From: Candidatus Rifleibacterium amylolyticum
Lineage (GTDB): Bacteria; Muiribacteriota; Ozemobacteria; Ozemobacterales; Ozemobacteraceae
Direction of reading: 5' to 3'
Assembly (NCBI GenBank): GCA_009917695.1
Contig: JAACJG010000006.1
Coordinates: 1-64,000, forward strand
DNA: 64,000 nt
The notes below the pieces were generated by a model, which did not search any database, was not told the DNA's origin, and worked only from the letters and a program-made list of their open reading frames with translations. Positions 1-64,000 of the stretch are shown piece after piece. A program made the translations under genes and the position numbers. The first letter of the stretch is position 1. Every line of letters starts with the position of its first letter.

Positions 1-100
1 CCAGCTTTTCATTTCATTGTTAGCCCGACCAACTTACGCACAGCACCCAGCCAGCCCGGCGGTTCCGCTGCATCTTTGATCAGCGGAGGCTTCAGCCCAA

Positions 101-293
101 GAGTGAGGGGCAGGCGCGGGGCGGTGTCCGTCTAATGCGGCTATTAGCCGGCACACCCTAAAGGGTGCGAGCCGGAGCCGGTGGAACCTAAGGCGCAAAG
201 GACATGAAGAAAAGCGACAGGGATGGCGGCTTTTTGGCGTGGGCTTTGCTTTTCCTGAGCGATCCGACCCCCCGTTCATCTTGCCCCTCACTC
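101..293. other. Intergenic element bounded by a 12-bp perfect inverted repeat, possibly a structured RNA or MITE-like element
   Basis: GAGTGAGGGGCA (101-112) pairs with TGCCCCTCACTC (282-293); internal hairpins at 123-157 and 154-167. Confidence 0.45.
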
Positions 294-475
294 GCAGCCG
301 CCGGGCGGTGTTAGCAGCTGCAACTGCTTAGAGGCTTAAACGGCTGTATATTCGCCTGATGCCACTGCTTCCGGTGTCGGCATGCCGTCTTCCTTGAAGC
401 CTTCAAGATGAAATTCGAGTCACCCTGCAAAAATTAAGTAAGCCACAACCGTTTATCAGCCGATGATTAGCAGTA

Positions 476-1024
476 ATGAAACTTGCAAAAAAAATCATCT
501 TTTTTTCGCTCATGCTTGTTCTGGCAGCAAGCCAGTCCGGCTGTATACAAAAGGCGCTGTTCCCCGAGGCTCATTTTACCGTAGTATCTGTGACGCCAGA
601 CAAATTACGTGCAACAGTAACTGAAACGACCGCAGCAGAAGGCAGCGAGGAAACAACTGGAACAGAGACAAAAGTCACGCTGCCATCAACTGTTATCAGC
701 CTGAATTCTGATTCTCAGATACCAGCTGATCTGGTTTCCTTCTCGATTCATTATACGACCAGACTTGGCGAGGCCATTCCTGCTGTCGCAGTTCCAGAAA
801 CACCTTACAGCTTGAAAATTACTCCCGGTGAAGCGGTAGAAGTTCCAATGAGTCCTTATACAACCAGATTATATACTTTGCTTGAGCTCACCAGGGCCGA
901 TATTTCGCCGGTTAACGCAAGAATGACCTTTTTATTGAAAGATGGCAACGGCAACAAAGTTCATGTTGAGGCCAGCTGTCTTATTTATGCGACCTGGGAC
1001 GAAATCGAGGGTGATGGCGCCTGA
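476..1024 (+). CDS. Putative lipoprotein, unknown function
   Basis: ORF 182 aa; N-terminal signal with lipobox-like AASQSGC. Confidence 0.75.
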   Translation: MKLAKKIIFFSLMLVLAASQSGCIQKALFPEAHFTVVSVTPDKLRATVTETTAAEGSEETTGTETKVTLPSTVISLNSDSQIPADLVSFSIHYTTRLGEAIPAVAVPETPYSLKITPGEAVEVPMSPYTTRLYTLLELTRADISPVNARMTFLLKDGNGNKVHVEASCLIYATWDEIEGDGA

Positions 1025-1044
1025 TAGATTTTTCAACAAATGCA

Positions 1045-1082
1045 AAAAAAGAGTCGCCTCTGAACGAGGCGACTCTTTTTTA
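1045..1082. terminator. Rho-independent terminator, probably bidirectional
   Basis: AAAAAAAGAGTCGCCTC-TGAAC-GAGGCGACTCTTTTTT between convergent genes. Confidence 0.9.
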
Positions 1083-1105
1083 ATACTCAGTATTTCAGAG
1101 ACTGA

Positions 1106-1846
1106 TTACTGTTTATTCATTTTGCTTTTGAGGGCTTCCATCTGTTTGAAGGCATCCTGGGTGCGGGCATCGCCTTCGCCAAATTCATATTTCAGATTCT
1201 GATAGCGCAGGAACAGGCGATAAATGTCGTCTTCATCGACCCTGGGTTCCCATTCAGCGTCGGCCCATTCAGCTTTTTTGAGATCGACATTGAATTTATA
1301 GGGTCTGGCCATATCAGATTCGGGGTCGCAATGAGTAGCAAAACCAGAGCGAACGACCAGGCCGCGGTTTGTCTTGCGACTGCGGGCAGCAACAGCTCCT
1401 TCGGTGACCGACAGAGAAGTGCGCTTGCGTGAGCCAACGGCTATCTCAAATTCAGTACCTCTGATACCTGCGACGAGAGTCGGAGTTTCGATCTTGAATT
1501 CAGTTCCACGCTTGGTGAATTTATACCAGGTCTTGCCCTTGAAAACCTTTATGCTGAGCGGCTGAACTTCGACGAGCGTGCGTTCTTTGATGCGCATGAG
1601 CGTACCGTCGGCATAGACCAGAGTAGCCTTTGACTCTCTCAGGGTTTCAAGCAGGTCACCAGCATACAAATCGACAGATTGCGTAATGACATCTGTTCTG
1701 GCGCTGCCAACACGGGTCAGCTTCACCTGACCGCTGATTATTTCAAGCTTGGCATCGAGAGCCACCAGCTTGCTGTTTTCAGCCCAGGCAGAAGTAAAGC
1801 ACATGATAAAACATACAAACAGGAAGCACAGCTTGGTGCAGTTCAT
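1106..1846 (-). CDS. FecR-domain secreted protein
   Basis: Signal peptide and FecR-like core (GDLLETLRESKATLVYADGTLMRIKERT...TPTLVAGIRGTEFEIAV); ATG at 1846 has GGAGG upstream, so preferred over 1870. Confidence 0.8.
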   Translation of the reverse strand: MNCTKLCFLFVCFIMCFTSAWAENSKLVALDAKLEIISGQVKLTRVGSARTDVITQSVDLYAGDLLETLRESKATLVYADGTLMRIKERTLVEVQPLSIKVFKGKTWYKFTKRGTEFKIETPTLVAGIRGTEFEIAVGSRKRTSLSVTEGAVAARSRKTNRGLVVRSGFATHCDPESDMARPYKFNVDLKKAEWADAEWEPRVDEDDIYRLFLRYQNLKYEFGEGDARTQDAFKQMEALKSKMNKQ

Positions 1847-1941
1847 CGTATAAAGCCTCCTTGACCACAAAAGGTCGAATTACCGAAGTTTCCTAAATTA
1901 TAAGAATGGCCTGGCAAGGTGTCAATGGCAGGACGCGCAAA

Positions 1942-2553
1942 TTATTTGGTTGCGGGTTGTTCAGCCTGACGATTCTGTACATGTTCGGCAAAAATATTGG
2001 TCAATTCACCAATAGCGGCGTCAAGATCGTCGTTAATCACAGCATATCGATACTGGTCGCGATAATCCAGCTCTTTGCGGGCATTTTCGAGGCGGTGCCT
2101 GAGGGAATGTTCGCTGTCCATGTTGCGCTTGCGAATGCGGCTTTCGAGTTCGTCGAAAGTTGGCGGCAGAATAAAGATCATGATAGATTCAGGAAACTTC
2201 TCGCGAATCTTCATGGCTCCCTGCACATCGATATTCAAGATCACATGGCGACCGGCTTCGAGATTGTCGACGAGAAAACGGCGGGGAGTTCCATAATAGT
2301 TGCCGTGTACAAATGCCCATTCGGCAAATTCTTCACGTTCTATTGCCTTTTCAAACTCTTCGGCCGTGCAGAAAAAGTATTCCTGACCGTTGGTTTCGCC
2401 ACCACGTGGTGCGCGCGAAGTGGTCGAGATCGAATAGACGACGTCTGGCGCAAATTTGCTGACGATAGCATTGCACAAGACTGTCTTGCCGACCCCGGAA
2501 GGTCCGGAAACAATGAAAAGATAGCCCTTTCGGGGAGTTTGAGATGAGTTCAT
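1942..2553 (-). CDS. gmk: Guanylate kinase
   Basis: LFIVSGPSGVGKT P-loop, STTSRAPRGGETNGQEYFF. Confidence 0.95.
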   Translation of the reverse strand: MNSSQTPRKGYLFIVSGPSGVGKTVLCNAIVSKFAPDVVYSISTTSRAPRGGETNGQEYFFCTAEEFEKAIEREEFAEWAFVHGNYYGTPRRFLVDNLEAGRHVILNIDVQGAMKIREKFPESIMIFILPPTFDELESRIRKRNMDSEHSLRHRLENARKELDYRDQYRYAVINDDLDAAIGELTNIFAEHVQNRQAEQPATK

Positions 2554-2560
2554 CGTCGTA

Positions 2561-4099
2561 TTATTTTTTTCGGGAAATCAGTGACAGGCCGGTCATGGCT
2601 GCCGGTTTTTCGATACCAAGAAGTTCGAGCACCGTAGGTGCAATGTCGCAAAGGCGCCCTTCGGGCCTGAGTTCGTAAGATGATCTGGAAAGAATGCAGC
2701 ATGGTACAGGGTTAACCGTGTGTTCGGTAAAAGCCTCGCCGGTTTCGTTATCAACCATCTGCTCGGCATTGCCGTGGTCAGCGGTGATAATACAGTCGTA
2801 ACCCTTTTCGTAAGCGACCGGGATCGCCTTCGACAGCACGCAGTCGACGGTGCTGACAGCTTTCATGGCCGCTTCCATTATACCGGTATGACCAACCATG
2901 TCGCAGTTGGCAAAATTAACCATAATGAAACCGTATTTTTCGCTTCTCAACTTATCAACAAGATATTCGCCAACTTCAAACGCCGACATCTCGGGTTTGA
3001 GATCGTAGGTCTTAACCTTTGGGCTTGGTATCATGTGTCTGTCTTCGAGCGAGAAGGGAGGCTCATAACCGCCATTAGTGAAATAGGTGACATGCGCGTA
3101 TTTTTCGGTCTCGGCCAGTCGCAGCTGCGGAATTTTGTTATCAGCCAGAATGGAACCGAGAACGTTGTCGAGGCGCTGCGGGGCGAATATGACCGGAAAC
3201 TTGAATTCGTCAGAATAATGAGTGAAGCTGAGATAGTCTACCCGCATGTCTTTGCGCTTGAACTCTTCGAATTCAGGCTGAGTAAAGACCTTGCTGATCT
3301 GGCGCATGCGGTCGGCTCTGAAATTGAAGGCAAGAATGGTGTCGCCTTCGTCTATGGTCGCAACCGGGTCGCCGTTGGCTTCGATTACCACCGGTATGAC
3401 GAATTCGTCGGTCACGTTGACCTTGTAAGAAGCTTCCATGGCAAGAACCGGATCAGTGGCGCGGTTACCGACGCCATGCACGAGGGCCAGATAAGCCTTT
3501 TCCACTCTTTCCCAGCGATTGTCGCGGTCCATGGCGTAATAACGACCCGAAATGGTGGCGATTTGTCCAACCCCGATTTCACGGGTGCGTTCAACCAGAT
3601 CTCTGATAAAATGTACACCACTGGTCGGCGAAGTATCGCGGCCATCGGTGAAAGCATGAATGAAAACCCGGGTGAGTCCCTGGTCTTTCGCCAGCTTCAG
3701 AATAGCACTGATATGATTGATGTGGCTGTGAACGCCACCGTCGGAAACCAGTCCGTAGAGATGCAGCGCCTTGCCCGACTGTTTGAGGCGAGCGAAAGCT
3801 TCGAGCATGGTTTTGTTTTCGAAAAATGAGCCGTCTTCAATAGCGAGATTGATGCGGGTGATGTCCTGATAGACGATGCGCCCGGCACCTATGTTGAGAT
3901 GGCCTACTTCAGAATTGCCCATCTGGCCTTCGGGAAGACCGACATCCAGCCCTGAGGCGCCAAGACGTGTAAATGGGCGTTCTTCGAAGAGCTTGTTGAT
4001 GAATTCAGGATTAGCCGCATGAACAGCGTTGCCTTCAGTGGCTTCTGAAATGCCAAAGCCATCGAGAATGATCAGCAGGACTTTTGATTTTGCTTCCAT
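2561..4099 (-). CDS. gpmI: 2,3-bisphosphoglycerate-independent phosphoglycerate mutase
   Basis: ILDGFG, MGNSEVGHLNIGAGR, HAFTDGRDT, TADHGNAEQM motifs; 512 aa. Confidence 0.96.
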   Translation of the reverse strand: MEAKSKVLLIILDGFGISEATEGNAVHAANPEFINKLFEERPFTRLGASGLDVGLPEGQMGNSEVGHLNIGAGRIVYQDITRINLAIEDGSFFENKTMLEAFARLKQSGKALHLYGLVSDGGVHSHINHISAILKLAKDQGLTRVFIHAFTDGRDTSPTSGVHFIRDLVERTREIGVGQIATISGRYYAMDRDNRWERVEKAYLALVHGVGNRATDPVLAMEASYKVNVTDEFVIPVVIEANGDPVATIDEGDTILAFNFRADRMRQISKVFTQPEFEEFKRKDMRVDYLSFTHYSDEFKFPVIFAPQRLDNVLGSILADNKIPQLRLAETEKYAHVTYFTNGGYEPPFSLEDRHMIPSPKVKTYDLKPEMSAFEVGEYLVDKLRSEKYGFIMVNFANCDMVGHTGIMEAAMKAVSTVDCVLSKAIPVAYEKGYDCIITADHGNAEQMVDNETGEAFTEHTVNPVPCCILSRSSYELRPEGRLCDIAPTVLELLGIEKPAAMTGLSLISRKK

Positions 4100-4247
4100 A
4101 TTTCAAACCTTGTTAAAAATTGAAAATACCTCAGGTTTGGCGGATTATACCCGCGCTGGCATGGATATGTCAAATTTTAGCCGGTAAAGGCTTTATCAGT
4201 GCCATCAGCGTTGACTTTCACCAGTGACTCTGGTAAAAAAACAGTCT

Positions 4248-4850
4248 ATGATCATTGCAGGACTGGGAAATCCCGGAAGAGAATACGAAAACACCAGACA
4301 CAACGCCGGCTTCTGGGCCGCCGATGCGATTGCCGCCAAATTCAGAGTCGATCTGAACATTCGTCAGCATCAGGCGCTTACCGGTCATTTACTGCTGCAC
4401 GGGCAGCAGCACATTCTGGCCAAGCCGCTGACTTATATGAATCTTTCCGGCGAAGCTGTTGCCGGACTGATGCTCGAAAACAGCATTCCACCAGAAGAAC
4501 TGCTGGTGATACTCGACGACATCAATCTGCCGGCCGGCCGGATAAGAATGCGGGCCTGCGGCAGCGATGGCGGGCATAATGGCCTGAAATCAATCATCAG
4601 TCATATCGGCCGCAACTTCTGGCGGCTGCGCATAGGAGTCGGGCAACCGGCAGGCGATGAAACTGTTCCTCACAACAAGCTGGTATCACATGTCCTCGGA
4701 ACAGTGACCCCAGAAGAAATGGCTGTATTTCGCCTGGTTCTCGCCGAATTGCCTGAGATGGCAGCTCTCTGGCTTCTTGGCATGGGCAACAAAGCAATGA
4801 CCCGCTACAACGGCGTTGATTTTCTACACCCCGAAACTTCTGATGATTGA
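4248..4850 (+). CDS. pth: Peptidyl-tRNA hydrolase
   Basis: MIIAGLGNPGREYENTRHNAGF, KPLTYMNLSGE, DDINLPAGRIRMRACGSDGGHNGLKSI. Confidence 0.95.
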   Translation: MIIAGLGNPGREYENTRHNAGFWAADAIAAKFRVDLNIRQHQALTGHLLLHGQQHILAKPLTYMNLSGEAVAGLMLENSIPPEELLVILDDINLPAGRIRMRACGSDGGHNGLKSIISHIGRNFWRLRIGVGQPAGDETVPHNKLVSHVLGTVTPEEMAVFRLVLAELPEMAALWLLGMGNKAMTRYNGVDFLHPETSDD

Positions 4851-4925
4851 ATGATGAAAATGCAGCTATTGCATTATCAATAAGGCTGCTTTATAATGGC
4901 ACTGATTTGTAACTGAATGAGGTTG

Positions 4926-5546
4926 CTGATGGAAGATGTTACCACCCTGACCAAAATACAGCTCGACGCTCTCAGAGAGGTCGGCAACATCGGTTCTGGC
5001 AATGCCGCCAGCGCGCTGGCGCAATTTCTAAACCGCAAAATCGACATGGCAGTGCCAAGCGCTACCATTCTTGACTTCAAAGATATTCCTTCTTTGCTGG
5101 GTGGCCCGGGCACCCGTGTAATGGGCATATTTTTGAAGGTTCTCGGCGAAATCTCCGGGCGTTTTCTCCTGCTGATCCCGGAAAAAACGTCAATAAAATT
5201 ACTTCAGACCCTGATACCCGGCTGCGAAATTGAAGATCCGCTCAACATGTCGGAACTTGAAGGTTCCTGCATGCGTGAAGTCGGCAACATTCTGGCCGGC
5301 GCTTTTCTGAATGCGCTCTCATCTCTTACCCAGACGCCGATGCTCAACTCGCTGCCATCGATGACCTATGACATGGCTGGAGCCATGATCGACAGTGTGG
5401 TTGCCGACATGACAGCGGTCAGCGACAAGGTTCTGATGATTGAAACCTCGTTCATCGAAAGCGAAGAAGACTTGCGGATACACATCTTTCTGCTGCCCGA
5501 GCCCAAGTCTTTAACTCTGTTATTGCAGAAGATCGGAGTAATCTAA
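4926..5546 (+). CDS. cheC: CheC-family chemotaxis phosphatase
   Basis: LDALREVGNIGSGNAASALA and EVGNILAGAFLNALSSL motif pair typical of CheC/CheX/FliY. Confidence 0.88.
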   Translation: MMEDVTTLTKIQLDALREVGNIGSGNAASALAQFLNRKIDMAVPSATILDFKDIPSLLGGPGTRVMGIFLKVLGEISGRFLLLIPEKTSIKLLQTLIPGCEIEDPLNMSELEGSCMREVGNILAGAFLNALSSLTQTPMLNSLPSMTYDMAGAMIDSVVADMTAVSDKVLMIETSFIESEEDLRIHIFLLPEPKSLTLLLQKIGVI

Positions 5547-5549
5547 GAC

Positions 5550-6038
5550 ATGTCTGTCGTTATTCCGGTCGGCATGGGCGAGTTGAAGGTAGCCAGAAGT
5601 CCCGCTACTCTGGCGGTATACGGCATCGGCTCCTGCGTGATTGTTTCGCTGTATGACACCAAAAGCAGAGTCGGCGGCGTTGCCCATGTCATGCTGCCAG
5701 ACTCCAGCGGCATCGATAAAGAGCGCCTGAACCCCAACAAGTTTGCTGACACTGCAATTCCAGCTCTTTATGATGCCATAAAGTCTGAAGATGGCGTATT
5801 CAAAGCGAACCTGCACGCAAAAATCGTCGGCGGCTCAGAAATGTTTCCGCCAACCGAAGATTTCGAAAACAATATAGGCCGCGATAACACTGCGGCTGTA
5901 AAAAAGGCTCTTAAAAAAATGGGGTTCCCGATTATCGCCGAAGATACAGGCGGGAAGCGCGGACGTTCGATTGAATTTGATCTCGAATCCGGCCTTATAA
6001 GGCTTTCGATACTTGGCGAAGAGACAAGAGAACTGTAA
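5550..6038 (+). CDS. cheD: Chemoreceptor glutamine deamidase CheD
   Basis: GIGSCVIVSLYDTKSRVGGVAHVMLPDS, KIVGGSEMF; immediately downstream of cheC. Confidence 0.92.
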   Translation: MSVVIPVGMGELKVARSPATLAVYGIGSCVIVSLYDTKSRVGGVAHVMLPDSSGIDKERLNPNKFADTAIPALYDAIKSEDGVFKANLHAKIVGGSEMFPPTEDFENNIGRDNTAAVKKALKKMGFPIIAEDTGGKRGRSIEFDLESGLIRLSILGEETREL

Positions 6039-6440
6039 ATGACCAGATTATCATTGCTCATGGGTTTGTTCATGGCTGTTACCGTAACCGGCATCGTCGT
6101 GCTGCTTGCGGTAATGGGCAATGTCAACTCAGGCACAATGATCTATCGCGGTTGCGTGATATTTTTCATTTTTGGCACACTTGGCACGATTCTCGGCAGC
6201 TTTCTCGAAGTCCTGCTGCTGCCAGGCTCAACCGAAAAGGAAACCGAAAAACTCAAACAGGAAATGATGCTCGAAGACACCGAACTGCAGGCTGAGCTCG
6301 GTGATCTTCTCGATGACAACAACACCAGGCACAGACCGGAAAATTATGGCACCCCTACCGATGAATCCGGACAGAACGCAAAAGCAAGGTCTTACAACAG
6401 TACAATGACCTCGCATGGTGATTCTGCCGCGGTTTCATAA
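6039..6440 (+). CDS. Small membrane protein, unknown function
   Basis: Two predicted TM segments then an acidic cytoplasmic tail; starts directly after the cheD stop. Confidence 0.7.
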   Translation: MTRLSLLMGLFMAVTVTGIVVLLAVMGNVNSGTMIYRGCVIFFIFGTLGTILGSFLEVLLLPGSTEKETEKLKQEMMLEDTELQAELGDLLDDNNTRHRPENYGTPTDESGQNAKARSYNSTMTSHGDSAAVS

Positions 6441-6464
6441 GGCAGCCAGACACGGAGGGATGAT

Positions 6465-7304
6465 GTGAACAAAGAACTTCTGGTAGGAAACGAATCGCAG
6501 GAAATTACTGATCCAAAGCTGAAGGCCCGCCTTCAGGACGAAGAGGACCAGAACCTCTGGGAACAGTACAAAACCAATCATGACCAGCGCATAAAAGACG
6601 CACTGATCATGAAATATGCATCATTCGTTAAATACGTGGCCGGCCGCATTGCGGTCAATCTGCCCAGCAACGTCGAATTCGACGACCTCGTCAGCTATGG
6701 AATCCTTGGTCTGATCGATGCCATCGACAAGTATGATTCTGACCGCAACGTCAAATTCAAAACCTACGCCAAGACCCGTATTCGCGGAGCAATATTCGAT
6801 GAACTGCGCGTTCTTGACTGGACGCCCAGATCGATTCGCCAGAAAGCCCGCAAACTCGAAAAGGCTTATGCCAAACTCGAAGGCAAACTCGGGCGTGATG
6901 CACGCGATGAAGAAGTCGCCGAATATCTCAACATCGACATCTCAGAACTGCACAAACTTTTTGACGAAACCAAAAAGTCTCTGCTGCTCTCGCTCGACGA
7001 AATCTTTTATGACGACGAAGAAGGCTCTTCCCGCTTCGACTTCATCGAAGACCAGAAAAGCGATAATCCCCAGACCAAAATCGAAGAGGCAGAGGCCAAA
7101 AAGATTCTGGCCGACGCTATTTCCAAGCTTTCTGACCGCGAACGCATGGTAATCACCCTGTATTACTACGAAGAACTCACTTCCAAAGAAATCGGAAAAA
7201 TCCTCGGAGTCTCAGACTCACGCGTTTCTCAACTGCATACCAAGGCGATATTGCGTCTGCGCGGCCGACTCAGCCGCATCAAGGAAGCACTGATGACAAG
7301 CTGA
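6465..7304 (+). CDS. RNA polymerase sigma factor, FliA/WhiG (sigma-28) family
   Basis: DDLVSYGILGLIDAIDKYD, FKTYAKTRIRGAIFDELRVLDWTPRSIR, C-terminal HTH LTSKEIGKILGVSDSRVSQL. Confidence 0.93.
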   Translation: MNKELLVGNESQEITDPKLKARLQDEEDQNLWEQYKTNHDQRIKDALIMKYASFVKYVAGRIAVNLPSNVEFDDLVSYGILGLIDAIDKYDSDRNVKFKTYAKTRIRGAIFDELRVLDWTPRSIRQKARKLEKAYAKLEGKLGRDARDEEVAEYLNIDISELHKLFDETKKSLLLSLDEIFYDDEEGSSRFDFIEDQKSDNPQTKIEEAEAKKILADAISKLSDRERMVITLYYYEELTSKEIGKILGVSDSRVSQLHTKAILRLRGRLSRIKEALMTS

Positions 7305-7322
7305 TATTCAGCTATTTTCAAG

Positions 7323-7358
7323 CGCGGCGCTGCTGAGCATGGCAGCGCCGCGTTTTTT
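7323..7358 (+). terminator. Rho-independent terminator
   Basis: GCGGCGCTGC-TGAGCATG-GCAGCGCCGC followed by GTTTTTT. Confidence 0.9.
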
Positions 7359-7362
7359 ATCT

Positions 7363-7408
7363 AAAACAAAACCGGTCACCGCTTACGCGATGACCGGTTT
7401 TGTTTGCC
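7363..7408. terminator. Second hairpin terminator, likely bidirectional
   Basis: AAAACAAAACCGGTCA...TGACCGGTTTTGTTT between convergent genes. Confidence 0.8.
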
Positions 7409-7418
7409 ACCCTGTTTT

Positions 7419-8045
7419 TCAGGTGTGTTTTACTTCTTCAGCACCCTCATCGAGTTCGATTACAACAGTTGCAGCGCCACTGTCAGCACCTTCAATCTTG
7501 AACTGTTTGATCAATTCGCTCAACTCGGTAGCATTCGCGGCAAGCTTCTTGAATTTGTCATCGCTTTCGAGGCTGTCGAGCTTAACAGCGATGTCATCTG
7601 AAAGGGTTTTGGCTTTGGCCAGAGTCACTCTGAACTTCTTCAGCAGATCGTTCAGCGCCGCCGCCAGCTCTTTGAGATTATCGTTACGGCGCAGGCTGAC
7701 TTCAAAAGTGAGGTCACCCTCGCTGATGCGCTTTATACTCTGTTCGAGCTTATAGGCCGGGCCGGCAGTCTGGTGTGAATACATGACGCTGACAATGAAT
7801 ACGATTATCACATTAACAAAAATCAGTACAACCAGACGTGGCCAGAATTCAGAAACGAAATCCTGTAGAACCATCGTCAGACTGCGCACTTCGCCCACTG
7901 TTTTGGTGGTGTTCACAAAATAAGAACCAAGTACGTATATGTTGCAGGCCGTAATAACCGCAACCAGAAAGGTCAGAAGCAGAATTGTTCCGGCAAATCT
8001 GCTCTGCATGTCTTTAGCAATAAAATAATTCTTACGCTGGCTCAA
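7419..8045 (-). CDS. Membrane protein with HAMP-like domain (chemoreceptor-like, no signalling hub)
   Basis: Two TM segments; GPAYKLEQSIKRISEGDLTFEVSLRRNDNLKELAAALNDLL; TTG start with upstream GGAGGG. Confidence 0.7.
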   Translation of the reverse strand: MSQRKNYFIAKDMQSRFAGTILLLTFLVAVITACNIYVLGSYFVNTTKTVGEVRSLTMVLQDFVSEFWPRLVVLIFVNVIIVFIVSVMYSHQTAGPAYKLEQSIKRISEGDLTFEVSLRRNDNLKELAAALNDLLKKFRVTLAKAKTLSDDIAVKLDSLESDDKFKKLAANATELSELIKQFKIEGADSGAATVVIELDEGAEEVKHT

Positions 8046-8272
8046 TGCTCAAACCCTCCTGAGGGGCAAATATCTTGAAGACTGTGTTTATCTTACTAAC
8101 TGCCTGTTTTTTTGTCAATGTAATACGACAGCTGATTTCTACAAAAGCTCATTCACAGTTGCCATCCTGAATAAAGCCCATCGCCTCAGAAAGCGAATCA
8201 ATCTATGAATCATTATCCAAAGAATGGCAGCGGGAGGTAAAAAAACAGACGTTCTTTGCCGAGTTGGATAAC

Positions 8273-8674
8273 ATGAAAAAACGTCTCTGCAAATTTTTAC
8301 CAATACTGTTACTGGCGTTGATGACTGCCGGATGCGAAAGCAGCAGCAGCAAAAACCCGACAACCGCTGATACCAGCTATTTTCAGACCGGCATCGCCTC
8401 ATGGTATGGTGCCGAGTATCAGGGAAGCCCAACTGCTTCCGGAGAACGTTTCGACCGCAACGCCATGACCGCAGCCCACAAAGAACTGCCTTTTGATACC
8501 TGGGTTCAGGTATACAACCTCGAAAACGGGCGCAAGGTCAGAGTGCGCATCAACGATCGCGGACCATTCGTCGAAGGGCGCATAATCGATCTTTCAGAAA
8601 AAGCCGCCGATGAGCTTGGCATGAAAATAGCCGGCCTGGCTCAGGTCGGCATTGAAATAGTTTCGGGGCCGTGA
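8273..8674 (+). CDS. RlpA-family septal ring lipoprotein
   Basis: Lipobox LMTAGC; GIASWYGAEYQGSPTASGERFD...VRINDRGPFVEGRIIDLSEKAADELGM. Confidence 0.93.
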   Translation: MKKRLCKFLPILLLALMTAGCESSSSKNPTTADTSYFQTGIASWYGAEYQGSPTASGERFDRNAMTAAHKELPFDTWVQVYNLENGRKVRVRINDRGPFVEGRIIDLSEKAADELGMKIAGLAQVGIEIVSGP

Positions 8675-8678
8675 CGGC

Positions 8679-9131
8679 TCAGAGCTGGTTGTCTTCGTCG
8701 CCCTTCGCAGTATAGCGCTGATTTTCGTAAATCGCCCAGCCAGTCATGCGCCCGCTTTTGCCCTTATAGGGAGCGTAAACATGGCCGCCGCGATGATCAT
8801 ATATATACTGTCCATAGAACTGCACGAGACGACCGACATCAAATCTGATCGTTTCTGAACCAGTTATATTATAGGTAAAATCAAATTCGGCCAGATTGTC
8901 GCGGGTTTTAATGCGACAACTGACGGAATCGGTTGCTACCTGCGGATAAACCTGCACAATATTGCCGCCGTCGCGTACTTCTGCTTCTGGCAGTTTCTGT
9001 TCAAAAGCAGCTGCTACGGTAAGATCCTGGCTGAAATAATTGGCCAGGATAAAAATGGTGAAAACAACTATTGGTATGGCAACGAGAATGGCTTTGTCCT
9101 GCCACGTCAATTCTGGTGGTCGTTTGCTCAC
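8679..9131 (-). CDS. Hypothetical single-TM protein
   Basis: 150 aa ORF; N-terminal TM segment. Confidence 0.6.
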   Translation of the reverse strand: MSKRPPELTWQDKAILVAIPIVVFTIFILANYFSQDLTVAAAFEQKLPEAEVRDGGNIVQVYPQVATDSVSCRIKTRDNLAEFDFTYNITGSETIRFDVGRLVQFYGQYIYDHRGGHVYAPYKGKSGRMTGWAIYENQRYTAKGDEDNQL

Positions 9132-9339
9132 AGATCATGACTCCCTGTGTGTATGCATGTTTCGAAAAAAACAATAGCACAACTTTACGGCCGGCGTCCA
9201 TTGCCAAAGATATTTTTTTTACTGCTAAACAATCGCTGCCCGGATGTCGATTCATTTACTACGGCATAACGAAGGAATTCATGGACGGGTTCCTGACAAA
9301 CCAAAATTTCCGAAACGCCGGAACTGCAAGGAGCGCAAC

Positions 9340-11124
9340 GTGTGGAATAATCTTAGGGCAAGACATTATTCGGTTCTGATACTGTTGGCCATTGTGGCTC
9401 TCGAAACTTCTGCCATCGCTATCGACAAATTCATCAACCACGAAAGCGAAACGGCATTCAGCATCGAAAGCCCATTTCAGAACAATGCATTTATCGAAAG
9501 CTTCAAAACCGCTGAAGCCAGCAATGCCGTTTCTGTCAAAATCAGCAGCACAAAAAGATCCACACCTGCTGTCGCTGCTGTCGTTGCCAGCGTTCCGGCA
9601 AAAGAAGCCGTGCCGGTAAAAAATGCAGCTGAGGAAGCGAAAACCCGTTCTGTATCAGCTGAATTCGTAGCTGCGGCCGGTGAAAAAGACGGTTTCGAAC
9701 GTTATATCGAATATTCTGTTCAGGCCGGCGATTCACTCTACAACATAGCCGCGCAGTTCGGTTCAGCCGCAGACCTTATTAAAAAGGCCAACCAGCTCGA
9801 AGACAAACACGTCATCAAGACCGGACAGACGCTCAAAGTTCCTCTCCCGGCCAGCGAAATGCTATACACTGTGCGCCCTGGCGACTCTCTCTCGAAGATT
9901 GCCAGTCGCTTCAGAATCCCTCTCAAATCTCTGATCGAAGAAAACAACCTCAAGTCACACATGTTGATGGCCGACCAGCAGATCAGAATTCCGATTAAGG
10001 GCGTTAAATCAGATCTCAAAATGGTCAAGGAAGACAGTCTGTCAGCAAAAGCCCCGGAAAAGCTCGAAATGATCAGAGAAAACAAAGTTCAGCTGGTTCC
10101 TGAAAAGAAGCTGGAAATGATAGGCATCGAAAAGCTACAGATGGCCAAGGCACCTGCCATCAAAACTAATATTGAATTCAGCGAAAAAGATCTTCTCAAA
10201 TCTCCTCCGGTAGTCGCCAGCAAAGTGGTCAGCAGCGTAAAACCCGCAGCCGAAACTGCTGTTACGAAGGCCGAACCCCAAAAGGTTGAAACACCTGTAA
10301 ATACCGACAAAGAAACGGCAGCAAAAGCTGCTGCAACAGATGAAGATGCGCAGAAGTCAGTTACCTATACTGTAGCCAAAGGTGACAGCCTGCTCAAGAT
10401 CGCACACCGCTACAATACAACTGTAGCCCAGATTCAGCAGGACAATGAGATGAACGGCACCATGGTTAAAGTCGGCCAGGAAATCAAGGTTTCTCCGAAC
10501 AAAAAACTTTATCGTCTGGTCAAAACCGAAAAGACAACTCCCGAAAAGAAAGTTACCCTGGTAAGCCACAAGGTCAGATCAGGTGAATCGCTCTCGCTTA
10601 TCGCCAGAAAATACCAGACTACAATCAGCGCGATTGTTGCAGAAAATAACATGAGCAATACTGTGGTCATGGCTGGTCAGATCCTTAAGGTTCCAACTCA
10701 GGGTCGATATAATGTTGCACAGAGCAGCAAAGCAGTGCGCGCCTCCTGGAAAATGCCGGTTCGTGGTCGGCTGTCAGACAAATACGGTTGGCGCAAGCAC
10801 CCGGTATACCGCAAACGCCTTTTCCACGCTGGTATTGATATAGCAGCACCGAAAGGCACTCCGATTGCAGCCGTTCAGAGCGGTAAGGTTATCTACGCTG
10901 GCCGTCGCTCTGGCTATGGCAACCTGGTGATCGTAAGCCATGCCAATGGAATGTCTACTCGATACGCACACTGCAGCAGCATTCTGGTTAAAAAGGGCCA
11001 GAACGTCAGAGCCGGACAGTTGATCGCCAAGGTCGGCGCTACCGGCGTTGCAACCGGCAATCACCTGCACTTTGAAATAAGAAAGAATGGCAAAACCCAG
11101 AACCCTCTTACCTACCTCAACTAG
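9340..11124 (+). CDS. LysM-repeat M23-family peptidase (murein hydrolase or activator)
   Basis: Four LysM repeats (e.g. YTVRPGDSLSKIASRFRI) and C-terminal M23 domain (HAGIDIAAPKGTPIAAVQSGKV...GNHLHFEIR); GTG at 9340 has AAGGAG upstream. Confidence 0.9.
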   Translation: MWNNLRARHYSVLILLAIVALETSAIAIDKFINHESETAFSIESPFQNNAFIESFKTAEASNAVSVKISSTKRSTPAVAAVVASVPAKEAVPVKNAAEEAKTRSVSAEFVAAAGEKDGFERYIEYSVQAGDSLYNIAAQFGSAADLIKKANQLEDKHVIKTGQTLKVPLPASEMLYTVRPGDSLSKIASRFRIPLKSLIEENNLKSHMLMADQQIRIPIKGVKSDLKMVKEDSLSAKAPEKLEMIRENKVQLVPEKKLEMIGIEKLQMAKAPAIKTNIEFSEKDLLKSPPVVASKVVSSVKPAAETAVTKAEPQKVETPVNTDKETAAKAAATDEDAQKSVTYTVAKGDSLLKIAHRYNTTVAQIQQDNEMNGTMVKVGQEIKVSPNKKLYRLVKTEKTTPEKKVTLVSHKVRSGESLSLIARKYQTTISAIVAENNMSNTVVMAGQILKVPTQGRYNVAQSSKAVRASWKMPVRGRLSDKYGWRKHPVYRKRLFHAGIDIAAPKGTPIAAVQSGKVIYAGRRSGYGNLVIVSHANGMSTRYAHCSSILVKKGQNVRAGQLIAKVGATGVATGNHLHFEIRKNGKTQNPLTYLN

Positions 11125-11160
11125 TTACAGGAAAGTGTCCTTGAACAAAATTCGCACATA

Positions 11161-13023
11161 ATGAAATATTCCGCCAGAAAACATCTACTGCTTCTGGCGG
11201 TTTTTCTGCTCTTAACCGGAAGCGGATTTACCGCCGGCATAAGCAAAGAGAGAACCGGACGTTACGCCGACAACAGGGAACGTCCGGATTCGTCGTCATC
11301 GGCGGATGCAGGCTACTTCAATCCGCTGGCAATCCCAGAGCTGCAACCTCCACCAGAAAAACCGGTCATTGCCGTTGACACTGGCGTTACCACTGCATCT
11401 GACCCGCGCTTTGGTGCGGTCACCAATCCGCATCGTGAGATGTTCGTGCCAGCCTCGGAGATGCGACCGCCGGCACCGGCAATGAGCATACCAGTTCTCG
11501 ATCGCCGTGAACCCGACCGCTACGACCTCAACGAATGGGAAGAAAAACGGGTATTCAGCTCCAATCTTTATACTGATTCGAGTTTTTATGTAACCAGAGT
11601 CGATGGTGATGAGCACCTCTCTTCACGTGATCAGGGCGAATTTTATGAGACCAACTATCGTTACGAGATGTTTTCGACCAGACAGAACGGCGACTCGCTC
11701 GAAGTAATTCTCGATACCACTTACAGTAACGACCGGCGACCTTATCGTCATGGCTTTCTGGTTAATCAGGCCAGCGTCGATTCGCGCACACGCAGGTCAC
11801 GGCTGGTACTCGGGCATTCTTTCCCTGAGATGTCAGAGTATTCGATGACCCAGAGCGTCCTTGGCTTTTATGGCGTGCAAAAATTCGATTATACCAGCGT
11901 CAGCGGTTTCACTGGCTATTATGCCAATGAACGCGAAGATCTCGACAACCCTCGCTATATTGCCGGACTCAGACTCGAGCATGCCCGTGACAATTCGTTG
12001 AAGGTTGGTCTGAATGTGGTCGGCACTGAAGACGGCCGCGACAACGCGGCGGCGTCTGATGAACTGCCGAGTATGACCAACCGCGTCTATTCGGTCGATA
12101 TCGATATGCGCCCTACCGAAAACATCTTCGTAAATGCTGAGATTGCGCAAAGCGACACCAATTTTGACAAACGCGATGGCCCGGGTGAGCAGAAAGGTGA
12201 TGCTTACCGGTTCAAAACTGGCTACGAACGTGAAAACTATAATGTCGAAGCCGGTTTCGAACAGGGAGATACCAGCTTCATTTCTCCGCTGGGCATGACT
12301 CCCCGCGATGAACGCGCTTATTTTGCGCGATTTTACTACGAGCTCAACCGTTATGTCAGTACCCGGCTGAGTCAGCGTATTGCTCGCGACAATCTGGCTA
12401 ATTACCAGCGTTCGACCATTTACCGCGAACAACCTGAACTTCAGGTAACGGTTCGCCCGAGCGAATATTACAAAGATTTGCGTGTCGATTTCTATTACCA
12501 GCCTCTGCACGAATATTCTGAAGCCAAAGGGTTCATGGATCGTTACCGGGATCTGCTCTGGGTCGAGATGAACCAGCGGGCCGGCGAATTTGCCTACTAC
12601 CTTGGTCTGACGCAGACTATCGACAAAGATGACATCAACGTTCTCAACGATCGCGATATACAGCGCTACGACTTCACTCTTACCTGGGAATACAGCAAGC
12701 TGCAAAAAGTATACAGCTCATACTCTCTCGAAAAACTCAGCTATAAAAGAGCCGGCGGCATGGATCAAACCACCTGGATCGGCTTTGGCGGCAGCTCACG
12801 CTTTCATGACAACATTCTGATCAGTCTCGACTATCTGCGCGAAAACGTAGATCCGATAACGGTAAGTTCGAATCACGACCGCCTGAATCTTTCGCTGACA
12901 CGCGAATACAGTGCCACTGCCCGCCTGATTCTCGATCTCGAAGGCAATCGCAGCAGCTATGAAAACGACAATGGCGAAGTCAACGATTACACTGCGCGAT
13001 TACGCTATCTGAAGGCATTCTGA
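11161..13023 (+). CDS. Putative outer-membrane beta-barrel protein
   Basis: Signal peptide; alternating amphipathic strands; ends in aromatic beta-signal ...YTARLRYLKAF. Confidence 0.6.
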   Translation: MKYSARKHLLLLAVFLLLTGSGFTAGISKERTGRYADNRERPDSSSSADAGYFNPLAIPELQPPPEKPVIAVDTGVTTASDPRFGAVTNPHREMFVPASEMRPPAPAMSIPVLDRREPDRYDLNEWEEKRVFSSNLYTDSSFYVTRVDGDEHLSSRDQGEFYETNYRYEMFSTRQNGDSLEVILDTTYSNDRRPYRHGFLVNQASVDSRTRRSRLVLGHSFPEMSEYSMTQSVLGFYGVQKFDYTSVSGFTGYYANEREDLDNPRYIAGLRLEHARDNSLKVGLNVVGTEDGRDNAAASDELPSMTNRVYSVDIDMRPTENIFVNAEIAQSDTNFDKRDGPGEQKGDAYRFKTGYERENYNVEAGFEQGDTSFISPLGMTPRDERAYFARFYYELNRYVSTRLSQRIARDNLANYQRSTIYREQPELQVTVRPSEYYKDLRVDFYYQPLHEYSEAKGFMDRYRDLLWVEMNQRAGEFAYYLGLTQTIDKDDINVLNDRDIQRYDFTLTWEYSKLQKVYSSYSLEKLSYKRAGGMDQTTWIGFGGSSRFHDNILISLDYLRENVDPITVSSNHDRLNLSLTREYSATARLILDLEGNRSSYENDNGEVNDYTARLRYLKAF

Positions 13024-14681
13024 TGAATATGAAAAAACTCACATCAATTCTGGTTCTGGTCTGTGCCTTCATCGGCCTGAGCTCTGCACTGCATGCCGGA
13101 GCCCGAGGTGTCATGCCAAACACACTTGCCGGGCACAGCTTTGTCAAAGATCAGCTGACGGTTATGATGGTCGATGGTCCATGCTTTCATCGCAGTATGC
13201 ATGATGCCGGCTGGCTGCCGATTGAACAGGGCCAGAGCCTCCGTCATAACGACTCGATACGCACCGGCTCGCATGGTTATATGATACTGGCCTGGGCCGC
13301 CGATAATATGATCATGGTAAAGCCTTCCTCAGGCATTAGAATTGCAATGCAGCCTCAGTCTGTCCCGCAGCTTTCACTACAGCTGCACCGTGCCGAAATA
13401 ATGCTGTCAGCTCGCGACTCGGGTCTTATCGAAATAGTTGGCCGGCATGGTGTGCTTATGGTTAACCATGGCGAAAGCAGCTTTATCAGCAACCCTGAAC
13501 ACGACGTCATCAGAGCGGTAAAAGGTCAGGCAGCGTTCAGACTTACCGGAAACGCAGAACCGACTATGATTCCCGAAAGCTACAGTCTCGAAATCAATAG
13601 CGATGGCAGTGCAATACCTCTGGTAATGTTCGATCCTCAGTCAGAATACGAATCGTTCAGGCGCTTTAAAAGCTGGCTTAACCGATTCGACAGTATACAT
13701 CGACGGGTAAGCCGCGAAGTCGATTACCAGGTCGACTCAGTTCGTGTTAACGGCAATTTTCTCAGCAGCATGGGACAGGATCAAAACGGCTTTTACATTG
13801 TCAGTACTAAAGATGGTCGCATTCCGGCCAGCCTGCATCTGCAACTCAAAATCACACCTTATCCCAAACCAGAAGACCGCTTTGAACTGTATCTGGGCAA
13901 AGATCTCGTCTACGCCATTCGCGAAGGCCGCGACGGCTACCATGAGGTCAACTTCGCGCCGCCTTCGATGCCCGATGTTCTGCTCAGCATACAGGCTGTA
14001 GATTCGCTCGACCGCCGCATAAGCATTTTCAAGGCAGGCCTGGCTCTTGAGAATAAAAAGATAAGAGAGTCCAAGGCCCGACAGTTCTGCAAAAATCTCA
14101 GCGATGCCTTCAGTCGGCGCGACCAGATCTGGCTGCGCAACTGTATATCGCGTGATTACCGTGACTGGCAGGGCAACACCTGGTTCGACTTCATCAATAT
14201 GGCAGAGGACACTCTGCGCCGCTATCGTGACGTCAGACTGACCCTGCATCCTTTCAGATTCGAAATCAGCGGCGGCAACACCATTGTTCATCTCAATTAC
14301 CGCATGTCAGCTCTTACCGCTGACTGGAATTTCAGATACGAGGATCGCGGCAGTGAAGTAATCACACTGCGCCCCGAAGATGGCGAAATGCGACTGTATT
14401 CAAAAACTGCCGGCATGTTCTTTAATCGCCTGAAAGTGGCCGTCGATCTGCGTCAGGGTATTGTTCGTGGCAGGATCACTGATGAACGCACCAAACGCCC
14501 AGTTTCGGGGGTCAGCGTAACCGTTCGCAACACGAATTATCATACAACTACAGATTCTATGGGTGAATACGTGATTTACAACATGAATCCCGGCACCTAC
14601 GATCTGCGTTTTCACAAGAATGGTTATGGCGAACTTACGGCGACCAGAGTCACCGTAAAGCCGGCAGGAGAACAATTCTGA
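13023..14681 (+). CDS. Secreted protein with FecR-like region and C-terminal carboxypeptidase-regulatory-like domain
   Basis: TGATG overlap with preceding gene; C-terminus VRGRITDERTKRPVSGVSVTVRNTNYHTTTDSMGEYVIYNMNPGTYDLRF. Confidence 0.7.
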   Translation: MNMKKLTSILVLVCAFIGLSSALHAGARGVMPNTLAGHSFVKDQLTVMMVDGPCFHRSMHDAGWLPIEQGQSLRHNDSIRTGSHGYMILAWAADNMIMVKPSSGIRIAMQPQSVPQLSLQLHRAEIMLSARDSGLIEIVGRHGVLMVNHGESSFISNPEHDVIRAVKGQAAFRLTGNAEPTMIPESYSLEINSDGSAIPLVMFDPQSEYESFRRFKSWLNRFDSIHRRVSREVDYQVDSVRVNGNFLSSMGQDQNGFYIVSTKDGRIPASLHLQLKITPYPKPEDRFELYLGKDLVYAIREGRDGYHEVNFAPPSMPDVLLSIQAVDSLDRRISIFKAGLALENKKIRESKARQFCKNLSDAFSRRDQIWLRNCISRDYRDWQGNTWFDFINMAEDTLRRYRDVRLTLHPFRFEISGGNTIVHLNYRMSALTADWNFRYEDRGSEVITLRPEDGEMRLYSKTAGMFFNRLKVAVDLRQGIVRGRITDERTKRPVSGVSVTVRNTNYHTTTDSMGEYVIYNMNPGTYDLRFHKNGYGELTATRVTVKPAGEQF

Positions 14682-15307
14682 TGTACAAAACCAGACCTCA
14701 AACAGTTATAACGGCAATGTTCCTGGCTCTGCTCGTCGTCGCATCATTACAGGGCTGTCTTTCCAGCCACGGCGACTCTGCCGACGGCAGCGGCGTCATT
14801 TCAGGCCAGTTCAGAGCAGCAGCCAACATGCAGATTCTTGCCAGCAATGGCGACTCCGAAGTCTCTATTCCTGTCGACAGCGAAGGCCGCTTTTCGGCCC
14901 GGGTGGCTGGCGGTCTCTACAATCTCTATATGCAGGCTGCCGATGGCACTGTCACGCTGATCCGGCGCGACGTTCAGGTCGACAATAACATGACAGTTAC
15001 CGTTCTTGACACCGATATAGTGCCGATTCCTCAGGTTGTCTCAGTTGCAGTGCCGCTTGTCTATTCGACTTCGGCGACAATCGAGTGGGAAACCGATATT
15101 GAGTCAGACGGTTACGTAGAATTCGGCAATAACGAACTTTACGGCTATTCAAGCTATGCCACAACCGAGCTTAAAAAGCGGCATCGCATACAACTCTACA
15201 ATCTTCTGCCGGCAACAACCTATCATTTCAGAGTGGTAGCCAGCCGCTACAATCTTGAATCTGCCCGCAGCATTTCCCGCAATTTCACCTTCACAACTGA
15301 GCCATGA
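14681..15307 (+). CDS. Fibronectin type III-like lipoprotein
   Basis: TGATG overlap; lipobox VASLQGC; SATIEWETDIESDGYVEFG...YNLLPATTYHFRVVA. Confidence 0.75.
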   Translation: MYKTRPQTVITAMFLALLVVASLQGCLSSHGDSADGSGVISGQFRAAANMQILASNGDSEVSIPVDSEGRFSARVAGGLYNLYMQAADGTVTLIRRDVQVDNNMTVTVLDTDIVPIPQVVSVAVPLVYSTSATIEWETDIESDGYVEFGNNELYGYSSYATTELKKRHRIQLYNLLPATTYHFRVVASRYNLESARSISRNFTFTTEP

Positions 15308-15372
15308 GCGCGCGTTAATGCGCTGAGCCTTTTTTGACGATAGTTATGTTAACTATTTCTGGAGGCAAACGC

Positions 15373-16746
15373 ATGAATGCTTTTTTTGTTGGAATCGGCG
15401 GCATGGGGATGAGCGGCCTCGCCAAAATACTGCACAACGCAGGCTTTCAGGTAGCCGGTTCTGATCGCAATCTCGACGGTGATTACTGCCGTCGTCTGCG
15501 GGAAATCGGAGTCAAACTGTATCTGCAGGATGGCAACGGACCACAGCAGTTCATGCAGGAAACCGGCCTCAAATCCAATGAATTCAAAGTCGTCAAATCA
15601 ACTGCGGTCGAAAATCAGGTGCCTGACATCATCGCCGCAGAGCGACTCGGAATCCAGCAGATAATGCGTTCTGACCTGCTTGCCATGATGTTCAACGAAA
15701 AGATGGGCATAGCCATCGGCGGCACTGCCGGTAAAACCACAACAACCGGCCTGGTGGCCTGGGTTCTCAAATACTGCGGACAAGAGCCCTCCTGTGCCGT
15801 CGGCGGCATCATTGCAGGTCTTGATACTAATGCCTTCAGAGGAATCGGGCCGCATTTCGTCATCGAAGCAGACGAATCAGACGGATCGATAGTTAAATAC
15901 CGACCCTGGCTCTCTCTTGTCACCAACATTTCACGCGATCACAAAAGCCTGCCTGAACTGCAGGAACTGTTCGGCACCTTTTTCGAGCACACCACCGGAT
16001 TCAGGCTGGTATGTTGCGAAAACGAACAGGCAATGCAGCTTGCCAGATCCTGTGACGACCCGGTTCAAACCTATGGTTTTTCTGAAAACGCTGACTGGCG
16101 AGCAGAAAGCATAGCAATCGACAATGACTCTGCCAGTTTCGAGGTCAAAGGCGTCAGGTTCACTATAAATATGCCCGGTGAACACAACATACTCAATACC
16201 CTGGCAGCAATTGCGACCGCCAGCATCTGCGGCATCGCCCTTGCTGACATTGCCGAAGCACTGCGCGCTTTCCCAGGCATGAAAAGACGCTACGAGAAGG
16301 TCGGAGTCGCCGCCGGCGTAACAGTAATCGATGATTTTGCCCACAACCCGGCTGAAATAGCGGCAGCTATCGCTACCGCACGCAAGGCGTCAAAACGCCG
16401 TTTCATTGTCTATCAGCCACATGGCTTCGGGCCGACAAGCTTTACCCGCGACGACCTGATCGATGTCTTCAGCCGGCTGGACAGCGATGAATTCCTCTTT
16501 ATCGACGATATCTATTATGGCGGCGGCACGGTAAGTCGTGACATAAGCTCTGAAGAAATCGTTAACTCAGTGCGGCAACGTTTTAAAAACGCCTGGTATA
16601 CCGGCAGCCGCGAAGAAATTGTGCGCCGAATCGCCAGTGAAGCCTGCAATGGAGATCTGGTGCTGGTCATGGGAGCACGCGACATTAACGCCATCTGCCA
16701 TCAGATTCTTGAACGCCTGCCAATGCAGAGGAACTGCGCTGCCTGA
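15373..16746 (+). CDS. Mur ligase, MurC/Mpl-like
   Basis: FVGIGGMGMSGLAKIL, GGTAGKTTTTGL, EADESDGS, GEHNILNTLAAIA, DDFAHNPAEI; start with upstream GGAGG. Confidence 0.85.
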   Translation: MNAFFVGIGGMGMSGLAKILHNAGFQVAGSDRNLDGDYCRRLREIGVKLYLQDGNGPQQFMQETGLKSNEFKVVKSTAVENQVPDIIAAERLGIQQIMRSDLLAMMFNEKMGIAIGGTAGKTTTTGLVAWVLKYCGQEPSCAVGGIIAGLDTNAFRGIGPHFVIEADESDGSIVKYRPWLSLVTNISRDHKSLPELQELFGTFFEHTTGFRLVCCENEQAMQLARSCDDPVQTYGFSENADWRAESIAIDNDSASFEVKGVRFTINMPGEHNILNTLAAIATASICGIALADIAEALRAFPGMKRRYEKVGVAAGVTVIDDFAHNPAEIAAAIATARKASKRRFIVYQPHGFGPTSFTRDDLIDVFSRLDSDEFLFIDDIYYGGGTVSRDISSEEIVNSVRQRFKNAWYTGSREEIVRRIASEACNGDLVLVMGARDINAICHQILERLPMQRNCAA

Positions 16747-16841
16747 TCTTCGGCTGACAGCTGTAAAATACTGACTCTTGTGTTATCTTTGTAGTGCAAA
16801 GTTACAAAAAGTGCATACTGCTACAGGGAACACATTACTAC

Positions 16842-17522
16842 ATGAAAACCAGTCTTGTCATATCGCTGCCGCCTTCCAGTCTGCGTGCCGGCCTGATAGA
16901 AGCCCGCGGCGTCACCGTAAAACCTTCGTCACCTGAATATCGCGAACGTATAAATTCTGACATCAGAAGATTTCTCTCGCCCGACTGCATTTACCCCGAT
17001 CACATGCAGAAAGGCATCAGAAGTCTGCTGAAAACTTTCGGCTTTCACCCTTCCGGGCGCAGTCGGCCAGCTTCTGAATTTTTGTTCAAAGATCTGCAAA
17101 ACCGTGGCGGCTTCAATTTCATCAACAATGTCGTCGATATCAACAACCATCTCTCACTGATAACTCATCTGCCGGTCAGCACTTTCGACCTCGACAAATC
17201 AGGATACGAACTCTGTCTGCGCGTAGGCTTCGACGATGAATCTTATGTATTCAACCGCGAGGGACAGATTCTGTCACTGAAAAAACTTCTGGTGGTCGCC
17301 AGACATGGCGGAGATAACGCTGCCATCGGCAGTCCGGTTAAAGATTCACAGGCTACCAAAGTTTTTGAAGAAACGACAGACATTGCCGTCATCGTTTACA
17401 GTTCTGGCAACATCACTTCAGAAGAAGACATGCAGCGCCTGCTCGAGCGCTACATGCTGCTTCTCAAAAAAGAAACTGGCGCTGAGTCACTCGAAAGCGC
17501 TATACTTAATGCAGTTCCTTAA
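16842..17522 (+). CDS. Stand-alone B3/B4 tRNA-binding-domain protein (PheT B3/4-like)
   Basis: FNFINNVVDINNHLSLITHLPVSTFDLDKSG resembles the B3/4 domain hallmark. Confidence 0.7.
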   Translation: MKTSLVISLPPSSLRAGLIEARGVTVKPSSPEYRERINSDIRRFLSPDCIYPDHMQKGIRSLLKTFGFHPSGRSRPASEFLFKDLQNRGGFNFINNVVDINNHLSLITHLPVSTFDLDKSGYELCLRVGFDDESYVFNREGQILSLKKLLVVARHGGDNAAIGSPVKDSQATKVFEETTDIAVIVYSSGNITSEEDMQRLLERYMLLLKKETGAESLESAILNAVP

Positions 17523-17543
17523 ATGAGGAAATGGAGGAATATC

Positions 17544-17807
17544 ATGAAAAAGCTGCTGTTGTTGTTTCTGGTGGCATCCATTATGATCGGCGGATGTTTT
17601 GGCAAACCCAGCGAAGATAAATACGCGCAGGAGCTGAAATCTCCCGACCCCGACGTGCGCATAAATGCTGCGAACAAATTGGCTGAGGTAGCTACTTCCG
17701 AAGCGGTCAGACTTCTGTTGATACATAAAGACGACCCGGACTTCAGAGTCAAAGAAGCTATCAAAAAGGCTCTCGCTAAAATCGATAAGAGAACCTTTCT
17801 CAACTGA
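17544..17807 (+). CDS. Small HEAT-repeat lipoprotein
   Basis: Lipobox IMIGGC; SPDPDVRINAANKLAEVATSEAVRLLL. Confidence 0.75.
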   Translation: MKKLLLLFLVASIMIGGCFGKPSEDKYAQELKSPDPDVRINAANKLAEVATSEAVRLLLIHKDDPDFRVKEAIKKALAKIDKRTFLN

Positions 17808-17840
17808 CAATCCTTACAACTTCAGTCCAAGTCGCCCTTT

Positions 17841-17877
17841 AAAAAAAATCACCTGATGTCAAAAATGGCTTCAGGTG
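17841..17877 (-). terminator. Rho-independent terminator whose stem overlaps the 3' end of the acylphosphatase gene
   Basis: Minus strand CACCTGA...TCAGGTG followed by a T8 tract. Confidence 0.65.
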
Positions 17878-18139
17878 GTGAATTCAGCCTTTCGCGCTGC
17901 AATTCTTCTATTTCATCTACTCGCGACAGAAAAGATCCTTCTCTGACATCTGAAATAAAGTGCCCTATATGACCCATTGAGCCACGGGCCTCTATTTCGA
18001 CACTACCGTCAGGGTTGTTTTTAACCCAACCGCCAATGGGCAGTGCCCGGGCAACGCGCCAGACAAAACGCCTGAAGCCGACGCCCTGAACCCGTCCCCG
18101 CACCAGCAGACGAATTCTGATCAGCTCGTTCTCTGCCAT
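17849..18139 (-). CDS. acyP: Acylphosphatase
   Basis: VRGRVQGVGFRRFVWRVARALPIGGWVKNNPDGSVEIEARG. Confidence 0.93.
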   Translation of the reverse strand: MAENELIRIRLLVRGRVQGVGFRRFVWRVARALPIGGWVKNNPDGSVEIEARGSMGHIGHFISDVREGSFLSRVDEIEELQRERLNSPPEAIFDIR

Positions 18140-18141
18140 AT

Positions 18142-20025
18142 TTAACTCCTGCTCATAACAGTAGATGCCAGTTCAAAAAACCTGACAAAATCAGGCTGAT
18201 AAAGATACAGCAGCAGGTCACGGCGGCCATTGCGACTATGCAATAGCCGCAACAAAGAATAAGTATCGGTCTTCAGTCTCTTACCGCCAGCCAGCTGCAG
18301 GGCACGTTGTTCGAGACTGCCTACCAGCTGTGCATCGATCTGCCCCTTGAGCAGTCCGACGAACCGGCGCAGATTGACCTTTTCCGAGAGCATTACCAGC
18401 AGTGAATCGCAGAAGCGCTGATAACGCGCCAACAGACTCAGATCTTCTTCTTCAATGAAATGCGGTCTTTTGCCGCACCTGATATCTGAGTGAACTGACA
18501 CTATCACAGTTGTACGGCCATTACCGGCAAGATCGCGCAAAGCCCGCATATTTCCGGCAAAATCTTCATTCAACGAGCTTTCGCTTACCGACTCGACAAC
18601 GATCAGACGATCTCCGTCACCAGGCAGCATATCTGCCAGCTGCTGCAGATCAGCAACTGCAAACTCGCCACGGTTAGCATCGATGCCAGAAAAGACCAGA
18701 TTTTCACTGAGACCGTCTGCGAACTTTTCGATGGCGGCACCATATACTTTTCGTGCCTGTTCGACACTGGCGCTCGACTGCAATTGCGTCAGCATGTCAG
18801 ATAGATTCACAACCCCTGTCAAGGCTGCAGCCCTTGCCGCAAATTCACGCAGACCATGCTCATACGAAACATAGAGAACCGACACACTATTCTGAGCATG
18901 CAGTGCCTGCTGCATCAGCAGACTGCCCTTACCGCTTTCACGCGGCCCGGTTATAACATGCAACCCACCCGCGGTCCAGCCGCCACCCAGCGATTTGTTG
19001 AGACCGGCTGAAATCGATGGCAAAACCTTTGGCTGCTCTTTTAACCAGACGAGACTCTCAGCAATCTCTGATTTAAGCGGCTGAAATCGACCACTTGCAG
19101 CCTTTACTCCAACTGCTTTCATTTGACTGCCAGATGGCTTTGCCCCTTTTCTGGCAACTCCGGGCCAAGACGGCAATGGCATCTGCCTGATCTTGTCGGC
19201 AAGTCCCGGCACTGGCGGCAATGGCGTCTGTACGAATTTAACCCAGTTGAGTGTCTCCTGAATGCTTTCCTGGGGCGTGCGCTTCTTGCTGCAAAAATCA
19301 GAAAAGGCAGCTATACCGTAAGCAAAATGTGAGGCTCCGACACCAACCCTTGGCCGGTGCAACGCCGGATGATTGCTGCCCGGCAACAGCACCCGGTAAT
19401 CTTTACTGCATGACTGGGCAACAACAGTTCTCAGAGAAGTTTTAGTAGCACGGCCGTCGGTATTTCTGATATCACCAACGGCTCCGAGCAGGCGATAATA
19501 GTTCTGGTCGAGATCGTCGCCGCCCTCAAGACCAAGAACTCCAGCATGTATTTCCAGACTGATTTCTTCGGGAGTTGCATAAATAGCCATGGTCTCCTGA
19601 GGAATTCCAAGACGCTTCAAAGCTTCGATGCATTTGACCGTGTCATCATAAACCTGCTGAAAGCCGAGAACTTCGGTTGCCGGCTTATACTGATTACCGT
19701 TGATCAATATCAGGCAGTCTTCAGCAGCGATCAAGCGCTGGAGTTCACTGGCGGCAGGAAGCTGCGGCAGGCGGCGACCACCAATTTCGAGCTGAATTTC
19801 TACGCCGGCATAGTCGCAGCCTTCGAACAACAGATCGCGGGCTTTGCGCACAGCAAAGACAATAACCATCGGACCATACAGAGCGTTGCCCTGTTCGGCA
19901 CTGAAATAAAGACTGCGAAAAGCGCCATCCGGGCATGATTTTACGAACTCAGGCACCCGAACCAGATCACTGCGGGTTTCGCCGCCTTCCATATCGGCCT
20001 GATATAGAGAAACGAACTGCTGCAT
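18142..20025 (-). CDS. Degenerate AEP-primase-like domain fused to RecA/DnaB-like ATPase domain
   Basis: C-terminal ITGPRESGKGSLLMQQAL and RLIVVESVSE; N-terminal LYGPMVIVFAV, GIPQETMAIYATPEEISLEIHAGVLGLEGGDDL, LLPGSNHP; AGGAGG upstream of ATG. Confidence 0.55.
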   Translation of the reverse strand: MQQFVSLYQADMEGGETRSDLVRVPEFVKSCPDGAFRSLYFSAEQGNALYGPMVIVFAVRKARDLLFEGCDYAGVEIQLEIGGRRLPQLPAASELQRLIAAEDCLILINGNQYKPATEVLGFQQVYDDTVKCIEALKRLGIPQETMAIYATPEEISLEIHAGVLGLEGGDDLDQNYYRLLGAVGDIRNTDGRATKTSLRTVVAQSCSKDYRVLLPGSNHPALHRPRVGVGASHFAYGIAAFSDFCSKKRTPQESIQETLNWVKFVQTPLPPVPGLADKIRQMPLPSWPGVARKGAKPSGSQMKAVGVKAASGRFQPLKSEIAESLVWLKEQPKVLPSISAGLNKSLGGGWTAGGLHVITGPRESGKGSLLMQQALHAQNSVSVLYVSYEHGLREFAARAAALTGVVNLSDMLTQLQSSASVEQARKVYGAAIEKFADGLSENLVFSGIDANRGEFAVADLQQLADMLPGDGDRLIVVESVSESSLNEDFAGNMRALRDLAGNGRTTVIVSVHSDIRCGKRPHFIEEEDLSLLARYQRFCDSLLVMLSEKVNLRRFVGLLKGQIDAQLVGSLEQRALQLAGGKRLKTDTYSLLRLLHSRNGRRDLLLYLYQPDFVRFFELASTVMSRS

Positions 20026-20056
20026 TCTGATTACGCCTCCTGTTCACATCTGTTAA

Positions 20057-21322
20057 TCATTCTCCCGGCATGCTCACACAGCTGAGCAGACGGCGATGAA
20101 AATCTTCGAATGAGCTCAGGCCAAAAAACATTTCAGCATTTCTGCCAAGAGAAAACACGGTCATGCCAGAGTTGGCAAGTTCGGTTACGTGACTGGCAAA
20201 GCTGACCTGATGGGCACGATTGAGACCATGCTCGATCAGACTCTCGGCCTTTTCAACATCTCCGGCGGCAAGAGCGCCAAGAATATCATCAACTGGAAAC
20301 GAAATACCATCGTAGTAACGACCCAAAACAGCTGCCGAATCCGCCGGTTTCTCGGCGATGGCCTGCATCACATCAGGGATCTTTTTGAGATCAGCAACGA
20401 ATGCGGCCGGGGCAAAGTCTGGCCCGATTGACCAGCTGCCTGATTCTGGTTCATCCACTACCAGCAGCAGAGTATCCTTGCGGCCGTGAACAAAAGTGAC
20501 CAGCTGCTGCAAAATGTTATCCTGAATCTTCTTGTGCTCGAGCATCTGCCAGAACAGGTTTTTGTTGCGGGCATCTGCTACTGAGCGATAATTAACGGTC
20601 AGAAAAAATCCCTCAGGCGCAACGGCAAGGCGGCTTACCGCTGATGATACGAGCTCGGCAAATCCCGGTTCGCGAGCAGCTGAGCTGGCTGAAGATTTTA
20701 CCGGGCCATAAAAGCAGCCGGCGATTCGCGCACTTTTACTGGTAAAAAGCCTTTCCAGCTCGGCAAAAGTAAGAGCTGAAGGCAAACCGCTGCCTGATGC
20801 CGAATTTATCAGAAAAGCGCGCTCTTCAGGTTCTTTTTGACTCGAAAAACTCAAGGCAAGATGATAATTGCTCAGATCGACAGTCTGCTGAGACGGTTCT
20901 GCCTGTATAAAGCCAGGCAGAATGAAGTTTTCGTCAGACACCATGCCAAGCCGTCGCCCCATGCGACTGAACAACTGAAGCAGGCTCACAGAAGAACCCT
21001 TCGCCGGGCGGGTCATCGAAGGATAGATTGTTTCGAGGCCCTGCCACTGGCTATGAATGCGGCGACGTGGAACCCAGGCTTCATACAGTGCGGCTGATGC
21101 TCCAGTTATACCCGTGCTGGCAAATATGATGAGATTACGCGAAGGTTCTCCGAGAAGAAGACCGCGGCGGCGGGCAACCGACTCTATTGGCAGTGGTTGA
21201 GCGTTGACCGGAGTGATCAGGTCTGTGCTGTCAACGGGCACCGGCAAAATCTGCTGAGCATCAGCACTGCCTCCAAAAAACACAACCGCAACCAGCAACA
21301 ATCCTAGCAGAATATGTCTCAT
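20057..21322 (-). CDS. Secreted alkaline phosphatase-like protein lacking canonical catalytic motifs
   Basis: GFFLTVNYRSVADARNKNLFWQMLEHKKIQDNILQQLVTFVHGRKDTLLLVVDEPESGSWSIG matches the PhoA-type GFFLMVEGGRIDWAGH...DTLLVVTADHETGGLSIG pattern; ATG at 21322 with GGAGG and signal peptide. Confidence 0.65.
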   Translation of the reverse strand: MRHILLGLLLVAVVFFGGSADAQQILPVPVDSTDLITPVNAQPLPIESVARRRGLLLGEPSRNLIIFASTGITGASAALYEAWVPRRRIHSQWQGLETIYPSMTRPAKGSSVSLLQLFSRMGRRLGMVSDENFILPGFIQAEPSQQTVDLSNYHLALSFSSQKEPEERAFLINSASGSGLPSALTFAELERLFTSKSARIAGCFYGPVKSSASSAAREPGFAELVSSAVSRLAVAPEGFFLTVNYRSVADARNKNLFWQMLEHKKIQDNILQQLVTFVHGRKDTLLLVVDEPESGSWSIGPDFAPAAFVADLKKIPDVMQAIAEKPADSAAVLGRYYDGISFPVDDILGALAAGDVEKAESLIEHGLNRAHQVSFASHVTELANSGMTVFSLGRNAEMFFGLSSFEDFHRRLLSCVSMPGE

Positions 21323-21441
21323 TTTGGTTCCTCCGGTTTTGTCTGTGTATATCTTAGCGGAAACAACCGGACACTGCAAGAAAGATGAAAAATCTCATTT
21401 TTTGCGCTAGAATGGTAACAAATTTATCGAGAGGTAAACAA

Positions 21442-24400
21442 ATGACCAGAAACGCCTTTTTCAGCTGTTTTTCGGTTCTATGCTGTCTTCTTCTGCTCTG
21501 CTCAACCGGCATGGCCGCAGAAGCATTCAGCTTCATCCACAGTTTTTCAACTTCCGGGACTGTACAGCCAGCAAACTGGCGCCTGAAGCTGGAATTCAAC
21601 CGTCCAGTATCTATTCTGGAAATCTCAAAACGAATATCCTGCCGACAGAATGGGAAGAACAGCAGAATCAAGGTAGTCAATGCCACCACTTTCGATGCCG
21701 AAGAGCAGAAAAAGTCGTTGCCGCCCGAGCGCAAAGTATTCATTATCGGGCCGGCCGAAAAGAATCCTGCCACCGGCACCTGGGAAATAACTGTCGCCAA
21801 AGGCATAATCGCGGCAGAAAGCAAAGAGGTCATAGGCAACAGCACAACAATCAATTTCTCAAGCACCGATGCTGTTACCATGTCTTTTCTTGAGCCCTTC
21901 TTCGACAGCTCTGACGACAAAGGCGTCTATTTCGATCTCGATGACAATGTTAAAGACTACAAACTGGCGCGACACGTAAAAATTACGCCGCCAATCGGAT
22001 ATTTCAAAGTCAGCCGGCGCTATCACAGCGACCGCAACCGCTATCGTGTTGTCGGCAAATTTGTTACCGGCAGAAAATATACTCTTCAGATCATTGGCGG
22101 CAGCGTCGAAGGCGAAAAGCAGGTCCTCGCCAACGCCTCACAGGAGTTCACTGCCGTCGGGCCACAGCCGCAGATATCATTTGCGGTCGATCGCTCGGTA
22201 ATCGAGCTGAAAAGTCGCCAGCTGGTTCCCCTCAGCTTTACCAGAGTCGGCAACTTCAAGTGCCAGCTCACCAAAGTGCCAGCTTTCTTCGGCCCGGCCC
22301 TGGATTCAATCACCGCTTTTGCCGAAGCCGAAGAAAAAAGGCCACAGGATTCAGATGCAATGCGCCTTGCCTGGAGCGAAAGCATAAAGATCGGCAGTGC
22401 CGCAGCCGAGCTTGACAGTCTGATGGTCAGCTTTGTCAAACAGCACGAAGCACTCAAGCAGATCGCGGACCCACAAGTTGCCGACACTCTCAAGAACTTT
22501 CTGACACCTGATTTTTCGTCTGAGGGCAAAGCCTTTCTCGGAACTGAAAACCCCGACCGCGAGCACTTCTTTTCGCTGCCGCTCGACTACCGCTCAGAGC
22601 CAGAAAAAGGTGGTTCGGTTATCGTCAGAGCCGGCGAAATAGATGTTGAAGACGGCCAGCGGGTAACCAGACTGTTTCAGGTTACCGACCTGGCAATTAC
22701 CTATAAATTCGGACGCAATGATCTGCTTCTCTGGGTAACTTCGGTCGAAACCGGTCGGCCGGTTGCCGAAGCCTCGATCATGCTGCTCGATCGCAACGGC
22801 CTCTCGATCATGGCAGGCAAAACCGATCGCGACGGCATTATCAGAATTGATCAAAACACCGAATATCCGAACATATCGCTTGATAACGACAATCCTAAGG
22901 TAAGCCGGGCAAAGCTGCAAATCTGCGACCAGATTATCGCAGCAGCAGCAACCCCTTCCGACAGCTGCTTTATCAAGTTGACAACAAACCGCATCTATCC
23001 TTCGGCAATTGGTCAGGCCAGCCCCGATATGCGCGGGCAGCTCTCTGCCAACGGCAACATATTTACTGAACGCGGCGTCTATCGGCCAGGTGAAACCGTA
23101 TTCTGGAAAACCACTGTCCGCGAATACAGTGACAACAACATTATCGCTCCGGCCGGCATGAAAGTGACCGTGAGCATTAAAACTTCTCGTTCAGAAACGA
23201 TTTACGAAGAAGAGCACGAACTCAACGAATTCGGCACCTGCTCAGGTTCGGTTGTAATAAAATCCTATCAGCCGCTTGGCCAGTACAACATCAAAGTCAC
23301 CAGAGATTCCGACAAGTCTGAAGTTAAAGACGACAAGCGCGATCCTGCCTGGGACAACCTCATGGGCCGCGCACCGCAGACTGCTGCAAAATCTGGCAGC
23401 AATGATGACAGCACTGTAATGGTATGCCAGACCAGCTTTCAGGTGCAGGAATTTGAACCGCCGCGCCACTTTGTGACTCTCGAAATGAATCGCGAAAAAC
23501 GCACTGTGCGCCACATAGTTGGTAAAGACAGCGAGCAGGAATATCTTGTCTGCAAAATCAAGGGAAACTACTACAGCGGTGGACCCGTTCGCCATGCAAA
23601 AGTGCAATGGACAGCACACCTGACCGAGCGCACCTCTTCTCCGGCCGGATTCAACCTTTACCACTTCGGAAACAATGACACACAGAAAGAGCTGATCGAA
23701 TCTGGCAACTCAGTTCTCAGCAAAGATGGCGAACTGGCAATAGCCCTGCCCATTTCAAATTCTGTGCTGAACGGCCTCAACAGCATCGAAATCTCTGCCA
23801 CTGTTCTCGATGTCGATGCCCGGCCCTCAACTGCTGTAAGCCGTTTTTCTCCAGATCCGGTATATCGCGTAGGTATCGCCAGACTGCCTTCAACTCTTGC
23901 CCAGGGCGAAGAGTTCCCGGTGCAGATCATCGCTATTGACAAAAACGGGCAAAAACTCGAACGCGGTGAGATTCAGCTCGAAATCATGCGCAAACGCTAT
24001 TTTTACATTCAGAAGCGCAATAGCGACGGTGGCATCTATTACAGCTGGACCAGCGGCTGGACGCGCAGTCACAACGCGAAACAGAGCATAAAAGATGGTA
24101 TGGCGACCTTCGACCTGATACTTGCCGAAGGCGGCGATTACATGCTGCTCGCCACTTACGGCACCGGCAATGAAGAAGCAAAGGCCGCCATGAGCTTCTA
24201 TGTCGATTATTCCTATTCAAGCTTCGAAGATTATGCTGGACGCGACCGTATGCGCAGCGAAAACGAGATTTTCCTGATGCCTGACCGTGATGTGGCAGCA
24301 GTTAATGACAAGATCAAAATCCGCTATTCGCTGCCGAGAATATGCGAATATGCCCTTCTCACCAAAGAATCAGACGGCATCATCAATGCCAGAGTCGTTA

Positions 24401-27021
24401 AACTCGACAAGGCGCAGGGTGAATTCATCGAAACGCTTACCGAAGCAGCCAGACCCAACGTCTACATTGGGCTTATCGCACCGGCAACACGAGGTGAATT
24501 CCCGCTGTATGTCAGTGACGTCGACAGCAATTTTCCGCGCGCCTATTATGGTTACACCAATATCAAGGTCCAGAACAGCGTCGACAATATATCTGTAGCC
24601 ATAGCTCCAGAGCAGACCGGCGAACTCAAAGCAGGACCCGGCGACCAGCAGAAGATAAGCTTTGTCGTGACTGATCGCAATGGCAAACCGGCCGATGTTG
24701 AAATGGCAGTCTGCGTTGTTGACGAAGCCATACTTTCGCTGACCGGTTATGTGACACCCAGTCTGAACTCACTCAATGACTTTCTGCTGCCACTCAGCGT
24801 TTTTACCGGCGATCTGCGCACTTCACTGATCAGTCAGGATCTCTTCCGGCTGATTTCTACCCGGGCACTCACCGGCGGCGACGGCGGCGCCGGAGCCATA
24901 GCTTCTGATCTTGATTCGCGCAAGGATTTCAGACCGGTTGCCTACTGGAACGCCGGCCTGCGCACCGATGCAAATGGCCGCTGTGAAATAGAATTCAAGC
25001 TGCCCGACAGCATGACATCTTATCGCATCTATGCCGTTGCCCTCGATCGCGGCACTGCCTTCAATTCGAAAGATCGGCAACTCAAAGTCAGCCGCGAGTT
25101 CTATCTTGAACCTGCTCTGCCAAGATTTATGACTGCCGGCGACAAAGCTACTCTACCCGTATCAGTCAGCAACAAAGGTAATCAGAGTGGCCAGGCAGAA
25201 GTCTCTGTGATCGAAGCCGCCAATCTGGCCGCAAGTCCGGGCAAAAACAGTGTCAACCTCGAACCTTTTACCAATTCTGTCAGCAAACTCACTCTCGAAG
25301 CCGACAACGGTGCCGGTGAAGCCAAACTGGTGCTGTCCGGTTCATTCAATGGCCTGTCTGATTCGATCAGCCGCACTCTGCCAGTAAACCCGGCAGCCAC
25401 TATCATCAACCGCAATCTCTCTGGTCACTTTACCGGCACACAGCAGATCAAACCTGATATGCCAAAATATCTTGCCAGCATGAGTCAGGCTGACATCAAA
25501 GGCACCGTTAATGGGCGACTGAACATATCAACCACGCCATGGCCAAGGCTGGCACCAGCTCTACGCTATCTGATGCGCTATCCATACGGCTGTCTCGAAC
25601 AGGTGAGCTCGGGCATCATTCCGCTGGCCGGCATGCGCAATCTCGTCATGGAAGGCCGCCTGCCCGGCTACAGTCTGGTCGATATAGACAAATTCCTGGA
25701 AGGCGGCTTCAACAAACTGATGAAGATGCAGAGAGCTTCTGGCGGCTTCTCTTACTGGACATCACAGTATTCTGAATCCTGGTGGGGAACTCAGTATGCC
25801 GTGTTTGCCATGACCATCGCCAAAAAGTCAGGTTATGCCGTCGATGAAGACAGGTTGCAGGCAGGAGTCGATTTTATTCGCCAGTGCCTGTTCAAGAACA
25901 ACAACGATGACCGTTTCTCTGACGGCATTCTGGCTATGGCTGTGGTCAACCTCGCCATGAACAGCAAGATATCAGCTGCCGATATGGATACTCTCAAAAA
26001 ACGCTTTGAAAAAGCAGGTAAAGAGGCGGCACCGCTGATGCTCTGGGCAGAAGCGCTCAACGGACAGACTCCGATCGCAGAGCTTCAGGCAAGGCTGAAT
26101 AAACTCGAACCGGCCGAAAGAGACATTTCCTATGGCTGGCAATATACGCCAACCAGACACAACGCCCTGCTGCTGTTGACCTGCCTGACTCTCAAAGGCA
26201 ACGACAAAATGGCTGACGATCTTTCAGGCAGACTGCTCAACAGTCTGGGAAATAACGGATACTGGAATTCGACTGCCGATACCGGTCTGGCTCTGTTCGC
26301 GCTGGCGGAGTATTTCAAGTCGCGTAACACAGAGTTTGCCAATAATGTCGATTTCGTTCTGATTACTGCCGATGGTAAGGAAACACTAAACAGCGGCCAG
26401 TTTGGGATCACCCGCGAGATCAGCAAAGAAGTGCTGCTCAGTCCCGAAGGAATAACCATCGAGGGGCCGGGCAAAATCCTGCTGAGCTACAGCCTTGAAT
26501 ACAGCTATCCTGACGAAACCGAGCGTACTGAAGCTGTAAATAAGGGTTTCTCAATCGAGAAGAAATTCGAAAACCTCAGCGGCAGCAAAGATATTCGCGT
26601 AGGCGATATAATCAAAGCCACAGTAGAATTCGAAGATGACTTCGGCAAAGAAACCTGGTATGGTGCCAGACTCAACCATCTTGCCGTCGAAGACCCGATT
26701 CCGGCAGGGTTTATCGCCATCAATCCAGATCTCAAGAACGACAATATACCTTCTGATGCCGATATGGCAAACGAAGAGTATTACTGTGACTGGGAATTCG
26801 GGGCCTATACCTTCTATGCCGATCATCGTGAGCTGCGCAATGATCGCCTGCTGGCCTTCAAAGATCGTGCATGGTCAGGACGTTTCCGACTGGTTTATTA
26901 TCTGCGGGCAGTCTGCGAAGGAACCTTCAAGATGAAACCGAGTCAGATCGGCCTGATGTATAACCCTGAGTATTACGGCATGTCGGTGCCCCAAACCATC
27001 ACCGTGCTGCCGGCTCAGTAA
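21442..27021 (+). CDS. Bacterial alpha-2-macroglobulin family protein
   Basis: TNRIYPSAIGQ...TERGVYRPGETVFWKTTVR, thioester motif YPYGCLEQ, 1859 aa from ATG at 21442. Confidence 0.93.
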   Translation: MTRNAFFSCFSVLCCLLLLCSTGMAAEAFSFIHSFSTSGTVQPANWRLKLEFNRPVSILEISKRISCRQNGKNSRIKVVNATTFDAEEQKKSLPPERKVFIIGPAEKNPATGTWEITVAKGIIAAESKEVIGNSTTINFSSTDAVTMSFLEPFFDSSDDKGVYFDLDDNVKDYKLARHVKITPPIGYFKVSRRYHSDRNRYRVVGKFVTGRKYTLQIIGGSVEGEKQVLANASQEFTAVGPQPQISFAVDRSVIELKSRQLVPLSFTRVGNFKCQLTKVPAFFGPALDSITAFAEAEEKRPQDSDAMRLAWSESIKIGSAAAELDSLMVSFVKQHEALKQIADPQVADTLKNFLTPDFSSEGKAFLGTENPDREHFFSLPLDYRSEPEKGGSVIVRAGEIDVEDGQRVTRLFQVTDLAITYKFGRNDLLLWVTSVETGRPVAEASIMLLDRNGLSIMAGKTDRDGIIRIDQNTEYPNISLDNDNPKVSRAKLQICDQIIAAAATPSDSCFIKLTTNRIYPSAIGQASPDMRGQLSANGNIFTERGVYRPGETVFWKTTVREYSDNNIIAPAGMKVTVSIKTSRSETIYEEEHELNEFGTCSGSVVIKSYQPLGQYNIKVTRDSDKSEVKDDKRDPAWDNLMGRAPQTAAKSGSNDDSTVMVCQTSFQVQEFEPPRHFVTLEMNREKRTVRHIVGKDSEQEYLVCKIKGNYYSGGPVRHAKVQWTAHLTERTSSPAGFNLYHFGNNDTQKELIESGNSVLSKDGELAIALPISNSVLNGLNSIEISATVLDVDARPSTAVSRFSPDPVYRVGIARLPSTLAQGEEFPVQIIAIDKNGQKLERGEIQLEIMRKRYFYIQKRNSDGGIYYSWTSGWTRSHNAKQSIKDGMATFDLILAEGGDYMLLATYGTGNEEAKAAMSFYVDYSYSSFEDYAGRDRMRSENEIFLMPDRDVAAVNDKIKIRYSLPRICEYALLTKESDGIINARVVKLDKAQGEFIETLTEAARPNVYIGLIAPATRGEFPLYVSDVDSNFPRAYYGYTNIKVQNSVDNISVAIAPEQTGELKAGPGDQQKISFVVTDRNGKPADVEMAVCVVDEAILSLTGYVTPSLNSLNDFLLPLSVFTGDLRTSLISQDLFRLISTRALTGGDGGAGAIASDLDSRKDFRPVAYWNAGLRTDANGRCEIEFKLPDSMTSYRIYAVALDRGTAFNSKDRQLKVSREFYLEPALPRFMTAGDKATLPVSVSNKGNQSGQAEVSVIEAANLAASPGKNSVNLEPFTNSVSKLTLEADNGAGEAKLVLSGSFNGLSDSISRTLPVNPAATIINRNLSGHFTGTQQIKPDMPKYLASMSQADIKGTVNGRLNISTTPWPRLAPALRYLMRYPYGCLEQVSSGIIPLAGMRNLVMEGRLPGYSLVDIDKFLEGGFNKLMKMQRASGGFSYWTSQYSESWWGTQYAVFAMTIAKKSGYAVDEDRLQAGVDFIRQCLFKNNNDDRFSDGILAMAVVNLAMNSKISAADMDTLKKRFEKAGKEAAPLMLWAEALNGQTPIAELQARLNKLEPAERDISYGWQYTPTRHNALLLLTCLTLKGNDKMADDLSGRLLNSLGNNGYWNSTADTGLALFALAEYFKSRNTEFANNVDFVLITADGKETLNSGQFGITREISKEVLLSPEGITIEGPGKILLSYSLEYSYPDETERTEAVNKGFSIEKKFENLSGSKDIRVGDIIKATVEFEDDFGKETWYGARLNHLAVEDPIPAGFIAINPDLKNDNIPSDADMANEEYYCDWEFGAYTFYADHRELRNDRLLAFKDRAWSGRFRLVYYLRAVCEGTFKMKPSQIGLMYNPEYYGMSVPQTITVLPAQ

Positions 27022-27087
27022 ATCGACGCAAGCATCTGTCGGCCGGCAGCCCGCAACGGCTGTCGGCCTTCTTTATTGCTGCCATCA

Positions 27088-27260
27088 CGCCGAGAGCCCA
27101 AAGGTGTTTGCAATTAACATATAGTAATGATAAACAAAGGGCGTAGGCGGGGATCTCATAAGCGCAAGCTTGTGAGCCGAGCACTTTTGCCTCAAAGGCT
27201 CCAGCAATCGAGAAGCAGAGGAGGCGAATCGCTGGAGCGTTGAGATCCCGCCGAGAGCCC
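27088..27260. other. Intergenic element with closing helix, GCAA-tetraloop hairpin and flanking 12-bp direct repeats
   Basis: CGCCGAGAGCCC at 27088-27099 and 27249-27260; GGCGGGGATCTCA (27146-27158)/TGAGATCCCGCC (27241-27252); hairpin 27155-27176; 8-bp stem 27198-27205/27231-27238. Confidence 0.5.
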
Positions 27261-27290
27261 GAATGAGTTTTAAATACAGGATTGAATTAG

Positions 27291-29669
27291 ATGTTGCGAC
27301 GCTGTAAAAGACTGCTGTTACCTGTTGCTGCAATGCTTGTTGCAATAGTGCTGCTTTGGCTTTTGCGCGGCTATATACTGCCAATTATCAGTGAAGACCC
27401 CCAGCATTACCTGGCTGCGCGCTTTGGCAGCGGCGGCGCGCTGGCTGATCGAAATGGCCGTATTATGAGGGTTTACTCAGATGAGCAGGGCGATCTATCG
27501 GTCTATACCGGCCTGGCCAGCCATTCGACCGAGCTGATCGATGCAGTTTTGATCGCTGAAGACCGCAATTTTTACTCACACCCCGGTTTCGACCTGCCGG
27601 CTATCATGCGGGCAGCATGGCAGAACCTGGTTCATAGGCGCATCGTTTCAGGGGCATCGACCATATCGCAGCAGCTCATGCGGGTAATCAGGCCACCGGC
27701 ACCACGCAATATCACCAGCAAAATTGAAGAATTGCTGATGGCACTGCGCCTCGAACAGAACACCAGTAAAGATTTGATACTCGAATACTATCTCAACGCC
27801 GTCTCGATGTTCGGCAACGTCAGAGGCATTCATCTTGCGGCGCAACTGCTGTTCGGCAAGTCGCCTTCCATGCTGAATCTGGCAGAAAGTGCCACTCTTG
27901 CCGCGGCGATTCAGGCGCCCGGCCGTTTCGATCCTTTCTCGGCCCGCGGCAATGCTCAGCTGCGCAAACGCCGCGACTGGGTTCTTGCTCAGATGCTGAA
28001 AACTGGCAAATGCAGCGAAGCCCAGTATAAGAATGCAATAAAAGCGCATATTCCAACATATCGCCGCAAATTGCCCTTCCATGCTCCTCACTTCTGTGAA
28101 CTGGCCTCATCTCTTTTCGGCAACCCTGTCGGACTGCAGCCAACAACAATTGACCTCGACCTGCAAAACTTTCTCTATTCTACAACCAGATCGCATCTGC
28201 CGCGCCTGTTCAAAAGCGGCGCAACCCAGCTGGCCGCCATGATTGTCGATGCGCGCACCCTCGACATTCTTGCCATGACCGGATCAGCCGAGTTCGGGCC
28301 TCTTGCCAACGGCTACAACAATGCCTGCATCGCCAGACGATCGGGCGGCTCGGTTCTTAAACCCTTTCTCTATGCTCTGGCACTCGAATACGGCTACTAC
28401 CCTTCTTACGTTCTGCCAGATACCATGCAGACTTTCAAAACGCCGCAGGGTGAATATGTTCCCTACAATGCCGACCGCCGTTCTTATGGCCCGGTAAGCA
28501 TCCGCACAGCTCTTGGCAACAGTCTTAACACTGCCGCGATCAAAATGATCAACCAGCTCGGCGTCAAATCTGTCTTTTCGCTGCTGGTCGAACTTGAACT
28601 GCTGCTGCCACGACCGGGTGCGGCAGACTTCTTTGGGCTCGGGCTGGCAATTGGAAATCCTGAAATACGAATGCTCGACCTGGTGCGTGCCTATGCGGTT
28701 CTGAGCAATGGCGGCAGCTTGCGATCACTCAGGTTTTTCCCGGGGCAGACTCAGGAAAGCAGGCAAATTCTCTCGCCGCAGTCTTCATATCTGATTTACG
28801 ATATACTTGCCGACCCGACCGCAAGGTTGTTTACCTTTGGCAACCCCTCGTTCTTCAAATCAAAGCGGCCAGTTGCCATCAAGACCGGAACCAGCACAGA
28901 TTATCGTGATTGCTGGCTGATGGCGGTAAATTCAGAGTTTGTTATCGCTATCTGGGTCGGCAACTTCAACGGCACGCCGACCCGCGCCCTGTCTGGCGCC
29001 ACTGCCTGCGGACCCATCTACAAAAACCTCATCGACTTTCTCGAAGATTATCGCAATAATGGGCAGATAAAACCACCCAAAGGCATTAGAAAGATAAGGG
29101 TGTGTTCGACTTCAGGTCAGGCGGTTTCAGAATTCTGCCCACAATCTGGCTATGATCTTTTTTCTGAACTAAGCCGCGACCCTGATATCTGCACTTTTCA
29201 CAGCGGGTCGAGCGACCAGCACGAGCTGCCTGCCGATTACGCCAGCTGGATTAAAAACCGACGGCGGCATCTAGATCATGATCCTTTTAAACTAACAGGC
29301 GACATAAGCATCAGCGACCCTTATCAGCTGTTCGGGCTTGAAAAAGCACACAGCGAACCAGCATTCAGCAGCGGCCCGCTGATTCTCAAATCAGCTCCAC
29401 CCGGCACAGTTTATGGCGGCATCAAAATCGTCTCGCCACACGACGGAGACCGCTACGTCATGGCCGAAGGGCACGAAAACTATGCACTTCTGCGGGCGTT
29501 ACCAGGCGGTCCCGTTCCTGAAGTCATCTGGCTGATTAACGGTCAGGAATTCATTCGCACCGCACCGCCATACGAAGCTTACTGGCCGTTGTCGCCTGGA
29601 GTTTACCGTATCAGCGCTATCAGTGACGGCGATGCCGCCGGCGAAGTCGAAATCTTCGTCGAGCGCTGA
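27291..29669 (+). CDS. pbpC: Penicillin-binding protein 1C-like transglycosylase/transpeptidase
   Basis: GT51 motifs AEDRNFYSHPGF, GASTISQQLMR; transpeptidase SGGSVLKPFLYALALE, KTGTSTDYRDCW; follows A2M gene. Confidence 0.92.
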   Translation: MLRRCKRLLLPVAAMLVAIVLLWLLRGYILPIISEDPQHYLAARFGSGGALADRNGRIMRVYSDEQGDLSVYTGLASHSTELIDAVLIAEDRNFYSHPGFDLPAIMRAAWQNLVHRRIVSGASTISQQLMRVIRPPAPRNITSKIEELLMALRLEQNTSKDLILEYYLNAVSMFGNVRGIHLAAQLLFGKSPSMLNLAESATLAAAIQAPGRFDPFSARGNAQLRKRRDWVLAQMLKTGKCSEAQYKNAIKAHIPTYRRKLPFHAPHFCELASSLFGNPVGLQPTTIDLDLQNFLYSTTRSHLPRLFKSGATQLAAMIVDARTLDILAMTGSAEFGPLANGYNNACIARRSGGSVLKPFLYALALEYGYYPSYVLPDTMQTFKTPQGEYVPYNADRRSYGPVSIRTALGNSLNTAAIKMINQLGVKSVFSLLVELELLLPRPGAADFFGLGLAIGNPEIRMLDLVRAYAVLSNGGSLRSLRFFPGQTQESRQILSPQSSYLIYDILADPTARLFTFGNPSFFKSKRPVAIKTGTSTDYRDCWLMAVNSEFVIAIWVGNFNGTPTRALSGATACGPIYKNLIDFLEDYRNNGQIKPPKGIRKIRVCSTSGQAVSEFCPQSGYDLFSELSRDPDICTFHSGSSDQHELPADYASWIKNRRRHLDHDPFKLTGDISISDPYQLFGLEKAHSEPAFSSGPLILKSAPPGTVYGGIKIVSPHDGDRYVMAEGHENYALLRALPGGPVPEVIWLINGQEFIRTAPPYEAYWPLSPGVYRISAISDGDAAGEVEIFVER

Positions 29670-29699
29670 GTTAATCAAGCATTAAGAAGTGGTGTAATC

Positions 29700-29734
29700 G
29701 TCATCCTGCACGCAGTCGCAGGATCCATGTCTGG
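29700..29734. repeat. REP-like palindromic repeat, family B copy
   Basis: GTCATCCTGCACGCAGTCGCAGGATCC; the 16-mer CGCAGTCGCAGGATCC recurs in reverse complement at 49516-49531. Confidence 0.6.
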
Positions 29735-29855
29735 CTGCTAGGACGAGCTTCAGAAATTGAATTGATCAATGAGCTCTTGTATATGTTAAACTATGCATTC
29801 ATAAAAACGTCGGTAAACCGTTTATCTTTGAATGAATTCCAGGGGAGCCAGCTGC

Positions 29856-30212
29856 ATGTTTGAAAGCGTCTGCAAGTTTTGCAACAAACGCCTGACAGCG
29901 ACGATTCTGCTGACCTTTGCAATCGAAGCGATTACCCTGTTTTTCAGGTTCGGCCTTGGTCTCGAATCTACCAGGCATACAGCTTCAACCGTAGGAAAAC
30001 TGACAATGGGCATCAGATTTCATCACGGCTATGCCGGTATCATTCTGCTTATGCTGCTGCTTTTCGCTAGAGTCAGAAAGCATCGGGCTGCAGATGTCAT
30101 TTTCGTTGTCGGCATGAGCCTTTTCGTATCTGACATAATTCATCACACACTGCTTTACCTTATCACCGGCTCTGCTGATCTGGATCTGGTTTATCCGGGA
30201 ACGTTACAATGA
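29856..30212 (+). CDS. Small multi-TM protein, unknown function
   Basis: 119 aa from ATG at 29856; hydrophobic segments; ATGA overlap with the helicase gene. Confidence 0.65.
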   Translation: MFESVCKFCNKRLTATILLTFAIEAITLFFRFGLGLESTRHTASTVGKLTMGIRFHHGYAGIILLMLLLFARVRKHRAADVIFVVGMSLFVSDIIHHTLLYLITGSADLDLVYPGTLQ

Positions 30213-33200
30213 GCCTGAACGATGACCTGAAAAAACTCAACGACCAGCAAAGCGCAATAATAAAGAAATTCAGCAAGACTTCTCTGGTCATCGCCGGGCC
30301 GGGCACTGGCAAAACCCGCACCATTTCTGTATTAATCGGCGATCTGCTGCACAAAGATGTGCGTCTGAAAGAAATTCTGGCGCTGACATTTTCTGACAAA
30401 GCAGCGCTCGAACTGCGTTCACGTGTACTCGAATACTACCCGCACAGCTTTGACCAGTGCTGGATATCGACCTTTCACTCTTTCTGTGCCCGCGTTTTGC
30501 GCGAACAATATCACCTCGTCAAAATCAAACCCGACTTCAAACTGCTGACCGGCTTCAAGGAAGCACTTCTGATGAGCGGCATCTGCCGTCGCCAGCAGCC
30601 AGAAGCCTTTGCCGAATTTGGCAAGGTTATCAACCGCCGCGGTTTTCAACAGGAAGTGTTGACCTTTATCTCTCTGCTCAAATCAAACCTCGTCGAACCA
30701 GACGAATTCGCCAAAACCATTGCCAGTTGCACGAAGCTGACAACACGCGCCCAGGCGCGCATGCGCGAACTGCTCAATCTGTTCAGACTCTACGAAAAAG
30801 AACGTGACCAGACAGGCTATCTCGACTTTCGCGATCTCATCAGCCTGACCATCAAGGTTATGCAGAACCGGCAGACAGCCGAACTTTACCGCAAAAAATT
30901 CAAGGTCATTCTCGTCGATGAGTTTCAGGATACCGACCCGGCCCAGTTTCTGCTGCTGTCTCTGCTCAAAGGCGATGACGATTCGGTAAAAACTGCAGTA
31001 ATCGGTGATCCGCGCCAGAGCATCTACCGTTTTCGCGGCGCTGACCCCGGCATGATGACCGCCAGCGGGCCGTTCAAGAAGAAGTATCAGGCAAAGGTCT
31101 TTCCGCTGTCACTCAATTATCGCTCTGGCAGCAGCATCATCACCGCTGCCGCCAACCTTAACTGGCGCGAAAAAGCAGAAACCGATGGCCGACTTGAAGC
31201 CTGCAGCAAAGAATCCGGGTTCGTTAAAGTTTTCAAGGTTCGCGACGAGCTCGAAGAAGCCCGTCTGATCGGCAGAAAAATTGCCGCGCTGCTTATTTAT
31301 GGAGAAAGCCGTCTATATAAGCCTTCTGAAATCGCCATACTGGTGCGCAACAACTACCAGATAGATCTTGTCGCCGAGTGCCTGCAGGCTCTGCACATAC
31401 CATTCGCCATCGCCGGCGACATGAAATTTTTCCGATCTGAAGAAGTCATCGCTCTCGCATCACTTTTGAAAGTTGCCTCAACAACAGGCTCAGAGCAATG
31501 CGAAGCGCTGCAGCGCGCTTTTGCCTCAACCGTGTTCGACATCAGACCCTTATGGGTTCAGGCAGTCTTTGCTCTGCTTAAACCGACCTTCACGATCAAA
31601 GACTTTTTTGACAAGCTCACCAGTGGGCAGTCCGAAGAAATCCCGGAAGCAGATGAAGAGACGCTGGTTAAAGCAGTTTCATTTGCCGAAACCGTGCGAA
31701 TACTCGAAAACTGCGGCAATGAACCTCTTAAAGTCGTTTTTGCCCGCCTGCTGCTGGTAGTAAGCAACCTACTCAAGGACCCGGCATCGGAAGCGGCCCG
31801 CAATGTCTTGCATTTTCGCGGCATGATTTCTGATTATTGCGAAATGTTTCAGGCTCAGCATGGTCGTCATCCAGGAGTCGCTGATCTGATGCCGGAATTC
31901 GACGAATGGTTGACCTACTATGCCTCAACCCTTGAAGAAAGCAGCGAAACCAGGGGTGAAGGCGTCAGAATAATGACGGTTCACCAGTCTAAGGGGCTCG
32001 AGTTTCCAATCGTTTTTGTCTGCGGACTATGTGAAGGACAGTTTCCAGTCAACCTGCGCGAAAATCTGCTGGTCAGCACATCGGCTCTTGAAGCCCTGCG
32101 ACAGACCTTCAACCAGAGCAACCGGCCGGTCAGTTTTTTCAACCCCTACCCGATCAGTCACGAAGACCATCTCGAAGAGGAGCGCCGATTGTTTTTTGTT
32201 GCGCTGACGCGCGCCAAAGAAGGCGCTATACTGACCTGGCCACAGCGCCTCGGCAGCGATCAGGCGCTTCCCGCGCCCTTTTTGAAAGAAACCGGAGTGC
32301 CAGTAGAAACAGTGGTTGCCGAAGAGAGGCCGCTGACTCCGGCAGAATTCAGAACCCGCCTAAGTCGCCTTGACCAGCAGGCTCTCGCCGCCCTTGAACC
32401 GGTGCTGGCAGAGCTTGAACCGCTAATCCCGCCGGAGGTTTCACTGCACGGTATCAGACCGCGTGACTTTGCTGCGGCCAGAATCAATGGCATCAACCTG
32501 CCAGAAAAATTTGTCTTTTCGGCAAGCTCATTGACCAACTATATCGACTGCCCGCGCCGCTTCTTCTTTTTGAACATACTCAAGATAAAAGATCCCATGC
32601 AGGTGAAACAGCCGTATTTTGTCATCGGCAACGCCTTTCACGCCTGCCTCGAAAAACTGCACGAGCCCGGCAGTGTCTGGGAGAAAGGCAAACTACCTGA
32701 TGACGAGGACCTCAAACGCCTCTATCAGGAAAACGCAAAGCCACTGCTCGACAGTCTTGATTTTTTTCAGCGCCATCTTGAGGCTTCAGAAATGCAAAAC
32801 GCTCTGCCGGTTTACCGGCATGCCATATTTCAGCTTGAACAATTGCCGCCGCGCGGCACTATTGGAGTTGAGTACGCATTCAGATTCAACCTGCATGGCT
32901 TCACCTTCATCGGGCGCCTTGACCGCCTGATAAAGCTTAATGATAATTCAGTTCAGGTCGTTGATTACAAAACGAGCAGCCAGACCTTGAATTCAGAAAA
33001 GGTTTTTGCCCGTTCTTTCGTTACCGAGGGTCTGCCGCAGGAAATCCAGATGCCGCTTTATCTGCTGGCCTGCCGCGAAATGGGCTGGCAAAATGCCTCA
33101 GCCGCACTGTTGTATATTGGCGAAGATGCCTATAAGATCAACTCTAAGGGTATGCAGGCAGGCTTTTTGCGCTCGGCTGCTCTCAACTATGGCTGCGGCC

Positions 33201-33439
33201 CGTCTTATGGGCAGGCTGTCGGCGATGCCGAACTCGAACGCTTCTCGCTTCAGATCAAGGGCGTTCTCGATGAGATCAGACAGCAGCGTGTTTTCGACTG
33301 CCGTCCTTCACCACAGCCTGAAGCCCGATCCTGCCTGCACCTTGACCTTAACCGCAAACCAAAATGTGAGTTTTTCGCTTTCTGTCAGGAGCGCCTCGAT
33401 CAGATCCGCCAGCAGGAGGCCATGCGTGAACAGCTCTGA
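30209..33439 (+). CDS. UvrD/Rep-family helicase with C-terminal PD-(D/E)XK nuclease (AdnAB/AddAB-like)
   Basis: VIAGPGTGKTRT, DEFQDTDPAQ, TVHQSKGLEFPIVFV; GRLDRLIKL...VVDYKTSSQ; CPRRFFF and C-terminal CLHLDLNRKPKCEFFAFC cysteines. Confidence 0.92.
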   Translation: MSLNDDLKKLNDQQSAIIKKFSKTSLVIAGPGTGKTRTISVLIGDLLHKDVRLKEILALTFSDKAALELRSRVLEYYPHSFDQCWISTFHSFCARVLREQYHLVKIKPDFKLLTGFKEALLMSGICRRQQPEAFAEFGKVINRRGFQQEVLTFISLLKSNLVEPDEFAKTIASCTKLTTRAQARMRELLNLFRLYEKERDQTGYLDFRDLISLTIKVMQNRQTAELYRKKFKVILVDEFQDTDPAQFLLLSLLKGDDDSVKTAVIGDPRQSIYRFRGADPGMMTASGPFKKKYQAKVFPLSLNYRSGSSIITAAANLNWREKAETDGRLEACSKESGFVKVFKVRDELEEARLIGRKIAALLIYGESRLYKPSEIAILVRNNYQIDLVAECLQALHIPFAIAGDMKFFRSEEVIALASLLKVASTTGSEQCEALQRAFASTVFDIRPLWVQAVFALLKPTFTIKDFFDKLTSGQSEEIPEADEETLVKAVSFAETVRILENCGNEPLKVVFARLLLVVSNLLKDPASEAARNVLHFRGMISDYCEMFQAQHGRHPGVADLMPEFDEWLTYYASTLEESSETRGEGVRIMTVHQSKGLEFPIVFVCGLCEGQFPVNLRENLLVSTSALEALRQTFNQSNRPVSFFNPYPISHEDHLEEERRLFFVALTRAKEGAILTWPQRLGSDQALPAPFLKETGVPVETVVAEERPLTPAEFRTRLSRLDQQALAALEPVLAELEPLIPPEVSLHGIRPRDFAAARINGINLPEKFVFSASSLTNYIDCPRRFFFLNILKIKDPMQVKQPYFVIGNAFHACLEKLHEPGSVWEKGKLPDDEDLKRLYQENAKPLLDSLDFFQRHLEASEMQNALPVYRHAIFQLEQLPPRGTIGVEYAFRFNLHGFTFIGRLDRLIKLNDNSVQVVDYKTSSQTLNSEKVFARSFVTEGLPQEIQMPLYLLACREMGWQNASAALLYIGEDAYKINSKGMQAGFLRSAALNYGCGPSYGQAVGDAELERFSLQIKGVLDEIRQQRVFDCRPSPQPEARSCLHLDLNRKPKCEFFAFCQERLDQIRQQEAMREQL

Positions 33440-36400
33440 AAACCCTCTCATTCTGGGACTTACCGAGGAACAGAGCAAAGCTGTGACCTGGCCGGGCAAA
33501 GGGCGCCTGCGTATCGCAGCCGGAGCCGGTTCTGGCAAAACCGAAGTGCTTACCCGCCGCATTGCCGGTCTTCTGGACAGCGGTATCAGAGCCGATGAAC
33601 TCGTCGCCATAACCTATACGCAGAAGGCGGCGGCTGAGATGAAGGCTCGCCTCGTCGAGCGCCGCAAGCTCGACCCGGCACTGTTGCGCGACATGGAAGT
33701 CTCGACCTTTCATGCCTTTCTCAGCCGGGTTTTGCGACAGGACCCATTTGGAGCCGGACTTGATCGCTCTGACACCGTTATTGCCGAGAACAATCGACAG
33801 CTGATCATGCGTGAACTCGTCGATAAATTTGCCGAAATGTTCGGTGAGCGGATCATCGACAGCCCTCAGGGGCTCGGCGCTAATGTGGCCATGAAGCTGA
33901 TCAATGAGTTCCCTGCTGCTCTCGGTAAAGTAAGGCGCTATCTGCTTAAACCCGGCGATTTTTATCAGCTTGCTAAAAATCTCATCGCTGCCCGCAGCGT
34001 CGAGGCGGCTACCCTCGAAAAGAACTGTCTTGAATGGCTGTTTCATTTTTACAACTGCTATCTTGAAGAACTCAAACGCCGCGGTCTGCTCGACTTCGAC
34101 GAGATACTTATTCGCAGCCGCGACCTTATCAAAGACATGCGCAAATCCGGTTCATTGCCTGATCGCCGGGTTTTTCTCATTGACGAATTTCAGGACAACA
34201 ACCCCGATCAGCTTGATATAGTCAACCTTTTCTGTCGTGACCGGGAAAGCCATATAACGGTAGTTGGCGATGAAAAGCAAAGCATTTACCGCTTTCAGGG
34301 CGCCAACATCGAGACATTTCGCAACTTCGACAGCGACCAGGACATCATTCTCAGCGACAATTTCAGGTCATATCGTGAAATTCTGACACTTGCCGACAAG
34401 TTTCTCGAACTGGGTGGCAATACCGGCAGAATGTCTGCGCCGCAAACCGCGCAACGCGGTGTTTCACCCCGGAAACATCCAGTCAACTGCCTGTTACACC
34501 CTCAAGACGCCAGTGACAGTGAGGTCTGCGCCGAACTGGCCGAAATGATCTGCAACATGGCGGGATCAGGCATGCGAATCACCGACCGAAAAGCCGGGAT
34601 TGACAGAGCCTTGCGCTATGGCGACATCGCAATAATTGTCAGCAGCATAAGCAATCTGCCGCGCCAATTCGAAGACGCGCTGGCAATACGGCAGATTCCC
34701 TACATCATGTCGGGCGGATTCAGTTTTTATGCGCGCAGCGAGATCGAAGAGATCCTCGCCTTTCTCAGACTGCTCGTGCAACCCGAAGACGACCACGCCG
34801 TAATCAAGATTCTGAGCGGCCCGCTTTATGGGTTAAATGACAATCAACTGGCTGAATTCGCCATGGCAGGACGCAATGAAAAAACCGCTCTGCTGCCACA
34901 TCTTCTGGCGCAGACGCCTGAACTGTTGCCACTGCGCGCCAGACAGTTACGTGAGCTTTTCGTATTGCTCAAAGAACGCGCGACCCGCCCGGGACTGCTC
35001 GACCTCTGCCATTTTATTCTCGAACAGGCCGGCTTTTATGAATACGCTGCCGCACAAAGCTCTGAACTGAAACGTCGGCGCATGGAAAACAACCTGGCCA
35101 AGTTTCTTGGCATCGTCAGGAATTTCGAGCAGAATGGCATTTTTACTTCGCTGCGCGACTTTTTGAGCTATATCGAACGCATTCTGACCTCGGATATTGA
35201 CGAAGACGAAGCCGGTCTCGGTCTCGAAGAAGGCGATGCCCTCAAGATCATGACGATTCACAAGTCAAAAGGCCTCGAGTTCCCGGTGGTCATCTGTCCG
35301 TTCTTGAAACGCCGCCATTACCGGGCCACCACCCGCATCTACTTCGATCGCGAATATGGCCTGATGGTCAACGACCCGTCGCAACCCGGGCGCAAGGGAG
35401 CACCGCCGATTCTCGAAAAGTATCTCGATGAAGACCGTCAGGCATCAGAAGACGAAGACCGCCGCAAACTATATGTGGCTTTTACGCGCGCCGAAGACAT
35501 ACTTATCGTGACCGGAAGCGAAGAGCTAAGCCTCCCGCCTGAAAAGGAAAACTCGCCGGCAGAACCACTGCACGAAGTGCGGCGACTTATCGAGGAAAAC
35601 CCCGAACTCGGGCTGTGTAATGCACTGCCAGAATGGCGATGTCTGCTCGATCACTGGCTCGCTTACGGTAGAAACGAAGTTGAAACCGTTACGGTTGAAG
35701 CCCCACCGCCGCCTGACCCTGGCGAACTTGAAAGCAGTATAAGACATATCAGCGCCTTTCTGAGCCAGATCCCAACCACCCGGATTCAGGAAAGCAGCAG
35801 CCAGGAAATCTTTTCGCTACAGGATATCAGACTGTTCAAAACCTGCCCGCGCCGCTACCTTTTTACCAGCCGGCACGTAACCTCTTTTCACGAGCGCCAG
35901 CCAAGTTTTTACGGCACGCTGGGCACGCTGGTTCATGAATGTATCAGACTTTATCATGCACAGGGCGGGCACCTCTCTGACAACCCCGAATCAGATCGAA
36001 ACCGGGTTCTCGGTATTCTCGACACTCTCATTCCATGTTACGGCGAAGCCGGGCGTGAGGCCGCCATTATCGCGCGCGGCATCGTGTTGAATTACACGGC
36101 TTCGCCGCTGGGCAAAAGCGAACCATGGCAGATCGAAGCCGAAGTTAACGTAAAATTCGAAGGAAACGGGCGACCTTTCTTTGTGCGCGGCTTTGCCGAC
36201 CGCGTCGACCGCGGCGACAACGAAGTCAGCATTATTGACTTCAAGACCCGCAAATATTCGGTCGAAGCGCATGCCGGCTACAGCGACCAGCTTGCACTAT
36301 ATCGCATCGCCGCCAGCCGCGGCGTTCTCGGTGAGCTCGGCTGCCTGAGCTTTTCCCGTTCCTTTATCGCTTATCTGACTTATGATGAAGTAAAAGTCGT

Positions 36401-36554
36401 CGAAATCGAACCAGACCTGCCTTCTTTCGAAGCCGATATCGAAGCCACGGTAGCCGCAATACGCAGAGAAACCGTCTGGCGCCCGGTATCAGGCAGCGCC
36501 TGCGAAGACTGCGGCTTTTCTGTGCTCTGCCACGGTGCCTTCGCCGGTACTTGA
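33426..36554 (+). CDS. UvrD/Rep-family helicase with C-terminal PD-(D/E)XK nuclease (second subunit)
   Basis: [70 protein letters not shown] and [14 protein letters not shown] at 33426 preceded by AGGAGG. Confidence 0.92.
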
Positions 36555-36633
36555 TAAAGCTTGCAATAATGCAGGTTCAGTGCTATCAATATTGGCGGTA
36601 GACGTACATATTCCCGGAAAGGATGATGTTGAT

Positions 36634-37614
36634 ATGGCAATGAATCTTATTGGTCGCAATTTTCTGACTCTCAAGGATTTTACCCCCGAAGAAATCCGCT
36701 ATCTGCTTAACCTGTCGGCTGATCTCAAAAAACTCAAATATGCCGGCATCAAACCAAGAAACCTTGAAGGCAAGAGCATCGCGCTGATTTTCGAAAAACC
36801 ATCTACCCGCACCAGATGTGCTTTTGTCGTGGCCGCTGTTGACGAAGGCGCCCACCCTGAATATCTTGGCAAAGACGACATTCAGCTCGGCAAAAAAGAA
36901 ACAGTTAAAGACACTGCCCGCGTTCTCGGCCGCATGTTTGACGGAATTCAGTTTCGCGGTTTTAAACACGAAACAGTCGAAGAACTGGCAAAATACGCTG
37001 GTGTACCAGTCTGGAATGGCCTTACCGACCAGTATCACCCGACCCAGATTCTTGCCGACCTTCTCACCATCGAAGAATATTTCGGCACTCTCAAGGGCAT
37101 CTCTTTTGCATACGTCGGCGACGGCCGCAACAACATGGCCAATTCGCTGATGATCGGCTGCGCCAAAATGGGCATGGACTGCCGCATCGTATCGCCGAAG
37201 TCATTGTTCCCCGAGAAGGGTCTGGTAAAAGAAGTCGAAGCCATCGCCAAAGAAACCGGCGGCAAAATCACCATCACTGATGACGTTGCCAAAGGCGTTA
37301 AAGGCGCTGATGTTCTTTACACCGACGTCTGGGCCAGCATGGGTGAAGAAGCGCAGATGGCCGCACGCATCAAGCTGCTGACACCATATCAGGTCAACAT
37401 GAAAATGGTCAAAATGACCGGCAAGGAAAAACCACTCTTCCTGCACTGTCTGCCGGCTTTCCACAACAATGAAACTACCGTTTCAAAAGAAGTTGGCGCC
37501 ATGGAAGTCACCGAAGAAGTCTTCGAAAGCAAATTCTCGAAGGTCTTCGACCAGGCCGAAAACCGCCTGCACACAATTAAAGCCGTAATGGTAGCGACCC
37601 TCGGCCCCAAATAA
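36634..37614 (+). CDS. argF: Ornithine carbamoyltransferase
   Basis: [34 protein letters not shown]. Confidence 0.95.
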
Positions 37615-37623
37615 TCATTGCAT

Positions 37624-37663
37624 GAAAAAACGCCGGTCTTGCCGACCGGCGCTTTTTTTTCTT
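37624..37663 (+). terminator. Rho-independent terminator
   Basis: CGCCGGTC-TTGCC-GACCGGCG followed by CTTTTTTTT. Confidence 0.92.
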
Positions 37664-37671
37664 CAGCCAAG

Positions 37672-37756
37672 GTCATCGCGAGGCATCTGAAAGATGCCGT
37701 GGCGGTCTCACTGCACAATAAGACTGCTTCGGAGACAAAAGTCTCCTCGCAGTGAC
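37672..37756. repeat. Degenerate palindromic intergenic repeat, family A
   Basis: GTCATCGCGAGG...CCTCGCAGTGAC imperfect inverted termini; resembles 41317-41387. Confidence 0.55.
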
Positions 37757-37763
37757 ACATTTA

Positions 37764-38528
37764 TCAGGGTAATGCTTTGAGTTCGGCGCTAATCGAGCGG
37801 GCAGCAGCGGTATCACCTTTTTCGACAGCTTCGTAATAGCGTTTGATCAGTTGCTGGCGGGCGTTGGCCGAAGAATTGCCGCCGATCTGCGAACCTTCTT
37901 GCGAAAAGGGGTTTACCTGCTGTTCTACCGATTGTGTGGCCGCGCTCTGGTCGCCGGCAAAAGCGGCAGATTCACCAGTCTGCCCGTTCGCCGGGGCAGC
38001 AGGCTCAGGTTTGATAAGTTTTCCGAGGTGTTTGTTGAGTGACTCGTTGAATTTCTTTTCGCCAAATACGGCCCGGGCGCCGATATGATCGGCGATCACA
38101 TCTTCTTTGCTGCGCGAGCCGCCGGGGTTTAAGAACGAGCCGTCGATGGCTTCCTTGATCAGGCCGACCACCATGGTAATGCCGTAGGCCAGATGAGCAG
38201 AGCCGATAAGACTTTTAATATGCAGTGCAAGCTCAGCCGACTTTTTGATATGTGCGGCCTTGTCATCCTGAAACTGGTCGCGGGTGATCGTGCGATCGCC
38301 GTATTTGAGATTCATCTCATCGATACTGCGATTAGTATGCTCGAACATGCGGTCGAAGCTCTCTTTGTAGAAAACGACTGGCAGCTTGTGCAGAAAACTC
38401 AGTTGAAAAGCACTCTGCATAACCGAGCGCGCCTTCGCAAGTGCATCAGAAAATACCGACGCCTCAGCCGGCGCCGACAGTGTCAGCAGCATCAACCAGA
38501 CCAGCATAATCAATTTAATTCTGTTCAT
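37764..38528 (-). CDS. Hypothetical secreted protein
   Basis: Signal peptide LIMLVWLMLLTLSAPAEA; 254 aa. Confidence 0.65.
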   Translation of the reverse strand: MNRIKLIMLVWLMLLTLSAPAEASVFSDALAKARSVMQSAFQLSFLHKLPVVFYKESFDRMFEHTNRSIDEMNLKYGDRTITRDQFQDDKAAHIKKSAELALHIKSLIGSAHLAYGITMVVGLIKEAIDGSFLNPGGSRSKEDVIADHIGARAVFGEKKFNESLNKHLGKLIKPEPAAPANGQTGESAAFAGDQSAATQSVEQQVNPFSQEGSQIGGNSSANARQQLIKRYYEAVEKGDTAAARSISAELKALP

Positions 38529-38578
38529 GATGGTACAATTATAATAATTTAGCTGATTAACTGTAAGAGCCGGACAAA

Positions 38579-39553
38579 CTAAACCAGGCGGGCACGCAGA
38601 ATATCGTGCAGATGCAGAAAGCCGACGACCTTGTTGTTTTCGACGACCGGCAGTGACGTAATTGATTTGTCTTCCATGCTTTTGAGCGCTTCCATGGCGA
38701 GGCGGTCGGGAAAAGTATGGCGCGGGTTGGCAGTCATAACTCGACTTATCGGCACATCGAGGTTGCAGCTGTCGCTGCGCTCGAAGAAACGGCGCAGGTC
38801 ACCATCAGTAAAGACCCCAAGCAGGCTTTCATCAGATGCGCAGACGACCAGCGCACCAAAGCCGCCGCGCGACATTTGTACAATGGCACTGCGCAGAATG
38901 GTTTCGGGTGACACCTTCGGCACTTCTGTGCCGGCGTGCATCAGATCGCGAACAATAAGGAAACGACGACCGAGACTGCCGGAAGGGTGCAGTCGCGCAA
39001 AATCTTTTTCTTTAAAGCCGCGCGCCTCAACGAGAGCGCCGGCGAGAGCGTCGCCCAGGGCCATAGCAACCGTAGTTGAACTGGTTGGTGCCAGGTTCAT
39101 CGGGCAGGCCTCGCGCTCGACACCGGCATTGATAACGACATCAGACATGCGTGCCATGGTTGAATCAGTGTTGCCGACCATGGCGATAATGCCGGCGCCA
39201 ACCCGGCGCAGAAAAGGAATCAGCCTCACCATTTCCTCGGTCTCGCCAGAATTAGAGAGAAGCAGAGCGACATCGCGCTCTCTGATCATGCCCAGATCGC
39301 CATGCAGAGCCTCGGCCGGGTGCAGAAAAAACGAAGCAGTACCGGTACTCGAAAGGGTAGAAGATATCTTTTTGCCGACCAGGCCGGACTTGCCCATTCC
39401 GCTGACAATAAGGCGACCGGGGCTGGTCAATATCAGATCGACTGCTTTCACCAGCTCGTCACCGAGATTTTCTGCGGCTTTCTGTAAGGCTTTGATTTCG
39501 ATATCCAGGATGTTTTTGGCAGATACTAGCGGATTCTGGTTCATTTCGGACAC
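38579..39553 (-). CDS. kdsD: Arabinose-5-phosphate isomerase, KpsF/GutQ family
   Basis: SIS domain VSGMGKSGLVGKKISSTLSSTGT...HPAEALHGDLGM, HPSGSLGRR, two C-terminal CBS repeats. Confidence 0.93.
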   Translation of the reverse strand: MSEMNQNPLVSAKNILDIEIKALQKAAENLGDELVKAVDLILTSPGRLIVSGMGKSGLVGKKISSTLSSTGTASFFLHPAEALHGDLGMIRERDVALLLSNSGETEEMVRLIPFLRRVGAGIIAMVGNTDSTMARMSDVVINAGVEREACPMNLAPTSSTTVAMALGDALAGALVEARGFKEKDFARLHPSGSLGRRFLIVRDLMHAGTEVPKVSPETILRSAIVQMSRGGFGALVVCASDESLLGVFTDGDLRRFFERSDSCNLDVPISRVMTANPRHTFPDRLAMEALKSMEDKSITSLPVVENNKVVGFLHLHDILRARLV

Positions 39554-39681
39554 CTTAGCATAAATTGGCAGCGTGGCTGCACCAGGCTATAATATCACAA
39601 AGCATACTGCCGTTGAGTCGTGGCCGCAATTTGTTTCGCATTTTTCTGGCCGATAATGTATACTTTAAGGCCAGCAATATT

Positions 39682-41295
39682 ATGAGCAGCACTAACTCAA
39701 TACCCCAGAACTGGCAGGAACTTCTTGTCGGCTCACTCAAGTCAGAAAGAGCCGATGAAAGGTTGCTTGCTCTCGATTTTTTGTGCCAGCAGAGCTCGTT
39801 AAATCTCGACTTCGCCAGGCAACTGATGCCTTTGATCGTCGAGTCGGTAGTGCATCACGACACCCAGATTCGCTATTTTGCCCGCAAAGCCCGCAATCAC
39901 TTTTTCGAGTGCTTTCCTGAAATCGAAACTGCTTCACAGGAAGAAAAGGCTTTTAAGCTCGAGCTCAAAGAAGGCGAACAGCTGACAACACAGCAGATTT
40001 TGCTGCACAAAATGCGCCTGGGGAGCCGCTACGTCGTCTTTGAGGCGATGGAAAGACTGACCGAAAGTGGTGACAGATCGCTTGCGACTCCTCTTCTCGA
40101 ATATCTGCTCGAAGAAAAAGACGAATACAAAGTTTCTTATCTCGTGCGCTGTATCAGCAGAATTGACGACCCGCGCATCCCTGATGTCCTCGAAGATTTT
40201 CTCGAAAACGAAGATCCGCGCATTGTCGCCAACGCCCTCGAATCGCTGTGTGAATACGAACGACCAGAACTCGAAGACAAACTCATCGACTTTGCCACTT
40301 CTTCAGATAACCGCATCCGCGCCAATGCGGTAAAGGGTCTGCATAAATATGCGCCCAGGCTTGCCGAAAGCCATATTGCCGAAATGATAAAGAGTCATAG
40401 CATAGCTTTACAAGACTCTGGCGTCTATCTGCTCAGGATTCTGCGCCCCTCGAATCTTGCCGAACTGCTGCCAATAGCCCAGCATTCGAGATACGCGACA
40501 GTTCGCCTGAAAACGCTCGACATCATGCCGCCCACTTCTGACGAAAAAGAGTTCGCAGAAATGCTGCAAAAGGAAGACCTCGAAAAGCCAGACCCAAAAC
40601 GAGACCTGATACTGCTCGCGTTCTTTCTTGGTCTCGGAGTAGCTCTGCTGACACTGGCCGACCCAGGCCACAAAAGACTTTTATCACTGTTCTTTCTGAT
40701 AATCTCAGCAGTTACACTGCTTTCGCACGAAAAAACTCGCACCAGCATCCAGAAAACAGCACTTTCAATGGGCTTTATCAGTTCTCTGGCCTGGGGCAAC
40801 ACACGGCTCATGGTTCTGCCGACCCTGATGGGCCTCTGGCTGACCTGGAACAACCAGCAGCTCAACCGCCTTGGCAAGATCGAAAAGGCGCCGCCGCAGA
40901 CGGTCTATGCCTGGTTCTTTGCCATAGGCGCCATAATCATTCACCAGATTACGCAAAATGAGCTGTCAATGACGTTCGGACTGATCAACAAACTCGGAGA
41001 AGAAGGCCTCAGGCTGCCACAGCTGATAGCAGACATGGCCAGCCGTCAGACCAGATTCGAAATGGCCATTTTTGCAATAGTATCAGTCATGACCATCATG
41101 ATACTGAAGCTCAACACCTGGTTTCCGCCAAAAAGTCTCAACGAAAACCCGAAAAAGCGGCTTTTCATCGCTACAATAGTCTGTCTGGCCCTTCTTATGC
41201 TGTTTAACCTTTTCCATTACTGGGGTCTTAAGTTCCAGCTGAAAATAAACCGGATAGACAGCCATCTCGCCATCCTCAAACAGCTGCAACCCTAG
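39682..41295 (+). CDS. HEAT-repeat protein with C-terminal transmembrane segments
   Basis: VSYLVRCISRIDDPRIPDVLEDFLENEDPRIVANALESLCEY repeats; hydrophobic segments after about residue 310. Confidence 0.75.
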   Translation: MSSTNSIPQNWQELLVGSLKSERADERLLALDFLCQQSSLNLDFARQLMPLIVESVVHHDTQIRYFARKARNHFFECFPEIETASQEEKAFKLELKEGEQLTTQQILLHKMRLGSRYVVFEAMERLTESGDRSLATPLLEYLLEEKDEYKVSYLVRCISRIDDPRIPDVLEDFLENEDPRIVANALESLCEYERPELEDKLIDFATSSDNRIRANAVKGLHKYAPRLAESHIAEMIKSHSIALQDSGVYLLRILRPSNLAELLPIAQHSRYATVRLKTLDIMPPTSDEKEFAEMLQKEDLEKPDPKRDLILLAFFLGLGVALLTLADPGHKRLLSLFFLIISAVTLLSHEKTRTSIQKTALSMGFISSLAWGNTRLMVLPTLMGLWLTWNNQQLNRLGKIEKAPPQTVYAWFFAIGAIIIHQITQNELSMTFGLINKLGEEGLRLPQLIADMASRQTRFEMAIFAIVSVMTIMILKLNTWFPPKSLNENPKKRLFIATIVCLALLMLFNLFHYWGLKFQLKINRIDSHLAILKQLQP

Positions 41296-41316
41296 TGGTC
41301 AATCTGGTTGTTATTT

Positions 41317-41387
41317 GTCATTGCGAGCGAAGCGAAGCAATCTCAATGACAGAATGATTGCTTCGTCGCTACGCTCCTCGCAATGAC
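41317..41387. repeat. Palindromic intergenic repeat, family A
   Basis: GTCATTGCGAGCGAAGCGAAGCAATC...GATTGCTTCGTCGCTACGCTCCTCGCAATGAC. Confidence 0.8.
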
Positions 41388-41417
41388 GATTTTTAAACAT
41401 ACATTTGTGACAAAGCA

Positions 41418-43046
41418 CTAATCTTTGCGGTTGTCGAGAACTTCGAGAATTTCGGCGCAGAATTTTGCCGCGCGGTCTTTGAGCTTAGCAGCTTCAGCAG
41501 TCTTTTCACTGACGAATTTGCTGTCTTTGATGCCGCTGACGTTGATCATGACATTCTGATATGCACCCCAGATGCCAACTTCAAGAGCCCGGGCGCCAAC
41601 CTGAACGTCTGATTTAGAGGCGATATTGCCAATTTTTGCGGCTTCCAGCATGTTTTCCCAGGCCTTGTCGCCGATGCGCATTGTCTGTAAAGGAACTTCA
41701 ATCGCTTTTTTCAAGCCAAGTTCCATCTGCTCGGCACGATGTTTCTTTTCTGCGTCAGTGCCCTGTGGCAGACGCATGGCTTCGACATAGTCGTTGAAGG
41801 CATTGGTATCAGCATCGATCATCGGGATCAAACCAAGAGCAGTTTCATGCAGCCCTGGAATGATTTTGCGCAGCTGACTTTCGAGATGCTCGAATTTGCG
41901 CACGCCATAGGTCAGTTTGGCGACCATTGCGCCAAGACCGGCGCCGACAGCAGCAATTGCCGCAGAAGCACTGCCGCCGCCAGGCGCCGAAGTTCTGGCA
42001 TTAACTGCCTCGATAAACTTGCGCGTACTCATGTTGGCAAGCGGTTCGTTGGGTTCTTCGCGAATAATATATTCAATTATGCGCTCAGCCGGCTTGAACT
42101 GCGAAACCGAGTTGAGGCCGAGTCTATCGATTACCAGCTTGATCTTCTGGTCTTCGTCGAGAATAAAAAGATTTTCGCGCTGAATATAGTATTCAGCAGC
42201 CTTGAGCATAGCTTCGAGCGGAATCAGACCTACCAGCTCAGAACCGGCAACGCCGACGCCAATTTTGGCAGCTTCTTCTTTTGTCGCTTCAAACACTTCG
42301 TGCGGGGCGGTAATGTTGAAATTGTTGAGATTGAATGAGCACTGCGCCATGTTGTACTCATCAACATACCAGCCAAGGCCCTTGAGTTCTTTAAAGCGGC
42401 CGGGTTCGTTCGGGCCACGGCCAGCTTCACGCAGGTCGAGAGCGATGCGGTGTGCCTGATTGCTGGTGCCGAGAATATTTACATTGTAGGCAACCAGAAA
42501 AAAGCGGGCGCCGGTGACAGTTGCGCCCCAGCGCGGCACGAATTTCGCCGGGCCGTAATCAGGTTTCCATTCAGGCTGAACGATCTTTTCGGGCAGCGCT
42601 TCATACTCGCCCTTACGTATCTGCGGCAGTTTTTTGCGATATTCTTTATCCTGTGAATATTCGTAAAGATAGAACGGCACTGCAAGCTCGGCAGCTGCAC
42701 GTTCTGCGAACTTTTTCGAGATCTCGACGCATTCTTCCATGCTGACGTTGGCAACCGGCACGAACGGGCAGACATCCATCGCGCCCATGCGCGGGTGTTC
42801 GCCAGTCTGCACTGTCATATCGATGAGCTCTTTGGCAACTCTGGCCGCAGCCAGTGCGCCTTCAATAATAGTTTCGGGATCGCCGACGAAGGTATAAACC
42901 GTGCGATTAGTTGATTTTCCTGGATCGACATCGAGCAGGGTCACACCTTTGACACCGCGGATCGCTGCCGAAATAGCGTCGATGATAGACTGATCACGGC
43001 CTTCAGAAAAGTTGGGAACACATTCGACGATCTTTTTCATATTCAT
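41418..43046 (-). CDS. ftcD: Bifunctional glutamate formimidoyltransferase/formimidoyltetrahydrofolate cyclodeaminase
   Basis: VECVPNFSEGRD, TGEHPRMGAMDVCPFVPV; C-terminal TSAPGGGSASAAIAAVGAGLGAMVAKLT cyclodeaminase. Confidence 0.93.
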   Translation of the reverse strand: MNMKKIVECVPNFSEGRDQSIIDAISAAIRGVKGVTLLDVDPGKSTNRTVYTFVGDPETIIEGALAAARVAKELIDMTVQTGEHPRMGAMDVCPFVPVANVSMEECVEISKKFAERAAAELAVPFYLYEYSQDKEYRKKLPQIRKGEYEALPEKIVQPEWKPDYGPAKFVPRWGATVTGARFFLVAYNVNILGTSNQAHRIALDLREAGRGPNEPGRFKELKGLGWYVDEYNMAQCSFNLNNFNITAPHEVFEATKEEAAKIGVGVAGSELVGLIPLEAMLKAAEYYIQRENLFILDEDQKIKLVIDRLGLNSVSQFKPAERIIEYIIREEPNEPLANMSTRKFIEAVNARTSAPGGGSASAAIAAVGAGLGAMVAKLTYGVRKFEHLESQLRKIIPGLHETALGLIPMIDADTNAFNDYVEAMRLPQGTDAEKKHRAEQMELGLKKAIEVPLQTMRIGDKAWENMLEAAKIGNIASKSDVQVGARALEVGIWGAYQNVMINVSGIKDSKFVSEKTAEAAKLKDRAAKFCAEILEVLDNRKD

Positions 43047-43156
43047 TCCTTAATCTGTGTTTTGATGAAAAAGCCATTATTCTTTGGCAATTCGAGCTGT
43101 TACCGCCTATATAGCCCATTAAAAAATCTTTGTAAAGCACTTTGCTGCCAATCTTG

Positions 43157-43213
43157 TTTACCCGTGCTCGTGCTCGTTCTCGTGCTCGTGCTCGTAATCG
43201 TTGTCGTAATCGA
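43157..43213. repeat. Hexanucleotide array, degenerate NTCGNN unit
   Basis: CTCGTG CTCGTT CTCGTG CTCGTG CTCGTA ATCGTT GTCGTA ATCGAA. Confidence 0.85.
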
Positions 43214-43262
43214 AATGGATATCAAAGTGCTTATTCGGACTCGCAAATGGTTCTGTTAATAA

Positions 43263-43297
43263 CAACCGACCGGCAAATCGATTCTGCCGGTCGGTCG
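43263..43297 (-). terminator. Hairpin, candidate terminator for the amylase gene
   Basis: ACCGACCGGCA (43265-43275)/TGCCGGTCGGT (43285-43295); weak T-rich run on minus strand. Confidence 0.5.
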
Positions 43298-43340
43298 GGT
43301 TAATCTGAGAAAATCCGCGTAATTTGCGGTTAAATATGCT

Positions 43341-44672
43341 TCAGCGGCGACGTCGAACTCTGGTCGGCACGGTTTTGGCCCAGACGGCATACTGGTCGCC
43401 GCTGGCGGCCAGCTTTAAAGAAGCGTCGGGTGCCCAGTCTTTGCCGCCAAGTTTTACCGCGACCTTGTTGTCGATGATCGCTGCATAGAGGCCGTCTTCG
43501 GCCTTGATTATTTCGACTTTGCTGCTGCTGTTGATCTTGTTCTGCTTGCGAACAGCGATCAGCTTCTGGATCTGGGCATAAAGATTCCAGTCGTAGACGT
43601 GCTCCCAGAACACACATGGGATACCGGGATGCGTAAGAATATAAGCATAACCCTGCATGACTTTTTTGTCAGGGAAAGGCCAGTGGCTCTGCTGCGAGCC
43701 AGTATCATGGTTGTCGATAAAAGTAACCGCACGTGACGGCCACCACCCGATAAGGCCGGTCGGTTTGCCATCTTTATCACGCAAACGCCAGTATTCACCA
43801 TGAACGGCAACCTGCAAAATTCCTTTGGTAGTAAAATCAAACAGGCAGGCGACCTTGCTGGGATTGCCGTCAAGCCAGTTACAAAGCTCTTTGCGATGTC
43901 CATCCTGGTTGGGGTTCAGATGTGAACCCTGAAATGACATATTAGTCCAGACTTCGCCAACTGAAAAGGCAGGGCTGGTCTTTTCATCGTAGTAGCCCGC
44001 ATATTTACTGGCGTAACCCTTGGAATAATCGTAACGCCACGCCTTGAAACCCAGCTTCTTGAGCCAGTTCATCCATTCGGCTATGTCTTCTCTGACTTTG
44101 TCATTGGTATGGTCGAGATCGGGCGCAGCGTGATAGCCCTCACCGGTGTCATTGTTGCCGGTGCCGCCGTATTGGCCGCGGCAGACCGCCCACTGTTCCC
44201 ATTTTGCCTTGCCGGATGCGAAGTGATAGATGTTCCAGATGCCGTTGTTATCTTGTTTTCCGGCACAACGATGGTTAACCACTATGTCAGCAACAGGAAG
44301 AACTCCTTGAGCATTAAGAGCTTTCAACGCAGCTTCCAGCTGTGCCTGATTACCATAAAAAGTCGGGTTGTCAGAGTCACCGAGATCGTAATAATCACCA
44401 GGGAGATAGCCCTGCGGGCTGACTGAGCGGGAAACCGGCGGAAACCAGACGAAATCTGCGCCTAGTGCCTTAATGCTCTCGGCTCGCTGTTCGATCAGTC
44501 GGTACCATTTGCTCGGAGTGCCACGAGCCTGACTGTTCCAGCCGAAGCCCTGCAACATTACACCGTTGGCAACCCGCGGCGGTGGATCTGCCATAACCGG
44601 CGCCAGGACTGCGAACACACAAAACAATGCCAGAACAAGCCAGAGCGAGGCGTCTTTGCAAAAACTTCTCAT
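43341..44672 (-). CDS. Secreted alpha-amylase (GH13)
   Basis: GVMLQGFGWNSQ, VADIVVNHRC, FKAWRYDYSKGY, VGEVW, VTFIDNHDTGS. Confidence 0.92.
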   Translation of the reverse strand: MRSFCKDASLWLVLALFCVFAVLAPVMADPPPRVANGVMLQGFGWNSQARGTPSKWYRLIEQRAESIKALGADFVWFPPVSRSVSPQGYLPGDYYDLGDSDNPTFYGNQAQLEAALKALNAQGVLPVADIVVNHRCAGKQDNNGIWNIYHFASGKAKWEQWAVCRGQYGGTGNNDTGEGYHAAPDLDHTNDKVREDIAEWMNWLKKLGFKAWRYDYSKGYASKYAGYYDEKTSPAFSVGEVWTNMSFQGSHLNPNQDGHRKELCNWLDGNPSKVACLFDFTTKGILQVAVHGEYWRLRDKDGKPTGLIGWWPSRAVTFIDNHDTGSQQSHWPFPDKKVMQGYAYILTHPGIPCVFWEHVYDWNLYAQIQKLIAVRKQNKINSSSKVEIIKAEDGLYAAIIDNKVAVKLGGKDWAPDASLKLAASGDQYAVWAKTVPTRVRRRR

Positions 44673-44759
44673 TATTCATGCTCCCTGGAGGGTGTATATT
44701 TGATTATACCAGAATTTCCACCCACAGAAAAGCCCTTGCATTACCCGCATTCTGCAGAC

Positions 44760-44857
44760 TTCGCATCGATATCGGTATCGGGTTCGGTATCAGTATCGGG
44801 TTCGGGATCGGGTTCGGTATCGGGATCGGGTTCGGGTTCGGTATCGGGATCGTTGCT
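44760..44857. repeat. Hexanucleotide array, degenerate WTCGGK unit
   Basis: ATCGAT ATCGGT ATCGGG TTCGGT ATCAGT ATCGGG TTCGGG ATCGGG TTCGGT ... Confidence 0.88.
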
Positions 44858-44862
44858 GAGAC

Positions 44863-46647
44863 TCAGAAGTAATAGTAAATACTCTTGTAATCTTCGGGGT
44901 TTTCACCGAGTGTTTCGAGCTTTTTCAGATAGTCGTACAGCGCAAGATCCGTGTGAATATAAGAAGGAATGTTGCTGATGTACTTTTCCCATGGGTGAAA
45001 CTCGTAGATTCGTCGCCCATCTGGCAGAATCGTCAGCAGCAGATGATTCTGCTCAGCTCGCAGATAGTTCTTGCCGAGCCCCGGCACATTAAAAACGGGC
45101 TCGTCAGTTCTCGCCATGCCTGGCAGCAGGCGCGCCTCTTCCCTCGCCTCCTGTTGCAGCCGCGCCAGCGGCACCCGGTAGAAATCAGTCTCCTGCTTGC
45201 CTTTGGCGTTGAAGGTATAATATGGCTCAACACCAATCTGGCGCAGCCAGCGGCGAAGAGCGTTCACCTCGTAGCGGCGACAATTCTGAATCGTGAATAC
45301 AGCCTGGTTGTAGCAGTAAAGGCCTCGTCGCCTGAACTTCTGTATTGCTTCCATCGCCTGCGGGGTGATTTCAAAACAGTGCTCGAAATGCGTAACTATA
45401 ACTATCTCGCGCCGGCCAGGCTGCTGGAAAGAGGCGATCATGTCCGCAAGTTCGTCGGTTATGCGCTGCGGCAATGCCACTGGCGTGCGCGAACCGATGC
45501 GAATACGCCACACAGTTTCAATCTTAGCCAGGCCTTCGAGCACATACCTGATATTGGCATCTGTCATCACCAGCGGATCGCCACCGGTTACCAGCACCTC
45601 GTTAACCGCCGGGTTCGCAGCTATCCAGTCTATGGCGGCATCCAGCTTTTCTTTCGAGGCCATGGCACCGGGAGAATAAACATCGTCTATCTCCCAGTTA
45701 CGCTGACAGTAAACACAGATCTGGCTGCACGTATTATAGGGCTTGAACACCACAATGTGTGGATAACGCCGGGTGATCAGATCGATCGGCGACGTATCGG
45801 TCTCGCGCATGAAATCAAGATCGCAAACAGGCTGATCGCGACGCGCCAGAATCCCATCGACATAACTCATCGGCGGAATGACCTGAGCCCTCACCGACAT
45901 GTCGACCAACCCTCCGCTTCGATAGTCGAACAAAGAAACATAATAAGGCGTGATACCAAAGGGCAGTCTTGCTGCGCGGGCCCGGTCAATTGCCAGTTTT
46001 TCTTCCGGAGTCAGTTCTACCAGCTTCTCAAGCATCGCTGAATCTCTGACAATATGCTTGAGTTGCCAGTGGTAGTCATCAAATTCAGCCTCACTACAGC
46101 CGAAAAAGCTGATTATGCGCTGTCGGTTTTCGTTGCGCTTCTCAATGACTCCAGAGTCAAGACCGCATTGATAACGCTTCATCGACTCATCAATCTTTGC
46201 ACACAAGCGATTCAGATAACGCGATCGCGCGATTCCTGCCTCACGACCGGTTTTTCGAATCTTCACCTCATCGCCATAAATACCGGCTTTGCCGGCCATT
46301 CCAGAGAGTATACGATGAACGTCTTCGAGAAAAGCATCTGAAAGATCAGGTGGCAAACTTTGCCAGTTCTCATGCGCCAGATCGTAAAGGACCTTAACCA
46401 TGTCAAAACCGGTCAAATGAGCACTGCGCCGCGTGAAAAACTGCCGAAATGCCCTGAGACATGAAAGCCGCAAAGCCACCTGCAGTCCACTTAATTTCAG
46501 CGCTTCATCCGCATTTGCTTCAATAAACCGGCGGGATTTGGCCAGAAATTTGTCGCGCGCACTCTCGTAATCAGGCGCTTCCAGCAGAATTTTATGCAAA
46601 GGCGGAAATGCCAGAAACATCTGTTCAACTTTTTCTTTGCTGTACAC
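44863..46647 (-). CDS. KamA-family radical SAM protein (lysine 2,3-aminomutase-like)
   Basis: KPYNTCSQICVYCQRNWEID (CxxxCxxC), VLVTGGDPLVMTD, RIGSRTPVALPQRIT, HFEHCFEIT. Confidence 0.88.
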   Translation of the reverse strand: MYSKEKVEQMFLAFPPLHKILLEAPDYESARDKFLAKSRRFIEANADEALKLSGLQVALRLSCLRAFRQFFTRRSAHLTGFDMVKVLYDLAHENWQSLPPDLSDAFLEDVHRILSGMAGKAGIYGDEVKIRKTGREAGIARSRYLNRLCAKIDESMKRYQCGLDSGVIEKRNENRQRIISFFGCSEAEFDDYHWQLKHIVRDSAMLEKLVELTPEEKLAIDRARAARLPFGITPYYVSLFDYRSGGLVDMSVRAQVIPPMSYVDGILARRDQPVCDLDFMRETDTSPIDLITRRYPHIVVFKPYNTCSQICVYCQRNWEIDDVYSPGAMASKEKLDAAIDWIAANPAVNEVLVTGGDPLVMTDANIRYVLEGLAKIETVWRIRIGSRTPVALPQRITDELADMIASFQQPGRREIVIVTHFEHCFEITPQAMEAIQKFRRRGLYCYNQAVFTIQNCRRYEVNALRRWLRQIGVEPYYTFNAKGKQETDFYRVPLARLQQEAREEARLLPGMARTDEPVFNVPGLGKNYLRAEQNHLLLTILPDGRRIYEFHPWEKYISNIPSYIHTDLALYDYLKKLETLGENPEDYKSIYYYF

Positions 46648-46925
46648 TGTTGCTCCAGACCAGGCAATTTCTTAAAATATGGTGATTTTCTTGAAAATAC
46701 CAAGAAATTACGCAGAATTCATAGTTTTTCTAGTCATAGAATAACATATCTGCCGTTTTTATTCAATTTTTGCAACCAGCAATTTTCGAGCAAAAACTTA
46801 ACGACAATCGGCGCGAGCCGTACAAGAGGGGCGCAGAGAGCGACCGAGTGGATGTACCCTGCGACTTTCTTCTTAGTTCAGGCTGCGAAAAACAGGTTGC
46901 GCAGAATAACGGTTGTGGCAGCGAC

Positions 46926-47930
46926 TCAGTCCGCTTCGCCCTCGCGCCTGATAAAGCGCCATTCCCCGAGCATGCGGTCTGAGTCTTCACTCTCGCGGCG
47001 CTGCAGTTCAAAAATAGCTTCAAAATTCACCGGTTCGGCCGAATGATGCGCACGCAGCCAGCCCTTAACTTCGATTTCGCCAAAAAGCGGCGAACCCGGC
47101 TTTTCATCAGTAAAATATTCTGCGGTCAGATAAGTCATTCCGGCCTTGTCGATAAGAACCTCATGCTCAGTGCTGTTGACCGTCAAAGATTGCGATTTTT
47201 CCTTGAGCCCACGGGTCGAATATGAGGTCGGTGGAGCTATTCTGATGTTCTCGAACTTCTTTTCATCAGGCCGGCCCTGCGGTCGAAAAAGAATCTCACA
47301 GCGATGAAAAGGAATCACCAGCGTATCTGAAGAGTATGTCACGACATATACTTTCATACTGAGATTCCATTGATAAGCGCCTGACTGACTTATTCCGGCA
47401 ATAGCTCGCTGCAACTCGACTTTGCCATCGATAATCTCGAGACTCGGTTTCTTCTGAGTCGGGTAAAGCAGCTTTATCAGATCAGAGCGTCGTGCCGAAC
47501 GGGTTGAATTGGCTTCACGCCAGGGAACTTCGTGAGTTATGATACCGGTACTGTCAGGAATTCTGATGACGAAAGGGCTGCGCTCGGTTTCAAAGACAAG
47601 CGCAACCACAGTTTTGCCATTATAGGGCACCGAAAGGCTGATTAGATTTGGCGCAAGCAGCTGGTCAAAGCGCGAACGCACCTTGGCAAACCAGATCGAA
47701 AGTTCTTCGAAATCAGCGCCGACCACGCCTTTTTTTTCGTCGATGCCGATCAACCACATGATCGGCTCACCGCGGGCAGCATTGGCATGTGCTGCAATAC
47801 GACGCGCTGCCCGAAAATGGTCGCGCGGCCATTCCGCCTTGAGCTCAACCGTATCGTCTTCGATCGGCTGGCCTTTTTCGAGGCGTTCAATGATATCGAG
47901 AACCTTGAATTCTATTTCCTGTTTTTTCAT
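46926..47930 (-). CDS. Schlafen AlbA_2 (divergent AAA-4)-like domain protein
   Basis: DDTVELKAEWP...ARRIAAHANAARGEPIMWLIGIDEKKGVVGAD...VPWREANSTRSARRSDLIKLL. Confidence 0.7.
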   Translation of the reverse strand: MKKQEIEFKVLDIIERLEKGQPIEDDTVELKAEWPRDHFRAARRIAAHANAARGEPIMWLIGIDEKKGVVGADFEELSIWFAKVRSRFDQLLAPNLISLSVPYNGKTVVALVFETERSPFVIRIPDSTGIITHEVPWREANSTRSARRSDLIKLLYPTQKKPSLEIIDGKVELQRAIAGISQSGAYQWNLSMKVYVVTYSSDTLVIPFHRCEILFRPQGRPDEKKFENIRIAPPTSYSTRGLKEKSQSLTVNSTEHEVLIDKAGMTYLTAEYFTDEKPGSPLFGEIEVKGWLRAHHSAEPVNFEAIFELQRRESEDSDRMLGEWRFIRREGEAD

Positions 47931-48051
47931 CGCGCACTCTCTGCTATTTCTTACTTTTTCATATTATCGGCATTTTTGCAATGCCGCCAAAAAAAAGAAT
48001 TTCCGTTCATGGCCACCGCCACAAACGGAAACTCCGTTTTTATCAATTAGA

Positions 48052-48534
48052 TCAGTGTTCAAGCCCCTTAACAAAATCAACGGCAAATGGGACAGTCTGC
48101 TCAGGTTTAACCTTGTACCAGACCTGTAATATCTTACCGTCTTCGCCCACCAGGAAAGAAGAGCGAATGATACCGACCGATTTTTTGCCAAACATCGTCT
48201 TTTCGCCAAGCACAAAGTAATCGGCCGCAGTTTTTTTGTCGGGATCGGCCAGCAGAGTGAAGTTCAACGAATACTTTTCAGCAAACTTCTTGAGCGCCGC
48301 CGGCTGATCAGGGCTGATACCGACAACGGCCACGCCAAGGTCTTTGAGATCGGCAAAGGCATCACGTATGCTGCAGGCCTGCGTTGTGCAACCAGGCGTC
48401 GACGCCTTGGGATAGAAGTAGACGAGCAGTTTGCCACCAGCGAAATCCTTGAGGGCAACCGCTTTGCCGCCTTTATCATGCAAAGCGAATGCTGGTGCCT
48501 TATCGCCAACTTTGAGTTCTGACTTATTCATCAC
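48052..48534 (-). CDS. bcp: Peroxiredoxin, BCP/PrxQ type
   Basis: FYPKASTPGCTTQACSIRDAF. Confidence 0.95.
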   Translation of the reverse strand: MMNKSELKVGDKAPAFALHDKGGKAVALKDFAGGKLLVYFYPKASTPGCTTQACSIRDAFADLKDLGVAVVGISPDQPAALKKFAEKYSLNFTLLADPDKKTAADYFVLGEKTMFGKKSVGIIRSSFLVGEDGKILQVWYKVKPEQTVPFAVDFVKGLEH

Positions 48535-49349
48535 TCCCCCAGGCTCTTCTCGCTTTCTTCTTTAACAGCAGTCGGATCAGACTGTGGGGCCGTATCTTCG
48601 GTGGTTGCGTCGTCTACTGTTGTTTCCTGCGAAGTCTGCTCCTCATTTTCTGTCTCTTCTTTCACTGGGGCAGAGGTAGCTTCAGGAGCAACAGGTGCAT
48701 CAACAGTAGCATCAGGGTCTCCAGCGGGAATAATCGCTTCTTCTTTTGCCGGTTCTGCGGCTGGAGTCGGTTCTGCAGATGTGACAGGTTCGGCAGCTGC
48801 GGCAGGCTCAACTGCCGATTTCGGCTCAGCAACAGGTTCTTTGGTGGCGGTTGGGGCAGCTGCCGAGCCACCTCTGGCTTCTACCAGCTCTTTAACTTTG
48901 GCATCGAGACCGGCCATTGGATGGCCATTCCAGACGATTTTGCCATCTACTACGATAAAAGCAGCCGGAATTCCGGTTACACCATAAGCCGAACCAGCAG
49001 AACTCTCAGCACCGATAATCCAGTTCATTCCAGCCTTTTTATTGAATTCATTGATGGTGTCGGCGGGCTCCTGGCTCAGAGATACGAGAACGACACCCTT
49101 GTCTTTGTATTCATTGTACAAAGTTTTGAGATGCGGAATGCTGGTGCGGCAAGGCGGGCACCAGGTTGCCCAGAATTCTACGATTACGATTTTGTCTTTG
49201 TGATCAGAAAGTTTGAAGCTGTCGGTGTTGATCCAGGTGCCGGCAGTAACTTCAGGCGCATCACCGCTGGCATTCTTACTGCAGCCTGGCGTAACTATTC
49301 CAAAACAGAAAAACAATACTGCGACCAGAAAGAGACTGAATTTTTTCAT
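48531..49349 (-). CDS. TlpA-like thioredoxin-fold lipoprotein with long Ala/Glu/Pro-rich acidic tail
   Basis: Lipobox IVTPGC; VEFWATWCPPCRTSIPHLKTLY; C-terminal about 115 aa low complexity; ATGA overlap with bcp. Confidence 0.9.
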   Translation of the reverse strand: MKKFSLFLVAVLFFCFGIVTPGCSKNASGDAPEVTAGTWINTDSFKLSDHKDKIVIVEFWATWCPPCRTSIPHLKTLYNEYKDKGVVLVSLSQEPADTINEFNKKAGMNWIIGAESSAGSAYGVTGIPAAFIVVDGKIVWNGHPMAGLDAKVKELVEARGGSAAAPTATKEPVAEPKSAVEPAAAAEPVTSAEPTPAAEPAKEEAIIPAGDPDATVDAPVAPEATSAPVKEETENEEQTSQETTVDDATTEDTAPQSDPTAVKEESEKSLGE

Positions 49350-49478
49350 GTAAATGATTACCTCCTGTGTTTTTTAACTGTTCAAAACATATTATAAACC
49401 CACCCGCCTGTAAAGCGATGAACAACAAAATAGCAGTTTCCGGTCAAAATCAATCTTTATTCCGCACAAGCCTTCAGG

Positions 49479-49552
49479 CGCAGTCGCAAAATCCATAATT
49501 ATCAGCGGCCTCTCCGGATCCTGCGACTGCGCTTCGCTTCGCGCATGATGAC
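49479..49552. repeat. Palindromic intergenic repeat, family B
   Basis: GCGCAGTCGCAAAATCC (49479-49495) inverted against GGATCCTGCGACTGCGC (49516-49532), 15/17; 16-mer shared with 29712-29727. Confidence 0.65.
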
Positions 49553-49572
49553 GAAAAAAGCCAGACCCCAGC

Positions 49573-49679
49573 ATCGTGATCTCTGTTGATGATGGTCTTA
49601 CGCCTCACCGAGAATTGCTGTCAATATCATGTTCTCTATTGATGCTGGGTTACAGTTCACCGAGGATTGCCGGTTCATA
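49573..49679. repeat. Imperfect tandem duplication, about 53-bp unit
   Basis: ATCGTGATCTCTGTTGATGATGG...CACCGAGAATTGC versus ATCATGTTCTCTATTGATGCTGG...CACCGAGGATTGC. Confidence 0.65.
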
Positions 49680-49694
49680 ATGACAACATGGTCG

Positions 49695-50492
49695 TTATAG
49701 CGTCAGAAGCTCATGATACGTTTCCGGGCGGCGGTCAATCACAATATTGTTGCGTGGCGTCATAAGCTTGTCGCGCGCCTTTTCAAGGTCGAAGTCGAAC
49801 ACCTTGCACTCGGTCGTTTCGGCACCGGCCTGATAAATCACCTCACCCTTAGGGTCGGCGATCGTCGACATACCTGTAAATGTGAGGCCATGTTCCGTAC
49901 CGGTGCGATTGGCGGTGATTACATAAAAATGGTTGATCAATGCATGAATCGGCACCGAGCGCTGCGCAAAACCAGGCAGTACAAGAGCTGAACAATGACA
50001 CAGAATGTCAGCACCTTTAAGCATGGCGATTCGCCAGACTTCCGGAAACATCCAGTCAAAACAGACGAGCATGGCGATTTTGCCGATCGGCGTATCGAAT
50101 ACCGGCACCCCGACGTCGCCTGCCGAGAATATATCTTTCTCGTTGTAGAACAGATGAATCTTGCGATATTTGCCGACAAGACCGCCTGGGCCGATTAGAA
50201 CTGCAGAGTTGAAAAGTTTAAAGCCTTCGCGTTCGTTAAAACCTGAGGCCACATAAGAATTAGTGCGGCGACAATGGTCGTGCAGTAAAGTAATAAAGCG
50301 GCTGTTGTCAATTTCTTCGGCGGCGTCAAATGCATCGTTGCGGGTCGGGAAGTTGTAACCTGAATTACTCAGCTCCGGCAAAACCAGCAAATCTGCCGGA
50401 GGAGCTTCTTTAAGCAGCTTTGCCAGGCGGTTGAGAGTGACATCGAGATTCATCAACTCAGGAGTAAACTGAACGAAACCAGCCTTCATCAC
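49695..50492 (-). CDS. Carbon-nitrogen hydrolase (nitrilase superfamily)
   Basis: VLPELSNSGYNF, GKYRKIHLFYNEKDIF, MLVCFDWMFPE (Glu-Lys-Cys triad). Confidence 0.92.
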   Translation of the reverse strand: MMKAGFVQFTPELMNLDVTLNRLAKLLKEAPPADLLVLPELSNSGYNFPTRNDAFDAAEEIDNSRFITLLHDHCRRTNSYVASGFNEREGFKLFNSAVLIGPGGLVGKYRKIHLFYNEKDIFSAGDVGVPVFDTPIGKIAMLVCFDWMFPEVWRIAMLKGADILCHCSALVLPGFAQRSVPIHALINHFYVITANRTGTEHGLTFTGMSTIADPKGEVIYQAGAETTECKVFDFDLEKARDKLMTPRNNIVIDRRPETYHELLTL

Positions 50493-50509
50493 AAATTCTC
50501 CTCAAAAGG

Positions 50510-51331
50510 TCATTTTTTACTTCCGACCGGCTCGATGCGATAAAAGCTCTCACGCAGACGCAGGCGCTCACGCGCATCGAACATCTTGCGGCGCATCAGC
50601 CAGAGGCTCAGTATAACACCGAATCCGGTTCCTGACGAGATCATAAACATGATGAGAATCTGATAACGCACCGCCTCGCCAGCCGTATTGCCAGCCAGAA
50701 TCTGACCGGTCATCATACCCGGCAAACTTACCAGACCTGCTGCTGCCATCGAATTGATAATAGGAATCAGCCCGGTACGCACACTTTCGCGCCAGATGTC
50801 TTCGATCGCCTCAACCGAGGTCTGCCCCAGAGCCAGGCGTTGCTCGATCATCTGCCAGCGTGTCCAGGCCAGATTCGAAAAAGCATTCATCGCCAGCGCC
50901 ACCCCATTCATTGTGTTACCAAGCAGCATGCCAAGAATTGGAATAGCATAACGCGGGCTGTACCATGGTTCTACCTTGATTACCAGCGTCAACGTCAGCA
51001 CCATTATCGAAAACGAAGAAACCAGCATTGAGCTGGTGCCGATAAGAAAACGTGCCGGGCCCTTTACCCGCACCTTCTGCCGCGACATGACTTCCCAGCC
51101 GGCTGCGGCCAGCATCAGTGACCAGATCAGCACGACCAGATAAAAATTGACTGTGCTGAACACAACGTTGAGTACCAGACCAATAAGTGACAGCTGAACC
51201 GCCGTTCTTAAAGCCGCAATCAGCAAAGGACGCTCGATTTCGAGACGGTGCCAGAAGCTCAGAAATGCGAGCAGAAGCACAAGCAGACTTGCCAGCGAAA
51301 GTTCGAATGCACCAAGTGGAATTACGTTCAT
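50510..51331 (-). CDS. fetB: ABC transporter permease, FetB/UPF0014 family
   Basis: LLIAALRTAVQLSLIGLVL, PILGMLLGNTMNGVALAM, GLVSLPGMMTGQILAG. Confidence 0.9.
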   Translation of the reverse strand: MNVIPLGAFELSLASLLVLLLAFLSFWHRLEIERPLLIAALRTAVQLSLIGLVLNVVFSTVNFYLVVLIWSLMLAAAGWEVMSRQKVRVKGPARFLIGTSSMLVSSFSIMVLTLTLVIKVEPWYSPRYAIPILGMLLGNTMNGVALAMNAFSNLAWTRWQMIEQRLALGQTSVEAIEDIWRESVRTGLIPIINSMAAAGLVSLPGMMTGQILAGNTAGEAVRYQILIMFMISSGTGFGVILSLWLMRRKMFDARERLRLRESFYRIEPVGSKK

Positions 51332-51930
51332 GCCAGCTCCCGCATTTCGCCGCCGACGAGAATTTCAAAGCGGCGGGAAGCAACCCTCTTGAGTTGCACC
51401 GGGTCATGACTCACCCAGATAGCCGGCGCCGAATTCTCTTTGAGATAGTCTAAAATGAAGTTTTCTACCCGACTGATACTGCCCTGATCGAGGCTGGCCG
51501 TCGGTTCGTCGAGCAGCAGCGCTTTGGGCCGGTTCTGTAACAGGCGAAAAATGGCAAGCCTCTGTTTTTCGCCGGTCGACAGGCGGTTTATTTCCCAGTC
51601 CATGACTTCGCTGGTAAATCCTAACTGTTGCAGCCACGAGGCTGCGGGCGGCACCTTGAAATGCTGGCCGACCCGTTCATGCCACCAGAAACTTTCTGCC
51701 GGCAGATAGGCAACCTGACGACGCCAGTGCGGGCCACTGATTTCATTGCAGGCAGTCTGACCGAGACACAAATGGCCTTCATGCGGCTCAAGATCGGCGA
51801 TAGCACGCAGCAACAGAGACTTGCCCGCGCCGGAAGCTCCGTGCAGACCAAGCACCTGCCCCGGCTCGACCGCAAAAGTATAGGGGCCACGCCCGAGAAA
51901 ACTTAAATTTTCCAATCTGAGCCCGTTCAT
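51328..51930 (-). CDS. fetA: ABC transporter ATP-binding protein (FetA-like)
   Basis: LHGASGAGKSLLLRAI, LSTGEKQRLAIFRLL, ALLLDEPTASLD; overlaps fetB by 4 nt. Confidence 0.9.
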   Translation of the reverse strand: MNGLRLENLSFLGRGPYTFAVEPGQVLGLHGASGAGKSLLLRAIADLEPHEGHLCLGQTACNEISGPHWRRQVAYLPAESFWWHERVGQHFKVPPAASWLQQLGFTSEVMDWEINRLSTGEKQRLAIFRLLQNRPKALLLDEPTASLDQGSISRVENFILDYLKENSAPAIWVSHDPVQLKRVASRRFEILVGGEMRELA

Positions 51931-52040
51931 AGTTCCCGCTAATTTAACATGGCATGACAAAATTGTTTGCGAAAAAAATTCGGAATACTGCGAAATGTGT
52001 CGAATAGATGCCTGAAATTGTATATCTTAGCGGAGTCCTT

Positions 52041-52865
52041 ATGCTCAATCAATACCGCCTTCTCGCTCTGCTGCTGACAGCAAGTCTGCTGATCAGTGGC
52101 TGCAATGCCTTCGAAGGTTTCGATCGCAATCTCAACGACAGCGACTTCTCGGCCAAAGCTGGCGAAGCAAGGCTAGAACTTGCAGCAGCGAACTATGCCA
52201 AAGCGCGCGAACTTTACGACAGCCTGATAAAGGAGCATGGCGCCGACGAAGACGTCTGGCGTGGCCGCGCCGGGGCTCTCGCCGGGCTTGCCGGCTTCAA
52301 CATGTTCAACGTGCTCAATATCCTGCAAAATGACGCATCTACTCCCAACACTTTAATCTTCAAGGCAGCGCTGACAATTACCGACTCAGAACTCCTTGAA
52401 CAGGCCATCGCCGACATGGACAGAATAACGCAACCGGGAAACGACGACCGCCTTTTCCGCAGCCTGATGGCGACTCTCGCCGCTGCCCGCCGTCTGCTCG
52501 CCAAATACGACACCAACCTCAGCAAAAAGCTCGACACCCCAGATCAGATCGATTTCGACACCAACGACGAGAAAACCCTGACCTGGCAACAGCTTTACCG
52601 TCGCCTTACCGATACAACTTCAGCTTATTCGCTCGAACGTGCCTTTATCGAACTGACGCTCGCTCTCGATGGAAGAGGCAGCGAATGGCAGACAGTTTCA
52701 CCCATTCTGGGAGTTAATTACACCGGCACTTACACGCCGGCGAACCGCAGCACAATACTGGCGGTCGGCAACTTTGCCACGATACTGCAACAGGCAAATG
52801 CCTGGTTCGATGCCTCAGAAGCCAACTTTAAGGCTGAACTGTTGAGCCTGGACGGAGCCAACTGA
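52041..52865 (+). CDS. TPR-like lipoprotein
   Basis: Lipobox SLLISGC; AANYAKARELYDSLIKEHGADEDVWRGRAGALAGL. Confidence 0.7.
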   Translation: MLNQYRLLALLLTASLLISGCNAFEGFDRNLNDSDFSAKAGEARLELAAANYAKARELYDSLIKEHGADEDVWRGRAGALAGLAGFNMFNVLNILQNDASTPNTLIFKAALTITDSELLEQAIADMDRITQPGNDDRLFRSLMATLAAARRLLAKYDTNLSKKLDTPDQIDFDTNDEKTLTWQQLYRRLTDTTSAYSLERAFIELTLALDGRGSEWQTVSPILGVNYTGTYTPANRSTILAVGNFATILQQANAWFDASEANFKAELLSLDGAN

Positions 52866-53980
52866 TGCAAAACCGTTTTAAACGAAGAATAATCGCGTTG
52901 TCAATGTTGCTCAGTGGTTTACTTGCTGCCGCGCCAGCGCAGGCCGACAAAAATTTCATCTATGAAAGCGCCCGCACCATGGGCATGGGCGGCACCAGCG
53001 TAGCTATTGCCGACGACCACCAGGCGCTGTTCACCAACCCGGCCGGACTCGGGCTTCAGCAGAAAAGCTCCTATTCGGTCATCAATGCGTTGATCAAGCA
53101 GAACCAAGACTACAGCAAAGTTAATGGCAAGATAAACAATCTCAGCGATGACGACACCGCCGCCAGTCGTGCCGCCAATTTCAGCAATCTCATGGCGATC
53201 ATGGGCGAGACAGGATATCAGGCCTGGTCGGCCATGTCTTATTACATGGGCGCAACCGGCTTTGGCATGGCAGCCTATTACCACGACTCCGAGCGTTTTT
53301 CAGTCAAAAACCCGGCCAACCCGGTAGTTAAATCAGAAGTATATCAGGACGCCGTTCTGAGCGGCTCAATTGCCCGCGGCTTCAACGAGCCACAGATGCT
53401 TTTTAAAGATCGCACCATCGGCTGGTGGGGCGCTACCATGAAAGTAGCAACCCGTAAAATGACCGAACAGAGCTTTTATGCCAGAGACTTTGCCGCCCTC
53501 ACTCCTGGCATTTTAAAAGATACCGACCGCTCTGGCGCGACGCTCGACTTCGACCTTGGCGCGCTCTGGCAGCTCAACAACCCATGGCAGACCTCGCTCG
53601 GCCTGTTTGTCGGTAATGTTTTAAGCACAGATTACAGTGAAGAAGCTGGCACTCTCGAACGCCAGTTCGCTGTCGGAACCTCGATCAAGCCCTTGACCGG
53701 CCCACCTGAGCGCAACAAAAAGCTCATACTCGCCGCCGACTACTGGGAAAACGGTGACGACCGCACGGCGCTGACCAAACTGCGCCTTGGCATGCAGGTA
53801 GAACTGGCTGAGGGAATACACCTTCTCGGTGGCCTACGGGGCGGCTACCCGACCGCGGGTTTCAGCGTCAAATGGTATGACATGAGTGTTCAGGCCGCCA
53901 CCTACGGCGAAGAACTCGGCCAGCGCCCTGGTGAAAAGGAAGACCGCCGCTACACCGCCAGCTTCAACCTCGAATTTTAA
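52865..53980 (+). CDS. Outer-membrane protein (PorV/FadL/TraF-like barrel)
   Basis: SARTMGMGGTSVAIADDHQALFTNPAGLG; C-terminal beta-signal YTASFNLEF. Confidence 0.75.
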   Translation: MQNRFKRRIIALSMLLSGLLAAAPAQADKNFIYESARTMGMGGTSVAIADDHQALFTNPAGLGLQQKSSYSVINALIKQNQDYSKVNGKINNLSDDDTAASRAANFSNLMAIMGETGYQAWSAMSYYMGATGFGMAAYYHDSERFSVKNPANPVVKSEVYQDAVLSGSIARGFNEPQMLFKDRTIGWWGATMKVATRKMTEQSFYARDFAALTPGILKDTDRSGATLDFDLGALWQLNNPWQTSLGLFVGNVLSTDYSEEAGTLERQFAVGTSIKPLTGPPERNKKLILAADYWENGDDRTALTKLRLGMQVELAEGIHLLGGLRGGYPTAGFSVKWYDMSVQAATYGEELGQRPGEKEDRRYTASFNLEF

Positions 53981-53983
53981 ACA

Positions 53984-54601
53984 TCAGCGGTGAATGGGTT
54001 TGCCGAAAATGTGAAATGGAATGTCTTCTTTGAGCACCATGCGTAAAAAGTTCAGCATGTCAGAAGCGAGGGTGCGCATTTTTTCGCTGTCGGTCCAGAA
54101 CAGTTCAAAAACCACTCTCTGAGCCTCTTTTCGCAAAGCCGGCAAGTCACTGAGCTTATGATTGATCTGCAGGTTCTCGATGTGATCAGCCATTTTATAA
54201 AACTCGACGCTGATTTTTTCCGGGCCTTCCGGGGAATCGTCGAACCCGAGCGGGAACCCGGGATAAACTTCACAGAACTCAATTTCTCTGGCTATATGCC
54301 TGATGAGCGCCGGCTTTTCGATCAACCCGATCTTAACCGCAAGCAACTGCGCCGACAGCATCTCAGCGCTGATATTGCTGTTTTTGGCCAGCTGAAGCGC
54401 GGCAACCATGTCGTTGGTGCCGTGATACAGGGCATTTATCTGTCCACAGACAAATAATATCTTCTTCAGTACGATATCATGCGTGGGCTGTATCTTGTCA
54501 CGATGCAGCGTGGCAAATTCAGGAGTCACCGCAAAAGCCGATGCACAAAACCACAGCATCAGTGTAACAACAGCAAACAAACCAGATTTACGATTTTTCA
54601 T
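53984..54601 (-). CDS. Hypothetical secreted protein
   Basis: Signal peptide; 205 aa. Confidence 0.6.
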   Translation of the reverse strand: MKNRKSGLFAVVTLMLWFCASAFAVTPEFATLHRDKIQPTHDIVLKKILFVCGQINALYHGTNDMVAALQLAKNSNISAEMLSAQLLAVKIGLIEKPALIRHIAREIEFCEVYPGFPLGFDDSPEGPEKISVEFYKMADHIENLQINHKLSDLPALRKEAQRVVFELFWTDSEKMRTLASDMLNFLRMVLKEDIPFHIFGKPIHR

Positions 54602-54700
54602 TATCTTATTACCTTATCTTCGTACACTGTTTTGTAATTATACATATTAAACCGACACCCGCCACCCCTCAACGCAAAATATCAACAGCCCCGGTCTGAA

Positions 54701-56551
54701 TCAGGGCATTTCAGCTGGATCGACAACACCGCCCTGCTGCACCCGGCGTAGCTCATCGGCAAGCAATACATGCTCGCGCGGCAGACCTGAATCGGCGAAT
54801 TTTGTGATCGGCTGACCGGCATCGTCGCATGGAGTAATGCGAATAACGCCCTTGGTAAGCTTGTTTATTTTGAGCAGGTTTTCGGCACAGAAAAGCGTAG
54901 TAGCGATACGAACACGCTTTGGCCATTTCAGAAAAGACTGGCCATCAAGTACAAGATCAGAAACCTTGCCGGCCAGCGGAACGCCATTCTTGTTCACGCT
55001 GTAGCGAAGATTACTCGACACCACCGGTTCGTAAACCGGAAACTTTTTGCTCTGCCAGGTCAGAATTTCGAGCAGAAGTCTGGTTTGCGCCCGCGATAGC
55101 GAGAAGACAACAACAGGAGCGCCAGGAGTGCCATCTGCGGCAAAGCCAAGCGGCGAAAACCTGAAGATGTCTGAAAATGCATACATTGTCGGCCGACCAT
55201 CGACAGTGAGATATTCTGAGCGAACCAGACCATAGGTGGTGAAATATATATCGACAGGATTGACAAGACGACGGTTAACCGCCCTGAGCAGGTTGGAAAC
55301 CGTATATACAGCAGCGTCATTCGCCGGAAAGCTCGCCTTGCGTCGATCACGCGTTACCATGCAGATTGGGTCGCCGGCGGCAAACCCGGTCTGTCTGATC
55401 AGCCGGTCAACCTCGCGGCTGGTCTTTTTCAGCCAGGCAATCACATCTGCTTCAGCCGGAATGCTGTCATCTATGGCGATAAGAGAACTCTGCGGATTGA
55501 GCAGCCTGAGGCTGCGACCGTCATACTCGAGATCGAGCACGCCAAGGTTGGCACCGCCATGGCCCGCCTGTGCGATAATAGTCGAGCCCACCCTCTTTAC
55601 ATAAGCCTGGTGCGTATGACCGGCTATTATCAGGTCGATGCCTTTTACTTCTCTGGCCAGTTTCTCGTCTTCCGGGGTGCCGCCATGCAGCAGAGCTATG
55701 ACAATATGGCACTTTTGCGTTTTGCGCAGCAGATCGACCCGGGCTTGCACCAGTGCATGAAAAGCCTTCTCGTCAACCTTTACTGCCTTGTCATCAAAAC
55801 CGGCAAACTGTGCAGATTTTCTGGTTGTAGTAGACAATTGTGCGGCGTTCGGGCCAACCAGGCCAAGAATGCCAACCATGATCGGCGGCTGATCGGCGCC
55901 ACCCGGAAACTTGCGAATCTGAAAATCATGAAACGCCGGCTCTCTCAACGGCTCGCCACCAGGTCTGACAAATTGCCGCAGAGGGTTGTCGACGCTTCCA
56001 TTTCGGCTGAAGCTGAGATTTGAGGTAACAAAAGGCAGGGCATAGCCGGCCTTCTTTGCCTTGGTCAGTGCGCGGGCCAGACCATCTTCTTCGGCATCGA
56101 AATCATGATTCCCGAGGCCAATTGCGTCATAACCGGCTTCGTGATAAAAACGATACTCAGGAGCATGCTCTGAATCAGCACAAGGACCAAGCATGTGAAA
56201 CAGGCTGCCAAAAAGCATGTCGCCGGCATCGAGCAATAAAACCGGGCGGGCATTGCGAATTCGGTTAGCCCTGACACTTTGAATAGCCGTCATCAGTCTG
56301 GCTGCGTGCCCTCTTACCGGGTCATCGTCATTGGCCTGCGGCGTAAACAGCAGATCAGGCCCGAGACCGCCAAGCTGAGAATGAAAGTCATTTGTATGCA
56401 TCACCGTAAAGCGGATCGGCTGCTCGAGCGTCTGCGTCAATACCGGAGAAGAACTCACCAAAATTATCGTCAGCAGAAGGCCAAACCACCTGTACAACAT
56501 TACTGGTCTTGCTACGTTGATATCGTCAACCATCATAAAAGATCCTTTCAA
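54701..56551 (-). CDS. 5'-nucleotidase/UshA-like metallophosphatase
   Basis: VMHTNDFHSQLGG, LLDAGDMLFGS, GLGNHDFDAEEDG, AGHTHQAYVKRVG. Confidence 0.92.
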   Translation of the reverse strand: MKGSFMMVDDINVARPVMLYRWFGLLLTIILVSSSPVLTQTLEQPIRFTVMHTNDFHSQLGGLGPDLLFTPQANDDDPVRGHAARLMTAIQSVRANRIRNARPVLLLDAGDMLFGSLFHMLGPCADSEHAPEYRFYHEAGYDAIGLGNHDFDAEEDGLARALTKAKKAGYALPFVTSNLSFSRNGSVDNPLRQFVRPGGEPLREPAFHDFQIRKFPGGADQPPIMVGILGLVGPNAAQLSTTTRKSAQFAGFDDKAVKVDEKAFHALVQARVDLLRKTQKCHIVIALLHGGTPEDEKLAREVKGIDLIIAGHTHQAYVKRVGSTIIAQAGHGGANLGVLDLEYDGRSLRLLNPQSSLIAIDDSIPAEADVIAWLKKTSREVDRLIRQTGFAAGDPICMVTRDRRKASFPANDAAVYTVSNLLRAVNRRLVNPVDIYFTTYGLVRSEYLTVDGRPTMYAFSDIFRFSPLGFAADGTPGAPVVVFSLSRAQTRLLLEILTWQSKKFPVYEPVVSSNLRYSVNKNGVPLAGKVSDLVLDGQSFLKWPKRVRIATTLFCAENLLKINKLTKGVIRITPCDDAGQPITKFADSGLPREHVLLADELRRVQQGGVVDPAEMP

Positions 56552-56670
56552 AATCCATTTAAGTCATTTTACCAGATTTTTTCAGCCCCCGGGAAGCAGA
56601 TGCATGATATTTAAAAATAGCAGGAACTTGCGGTTGCAGATTTGCCTCTGGTGTTATAAGCTTGCCTGCT

Positions 56671-57435
56671 ATGGAACAACCTTTTATCGACGTCGATGAA
56701 CGCCTCGACACCATACCGGGCACCGATCTGAAGCTGATTCAGAAAATCGATGGCACCGCCTTCGCCATCGACACCCTTCTGCTCGCCAGCTTTGTCAAGT
56801 TCAGCCCCGACATGCACACTGCCGCCGACCTCGGTGCCGGCAGCGGAATCCTGGCGTTTCTCATCAAATATCGTCATTCCGGGCTGCTTATGACGGGCTA
56901 CGAACTACAGGAAGACCTCGTCGAATTGTCGCAGCGCAACTGCCAGCTCAACAAGCATTTTACCGATATCAGCTTCGAACGTCTCGACGTGCGCGATATT
57001 CCGGCTCATATACTGCCGGAAACCTGCGATCTGGTCGTGTCGAACCCGCCATATTTTCAGGCGGGCAGCGGCCGACTGCCAACCCGCCCGGGCCGCGCCA
57101 GCGCCCGCCACGAATTGAACGGTACACTCAAGGACTTTGTTGAAGCGGCAAGCTATCTGCTGCCATACGGGGGGCGCTTCTGTTTCATTATTCCAAGTTC
57201 GCGCTTTTACGAAGTGCTAGAATACTTCAAACCCTGCAACTTCGGGCTCAAACGCCTGCAGTTCGTACTGCCCAAAGAGGGTGAAAAGTCGCATCTGGCG
57301 CTTCTCGAAGTCGAGCGTTTCTTCAACGGCAAACATCAGCCGCTTCCCAACATCACCATTCACATGGCAGATGGCGGCTTCAGTCCAGAAATGAATCAGC
57401 TCTTCAGCGTCGGCCTGAAAAAATACAAGATATAA
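56671..57435 (+). CDS. tRNA1(Val) adenine-N6 methyltransferase-like (TrmN6 family)
   Basis: ADLGAGSGILAFLI, GYELQEDLVELSQRN, DLVVSNPPYFQAGSGR. Confidence 0.88.
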   Translation: MEQPFIDVDERLDTIPGTDLKLIQKIDGTAFAIDTLLLASFVKFSPDMHTAADLGAGSGILAFLIKYRHSGLLMTGYELQEDLVELSQRNCQLNKHFTDISFERLDVRDIPAHILPETCDLVVSNPPYFQAGSGRLPTRPGRASARHELNGTLKDFVEAASYLLPYGGRFCFIIPSSRFYEVLEYFKPCNFGLKRLQFVLPKEGEKSHLALLEVERFFNGKHQPLPNITIHMADGGFSPEMNQLFSVGLKKYKI

Positions 57436-57439
57436 AACC

Positions 57440-58057
57440 CTAATTCAGGCTACGACCGTGGCGGTTCAGTAAAGCCGAAGCCTCGGCAGCAAAATTTTCA
57501 CGTAACGCGATGAACTTGCGATCATACTCGTCGAGAGTGCCGTATCGCCTGATTCGTGGGCGAACCTGGCGGTTCCAGACGTGATTGAGATATTCGTTCC
57601 AGAGCGCGACAGTCTCTGCATTATCGTCAAACAGGCGATGCGCAACTATCAGCTCGTTTATCTGCACCGCCGATATTTTATCGACAAGACTCAATCGGCA
57701 AAAGTTGATAAACAGCCGCTGCGAACTTGTTCGCAAGGCATCTGAATCAAGCTCATATTCACTGATGACAAGAATAGTGCTCACTGCAGCAAACTGCCTG
57801 GCAAAATCAAACTTATTCGCATCAAGTGCTATTCCGTAGCATTCGCGATAAAGTGCCATAAAGCCCTGCGCCGCGTGAATCTCACGGTATGACTTCATAT
57901 CTCTGTAGATATTTTCGTCGAGTTTCAGGCCAACAGCGTCAAATAGACTTTCAACGCTCAGTTTGGCAGGAACATCTGAACCGGCGCGTCCATAAATTGC
58001 ATAAAATGCCAGCGCACCGATCATAACCAGGACGATTATGGCTCCTGCAATCCTCAT
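57440..58057 (-). CDS. Hypothetical protein with N-terminal TM anchor
   Basis: 205 aa ORF; N-terminal hydrophobic segment. Confidence 0.6.
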   Translation of the reverse strand: MRIAGAIIVLVMIGALAFYAIYGRAGSDVPAKLSVESLFDAVGLKLDENIYRDMKSYREIHAAQGFMALYRECYGIALDANKFDFARQFAAVSTILVISEYELDSDALRTSSQRLFINFCRLSLVDKISAVQINELIVAHRLFDDNAETVALWNEYLNHVWNRQVRPRIRRYGTLDEYDRKFIALRENFAAEASALLNRHGRSLN

Positions 58058-58215
58058 AGGTACAACTTTTTCCTCTACCAGCTAAGCATAATTGGAAATC
58101 CGATACTTGTCCAGTAGCAGGCTTATTTACAATTAAACACAAAGACCCGGCAAACGTAGCGCCGCCGAAGTTCTTTATGAAAACTTCGGCGGCGAACAGG
58201 CAGTTCAAGTTTCAA

Positions 58216-61200
58216 TTACCATTCATAATATTGCAGGCGCCCATCCAAAGCACGATTAAGATTCGGAGAGTGAATCTTGAAAATGTCGCCAAAAGCGGTA
58301 GGTCGTGTCTGACCAGAAAAGGCCTTTTCGAGCTGAATGCCGTCGAACCAGACGGAACGGGGAGAATCCACACTGCTGTTCTGCAGCACGATCGCAACAT
58401 GACTGGCTACAGCCGGGTTATATTCAAGTTCGAAGCTCATGAATACACGGTAATACTTGAACGACTCTCCATCTATATTTATGGGAAGGCTGTAAGCCAG
58501 ACCATGATGATTCACTTCAAGTATCGGGGCGGTTTCAAACACCGCCAAAGTTCCATCAGCATTTACTCGTATTCCTGCCGTAGCTACCGACTGACCGTCC
58601 TCATCATATTGTATGAGCGAAAGATCGGCACTGCCGCTTCCGGGGCAGACCCAGGCCGAAAGGAAGAACAGATTGTCAGGAGCAGGCTGTGAGAACGTGC
58701 TGGTAGCGACCGTCTGATAAGCTGATCCTGGCAGCATGGCAAAGAAAGAGCTACTAGAAGGAGTCACTTCACACTGAAATTCGCAACCATCTGAAGCTGC
58801 CGCCGGGGTACTGGCAAACAGCGTCTGACCAGCTGTCGGGCCATAATTTCCAACCGTCTGGCCGGGCGGAATTGTAAGAGTGACCGTTATCGTGCCATAG
58901 TCACCCGGTGTCACCGGAGAGGCAAGATCGTAGGCGAGCTGAGCCGCATCTATCTGAGTGGGCAAGGAAATATGATTGATTGCGCTGAAAACCCATGAAT
59001 AGTTGCTCAAGGTTACGTTGCCGGTATTTTTGAAGGTTACATCGAGCGCTTTCGCTTCCCCCTGTGCGATCTGACCAAAGTCCACGATATTGAGCTCAGT
59101 ATGTAATACCGAATCGACGATCATCAACGAATGAGTCGCATTCACACTCAGCAGAACATTGAAGGTGGCAGAGGCTTCAGCGTTATCGACGACGTTGTTA
59201 TCGATTTCATCATCGTAAAACACTGCAGTTGCAATATAATTGCCGGGAGGAACCAGCGGCCCGATACTCAGATTCGCATTCCAGGAGTAATTGGCCGGGG
59301 TGGCTGCGATCGACTGCTCTCCTGCTGGAGTAAAAGACAGACTGGCCACCGGAAATGTATAAGTACTACCGGTCAGCGGGCTCAAGATCTGCCAGCGAAC
59401 GTTTGGCAGCGGCACCGGATTGCTGTTGTAGACGGTAACCGCCTGAGAATAATTGGCATTTACATTGCGCGCGCCGAAATCAAGAGGCGGATTAGCCGGA
59501 TTGGTCACGTAGAGCCCTTTGTCTCCGACAGTTACGCGCAGAACAAAAGTATCAGAAGCTTCTCCGGCAGTATAAGAACCAAGAGGCGCCAGATGATCTT
59601 CAAAAATAGCCTGGGTGCCATTGTAGGTATAAGAACCCTGAACCGGGCCGATGGTAACAGTCGCCGTGGCCACCATCGAGGCGCCGACTGCAAGATTGTT
59701 TGCCGGCAGCAACAGGGTTACATTACCAACCGGAATGCTGAAAGCGCCAAAAACAAGCGGCGCCTTGATCGAAAGAAGATTGCTCAAAGGCATGTTGCCA
59801 ACATTTCTTATTTCAAAATTTCCGCTTTTCGAACTGTTGCGACCGACATATTGAAGATCAAGCAGAGGGGTCGTCACATCGACAGCCCTTGTCGAAGTAA
59901 CTGTCAGCTCAAGCTGTACAGTGGTAGAAGCTTCGGCACTTTCATTGATGCCATTTCCATTCGAGTCTTCCCATACGATGAGAGTGCCGATATAAGTAGC
60001 CGCAGAAGCGTTTGGCGGCACACTCACCCGCCATGTCGACTGCTTGAACTGCCCGACGTTGAGTGCTCCGATATTGGCAGAGGTAATCACATTACTCGTA
60101 GCAGGAATATTGATGGGCCCCGGTAAGCTTGGAATCAGAACAGTCGCTGTCGCTTTGAGACTGGCCAGGTTGAGAGAGCCAATATTCCTTACGTTGAAGA
60201 TGACAGAACTGGACAATGCATTGGGGCCACCACTTGAATTCAAAATGGCTTCATCGATATCAACCTTCAAATCGCCAACTTCGCAGCTGACCATGAAGTT
60301 GGACTGCGCATCAGTCGGGTTTCGACCAGCAGGTAGCGTCATGTCGGCATACAACCAGAAATGGCCTGGAACACTGTTGTATACGCCATAGGTTGCTGCC
60401 GGAGGAACAGTTACCTCGATTTCGCGGGTAAAAAACGCACCAGGTGCGGCTGTAAACAATTCAGAAGGCGGGAAGCTGGCATTACCGGCGGGAATGGTAT
60501 CGGTAGCAGCCTGCAGTAAAACTTTTTCCCATCTCATGTCGGTCAAAGTCACGTTACCCGTGTTGCGGCAGTTGAAGCTTACCTTTTTTGATGTGCCGCG
60601 CGAAATGCCACCGAGACCCACAGTTGGAGACAATACCTGCACTTTGGCAACCGGCAGCACCTCTACCTGCAGGGTAAAAGAATTTCGGTATTCATCGACA
60701 TCCCATTTTCCATCGAGATCGTCATCATAATAAAAATACTGCAGGGCAGAATAAGTGCCGACGGCCATGCCGGCTGGCGCGAATATTACCAGGCCGATTG
60801 CCGCGTTGCCACCGATGGCTATTGAAGTGGGTAACGACCCATCGACAGCGATGCTCTCTGAACCGATTACGTCGAATGTGGCATTTATCAGAGGTTGCGG
60901 GTCGAATTTGAGTTTTGTTAACGGGAGAGTACCGAGGTTGTTCAGAGTCAGTCCGAAACCGGTCTTAACCTCCGAGGGTTCTATAGTGCCAGCATCTATA
61001 AGGCCGGGAACCAGCGAGTAGTCGATAGTGCCGACTCTGATATGAACCTGGAAAGTGTCACTGGCTTCGTCGGCATCGACGGTGCCAACGTTGTGCCAGT
61101 CATCCCAGACAGTCCAGGTCGCGATATAGAAGCCTTCATTGGCGACATTGGTAGCCGAGACGCTTGCAACGAAGCTTTCTGTCATACCCATCGGGCCATA

Positions 61201-64000
61201 AACACCAGGAGTCACATTGATGGCAAAAGTATTTGTAGCTCCGGGTAGAGCCATTATTTTTACGTTGTCCAAAGCCAGATTTCCACCACTGAAAATGTTT
61301 ACTGGCTTTGCCAATGTGTTTTTACCTACGGCCCAGTCACCGAGATCAACGATTTCCTGCGCAGCGAACACTCTCTTGCACGGCGGCACGGTAACTTTGA
61401 CTGCAAAAAAGTCATAAAGTTCGCCAAGGTCAAAGATATTATTACCATTGAGATCCTGATATACCGACATGGTTGCGATATAATCGTTCGCTTCCTTGTT
61501 ATAAGGAATGAACAGCGTTGCCGTAGCGTCTCTGGTCGCCCCAGCCGCGATTCCTCCGATTACCCCCGGGCTCATGCTCAGATTTGCCTTGCTGATCTTT
61601 ATCATACCGGGCCCGTTCAGGTCTGTGGTTATCCACTTTACGAAATCAAGCGGATAATTACCAAGGTTTTGAATTTGAGTCGGACCGACCATCTTGCTGT
61701 CACCGCATTCCATGACGCCAAAATCAAGCGTCGCAGAAGCCAGCGCAAGGTCGCGGGAGTAGATGATCAGACGATTCGACACTGACTTGTTCGATGTAAC
61801 CAGATTACCGGTGTTGAGATCGTAACCGGCCGCATAATAAGCCGGATTGACCGTCAATGAATAGCTGCCAACAAGCCCGGTATTTGTGTCTGCACGGTAT
61901 GTCCAGACATATTGCGATGCTTTGCCGGCAGCAACAGTTGCGCTTGCCGGAGTTGGCCCTGAAATAAGAGTCGCGCTGCCAATCGCAGCTGCAGATGGAA
62001 CCAGCAGCGAAGGAGAAGCGTTACTGATAGTCGAACCGCTTGCTACTGTGTTCGAAGCCAGCATGGTGACGGTAAAATTCTCACCGACAAACACTTCTGT
62101 AGGAGAAATGGTCAGCGATGCAACGAGATTTCCAGGAAGCTGAACGCGAAAATACTGTATCGCCCTTTTCGCGCCACCAGCAGCGGTTCCGCCGTCTGAA
62201 ATGAGCACAGTCCAGGTGGCAAGAGCCGCTCCGGCCGGGAGTGTATAAAGATGGTCGATATATCCATTTGCATCAGCAGCAAGCTCTGGCGAGATATTCA
62301 ACCAACCGGTTGGAGTGGTGCCGGCCTGTGGAATTTCACTGCTGTATAACCTGATTCGATAAGGAGTAGATAAGGCATCGAAGCCGTAGCCTCTTATATA
62401 AACTGTTTGCAGAACATTGAAATCAGATTGCAGAGGTGTGTAAGTCAAATTTCGCGACAACCAGATGCCCTGAGGCTGGATTGTCCAGGTGTCCTGGGGC
62501 GGCCCACCAGTCAGATACCCTCCGCTCTCCGGCCAGTTTTTATCATACCAGAGCAGATTCGAAGTAAATGTGTCGAGCCCGGTCGGAGAATCCTGGTTTA
62601 CCGATATATCATAAATGATAGTGACGGTTGTGCCGCCACCAGCAAGATCATAAGGAAATGCAGGTGATAAAACGCTCTGAGAGTATCCGCCAATGTCGAA
62701 AGACAGGCTGGCGGCTTCGAGCACAGCTGTTGCCTGGCCGCTGTTGCGAATCACAACCTCTATCCTTAGATTATTCTGGTTGAGATAGACGACTGTCGGC
62801 ACAGCCGTAATCGAATCAACAGATAAAGAAGGCTGGGTCTGAATCAAACATGTGTTGCTGAGAAATGCTGCACTGGTCAAAAAAGTACCATCACTGGCGT
62901 CAAAACCATAAACTGTTGCCGAAGCCGAAAAGTTGCCCGGTGCCAGCGCGGTAAAATCGTATGTGGCCGTTGCCTGACCGTCACCATCAACATCGATGAC
63001 CGCCGGGGCTGGCCCGGCATCGAGACTTGCCAGTAAAGCAGTGTTCAGATCAAGCGGACTTGCATAACCACTCTCAAGCTTTGCGCCACCAGTATTAACG
63101 AAAGTCATCGAACCGACAAATGACTGTCCGACAGAAACCTGCGCCGGCAACTCGAACATACCGCTCAAAACCGCAGGAGAAGTTACTTCAAAAAGATTCT
63201 CGACGGCTATGATCGTATTGGTCGGGTTGGTAATGCGCACTTTATAGTCACCGTAGGGAGATGCCGGAGCAATATCGAACTGGTGATACATGGTTCCAGA
63301 GGCGTCTGCGGTCAGCGGCGGCGATACCAGCACAGTATTGTTCGAGGGATCCAGCCAGCGGAACACGTATTCTGCATAAGGATTAACATTTTCACCGCGC
63401 GCGTAAACTGTTATGTTTCCAACCGTGGGCCGGTTAAAGCTTGCTGATGGAAAAGCGTATGCCGGATCTTTGAAGGTGTTGAGCTTTTCAGCTCTAATCG
63501 TCCAGGTGGCTGGTATAAGCGCGCCGGTATCCCACTTCAGAGGGCCACCGGTATTTTCGTCTGAACCATATATGTTGGCATTAACAGAATCGGTGCAGGT
63601 TGCAGTAGTCGGCGAAATATCGATACCGTATCGGGCCGTAGTCTCCATGTAACCGGGAAGCGTGATCGAAAATGGCGTGATACTGTAACAGGCATCATAG
63701 GTTCCGGTCGCAAAATATGGCGGAACCAGCAGGTCTGAATACTCCCATATTGCCGTAGCTTCGCCCATATTTGAAACTCTTAAAAATACCGGGGTATTGG
63801 TCTGGCCACGATACACCGTATCTGAGGCGATAACCTCTTCGAGAACCAGAGAACCGGGATTCTGTATTGTCCAGGAATCAGTTACATCAGAGCTTGAATC
63901 ATCGGTGTTGAGCCCGGAAAATTTGTCGGTACCCGAAGCGGTGCCGCTGATGACAGCAACGAAGCCAGAATCGCTCGTCGCTGAAACTTTGACCGCAAAT
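58216..64000 (-). CDS. Giant surface/secreted protein with tandem Ig-like repeats and C-terminal lectin-like domain (5' end outside window)
   Basis: Frame remains open from 63816 to the right edge (FAVKVSATSDSGFVAVISGTASGTDKFSGL...); repeats ending DxNGNGxxExxEAS; C-terminus VWFDGIQLEKAFSGQTRPTAF. Confidence 0.88.
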   Translation of the reverse strand, partial: FAVKVSATSDSGFVAVISGTASGTDKFSGLNTDDSSSDVTDSWTIQNPGSLVLEEVIASDTVYRGQTNTPVFLRVSNMGEATAIWEYSDLLVPPYFATGTYDACYSITPFSITLPGYMETTARYGIDISPTTATCTDSVNANIYGSDENTGGPLKWDTGALIPATWTIRAEKLNTFKDPAYAFPSASFNRPTVGNITVYARGENVNPYAEYVFRWLDPSNNTVLVSPPLTADASGTMYHQFDIAPASPYGDYKVRITNPTNTIIAVENLFEVTSPAVLSGMFELPAQVSVGQSFVGSMTFVNTGGAKLESGYASPLDLNTALLASLDAGPAPAVIDVDGDGQATATYDFTALAPGNFSASATVYGFDASDGTFLTSAAFLSNTCLIQTQPSLSVDSITAVPTVVYLNQNNLRIEVVIRNSGQATAVLEAASLSFDIGGYSQSVLSPAFPYDLAGGGTTVTIIYDISVNQDSPTGLDTFTSNLLWYDKNWPESGGYLTGGPPQDTWTIQPQGIWLSRNLTYTPLQSDFNVLQTVYIRGYGFDALSTPYRIRLYSSEIPQAGTTPTGWLNISPELAADANGYIDHLYTLPAGAALATWTVLISDGGTAAGGAKRAIQYFRVQLPGNLVASLTISPTEVFVGENFTVTMLASNTVASGSTISNASPSLLVPSAAAIGSATLISGPTPASATVAAGKASQYVWTYRADTNTGLVGSYSLTVNPAYYAAGYDLNTGNLVTSNKSVSNRLIIYSRDLALASATLDFGVMECGDSKMVGPTQIQNLGNYPLDFVKWITTDLNGPGMIKISKANLSMSPGVIGGIAAGATRDATATLFIPYNKEANDYIATMSVYQDLNGNNIFDLGELYDFFAVKVTVPPCKRVFAAQEIVDLGDWAVGKNTLAKPVNIFSGGNLALDNVKIMALPGATNTFAINVTPGVYGPMGMTESFVASVSATNVANEGFYIATWTVWDDWHNVGTVDADEASDTFQVHIRVGTIDYSLVPGLIDAGTIEPSEVKTGFGLTLNNLGTLPLTKLKFDPQPLINATFDVIGSESIAVDGSLPTSIAIGGNAAIGLVIFAPAGMAVGTYSALQYFYYDDDLDGKWDVDEYRNSFTLQVEVLPVAKVQVLSPTVGLGGISRGTSKKVSFNCRNTGNVTLTDMRWEKVLLQAATDTIPAGNASFPPSELFTAAPGAFFTREIEVTVPPAATYGVYNSVPGHFWLYADMTLPAGRNPTDAQSNFMVSCEVGDLKVDIDEAILNSSGGPNALSSSVIFNVRNIGSLNLASLKATATVLIPSLPGPINIPATSNVITSANIGALNVGQFKQSTWRVSVPPNASAATYIGTLIVWEDSNGNGINESAEASTTVQLELTVTSTRAVDVTTPLLDLQYVGRNSSKSGNFEIRNVGNMPLSNLLSIKAPLVFGAFSIPVGNVTLLLPANNLAVGASMVATATVTIGPVQGSYTYNGTQAIFEDHLAPLGSYTAGEASDTFVLRVTVGDKGLYVTNPANPPLDFGARNVNANYSQAVTVYNSNPVPLPNVRWQILSPLTGSTYTFPVASLSFTPAGEQSIAATPANYSWNANLSIGPLVPPGNYIATAVFYDDEIDNNVVDNAEASATFNVLLSVNATHSLMIVDSVLHTELNIVDFGQIAQGEAKALDVTFKNTGNVTLSNYSWVFSAINHISLPTQIDAAQLAYDLASPVTPGDYGTITVTLTIPPGQTVGNYGPTAGQTLFASTPAAASDGCEFQCEVTPSSSSFFAMLPGSAYQTVATSTFSQPAPDNLFFLSAWVCPGSGSADLSLIQYDEDGQSVATAGIRVNADGTLAVFETAPILEVNHHGLAYSLPINIDGESFKYYRVFMSFELEYNPAVASHVAIVLQNSSVDSPRSVWFDGIQLEKAFSGQTRPTAFGDIFKIHSPNLNRALDGRLQYYEW

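Follow-up and report, generated by a model that had tools for sequence, protein, structure and literature searches.

In the 64,000-nucleotide stretch analysed here, hereafter the window, positions 18142-20025 encode a protein of a Candidatus Riflebacteria genome (family Ozemobacteraceae) in which a domain with the probable fold of the archaeo-eukaryotic primases (AEPs), devoid of their catalytic motifs, is followed by a DnaB-type RecA domain with an altered P-loop. With a probability of roughly 55%, we read this protein, P0001, as a domesticated mobile-element primase-helicase that has persisted not as a replicase but as a ring that binds nucleotide and DNA without priming. Probably, P0001 now does a new, non-enzymatic job. 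A description of the family was not found in the open-access literature searched.

18142..20025, minus strand: gene for P0001, a 627-aa fusion of a putative pseudo-AEP and a DnaB-like domain (open frame and family alignment)

The open reading frame has this exact span and zero internal stops, and the motifs quoted in the first-pass annotation (LYGPMVIVFA, LKRLGIPQETMAIY, TPEEIS, LLPGSNHP, GPRESGKG and RLIVVE) are all found in its translation. Sequence searches of Pfam, NCBIfam, PHROGs and PDB gave a consistent signal only at residues about 330-440, where a weak similarity to RecA/RadA/DnaB/KaiC-like P-loop domains was detected; for the N-terminal half no match rose above chance. The host genome encodes a normal DnaG and a normal DnaB of its own, and P0001 was therefore rejected as a substitute for either.

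The C-terminal half was assigned to the DnaB type by Foldseek (DnaB, best E 1.2e-12) and by profile comparison; of the DnaB and KaiC comparisons proposed beforehand, the former was borne out. Membership of RadA/Sms (TIGR00416, 32.5 bits versus a cut-off of 403) and of KaiC/FlaH (FlaH, 22.7 bits versus a cut-off of 215) was rejected; DnaB-type relatives scored better. The features of this half are as follows.

18145..19074, minus strand: C-terminal DnaB-type RecA domain, residues 318-627 (Foldseek and profile comparison)
18925..18948, minus strand: altered Walker A GPRESGKG, residues 360-367, with K366 invariant and A, S, G or F at 367 (alignment)
18859..18861, minus strand: E389, at the DnaB catalytic-Glu position, E in 16 and D in 4 (n = 20; profile alignment and columns)
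18592..18609, minus strand: Walker B RLIVVE, residues 473-478 (alignment columns)
18232..18234, minus strand: R598, invariant, at the arginine-finger position of both DnaB (KQRNG) and the AEP-DnaB fusions (KNRGG) (alignments)

The window copy does carry the Gly noticed earlier at the P-loop Ser/Thr position of GPRESGKG. In the 20 sequences of the family this position is occupied by Ala (n = 14), Ser (n = 3), Gly (n = 2) or Phe (n = 1), and the Walker A pattern GxxxxGK[ST] is absent from 17 of them, P0001 of the window included. The Ser/Thr of the P-loop coordinates Mg2+ in RecA-type motors. Adenylate kinases function with GKG[T/S], so the change in the P-loop is by itself no proof of an inactive ATPase. 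All 20 sequences retain the P-loop Gly and Lys, an acid at the catalytic-Glu site, the Walker B acid and the arginine finger. RLIVVE, which had been noted as hhhE in place of hhhhD, is present but does not represent a loss, the acid at residue 478 being E in 14 and D in 6 sequences. With the P-loop Lys, the catalytic-Glu-site acid and the arginine finger still in place, P0001 plausibly, and to judge from these residues likely, binds nucleotide, whereas hydrolysis may be slow or none. By the same alignment a single residue of the motor is altered, and the motor is no wreck. The suggestion that the protein is silent in both halves thus holds for the AEP motifs, which are all gone, but is overstated for the ATPase, in which only the P-loop Ser/Thr is lost and 3 of the 20 sequences keep a Ser.

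A primase half that is dead and a DnaB-type half that is still a helicase or translocase, tolerating Ala, Gly or Ser in its P-loop and acting in repair or fork restart, would also suit the residues kept in all sequences. Metazoan Twinkle, in which primase activity was lost and the helicase kept, provides a precedent (PMC7231222). Three of the orthologs read GKS. We nevertheless regard an active motor as rather unlikely, for the Mg2+-coordinating Ser/Thr is missing in 17/20 sequences and the C-terminal domain evolves at about twice the rate of the N-terminal domain, which is unusual for an essential motor.

The C-terminal domain is closest to the AEP-DnaB proteins of mobile elements, above replicative DnaB. 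By hhalign, the profile of residues 318-627 matched four AEP-DnaB fusion proteins over nearly the full domain length with a probability of 98.9 and an E of 1.5e-17, compared with 87.9 and 3.2e-6 for the host replicative DnaB family; single-sequence controls gave 2.8e-10 versus 2.6e-5, 7.9e-6 and 2.5e-4. A phylogenetic tree (unrooted, with few groups sampled and long branches) separated P0001 and the AEP-DnaB proteins from DnaB and two DnaB-like paralogues of the host by a supported split (97/96). The first of the four fusions is an 867-aa protein on contig G012:C37 of an Ozemobacteraceae genome, with intact C-I-D-M-D, SGRRGVH and GGGKTT. The other three are cyanobacterial plasmid proteins (Cyanobacterium, Geminocystis), and an exonuclease/DNA polymerase gene directly follows each of them. 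Pfam recognised the halves of the two fusion proteins scanned as AEP-TOTE (PF22548) and DnaB_C (PF03796).

Contig G012:C37 (L085, 7627 bases, with the fusion at 626-3229) resembles a mobile element, with pieces of DNA polymerase A at either end, and appears to be kin to cyanobacterial plasmid replication modules. Two more DnaB_C proteins are encoded in the P0001 host genome (L045:214-2499 and L046:772-2436), one of which has a long proline-rich N-terminus beginning with zinc-ribbon-like CxxC pairs.

No replication genes or polymerase were detected near P0001, which sits in a tight chromosomal operon with the following partners.

20057..21322, minus strand: upstream operon gene for an exported protein of the alkaline phosphatase superfamily, its catalytic residues lost in this genus (Pfam and alignment)
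17849..18139, minus strand: downstream operon gene for an acylphosphatase (neighbourhood comparison)

In five genomes the phosphatase gene stops and P0001 starts within a shared ATGA, and in many the P0001 and acylphosphatase genes overlap or stand a few bases apart. Genera g6, g7 and g10 encode at the upstream position a full alkaline phosphatase with catalytic residues (Pfam E 1e-53 to 1e-69, four proteins scanned); in the protein of the window genus and of g3 these residues are absent. In the window genus and one other, the DGM, DSA, D..H and DHG motifs are lost together with the segment around the DSA motif; the intact and degenerate types were compared between L023, L024, L026, L027 and L032 on one side and L035, L036, L038, L040 and L041 on the other. 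The upstream protein of the window genus and one other is thus predicted from its sequence to be a second pseudoenzyme of the same operon, under purifying selection. The phosphatase gene is missing from the P0001 operon in g9 and g11.

An exported phosphatase-fold protein and an acylphosphatase do not point to DNA, and as partners they count against a DNA role of P0001. A primase-helicase shell might instead have been recruited alongside them as a signalling or phosphate/nucleotide-sensing ATPase with no DNA role. Such a sensor would agree with the ATGA overlap, with the acylphosphatase gene close behind P0001, with the missing replication genes and with the acidic N-terminal domain (pI 5.5 in the window copy), in which DNA binding is not obvious from charge. 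It seems to us about as doubtful as the active motor, for operons can join unrelated genes, several genera (g9, g11) have no phosphatase gene in the operon, and Pfam recognised no transmembrane or sensor domain in P0001.

The N-terminal half was modelled and aligned with the following features.

19177..20025, minus strand: N-terminal domain of probable AEP fold, residues 1-283 (AlphaFold and Foldseek, without a sequence-level match)
19666..19674, minus strand: likeliest position of DxD (motif I), E118-V119-L120, with E/x/L,F,Y in orthologs (secondary structure and alignment columns; inferred register)
19558..19578, minus strand: position of SGxxGxH (motif II), A150-T-P-E-E-I-S156 (secondary structure and alignment columns)
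19366..19389, minus strand: LLPGSNHP, residues 213-220, putative counterpart of the AEP R-LPGS-H segment (alignment; inferred register)
19279..19356, minus strand: R..KVGVG.SHFAYG.AAFSD.C.KKR, residues 224-249, where conservation in the family is highest (alignment)

The AlphaFold model of residues 1-283 (20 sequences) reached a pLDDT of 91.3 and a pTM of 0.90. In a Foldseek search of PDB with this model, ranks 1-18 were all AEPs of several distinct kinds, including mycobacterial Prim-PolC, archaeal PriS, poxvirus E5, human Pri1, the LigD polymerase domain and the S-2L PrimPol. The first non-AEP match was an unrelated kinase at rank 19, followed by a CRISPR-associated Prim-Pol at rank 20. The AEP matches were weak (E 0.023-0.18, TM 0.26-0.39, prob up to 0.96), and other folds started at E 0.19. 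On the strength of the model, residues 1-283 probably adopt an AEP fold, in line with the scaffold recognised in the first-pass annotation, and together with the DnaB-type C-terminal domain this supports the primase-helicase fusion architecture suggested there. No sequence similarity of the domain to any AEP profile was found by Pfam, PHROG, PDB or hhalign, and hhalign revealed no sequence-level link to CRISPR-associated or plasmid AEPs. Because the Foldseek E values are weak and AEP sequence similarity is absent, joint descent of both halves of P0001 is hypothetical.

A radical SAM domain was indicated in the N-terminal half of 8/20 members (best E 1.3e-4); it was rejected, as the window protein scored 14.8 bits versus a cut-off of 29.5 and the fold was absent among the listed structural matches. 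A chromosomal TPR-AEP protein with the layout of the CRISPR-associated Prim-Pol occurs in many Riflebacteria (L088-L100 and L107), and in L101 a Cas1-like open reading frame adjoins its gene.

The motifs of AEPs are hDhD/E (I), sxH (II) and hD/E (III) (PMC4538821). They were located in P0001 by the order of its secondary structure, with a strand at 118-120, a helix at 122-138 and a hairpin at 146-159. Across the 20 orthologs, residues 1-283 contain no conserved acid-x-acid pair. The DxD site had been read as VFA; residues 55-57 are probably the wrong site and E118-V-L120 the likelier one, but the observation that there is no DxD stands. The reading of the motif II site as TPEEIS agrees with the alignment, and its His is replaced by S, T or C in 20/20 orthologs. 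Within the LLPGSNHP segment (L213-L-P-G-S-x-H219) the AEP Arg has become Leu. The upstream motif III Asp, described before as not evident, is indeed missing, no conserved acid being present at the candidate positions 185-188 and 202 of the inferred register in the 20 sequences. Directly after the LLPGSNHP segment, the highly conserved block from R224 to R249 contains basic and aromatic residues. The AEP catalytic motifs are thus present in 0/20 sequences, and with all three lost throughout, no ortholog is expected to prime by the known mechanism. The words "this copy" were misleading, since no intact paralogue was found in the same genome and no intact orthologue among the 20 sequences. The loss being family-wide and under purifying selection, neither of the refuting outcomes named beforehand came about.

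The likeness to AEPs might be due to chance, the N-terminal domain being a different or unrelated RRM-like domain that was never a primase, and the missing AEP sequence and profile matches and the Foldseek E values, all above 0.001, are what this would predict. We hold it improbable, as the best 18 structural matches are all AEPs of several kinds, with other folds only from E 0.19, and as the closest relatives of the C-terminal domain bear an N-terminal AEP.

The P0001 gene was identified as a single copy in 20 of the 24 Ozemobacteraceae genomes among 40 surveyed in the phylum, and in none of the 16 genomes of other families. Two matches in genome G013 proved to be one frame, G015 (also Ozemobacteraceae), where a contig edge leaves only a fragment of the gene, is additional to the 20, and the three Ozemobacteraceae genomes without any match have a completeness of 64-75%. 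Two conserved peptide patterns scanned against about 85,000 species genomes returned 19 loci, every one an ortholog of the P0001 kind, and no relatives of the N-terminal domain were found in phages or viral contigs. Identity of the orthologs to the window protein ranges from 78% down to 36%. Divergence from the window copy followed that of replicative DnaB (Spearman 0.85, 16 genomes), which fits vertical inheritance. Two orthologs on contigs deposited as Erysipelotrichia bacterium and Methylomirabilis (L025, L027) cluster with Ozemobacteraceae, and the names of these records look wrong.

The family is under purifying selection. By the Nei-Gojobori method, with dS near saturation and the values accordingly rough, dN/dS was 0.043-0.049 for the N-terminal and about 0.10 for the C-terminal domain; for comparison, DnaB gave 0.07 and a nearby Mur ligase 0.05. 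The C-domain of the genus g4 ortholog (L033:2107-3030) has a far longer branch (1.61) than the others, and the N-domain of this ortholog is ordinary. P0001 is not a decaying gene, and decay or recent capture of a mobile element, which the motif loss and the mobility of the AEP-DnaB relatives might bring to mind, is highly improbable in view of the intact conserved frames in 20 genomes, a dN/dS comparable to those of Mur ligase and DnaB, the conserved operon and the motif loss shared by all orthologs, none of which is an intact form beside which the window copy would be the decaying one.

The history of the domesticated, non-priming ring may be depicted as follows. The ancestor would have joined an AEP domain to a DnaB-type motor, as do primase-helicases carried today by plasmids and phage-like elements. 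Domestication would have taken place in the ancestor of the Ozemobacteraceae, after which the gene was chromosomal and vertically inherited as a pseudoenzyme. The AEP half would have lost primer-making and been retained as a structural module, its most likely ligand being DNA or nucleotide. As for the DnaB-type half, it most likely forms a ring that holds nucleotide by the P-loop lysine and the arginine finger and hydrolyses it slowly if at all; P0001 may then be a nucleotide-gated ring with a DNA-binding or regulatory role. More tentatively, P0001 could be a core chromosomal protein that strong selection maintains throughout one bacterial family with a dead primase site and an altered motor, its nucleotide-gated function coupled via the operon to a cell-envelope (pseudo)phosphatase. 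If the nucleotide-gated reading is true, the family would represent pseudo-replicase regulators of a new class. With its motifs lost and its scaffold under tight constraint, the chromosomal and vertically inherited P0001 offers a clean case for what the AEP fold does besides making primers, and for how selfish replication enzymes turn into host proteins.

Among known systems, the AEP-DnaB proteins of mobile elements share with P0001 an AEP domain followed by a DnaB-type RecA domain, and their C-terminal domains are alike over the full length, including the arginine finger. They differ in having intact DxD, SGxRGxH and GK[ST], a longer middle region and, on plasmids, a polymerase neighbour. P0001 has none of these features, and its gene is chromosomal. 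AEP-helicase fusions described so far are replication enzymes nearly exclusive to mobile elements, and those of the PrimPol-PV1 supergroup (PrimQH and others) join an AEP to DnaB-, RepA- or MCM-type motors, as in P0001 (PMC5862659). The latter is motif-less and vertically inherited, in contrast to these near-exclusively mobile fusions (PMC5862659). Host replicative DnaB shares the RecA fold, the arginine finger and the catalytic-Glu position; the N-domain of DnaB is absent from P0001, most orthologs no longer carry the P-loop Ser/Thr, and the AEP-DnaB proteins are closer to P0001 than DnaB is. The AEP-related origin-binding domains are proposed relatives of AEPs from which all catalytic activity is said to have gone (PMC4538821) and thereby a precedent for an inactive primase domain, but they stand in another protein context. 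Metazoan Twinkle likewise lost primase activity and kept the primase-helicase architecture (PMC7231222). Its primase is of the TOPRIM type and not an AEP, and its motor is active. P0001 would be the AEP counterpart of Twinkle.
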